Origin: Bacilli bacterium
GTDB taxonomy: Bacteria; Bacillota_I; Bacilli_A; RF39; UBA660
Direction of reading: 5' to 3'
Assembly: GCA_017411235.1 (NCBI GenBank)
Contig: JAFPMR010000284.1
Coordinates: forward strand, 1-13,304
DNA: 13,304 nt
The translations under genes were made by a program, and so were the position numbers. This document shows, in pieces, positions 1 to 13,304 of the stretch. Every line of letters starts with the position of its first letter. Within the stretch, counting starts at the first letter, position 1. The notes beneath the pieces were generated by a model. The model made no database searches, had not been told where the DNA came from, and saw nothing but the letters and a program-made list of their open reading frames with translations.

Positions 1-504
1 ATGCATTGTTTTAGCAAATTCATTAAAGAAGATATTACTTTTTATATTATGACCATAGAAGTGACCAACTGTATAAGTGGTTCCATCTTCTTTTTGCTTT
101 TCTTCTTTGGTATAAGCAGATGGTTTTCCTAAGTCATGAAATAATGCTGCAATACGTAATGCTGCACTATCACAATTTGTATTATCTATAACATGCATTG
201 TATGTTCAAAGACATCATAGATATGCCATTTATTATTTTGATTAAAATTATATGTTCCTTTTAAACCAGGTATTAATTCAAAGAATACTTCTTTGAATTC
301 TCTAATGTATCTATCTGGATGTACTGTTGTCATGATTTTTTTGAATTCTTTGTAAGCATCTTCTGGTTTTATTTGTTTTAATAAATCAATATTATCTAGT
401 ATTAGTTGTTTTATATCTGGTTCTACTACTAGATCATTTACAGCATACGCTTGTATCGTTATTAATAACAATAAAGGATTTTCTTTAAGCAATGTTGCAT
501 TCAT
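1..504 (-). CDS. Stand-alone HD-domain protein, C-terminus beyond window edge
   Basis: The frame is open for 168 codons from ATG at 504 to the window edge, so the C-terminus is missing. TAGGTGG lies just upstream of the ATG, the same ribosome-binding core used elsewhere here. About residue 80 onward matches an HD metal-dependent phosphohydrolase fold: ELIPGLKGTYNF, then HIYDVFEHTMHV (first His), FHDLGKP (the HD pair) and VGHFYGH (further His ligands). The spacing and wording closely resemble the HD half of bacterial CCA-adding tRNA nucleotidyltransferases (known family knowledge). No nucleotidyltransferase head precedes it; residues 1-75 are helical and unlike that fold. It is therefore probably a stand-alone nucleotide or phosphate-ester hydrolase needing divalent metal; the substrate is unknown. 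It starts 29 bases after the coiled-coil gene with no terminator between, so both should be co-transcribed under the manganese riboswitch. Confidence 0.82.
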   Translation of the reverse strand, partial: MNATLLKENPLLLLITIQAYAVNDLVVEPDIKQLILDNIDLLKQIKPEDAYKEFKKIMTTVHPDRYIREFKEVFFELIPGLKGTYNFNQNNKWHIYDVFEHTMHVIDNTNCDSAALRIAALFHDLGKPSAYTKEEKQKEDGTTYTVGHFYGHNIKSNIFFNEFAKTMH

Positions 505-533
505 AAAACCACCTAGTTTTATTTTAGCACATT

Positions 534-1676
534 TTAAACTAATTTTAATGTTTTTGGTTCTTCTTTACTATATCCTTTTATTTGAGTAATTATTGATTCA
601 ATAAGAAATTTTCTTGAAATACTAATTGGGTATTCACCTTTTACTAATTCATGTGCTTCTTGCATTGTTGCTTCATCGTTAGAAGTTATTCTACTAATGT
701 AATCTTGAATTTGAGCAATTAGTTCACTGTATTCATTATTAGATAAAACTTCTTGAATACTTAATTCATATATTCTTTGATTATCTGCTACTCTTAAATA
801 TCTCTTTTCACCAAATAGATTTGATAATCTTCTACTAATTGATGATAGTTGTGATAGATGTTCGAAGTAAGATTTGATAGCTAGTAATTGTTCTTTTGTT
901 AGTGATTGGAAGCTTTCCATTTCTTTTTTTCTTAATTCACATTTTTCTTGTTTCTTTCCAATCATTACTGAATGTCCTTTTAATTCTTTATATCTATCTG
1001 TTTTAAGTAAGAATTTTAGATATTTTCCGAATTTTTCATATCTTCTCATTCTTTTATTAGTTTCAGCGAAGTCTCTTTCTACTTCTTCTGGTTCTAATTC
1101 TTCATATCTATCTTTATAATAACTTTCACTAGATAAAATATTAGAATTTAATTCAATTGGTTGACCATCTAATACTGTGAAAGTACTTCCTGCATATTCA
1201 GTAACTTGTTCAGGATTAACCATGTTTGTATTTAGAGGACTTAATCTAGATAATTGATATTGTTGTCCCTCTATTGTAATTCCCATTTCTTGTAATGCTT
1301 TTATATCACTATCTAAGTCTTCTCTTGCTCTTTCATATTCATAACCAACAGATATTATTCGACGATCAAAGTCATTCTCTTCTTCTTTGATTACTTTTGG
1401 TCTTGCTTCTTCTACTGCTTTAATAAAGTCTTGAACAGAAGGTTGTAAGGAAATAGCTTTTATACATCTGTCTCTTTGCCAACTTTCACCGTTATAAACA
1501 ACAGGTGAATTTTTACGATGTTCTTCCATCTTACGTTGTTCTTCTTTTTTTCTACGTTCCTCTTCTTCTCTTCTACGTCTTTCTTCTCTTCTTCGACGCT
1601 CATTTTCTTGCATCATATACATATTTCTTTGATGCTGTTGTTGTTGCATGAGTAATAAAATAGGTACTATACTCAT
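534..1676 (-). CDS. Uncharacterised coiled-coil protein downstream of a manganese riboswitch
   Basis: I do not recognise this 380-residue protein. It opens with a short hydrophobic stretch (MSIVPILLLM) and a Gln run. Residues about 22-58 are almost only Arg, Glu and Lys (RRRREERRRREEEERRKKEE), which should form a highly charged single helix or coiled coil. The rest (about 60-380) is hydrophilic and mostly helical, with no catalytic motif I can name and no clear membrane segment beyond the weak N-terminal stretch. The start is well supported: AGGAGG at 1685-1690 sits 8 bases before ATG. It is the first gene after the riboswitch and terminator at 1704-1814, and is followed after 29 bases by the HD-domain gene. 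The context suggests a role that is useful when manganese is high, perhaps structural or regulatory together with the HD enzyme. That is inference. Confidence 0.88.
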   Translation of the reverse strand: MSIVPILLLMQQQQHQRNMYMMQENERRRREERRRREEEERRKKEEQRKMEEHRKNSPVVYNGESWQRDRCIKAISLQPSVQDFIKAVEEARPKVIKEEENDFDRRIISVGYEYERAREDLDSDIKALQEMGITIEGQQYQLSRLSPLNTNMVNPEQVTEYAGSTFTVLDGQPIELNSNILSSESYYKDRYEELEPEEVERDFAETNKRMRRYEKFGKYLKFLLKTDRYKELKGHSVMIGKKQEKCELRKKEMESFQSLTKEQLLAIKSYFEHLSQLSSISRRLSNLFGEKRYLRVADNQRIYELSIQEVLSNNEYSELIAQIQDYISRITSNDEATMQEAHELVKGEYPISISRKFLIESIITQIKGYSKEEPKTLKLV

Positions 1677-1703
1677 ATATCATTCCTCCTTTTTTCATAA
1701 GAT

Positions 1704-1743
1704 ATAAAAAAGACCTTATGAAATATACTATCATAAAGGTCTT
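1704..1743 (-). terminator. Riboswitch expression-platform terminator
   Basis: Minus-strand hairpin AAGACCUUUAUGA (1743-1731) with UCAUAAGGUCUU (1721-1710), one bulged U, about 12 bp, followed by a U run. Its 5' arm contains the aptamer's P1 3' strand, so the two folds exclude each other. The next gene's ribosome-binding site lies just after it. Confidence 0.85.
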
Positions 1744-1814
1744 GCAAATCATAGATTTATATATTCCGGATTATTATCGGATTGACGAAATATATATTGA
1801 GCTACTCTCCTCTA
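1734..1814 (-). ncRNA. yybP-ykoY (manganese-sensing) riboswitch aptamer
   Basis: Recognised from conserved blocks and pairing in the minus-strand RNA. P1 is UAGAGG (1814-1809) with CCUUUA (1739-1734). The loop-1 signature AGAGUAGC (1808-1801) follows; the family consensus is GGGGAGUAGC. P3 is UAUAUAU (1796-1790) with AUAUAUA (1764-1758). The loop-3 signature CGUCAA is at 1787-1782, and P4 is UCCG (1781-1778) with CGGA (1768-1765). The 3' signature GCAAGACCUUU is at 1745-1735. In characterised members Mn2+ bridges the GAGUAG and CGUCA loops and stabilises P1. Here CCUUU of P1 is also part of the terminator stem at 1710-1743, so metal binding should prevent termination and switch expression on. 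The transcript starts about 3-5 bases before P1. Family members usually control manganese exporters, which are absent here. Confidence 0.82.
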
Positions 1815-1823
1815 AGTACTTTA

Positions 1824-1852
1824 ATTATACCATATTTTAGGCATTTTTTCAA
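1824..1852 (-). promoter_or_regulatory. Sigma-A promoter for the riboswitch operon
   Basis: TTGAAA (1852-1847), exactly 17 bases, then TATAAT (1829-1824). Transcription should begin near 1817-1818, immediately before riboswitch P1. It lies only about ten bases past the kinase terminator. Confidence 0.85.
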
Positions 1853-1862
1853 GTTTGCACAT

Positions 1863-1888
1863 AAAAAGAGATCCTTGGGATCTCTTTT
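1863..1888 (-). terminator. Terminator of the histidine kinase gene
   Basis: Hairpin with arms 1863-1874 and 1878-1888 (AAAGAGATCC / GGATCTCTTT), a 3-base loop and a T run. The kinase stop codon (1889-1887) overlaps the base of the 5' arm. Confidence 0.85.
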
Positions 1889-3782
1889 AATTGTTTATTT
1901 TTTCTAAGCCATCGCCAGCTATTACATAAGCTGGTACATCAGCAAATCTATCTACGTTTGGATCATAAACTGTATTATCTCTAAAGACATTATCTAGTTT
2001 TTCTTTTATTTGATCTTTAGTAAATGGTTTTGGTATGTAATCAACAAAGCCAGCGGATAAGTAATGTTCTTTAGCTCCTGATACAGCATCTGCTGTTAAA
2101 GCTATTGTTGGAACATTAAACTTTTTATCTTCTTTTAGTTTTTCTAAAGCTGTTTCTCCACTCATTTCTGGCATCATGATATCCATTAGAATTAAGTCAT
2201 AGTCTTTATTGTTAACTAGTTCTATGGCTTCCATACCATTGTAGCATTCATCTACTTCCATATTGAATGGATCTAGAGCTTTTCTTGCTACTTTTATATT
2301 TAGTTTATTGTCATCAACGATTAAGACTCTCTTGCCTTCATAGTTAATTGGTTGATCATTTGTTATTACTTTAGTTATGTATTCTTTAGGTGCTGACATT
2401 TTTGATATTCTTTGTGGTAGTTGAACTACAAAGATAGATCCTTTACCGAATTGTGATTGGACATTTATTTTGCCACCCATCATTTCGATTAGTTGTTTAG
2501 TTATTGCTAAACCTAAACCAGTACCTTCTGTGGTAGTGTTTTTTTCTACATCTAGTCTTTCAAATTTATTGAATAACTTAGTGATGTTTTCTGCTTTAAT
2601 ACCACGTCCAGTATCTTGAACTGTAATTATTAAATTACATATTTCATCTTTGTTAATACATTTAACTGCTAAGTTTATTTCTCCTTGGTTAGTAAATTTA
2701 ATAGCATTGGTTAATAAATTATTTATTATTTCTTTAACATGAACTTTATCACCGATTAGTTCATATGGAATGTCTTGTGCTATATCTACTTTGAAATTAA
2801 CTTGTTTTTCACCTAAACGTGTTTTATTAATTTTACATAAGTTTTCTAATTCTTCTCTAAAGTTATATGGCTTGTCTACTAATTCCATTTTGTTAGATTC
2901 TATCTTGTTGATATCTAAGATGTTTCCAACTATTTCTAGTAAAGTTTCAGAGGCATTACGAATATCTTTGGAATCTTCTACTACTTCTTTTGGAACTTGG
3001 TCTTTGTAACCTTCGATATCTTCTGATAAACCAACAATAGCATTTAGAGGTGTTCTTATTTCATGAGACATACTAGATAAGAAATCTGATTTAGCATTAT
3101 TAGCTTTTTCTGCTTGTTCTTTAGCTATCTCTAATCTTTCTATCATTTTGATATCTGGATTTTCTAGAGTAAAATACATTGTTAATGTTACAACAGATGC
3201 TAGGAACTCTAAACAGATAAATTCTGGTACTACTGCTCTTATTATTAAGTCAATTACAATGAAGACTAGTAATAAGAAAACTGGTACTATTTTATCTTTA
3301 ATTTTTTTACGATGTTTGATTGACAGAAGGAATGCCATGACAACAGTAAAACCACAAACAATTGAAGTGAATGTTACAGATGCTCCTCTAGTTACCATGT
3401 AGTTTAAGTCATTAGTTACTTCCAAGGTTACTGGTAGCAATAAGACTGTACATAAAGCCACAGTATTAACAAAAGTATAGTTAACTAAGAAATTCTTTGG
3501 TTTCATTTCACATAAATAACAGACATAATAAAGTATATTAATAAAGTAATTTACTATCGCACAACATTCTATCTTGTTGGCAAACATTATGATTCCTTCG
3601 TTTTCGTGTTTATATATTAAATAAATTGCAATCATGCAAAAAATGGTCATTACAAGGTTATCGATGACCATGATAAAGTAAAGTTTGTTGTCTGATCTAA
3701 CATTGTTAACTTTAAATAGGTATAAGATTAACAATATTACACCAAGTACTAGTGAACACAATGGTATATATAAATTGTACAC
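1887..3782 (-). CDS. 7TM hybrid sensor histidine kinase with C-terminal receiver domain
   Basis: A membrane sensor kinase that autophosphorylates on His and relays to its own receiver Asp. Residues 1-210 hold about seven hydrophobic helices (7TM-type sensor). A short linker leads to the HisKA H-box [12 protein letters not shown], with phospho-acceptor His240. The HATPase domain shows the N-box [11 protein letters not shown]1 DTGRGI, F-box KLFNKFER and G2 GTGLGL. The receiver domain shows the acidic pair LIVDDN, acceptor Asp534 in LILMDIMMP, Thr/Ala in IALTADA and Lys in YIPKPF. A tail of about 30 residues follows. There is no DNA-binding output, HPt domain or partner response regulator in the window. 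I prefer GTG at 3782 (631 aa) over GTG at 3791 because the AGGTGG site (3788-3793) overlaps the latter and sits at normal distance from the former. The ligand is unknown. Confidence 0.93.
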
Positions 3783-3805
3783 AACAACCACCTACTCTAT
3801 ATATA

Positions 3806-3814
3806 ATTATAGCA
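3806..3814 (-). promoter_or_regulatory. Extended -10 promoter of the histidine kinase gene
   Basis: TGCTATAAT (3814-3806) is an extended -10 element without a good -35 at 17 bases. It predicts a start near 3799 and a leader of only about 17 bases carrying AGGTGG. It directly follows the acyltransferase terminator. Confidence 0.6.
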
Positions 3815-3824
3815 TAGATGCAAT

Positions 3825-3858
3825 AAAAAAAGATTATTTTCTTCCAGATAATCTTTTT
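3825..3858 (-). terminator. Terminator overlapping the end of the acyltransferase gene
   Basis: Minus-strand hairpin AAAAAGATTAT (3858-3848) with ATAATCTTTTTTT (3837-3825) and a 10-base loop. The last codons and the TAA stop (3836-3834) lie inside the hairpin. Confidence 0.8.
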
Positions 3859-4862
3859 CTTAATAAGAAGGCATTTTCTTTACTTGGAATCAAGTGATCT
3901 AAGTGTTCAAATGCTTCTTCGTTTGTAACAACTGGATGAGCTACTTTAGCTTTTCCAATTAGTTTTTCATTTTCTAAATCTAATTTGTAATTCACTCTAG
4001 GTATATCACAATCAGCAATTAATTCTTTCTTTAATGTTTCCCATTTTTCTCTTAGAGGAATACCATCAGCTTCTAGTTCTTTTCTACTATATCTTGAATA
4101 TTTTTCCATTAACATCCAATACATTGTAGTCATTCTTTGGACTAGTTCATCTTTTTTAGCAAAGACGTCTTCATCTTTACCAACATAGAATGGTTCTCCT
4201 TTTTCTGAATAACATTTTTTACCTTTTGTTTCATCATAATGTAAGATAGTAGGAATAATTGGACATCCTAATTCTTGAGCTAATCTTACAGCACCAATGT
4301 TGATATCTTGGATTAACCAGTTTTCTGAGTTATGTCCATCACTTGCATGTCTTTCGTCAGCAAGACCGTTATCTGCTAGGTTCCAATATCCTTCTGGATA
4401 GATAATTACGTTACCACCATGTTCTAGAACATATTTCATTTTTTCATAAGTAGAATGTCTATTATCTTTATTATCTCTATTTAAAAGAATCATTCCATAA
4501 GCCCAAAGACCTAAACCATTAGTTGTTTCTAATACTAAGTCTTTGTTACCAAAGACGATGTAACCATCTTCGCCTATAGCATTAACTCCTAATACGATAT
4601 CATCTGCTTGACGATGGTTAACTACAAATATTTTACCTGTAGAAGTTTTAATCTTCTTTGGTGAATTATCTTTTACTAATTTGTATTTACTTTGTGATAA
4701 ATAAACAGCTCTAAGTAATGGAGCGAAGACTTTTCTTACTTTGATTCCTTTATCAGAAATTGTTTCTTCAACAGTTTCTTTAAGTAAGAAATCTACACTA
4801 TAACTAGTACCATCTTTAAGATCTTGTTTTAATTGTTTTAAAATCTCTTTTTTTGTAGCCAT
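3834..4862 (-). CDS. PlsC-like glycerophospholipid acyltransferase (LPLAT superfamily)
   Basis: Likely transfers an acyl chain to a lysophospholipid such as 1-acylglycerol-3-phosphate, the step to phosphatidic acid. The LPLAT motifs are present in order: NHRQADD with His83 and Asp88 (the HX4D catalytic pair), IIYPEGYWN with Glu157 (the P-E-G substrate-phosphate motif), and GCPIIPTIL (motif IV). The protein is 342 aa with no clear transmembrane helix, so it is probably peripheral on the inner membrane face. It carries about 130 residues after motif IV, longer than typical PlsC, and the NHRQADD and EGYWN forms deviate from the common NHxSxxD and EGTRS, so the acyl acceptor may differ. The start at 4862 follows AAAGGTGATAGT; the 21-codon upstream extension would begin within the promoter. 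It has its own promoter and terminator. Confidence 0.87.
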   Translation of the reverse strand: MATKKEILKQLKQDLKDGTSYSVDFLLKETVEETISDKGIKVRKVFAPLLRAVYLSQSKYKLVKDNSPKKIKTSTGKIFVVNHRQADDIVLGVNAIGEDGYIVFGNKDLVLETTNGLGLWAYGMILLNRDNKDNRHSTYEKMKYVLEHGGNVIIYPEGYWNLADNGLADERHASDGHNSENWLIQDINIGAVRLAQELGCPIIPTILHYDETKGKKCYSEKGEPFYVGKDEDVFAKKDELVQRMTTMYWMLMEKYSRYSRKELEADGIPLREKWETLKKELIADCDIPRVNYKLDLENEKLIGKAKVAHPVVTNEEAFEHLDHLIPSKENAFLLRKRLSGRK

Positions 4863-4887
4863 ACTATCACCTTTTCTAATGGTTATT

Positions 4888-4916
4888 ATTATATATTTTT
4901 TTCTTGTTTTATGCAA
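4888..4916 (-). promoter_or_regulatory. Sigma-A promoter of the acyltransferase gene
   Basis: TTGCAT (4916-4911), 17 bases, TATAAT (4893-4888). The spacer is very A-rich. Transcription should start near 4881, giving a leader of about 20 bases with the AGGTG site. Confidence 0.8.
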
Positions 4917-4924
4917 TTTTTGCA

Positions 4925-4955
4925 TATAAAAAGTAGATATAAAATCTACTTTTCT
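4925..4955 (-). terminator. Terminator at the end of the S41 peptidase gene
   Basis: Minus-strand hairpin AAAAGTAGAT / ATCTACTTTT with a short TTTAT loop, then a T run. The TAG stop codon (4948-4946) is part of the 5' arm. Confidence 0.82.
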
Positions 4956-6604
4956 TGTATGTATTTTATTGCATAATCTAAGACGTAATCATCATTATTT
5001 ATTAGTTTTTCTATTGTATCTTCATTTATTTCTATCTTGATATCTAATTTAAGATTTTCTATTCTACTATCATCTGGGTCGATATAAATCTTATTATCTT
5101 CTGTTACGGAATTGAATCGAGGATAGAAAATATTTATTGAAGTATTAGTTAAATATATTTGGCCACCTACTTCTTGACTAGAGTTATTTGATGGCATTAA
5201 GCCGATTATAGTTACATTAGGATTTCTACTATAGATTTCTAGTAGTGTATCACCAGCACTTCCAGTATTAGCATTTGTTAAGACTACAATTGGTATATCT
5301 TTGAATTCTCCACTACCTTTTATTTTATATTCATCATAGCCAGTGATTCTTTTAGCTTTAGAATATGTAAATGATTCATCAGTAAATGGTTCTGTATAAG
5401 CACCAGAGATATGGAAGTAACCTCCCAGGTTTCCTCTTAAATCAATTATTAATTTTTTCATACCTTGTTCTTTTAATTTATTTAGATTATCGATTATTGG
5501 TTGTTTTGCATATGATGAATCTCCTGTTAAGTATGAAAATAGATTTTTTAATCGATTTGTATATTCCGTATTCAGATTTAAGTAACCTATATCATCTGTT
5601 AGCATTTCTGTATAGTAATGATCTACTCTTCGATATGATAATAATGTATGGTAGAAACAATCACTACCTTTATCCATATTTTCTACTTCAATTGTTTTTT
5701 GATTATTCTTTTTGTCTAGGTATGTAATACTTGTTTTATCTTCGCCACGATAGAAAATCTTTGTTGAATTAATTAATCTTTGATTATATTCTACTGGTTC
5801 TCCATTGGTATGGTAGAAATAATCATCTAAGTATTTTAAGATATCAATATTATCTCTAGCGATAATAGTGTAATAATCTCTTAAACCTTTTTGATAAGCG
5901 TCACTTTCTGGATCTACTTTGATAGCTATTATTCTTCCATCATCTAGTAGAACTGTATCAAAACCATAATAGTTATTGATATCATATTTACTCATCGTTT
6001 CAAGACACGCTCTATTTAAGCAATGGGCACCAAAATGACCATCTTGGATTTCGTTTACAAATTTAAAGACTGTTTCATAGAAAAGACTTTCATCTTTATT
6101 TTTTTCTGCTTCTTCTATTAATGGTAGATATTCTTTTTCTAATTGATCATAATCTATTTTTTTCCAGTCATTTAATACATATTCTTTTTTTAATGTATTC
6201 ATCATCTTTTTAAAACTATTGGTATAACTATAGTAACTAAAATTATGAATAGAATAATATCTTGTCATATTGACTCCTGTTAAAAGGAAGTCCATTAGAC
6301 ATATTGGTAGAAACAAGATTATTAATAAGTTATATACTTTTTTCTGTTTAATAAAGAAAAGAATTACTAAGAAACCTAATGAAGTCATATAGATGGTGTC
6401 AAAATAACTTAAGGTAAGATCTGGATTACCTTTAAAGTTAAAGAAGATGTAATGAATAATACCTAAAGCTATAGGAATTATGTTTAATATTTTTAATCCT
6501 TTATCTGATATTTTTTTATTAAATAAGAGAATAATATTTATTATGACAAATATTAAACATATTATTACATGTTTATTTATGAACATATCTAATAAGCCGT
6601 GCAT
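4946..6604 (-). CDS. Membrane-anchored S41-family peptidase
   Basis: A 552-aa protein with four predicted membrane helices in the first ~115 residues (about 12-29, 38-54, 67-86, 92-110). The positively charged loops between helices 1-2 and 3-4 place the C-terminal domain outside. A PDZ-like stretch follows (YYGFDTVLLDDGRIIAIKVDP onward). The S41 fold shows LIIDLRGNLGGYF and LTNANTGSAGD, with probable nucleophile Ser449. His190 lies in IQDGHFGAH, matching the DxH histidine of tricorn/IRBP-type members. The Lys of the CtpA Ser-Lys dyad is not seen after Ser449 (IIGLMPSNNSSQEVGG instead). It may therefore use a Ser/His/Glu tetrad, or be inactive. The start at 6604 follows GTAGGTGATTAT; the upstream in-frame Met lies before the promoter. 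The target is unknown. Confidence 0.85.
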   Translation of the reverse strand: MHGLLDMFINKHVIICLIFVIINIILLFNKKISDKGLKILNIIPIALGIIHYIFFNFKGNPDLTLSYFDTIYMTSLGFLVILFFIKQKKVYNLLIILFLPICLMDFLLTGVNMTRYYSIHNFSYYSYTNSFKKMMNTLKKEYVLNDWKKIDYDQLEKEYLPLIEEAEKNKDESLFYETVFKFVNEIQDGHFGAHCLNRACLETMSKYDINNYYGFDTVLLDDGRIIAIKVDPESDAYQKGLRDYYTIIARDNIDILKYLDDYFYHTNGEPVEYNQRLINSTKIFYRGEDKTSITYLDKKNNQKTIEVENMDKGSDCFYHTLLSYRRVDHYYTEMLTDDIGYLNLNTEYTNRLKNLFSYLTGDSSYAKQPIIDNLNKLKEQGMKKLIIDLRGNLGGYFHISGAYTEPFTDESFTYSKAKRITGYDEYKIKGSGEFKDIPIVVLTNANTGSAGDTLLEIYSRNPNVTIIGLMPSNNSSQEVGGQIYLTNTSINIFYPRFNSVTEDNKIYIDPDDSRIENLKLDIKIEINEDTIEKLINNDDYVLDYAIKYIQEK

Positions 6605-6625
6605 ATAATCACCTACTCTGATTAG

Positions 6626-6634
6626 ATTATAACA
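6626..6634 (-). promoter_or_regulatory. Extended -10 promoter of the S41 peptidase gene
   Basis: TGTTATAAT (6634-6626) is an extended -10; no good -35 is visible at 17 bases. It lies 6 bases from the divergent promoter's -35, so both cannot be occupied at once. Confidence 0.62.
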
Positions 6635-6639
6635 CATTA

Positions 6640-6668
6640 TTGACATCAAATATGGTTATAAATATAAT
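6640..6668 (+). promoter_or_regulatory. Consensus sigma-A promoter of the 147-aa protein gene
   Basis: TTGACA (6640-6645), 17 bases, TATAAT (6663-6668): a perfect match to consensus in both boxes and spacing. It predicts strong constitutive transcription from about 6675. It also rules out the longer reading frame that would start at TTG inside the -35. Confidence 0.88.
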
Positions 6669-6690
6669 AGGAAACCAAGAAGTGATGATT

Positions 6691-7134
6691 ATGGATTTAA
6701 CAAATGAATTTGGGCAAGTATTTAACGATTATGAGAATAGATTATTTGAAATTTTTAGAACTGTATTAGATACTGCTATTAATTATACTATTGAAAATAA
6801 TATGAATCCTGTAGATAGATATGCTTATGTTAATAATGCTTTAGAAAATGCATATAAACATCTAGCATATGTACAAGGATGTGGAGCATCACCTGATCTT
6901 CCTTATGAAGCTCATCCACAATTATCTGATGAATTAACAGAAAAAATATATGATTATATGGACCCAATTACTCAGGAAGCACAAAAAGAGTTACAAAAAG
7001 AAGTTGATGATATTATTGCTTCTTCTACTCTTGGTGAACTAATGGAAAAGTTAGATCAGTTTAGAGAAGGATTAAAAGAAAAAGGTATTGCTGATTATTT
7101 ATATGAAGATATAGAAATAAAAAAAAGAGTTTAA
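6691..7134 (+). CDS. Hypothetical acidic helical protein
   Basis: I do not recognise this 147-aa protein, the only plus-strand gene in the window. It is acidic and mostly helical, with no signal peptide, membrane segment or catalytic motif. The middle holds YVQGCGASPDLPYEAHPQLSDE, a Gly/Pro-rich loop between two helical halves. The second half looks like an amphipathic, possibly coiled-coil, region. The start MDLTNEFG at 6691 follows AGAAGTGATG, an imperfect ribosome-binding site; ATG at 6685 is a less likely alternative. A perfect consensus promoter precedes it, so it may be abundant. It ends in a terminator shared with the convergent AIM24 gene, its TAA forming the hairpin loop. Confidence 0.8.
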   Translation: MDLTNEFGQVFNDYENRLFEIFRTVLDTAINYTIENNMNPVDRYAYVNNALENAYKHLAYVQGCGASPDLPYEAHPQLSDELTEKIYDYMDPITQEAQKELQKEVDDIIASSTLGELMEKLDQFREGLKEKGIADYLYEDIEIKKRV

Positions 7135-7150
7135 GAACTCTTTTATTTTT
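7119..7150. terminator. Bidirectional terminator between convergent genes
   Basis: Hairpin AAAAGAGTT / AACTCTTTT with loop TAAG, flanked by an A run on one side and a T run on the other, so it can stop transcripts from both strands. The plus-strand TAA (7132-7134) is in the loop, and the AIM24 stop (7145-7143) is in the T-rich flank. Confidence 0.85.
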
Positions 7151-7895
7151 TTGTAAACATTTTAAATAATGATACACCAGCATCAATAGCATCATTTCCT
7201 GAACCATTAGATGTATTAACAACTTGTGGTAAGAATGGAACAATTGAGTTTGCAAGTTTAGGTAATGGCATCGTTTGAACTACTACCTTACCAGGACCTG
7301 TAATAACTGTATTAAAGATTCCTTCACCACCAAGGATGATGTTCTTTAAGCCACCAACTGATTGAACATCCATTGAACAAGTTTCATCAATTGATACAAG
7401 GTATCCTGTACTTAAGATTAATTGTTGATTTGCTTGTAGTTCAAATTCTTTATAAGAACCATCTATTTCGATGAAGACAATTCCATCACCAGTAATACGC
7501 TGCATAATGAAACCTTCACCACCAAAGATACCTACACCAATCTTTTTATTAAAGAATGTTGATAGTTCTACATTACCATAAGATGCTAGGAATGCAGATT
7601 TTTGACATACTAGTGATTTACCTGGTTCTACTTTAACTGCTAAGATTGCTCCTGGTACACTAGTACCAAATGAGATTTTTGAGCCATCTTGAGTAGCTGT
7701 ATAAATGTTTTGAAATAAGTGTTCATTAGTAAATAATCTACCTACTACTTTTTTTAGTCCACCATTAGTTGATGTTTCCATTGTTATTGTTGGATCCATC
7801 CATGCCATAGATCCACTTTGAGTAATCATTGATTCGCCAGCTTTTAGTGTACATTCTACTACTGGGAAGCTGCCTCCGATAATTTCATATTCCAT
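7143..7895 (-). CDS. AIM24 / TIGR00266-family protein
   Basis: A 250-aa protein that fits the AIM24 family along its full length. Its opening MEYEIIGGSFPVVECTL, then AGESMITQSGSMAWMD, GLKKVVGRLF, VPGAILAVKVEPGK and GGLKNIILGGEGIFNTVITGPG are the typical conserved blocks of this beta-barrel-like fold. Bacterial members are soluble, often oligomeric, and of unknown molecular function; the yeast relative is a mitochondrial inner-membrane protein. The C-terminus (about 220-250) is variable and may vary freely. No signal peptide or membrane helix is present. It starts 20 bases after the stop of the large surface-protein gene, with AAGAAGGAT as ribosome-binding site and no terminator between, so the two are co-transcribed. 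Any function linked to the envelope or surface protein is inference. Confidence 0.93.
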   Translation of the reverse strand: MEYEIIGGSFPVVECTLKAGESMITQSGSMAWMDPTITMETSTNGGLKKVVGRLFTNEHLFQNIYTATQDGSKISFGTSVPGAILAVKVEPGKSLVCQKSAFLASYGNVELSTFFNKKIGVGIFGGEGFIMQRITGDGIVFIEIDGSYKEFELQANQQLILSTGYLVSIDETCSMDVQSVGGLKNIILGGEGIFNTVITGPGKVVVQTMPLPKLANSIVPFLPQVVNTSNGSGNDAIDAGVSLFKMFTKK

Positions 7896-7915
7896 AATAA
7901 TCCTTCTTTCTTTTT

Positions 7916-10300
7916 TTATGATTTTAGATAATAAACCATATGACCAATATATGCTACTATAATAATTCCAATTACTACAAGAACTATTATAAGTATTGTG
8001 TTTTTATTTCCTTTTTTAGGTTCTCCTATTTCTTTTAGTTCAATTTTTTCTGGTTCTTTAAATGGTTCTTCTTCAACTTCTTCAGTTGGTTCTTCTACTT
8101 GTGTATTAATATCACCCATACTATAGAAGCTATCATTTAGATCTACTTTTTGGTTAGAAGAGTTTTTCATTGTACCTTTACTAACTCCTATTTTTGTTGA
8201 ACCTTTTTTCTTTGGAACATCAAAAGTTAGAATTTTAAAAGTACCCGTTTTTCCTGTTTCAGTTTGAAGATCGAATCCGTCATTATCTGCAGATCCTTCC
8301 CATTCACTATCAATAATTATGTTTTCTATTTCGTCATCATCGTTTGAAATAAAATCTCCACCTACTGAGATAATATCATCTTCAGATTCACCATACAATG
8401 TACATGTTGATAATTCGCTATTTGATGGATTATCTTCACAAACAATTTCATAACTATTTGGATTATTATCTTTGATTGAACAATTGAATGTTTTGTTTGT
8501 TGTTGTACCATCAGACCATACATAACCTTTACTTAGAACAGCAGAAACACTATATGTTCCAACTTTGGTTGCTTTGTTGTCTTTAAATGTGTAAGAACTT
8601 GGTGAAGTTTTAGTTAGAACTTGTTCTTTGCCGTTATAAGTTAGATCATTACAATAGTTTTCTGATGTTGGTATTACTTGTTTAGCTGTTTTAGAAGTTC
8701 TTGTTCCTCCACTATCAAAGCAATGATATTCATTACTAATTAATTGACAAGTATCTTTTAAAGCAGATCCGGTAGGTCCAGTTCCATATTCGTTAGCTTT
8801 TGTTCTAAAGTAATACACTTTATTATTAACTGTTTGGAAGCCCTTAACCATTTCACCTGCAGGTCCAGTTCCGTATTGATCTTTGGCAGGTCGTAATAGA
8901 TATAAGTCAGTTCTTCCGTTATACTGAATGTTTCTTAAACCAGTTAACATTTCTCCAGTTGGTGAACAACCAGTATTTAGTTCACAGAAATAATACCAAC
9001 CTTTTCTACCATTGTAATCTAAGTTTTGCCAACCGGTTACCATAGCTCCGGAACTATTAAAGTAATACCAACCTTTTTTATTATTATATTCTAAGAATTG
9101 CCAGCCGGTTTGCATTGCTCCGTTACTATCAAAATAGTACCAATCCAACTGACCTTTATATTCTAAGTGTTGCCAACCAGTTACTGGTTTACCATTTTTA
9201 AAGTAGTAGTAATAATCACCACTTGTAAATGAAAGTTTTTGCCAACCGTTCATTGCATTGGAAATATCATAAGAATAGAAGCCTACCTTCCAACTATTTT
9301 TACCATTATCAAATTGATAACTAATAAGCATTTTATTTCCATCAAAAGCAATATTATCTAATTCACCATATAAGTCTTTACCTGAGATATAGAATGTTCT
9401 ATTTATAGGATATGAGTTACCTGAAACATCATATTCATAAATTAATGCACTATATGGTTCTTTACTATTGTAGTGATTTGGTTGATGAGATGATTTTTGT
9501 CCGGCTTCAAATGTTGCTACATATAGTTTATTATTTCTATATGCTAAACTTTGGAAAGTTAAATTTGTTGTTGTACTAAAGATTTCAGTCCATTTAAAGT
9601 CTAGTGTTACATTATATACTTTAGGTGTTGAATGACCAATATATCTATTTCTTGTATAGTCATAAGTAAAGCCAGAATAGCCATCATTTGTAGAACCTGT
9701 GCTACTTAGACGATAATTTGTTATTTGATAACTATTACTTATTTTAAATGCTGCTATTTTACGTCCTTGTACTGGTCCGCTATTTGCACTAGTACTATAC
9801 CAAGGGTTAGCTGTTATTAATACTTCACCAGTATTGGAATTATATGCTAAATCGTTGGCATGACCAAAACAGTAATCATCTATGATGTTTAATACTTTAT
9901 AGGTATTTTTATCAGCAATTACTAATAGTGTATTTTTTTTGTTGTTTTCTTCTGAGGATTTACCATTGTTTGGATTATAAACTAAAGTAAAGATTAAATA
10001 TTTGTCTGTTATGGTCATTCCTTGCATACCATAATCATAGAAATCTAAACCATCTAAACCATATTTACTTGGATCTATATCGTAATGTCCATAAGACAAG
10101 TCATACATTTTTTCTAATTTTGGATAGATACGTGTAAGATTAGCACTAGGAGTATTCCAGTTTAAATCTGTTGCAGCTCCGTAAGATATTCCTTTTTTAT
10201 CTGATGTTATATTTATTGTTAAGATGCTAACTATAGAAAAAACTATAATAAATAATGCGATGTATAGAAATTTGTTAGAACTCTTACTAGTTTTTATCAT
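7916..10300 (-). CDS. Large surface protein: propeller-like domain, wall-binding repeats, Ig-like and cohesin-like domains, two membrane anchors
   Basis: A 794-aa exported protein. Residues 11-28 are an uncleaved-looking signal anchor. About 45-365 are beta-rich with short strand repeats and the motif CFGHANDLAYNSNTGE, suggesting a beta-propeller. About 365-535 contain cell-wall-binding (choline/glucan-binding type) repeats of the form TGWQxLEYNxKxGWYYFNSxGAM, with later copies interrupted by YGTGPxGE inserts. About 550-615 resemble a bacterial Ig-like module (LTYNGKEQ, GTYSVSAVLSKGYVWSDG). About 620-740 look cohesin-like. An acidic Pro/Glu linker (about 741-760) leads to a C-terminal membrane helix (about 768-790) with no LPXTG motif. 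Cysteines fall in close pairs, suggesting disulfides. A long GGAGG-ATAGATAAAT-ATG spacing supports the start. Likely role: adhesion or wall attachment. Confidence 0.85.
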   Translation of the reverse strand: MIKTSKSSNKFLYIALFIIVFSIVSILTINITSDKKGISYGAATDLNWNTPSANLTRIYPKLEKMYDLSYGHYDIDPSKYGLDGLDFYDYGMQGMTITDKYLIFTLVYNPNNGKSSEENNKKNTLLVIADKNTYKVLNIIDDYCFGHANDLAYNSNTGEVLITANPWYSTSANSGPVQGRKIAAFKISNSYQITNYRLSSTGSTNDGYSGFTYDYTRNRYIGHSTPKVYNVTLDFKWTEIFSTTTNLTFQSLAYRNNKLYVATFEAGQKSSHQPNHYNSKEPYSALIYEYDVSGNSYPINRTFYISGKDLYGELDNIAFDGNKMLISYQFDNGKNSWKVGFYSYDISNAMNGWQKLSFTSGDYYYYFKNGKPVTGWQHLEYKGQLDWYYFDSNGAMQTGWQFLEYNNKKGWYYFNSSGAMVTGWQNLDYNGRKGWYYFCELNTGCSPTGEMLTGLRNIQYNGRTDLYLLRPAKDQYGTGPAGEMVKGFQTVNNKVYYFRTKANEYGTGPTGSALKDTCQLISNEYHCFDSGGTRTSKTAKQVIPTSENYCNDLTYNGKEQVLTKTSPSSYTFKDNKATKVGTYSVSAVLSKGYVWSDGTTTNKTFNCSIKDNNPNSYEIVCEDNPSNSELSTCTLYGESEDDIISVGGDFISNDDDEIENIIIDSEWEGSADNDGFDLQTETGKTGTFKILTFDVPKKKGSTKIGVSKGTMKNSSNQKVDLNDSFYSMGDINTQVEEPTEEVEEEPFKEPEKIELKEIGEPKKGNKNTILIIVLVVIGIIIVAYIGHMVYYLKS

Positions 10301-10328
10301 ATTTATCTATCCTCCATCTTTCTATTTA

Positions 10329-10337
10329 ATTTTATCA
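10329..10337 (-). promoter_or_regulatory. Possible extended -10 promoter of the surface-protein operon
   Basis: TGATAAAAT (10337-10329) lies 29 bases before the ATG; no convincing -35 is visible. A second -10-like TATACT occurs further upstream near 10360, so the true start is uncertain. The rest of the 10301-10402 gap shows nothing else I can name. Confidence 0.45.
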
Positions 10338-10402
10338 TATTTTGTTGTAAATATAGTATAGAAATGCAAGTATCTAACTAATATGTAATTACTAAATCAT
10401 TT

Positions 10403-10428
10403 AAAAAAACGGATGGAAATCCGTTTTT
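10403..10428 (-). terminator. Terminator of the lipoprotein operon
   Basis: Minus-strand hairpin AAAAACGGAT / ATCCGTTTTTTT with a 4-base loop (TTCC), directly after the TAA at 10432-10430. Confidence 0.88.
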
Positions 10429-10429
10429 A

Positions 10430-11149
10430 TTATGCACATCTCATTTTAACATTATCATTATTTTGACCTAGAATAGCACAGCTAGTTTCATAATGCATAC
10501 TTGCGTATCCATTTGTTTTAGTGTCACCATTGTATGAACCATCTGTACATGTGTAAGTATGTCCGTCAGAAATAGTTTTACATTGGTCACTTTTAAATAC
10601 TTGGTTTAAAATAGCAACATTACTACTATGGTATTGACCTGCAGTTGTTCCTTCTAAACAGTAGATATTATTATCTTTTAAGATACATGAATATGCTCTA
10701 GTTATTCTATTGTTTGTTAGAACAAAACCAAAGAAGTTATGTCTTTGTTTGCCACCGGGTGTTTTTAAGTTGTTAACATCTGTTGTATATTCACTATCAG
10801 ATAATGTTGAACCAAAAGTTCTTTCATCAGTGAAGTATGCATATACACATCCTTCGCAATTGATTACTTTTTCTACTACTACTTTTTCATTATCGATAGG
10901 TTTGTTATCTTCGTCATCTATATCAAGTATTTCATCATCGTTTGTGATAGTTTCTTCTCTATCTTTTTTACGATCTTCTTCGTAGTCTTTCTTTTGTTCT
11001 TCTTTTTGTCTTTCTTCTTTCTTTTTCTTCTCTTTTTCAGCTGTTCTTGTTTTGTCTCTTGATGATTCTTCATCATCGTCTTTGTCACCACATGCTGTTA
11101 AAGTAAAGATAGCTATGATAGCTAATAAAGCAATTAATAGTTTTTTCAT
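10430..11149 (-). CDS. Cysteine-rich lipoprotein with a charged stalk
   Basis: A 239-aa predicted lipoprotein. The signal peptide MKKLLIALLAIIAIFTLTAC ends in a lipobox (LTAC), so Cys20 should be lipidated and the protein anchored on the outer membrane face. Residues about 21-95 are extremely charged (Lys/Glu then Asp/Glu), a likely extended or coiled-coil stalk. The globular C-terminal half carries eight Cys in four spaced pairs: NCEGC, CILKDNNIYC, CKTISDGHTYTC and CAILGQNNDNVKMRC. This is a pattern expected of disulfide-bonded folds. I do not recognise the family. The ATG at 11149 follows GAGGAG by 8 bases and is preferred over GTG at 11158. The gene starts 23 bases after the 307-aa protein's stop with no terminator between, so it is probably the second gene of that operon; a strong terminator follows. 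Confidence 0.87.
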   Translation of the reverse strand: MKKLLIALLAIIAIFTLTACGDKDDDEESSRDKTRTAEKEKKKKEERQKEEQKKDYEEDRKKDREETITNDDEILDIDDEDNKPIDNEKVVVEKVINCEGCVYAYFTDERTFGSTLSDSEYTTDVNNLKTPGGKQRHNFFGFVLTNNRITRAYSCILKDNNIYCLEGTTAGQYHSSNVAILNQVFKSDQCKTISDGHTYTCTDGSYNGDTKTNGYASMHYETSCAILGQNNDNVKMRCA

Positions 11150-11172
11150 AAAGTTCACTCCTCACTTATATA

Positions 11173-12096
11173 TTATAACTTATGTTTAATGTTATTACTA
11201 TATTCATTGTTGTATTCTTCTATATACAATAAAATATCTCTTAATAATTTATCAGCAGAAGAAGAATCAAATGATACACTGCTATCATCTATGTAGCAAT
11301 TCTCATATCCAGGAATCAAGCTACCAAAAGGTGGCTCATTAATAATATCACCATTGGTAGGTTCTAACAATGTAGAACGTAAATTTTGAAAAAAATCATT
11401 TGTTTTAGAATCATCTAAATCAAACAAAACATATCCATAAGTAATTTGTTTATTTCCATGCCCCTTGCAACATGCTAAAGTGTTTATTTTATTTTTAAAT
11501 AATGATTCTAAAAGATTTCTTAATGCTTCGCTTCCTTCAGAGTATTCTAAAGCTGCTGCATGGATATCTTCTAAGTTCTCTATAGGTCTTTTGTCACAGT
11601 TCATATGATTAACATATTTTTTGCATACTGCCATGTCATTTGTTAATTCTTTAATAGTATATATTAATGAAGGGACATCTAATACTTGAGATCTCTTACC
11701 TTCTAATTCAAGTCTTGTTAATTCACTTTTTATATCAAGTTCTGCTGATCCATTAATTTTTAAGGCGATAAGCAAAAATGTCAAAAAGTAAGTAGCATAG
11801 TCAATATTTTTATTAAATACTTCCCTAATTGAATCACAATCAATACTGGCTAGTTTCTCTTTTGAAATATTAGCTTTTTTTAGTAATAGTTTAATTCTTT
11901 TATTACCATTTTGGTTTTCTAATACTACTTTATCAATTGCATTTAGTTTAATAAAAAATTGTATTAAGCTAGTTAAGGTATCATCTTTAATATCTTCTAG
12001 TTCATCTGCTATCCAAATAACATAATCATTATTCTCTTTATCTATTTTTAAAGATAAATATAATAAAGAGTTTATTTGTTCAAGTATTTCACCCAT
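11173..12096 (-). CDS. Uncharacterised 307-aa protein with a CCxGHG motif
   Basis: I do not recognise this protein. No signal peptide is seen; one moderately hydrophobic stretch near residues 100-115 (YFLTFLLIALKI) could be buried rather than membrane. Residues 1-200 look helical and acidic. Around residues 207-225 lies NTLACCKGHGN followed by QITYGYVLFDLDD, a Cys-Cys-x-Gly-His-Gly cluster that could bind metal or form a catalytic site, leading into a beta-strand-rich part and a final helix. The start is ATG at 12096 after ATAGGTGAAAACT; the upstream GTG lies inside the ribosome-binding site. A probable promoter sits just upstream, and the lipoprotein gene follows after 23 bases, so the two may act together. 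Function cannot be inferred from this. Confidence 0.82.
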   Translation of the reverse strand: MGEILEQINSLLYLSLKIDKENNDYVIWIADELEDIKDDTLTSLIQFFIKLNAIDKVVLENQNGNKRIKLLLKKANISKEKLASIDCDSIREVFNKNIDYATYFLTFLLIALKINGSAELDIKSELTRLELEGKRSQVLDVPSLIYTIKELTNDMAVCKKYVNHMNCDKRPIENLEDIHAAALEYSEGSEALRNLLESLFKNKINTLACCKGHGNKQITYGYVLFDLDDSKTNDFFQNLRSTLLEPTNGDIINEPPFGSLIPGYENCYIDDSSVSFDSSSADKLLRDILLYIEEYNNEYSNNIKHKL

Positions 12097-12113
12097 AGTT
12101 TTCACCTATAAAT

Positions 12114-12142
12114 AGTGTATGGCATATGATAAAGAAAGTAAA
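12114..12142 (-). promoter_or_regulatory. Probable promoter of the 307-aa protein / lipoprotein operon
   Basis: TTTACT (12142-12137), 17 bases, TACACT (12119-12114): four of six matches in each box with ideal spacing. It lies between the tRNA terminator and the gene, with the AGGTG site just downstream. Confidence 0.5.
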
Positions 12143-12162
12143 GGTTAGATTATTTTTAAGCA

Positions 12163-12195
12163 TAAAAAAACGAACTTTTAATAGTTCGGAATTTT
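12163..12195 (-). terminator. Terminator of the tRNA-Met gene
   Basis: Hairpin CGAACT / AGTTCG (12188-12183 and 12176-12171) with a 6-base loop, preceded by an A run and followed by a run of seven Ts. Confidence 0.85.
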
Positions 12196-12200
12196 TTAAT

Positions 12201-12277
12201 TGGTAGCGACGGTGTGATTCGAACACACGACCTGCCGGGTATGAACCGGATGCTCTAGCCAGCTGAGCTACATCGCC
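12201..12277 (-). tRNA. tRNA-Met (CAT), elongator type
   Basis: A 77-base cloverleaf with encoded CCA. The acceptor stem GGCGATG / CGTCGCT includes G1-U72, a feature shared with Bacillus elongator tRNA-Met. The D arm is GCTC / GAGC with a 9-base loop, the anticodon loop TTCATAC gives CAT, and the T arm is GTGTG-TTCGAAT-CACAC. The loop and acceptor wording fit elongator Met rather than Ile2 (lysidine) or initiator. Pair 27-43 reads U with C, a mismatch at the top of the anticodon stem. Confidence 0.96.
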
Positions 12278-12295
12278 ATAAATCAACGTAAATTA

Positions 12296-12324
12296 AATAT
12301 ATCACATTGATTTAAAATTAGCAA
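12296..12324 (-). promoter_or_regulatory. Promoter of the tRNA-Met gene
   Basis: TTGCTA (12324-12319), 17 bases, TATATT (12301-12296), with a TG one base before the -10 (extended). It predicts a start about 12 bases before the mature tRNA. The preceding gene has no visible hairpin terminator, so read-through may add to expression. Confidence 0.7.
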
Positions 12325-12329
12325 GTTTT

Positions 12330-13304
12330 TTATTTATTTTTTCTTACTTTTTCTAGAGATTTATCAGCAATTGCATATACTTCATCATTATTTGCATTGA
12401 TACCAAAGTAATCTAATAATCCTTGAAGTGATAAATCGCCACTAAGTGTTTCTCCTACTTTAACATTTGTTCTTAATTCGTCATCTCTAAATCTAGCCAT
12501 TAATGCTTCTGAATATAGATATCCTAAACCATAGCTAGCTGCTAAGTTTTTACGATATTGTTCTGCTGTTCTAATTGTTGCTGGTGTTTTAATCCAAGGT
12601 ATTTGTTGTTCATAACTCATTAGTTGTAAAGCTCCAAGTGGATGAATTTTAGCGACTTTTTTTATTGTATCTACTTCTTCTAGGAATTCTTTGATTTCTT
12701 TTTCATGAGTATCATAATGCCATGCGATTGCTTCTAGTCTTGTTTCTGATATCATTTGTTGTAAACGTGGATTAAATAAGATTTGAGATAGTAATTCAGT
12801 TGCTCTTTTTTCTACATAGATAGATAATATTTCTTCATAGTATCTTTTTTGGTTATAATCCATTTTCATTAATTGACAATGATAATGAGTATATTCATGT
12901 AGTAAAGCTATGATACTAGATATATGATCAAAGTCTGGTATTTCAATAGCTCTTTTTATATTTGTTGGATTATCTTTTTCTATTAATTGAAGAGATATTC
13001 CTTCTAATATTTCTCTTGAATCACTTACATATAATTTATCTCTTACTAATTCGGAGAATTCAGGTAAAAATTCTTTACCAAAGATTTGTAGTACTAGATA
13101 GAATGCCATTTTAAAGAATTCATCTCTACTAGCTGCTTCTGGTATTGATTCTATAAAGAATTCTCTTGGTCTTAGTTTTATGACTTTTTTAATATATTCT
13201 TGGTATTTCTTTTGAGCGTCACCAACTTTTAAATCAACTATAGTTGGATCTATTTTTTTATCTTGAACATCACGTCCAAAAGATTCAATTATACCATTTT
13301 CAAA
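12330..13304 (-). CDS. Putative HExxH metallopeptidase, N-terminus beyond window edge
   Basis: The frame is open from the right edge for 324 codons to TAA at 12330, so the start lies outside the window. The Met at 13109 is internal: 65 codons upstream of it read as normal coding sequence (for example LRPREFFIESIPEAASRD). Visible residues 136-140 are HEYTH, the HExxH zinc-binding and catalytic motif, in the context IIALLHEYTHYHCQLM. EEILSIYVEKRA follows 17-24 residues later, where a gluzincin would carry its third Glu ligand (probably Glu158 or Glu165). The rest is mostly helical with no signal or membrane segment in the visible part. A zinc-dependent peptidase is the best guess; family and substrate are unclear, since HExxH alone is short. 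No terminator follows the stop. Confidence 0.8.
   Translation of the reverse strand, partial: FENGIIESFGRDVQDKKIDPTIVDLKVGDAQKKYQEYIKKVIKLRPREFFIESIPEAASRDEFFKMAFYLVLQIFGKEFLPEFSELVRDKLYVSDSREILEGISLQLIEKDNPTNIKRAIEIPDFDHISSIIALLHEYTHYHCQLMKMDYNQKRYYEEILSIYVEKRATELLSQILFNPRLQQMISETRLEAIAWHYDTHEKEIKEFLEEVDTIKKVAKIHPLGALQLMSYEQQIPWIKTPATIRTAEQYRKNLAASYGLGYLYSEALMARFRDDELRTNVKVGETLSGDLSLQGLLDYFGINANNDEVYAIADKSLEKVRKNK

Follow-up and report, generated by a model that had tools for sequence, protein, structure and literature searches.

On the minus strand of the window (the whole stretch of 13,304 nt analysed here, from a Bacilli bacterium), a promoter, an aptamer, an intrinsic terminator and an AGGAGG sequence follow one another ahead of an ORF for a 380-aa protein, beyond which lies part of a gene for an HD-domain protein (Table 1). 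The conserved blocks in this leader are GGAGAGUAGC, CGUCAAUCCG...UCCGG and UUGCAAGACCUUU. The initial annotation had read the element as a manganese riboswitch that has a promoter of its own and switches between P1 and a terminator, and both parts of that layout hold. The -35 and -10 boxes match the consensus closely and are also kept in the leader alignment at two other loci (L001 and L002); the promoter scan itself, of a kind that is weak, found one site against a shuffle mean of 2.7. The 5' arm of the terminator includes the 3' strand of P1.1, and the hairpin (1743-1706) is absent from the output of a plain consensus terminator scan. Folded as a single sequence, the whole leader does not rise above its shuffles (z -0.72), and support for the element is thus comparative, not thermodynamic.

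Table 1. Features of the leader and of the genes that follow it in the window.
Feature	Position	Strand	Basis or remark
Extended -10 promoter, sigma-70 type	1824..1852	-	TTGAAA-17-TATAAT, TG ahead of -10, 11/12 matches
yybP-ykoY (Mn2+) aptamer, compact, without P2 hairpin	1731..1818	-	R1 match and alignment with L001/L002
P1.1 switch helix, 5' strand	1809..1813	-	partner strand 1739-1735; aligned to R1/R2
L1 loop AGAGUA	1803..1808	-	leader alignment
L3 adenosine, at the place of L. lactis A41	1783	-	in GUCAAUCC, aligned to the motif in the extract of PMC6754395
Intrinsic terminator hairpin	1706..1743	-	AAGACCUUUAUGA...UCAUAAGGUCUUUUUU, -11.4 kcal/mol
Ribosome binding site AGGAGG	1685..1690	-	sequence
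ORF of the 380-aa protein	534..1676	-	N-terminal R/E-rich helix, then mainly helical body; 55 homologues
HD / PolyA_pol_RNAbd protein, CCA-enzyme-like part	1..504	-	truncated by the window end

Class membership and anatomy of the aptamer

The initial annotation had named the lack of an RF00080 hit as evidence against a yybP-ykoY element, and that is what the search returned: the Rfam model has no match to the window at its gathering cut-off (45 bits) or at E<=10, and none at E<=10 in the two genomes with the same leader (L001, L002). Across 395 Bacilli-class genomes it likewise yields nothing above the cut-off, and the 18 sub-threshold hits at E<=0.001 (15 genomes) precede genes for cation ATPases (8), MntP (5), sodium/calcium exchangers (4) and a citrate-type permease (1), these targets being assigned by Pfam for 9/18 and by eye for the rest. 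Because even MntP and ATPase leaders fall below the cut-off, the RF00080 test is uninformative, and indeed not valid, in this clade. The class assignment is carried instead by R1, a model of five P-type-ATPase leaders of the class (alignment A5) with a hand-given structure and with the window excluded from training, which matches the window at 1818-1731 (minus strand) with 56.9 bits (E 1.9e-10 in 62 kb), L002 with 56.0 bits and L001 with 54.4 bits. Beyond these, its matches at E<=10 within the 62 kb comprise ten leaders from the RF00080 class set together with a further L001 element. A survey model built from 22 matches (R2) gives 64.2 bits on the window, with an E-value that is not independent since the window is in its training set, and at E<=10 it finds no further match elsewhere in the window. 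Comparison thus establishes the class of this RNA, and on that footing the window leader is a genuine but unusually small yybP-ykoY-class element.

In its L1/L3 core, its A41 equivalent and its P1.1/P1.2/P3/P4 pairing, the element resembles the Mn2+ riboswitch of Lactococcus lactis yoaB, and that of Xanthomonas oryzae (PMC11087558, PMC6754395, PMC9190785; papers are cited here, by PMC number, for extracts of their text), and in the L. lactis switch, too, P1.1 competes with an intrinsic terminator (PMC11087558). The Mn2+ site of L. lactis comprises G9, U39, C40, A41, U44 and C45, with P1.1 formed by A3-G7 and by C96 and following bases (PMC9190785); the ligands of the ion are phosphates and N7 of A41, a base of the L3 motif UCA41AU43UC (PMC6754395). 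The window keeps the equivalents of G9, U39, C40, A41 and C45, and the U44 place is C in our own alignment. The element departs from the L. lactis switch in an L1 that begins with A in place of G, in the lack of P2 and in a target that is no known Mn2+ homeostasis gene. The L1 loop reads GGAGUA in 144/148 aligned rows, one base of six away from the AGAGUA of the window, and the leading A is confined to the window, the two elements of L001 and L002 (4/148 rows, where the A8, A9 and A10 rows partly overlap and L122/L128 duplicate each other). G8 of the L1 motif pairs with A94 (PMC6754395); the A of the window stands at the place of G8, and we count it against our main reading. P2 is replaced by a linker, UCAA, and the four-way junction that was looked for is absent; without the hairpin, a three-way junction is predicted in its stead. 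By a crude stem test P2 is also absent from 29/87 elements of a class sample (described below), 26 of them before reference transporters. Its loss is therefore not peculiar to this element and need not mean decay, and we file the window element as a P2-less variant.

The helices P1.1, P1.2, P3 and P3.2 covary across relatives, with two-sided changes in 27/28 pairs in A8 and 27/28 in A10; P1.2, for example, alternates between GC/GC and GU/AC. Paired cells make up 92.6% of A8, as against 65.5% when shuffled and 33-48% when slid, in a model-fitted alignment that favours structure. The overlap between the terminator and P1.1 recurs by comparison in 44/46 aligned loci (the misses are L079 and L087) against a shuffled mean of 14.4 (maximum 22), in a test that is lenient and has the window among the 46. 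The closest aligned sequences are the P-type ATPase leaders L073-L076 and L084 of the class, which have the same terminator layout and which, unlike the window, have P2, GGAGUA and a cation ATPase target. The element is also like most of the elements L093-L131 from the order, with the same core, small genomes and non-transport targets, although in these P1.2 is mostly GU/AC, not GC/GC. In three of these elements the A41 position is altered (U in L106 and L108, G in L116; alignment-dependent), and they may be natural ion-specificity variants.

The 380-aa protein and its neighbours

The gene into which the element leads is, as first proposed, not a known exporter: its product has no Pfam match at E<=0.01, no NCBIfam match over cut-off and no PHROGs match, and no part of it is strongly hydrophobic (15-residue hydropathy peaks at 0.83). 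The predicted structure is confident (pLDDT 88.8, pTM 0.68) and is built of long helices, with a small insert of strands at 133-168, and structure searches returned coiled-coil similarity only, with no clear PDB fold match. Among 29 aligned sequences of the family there is no conserved His/Asp/Glu cluster suggesting an Mn2+ enzyme; the acidic, Cys and Asn residues that are conserved in 26 or more of the 29 lie scattered, and His is absent among them. Scattered conserved residues and the absence of His favour a scaffold-like coiled coil over a metal enzyme or store, and we infer a coiled-coil scaffold, either cytoplasmic or peripheral to the membrane, that high Mn2+ would induce. Storage, sensing or protection, the functions suggested in the initial annotation, would be conjectural, and the conserved residues lack the look of a metal site. 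It has no BLAST match to those target proteins of the order relatives against which it was tested.

A profile search of GTDB contigs located two homologue loci, L001 and L002, both with the leader directly upstream, so that by comparison the leader and the 380-aa family are linked in 3/3 loci readable upstream (the window included), out of 55 homologues. Mean column identity of the three leaders is 87% over 173 columns, and the L001 and L002 proteins share 60 and 53% identity with that of the window; a leader that is better conserved than its protein across three diverged loci counts against a decayed element. The protein is rare among named genomes, with a hit in 1/386 genomes of the family, namely the query genome itself (G001); G002 is not among the hits.

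The HD gene lies 30 nt downstream of the 380-aa gene and is possibly co-transcribed with it, no terminator-like site having been found in window 1-700. Its place in the controlled unit, as proposed in the initial annotation, is not supported by comparison, as the next gene differs at each locus: in L002 it encodes a 310-aa coiled coil, and in L001 a protein that we take, by eye, to be DUF1848-like. The HD gene is thus no conserved partner.

Other features of these loci may be recorded here. L001 carries at 1537-1643 a second Mn2+-riboswitch-like element (R1 34.4 bits; L1 AGAGUA), which precedes a 68-aa ORF resembling the tail of a lost gene. The window (10430-11158) and L001 (2148-2867) each encode a lipoprotein-like protein containing a charged stretch; the two proteins share 55% identity over 242 columns, which suggests that the window and L001 organisms are close. 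At 7916-10300 the window encodes a 794-aa protein with, as judged by eye, choline-binding-like YY/W repeats (GWQxLxYxGxxGWYYF) and a C-terminal hydrophobic segment.

Targets of related elements in the order and the class

A large portion of the genes behind yybP-ykoY elements encode transporters (PMC3766115), and yybP RNAs also accompany diverse genes that are hard to square with Mn2+ sensing (PMC7266159). We surveyed relatives of the window with R2, which matched 22/291 genomes of the family (E<=0.01) and 22/337 of the order (E<=0.001); these overlapping samples hold 39 different elements in 30 genomes, counts that are lower bounds because few candidates per genome were scored. With the target taken as the first plausible downstream gene, 32/39 elements precede genes not known as transporters. 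The other seven comprise six before cation transporters (L100, L101, L107, L112, L113 and L126; by Pfam for L101 and L107, by likeness for the rest) and L109, before an ABC ATPase truncated by the contig end. Pfam was run on 25 of the 32 non-transporter targets (and on the L095 remnant besides), with five over cut-off (L093, L097, L099, L121, L124) and 20 without. Many of the 32 fall into recurring BLAST groups, i.e., SPFH/Band_7 proteins (L097, L121, L128), lipoprotein-like proteins (L098, L105, L106, L108), deoxyribosyltransferase-like proteins (L093, L125) and four further groups (L096, L118, L129, L131; L102, L116; L104, L119, L127; and L110, L114, L120, with L111 weaker), and single targets include NfeD (L099) and AdoMet decarboxylase (L124). 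Targets are uncertain at L095 (a 68-aa remnant), L123 (a small ORF) and L130 (two short ORFs), and at L097, L099, L102, L110, L114 and L120 the distance from the GAGUAG motif to the gene start is 181-227 nt, which may leave room for a different start or a gap.

One genome, G682, has five Mn2+-riboswitch-like elements in 1.1 Mb, two of which (L122 and L128) lie about 600 nt apart, each with its own gene (for a 138-aa protein and an SPFH protein, respectively); tandem Mn2+ riboswitches are reported as lacking in the extract of PMC9481103.

As a control, R2 was applied to the class, where it found 106 elements in 85/247 genomes. Of these, 87 were examined, the omissions being five in order genomes already counted, four of the RF00080 set and ten of the lowest-scoring; some of the 87 repeat elements of the RF00080 set. 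By BLAST, 80/87 match reference transporters (48 P-type ATPase, 16 MntP, 15 sodium/calcium exchanger, one citrate-type), and five precede other membrane transport proteins, namely OAD beta and CNNM/CorC (each a look-alike pair of which one member was identified by Pfam) and one phosphate-type protein (by eye). Behind the remaining two, L184 and L200, lie genes whose products match the L121 SPFH protein; together with NfeD at L099, they may tie Mn2+ to membrane-domain proteins. The expectation that such elements mostly control exporters therefore describes the class sample well (85/87 before membrane transport proteins) and the order relatives poorly (7/39). Fisher's test on transporter and other targets, 85/2 in the class vs 7/32 in the order, gives 9e-21, a value that is only a guide, as rows share descent, the choice of gene was scripted for one set and made by eye for the other, and some of the class genomes may belong to the order.

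Exporter-type genes occur in the order as well, with MntP in 2/5 genomes and E1-E2 ATPases in 3/5. R2 has no match at E<=1 at the eight MntP/ATPase loci fetched from five order genomes; six of these (in G002, G021 and G682) have leader-sized upstream room, and upstream DNA is short at the other two (181 nt at L223, the G001 ATPase, and 118 nt at L225, in G002). These absences carry little weight, since the ATPases may act on various ions and the genomes may be incomplete.

Mechanism, alternatives and a candidate regulon

On the evidence of sequence comparison, we consider it likely that the leader is a compact yybP-ykoY Mn2+ ON switch, acting on transcription, that drives one item of a lineage-specific and mostly non-transport regulon. 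At low Mn2+, the 3' strand of P1.1 would be drawn into the terminator and transcription would end ahead of the 380-aa gene; at high Mn2+, L1 and L3 would dock around the ion, P1.1 would be held, the terminator would not form and the gene would be read. This scheme follows the mechanism described for the L. lactis switch (PMC11087558), from which, by analogy, we infer both Mn2+ as the ligand and the direction of switching.

The non-transport targets could be read in another way, as the genes of an ordinary Mn2+ switch that acts on an unrecognised factor of Mn2+ homeostasis (e.g., a buffer, a chaperone or an exporter subunit), with poor annotation, not a wider regulon, behind their appearance. 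The many scanned targets without a Pfam match leave room for some that handle metal, and the envelope, in which exported enzymes receive metal from TerC proteins (PMC10246235), is indicated by the SPFH, NfeD and lipoprotein-like targets. Yet the targets form several BLAST-unrelated groups, including nucleoside-2-deoxyribosyltransferase-like proteins, with an AdoMet decarboxylase besides, and the 380-aa protein has neither a strongly hydrophobic stretch nor a metal-site pattern, so that we regard this explanation as rather unlikely.

It appears more doubtful still that the element is a yybP-ykoY relative with a shifted ion preference (e.g., for another divalent ion), its non-transport targets reflecting that other signal. 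Ion variants are considered likely in the extract of PMC7266159 and would help to explain genes inconsistent with Mn2+ sensing, and the A at the first L1 base and the changed A41 place of L106, L108 and L116 would be in keeping with such a shift; the window, however, retains five equivalents of the L. lactis Mn2+ site, A41 among them, and exporter leaders of the same order share the same kind of core. We hold it highly improbable that the element is decayed or blind to its ligand, leaving a promoter-driven gene with partial constitutive read-through. The loss of P2, the change in L1 and the weak single-sequence fold could all be marks of decay, as could the second L001 element and its remnant-like ORF, but P2 is lost just as well before reference transporters, and conservation is higher in the leader than in the protein downstream of it.

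Returning to the Mn2+ ON switch, a wider proposal, which we find plausible and open to doubt in equal measure, is that the Mn2+ riboswitch has turned into a general switch for non-transport genes within a single order-level group of small-genome Bacilli. These genes would form a regulon whose products belong to the envelope and the cytoplasm, for the most part lack known domains and respond to Mn2+ as inducer (or, in variants, to a related ion), with the 380-aa protein as one effector and with the exporter-type genes of G002, G021 and G682 lacking a detectable switch at six loci. In the open-licence literature covered (titles and abstract openings, with two founding 2015 papers outside that scope), no non-transport Mn2+ riboswitch regulon in this group appears among the matches listed.

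As RF00080 at its cut-off misses this lineage, the riboswitch class is undercounted there. Mn2+ riboswitches are usually taken as switches of export and homeostasis, and the lineage offers a list of candidate Mn2+-responsive functions.
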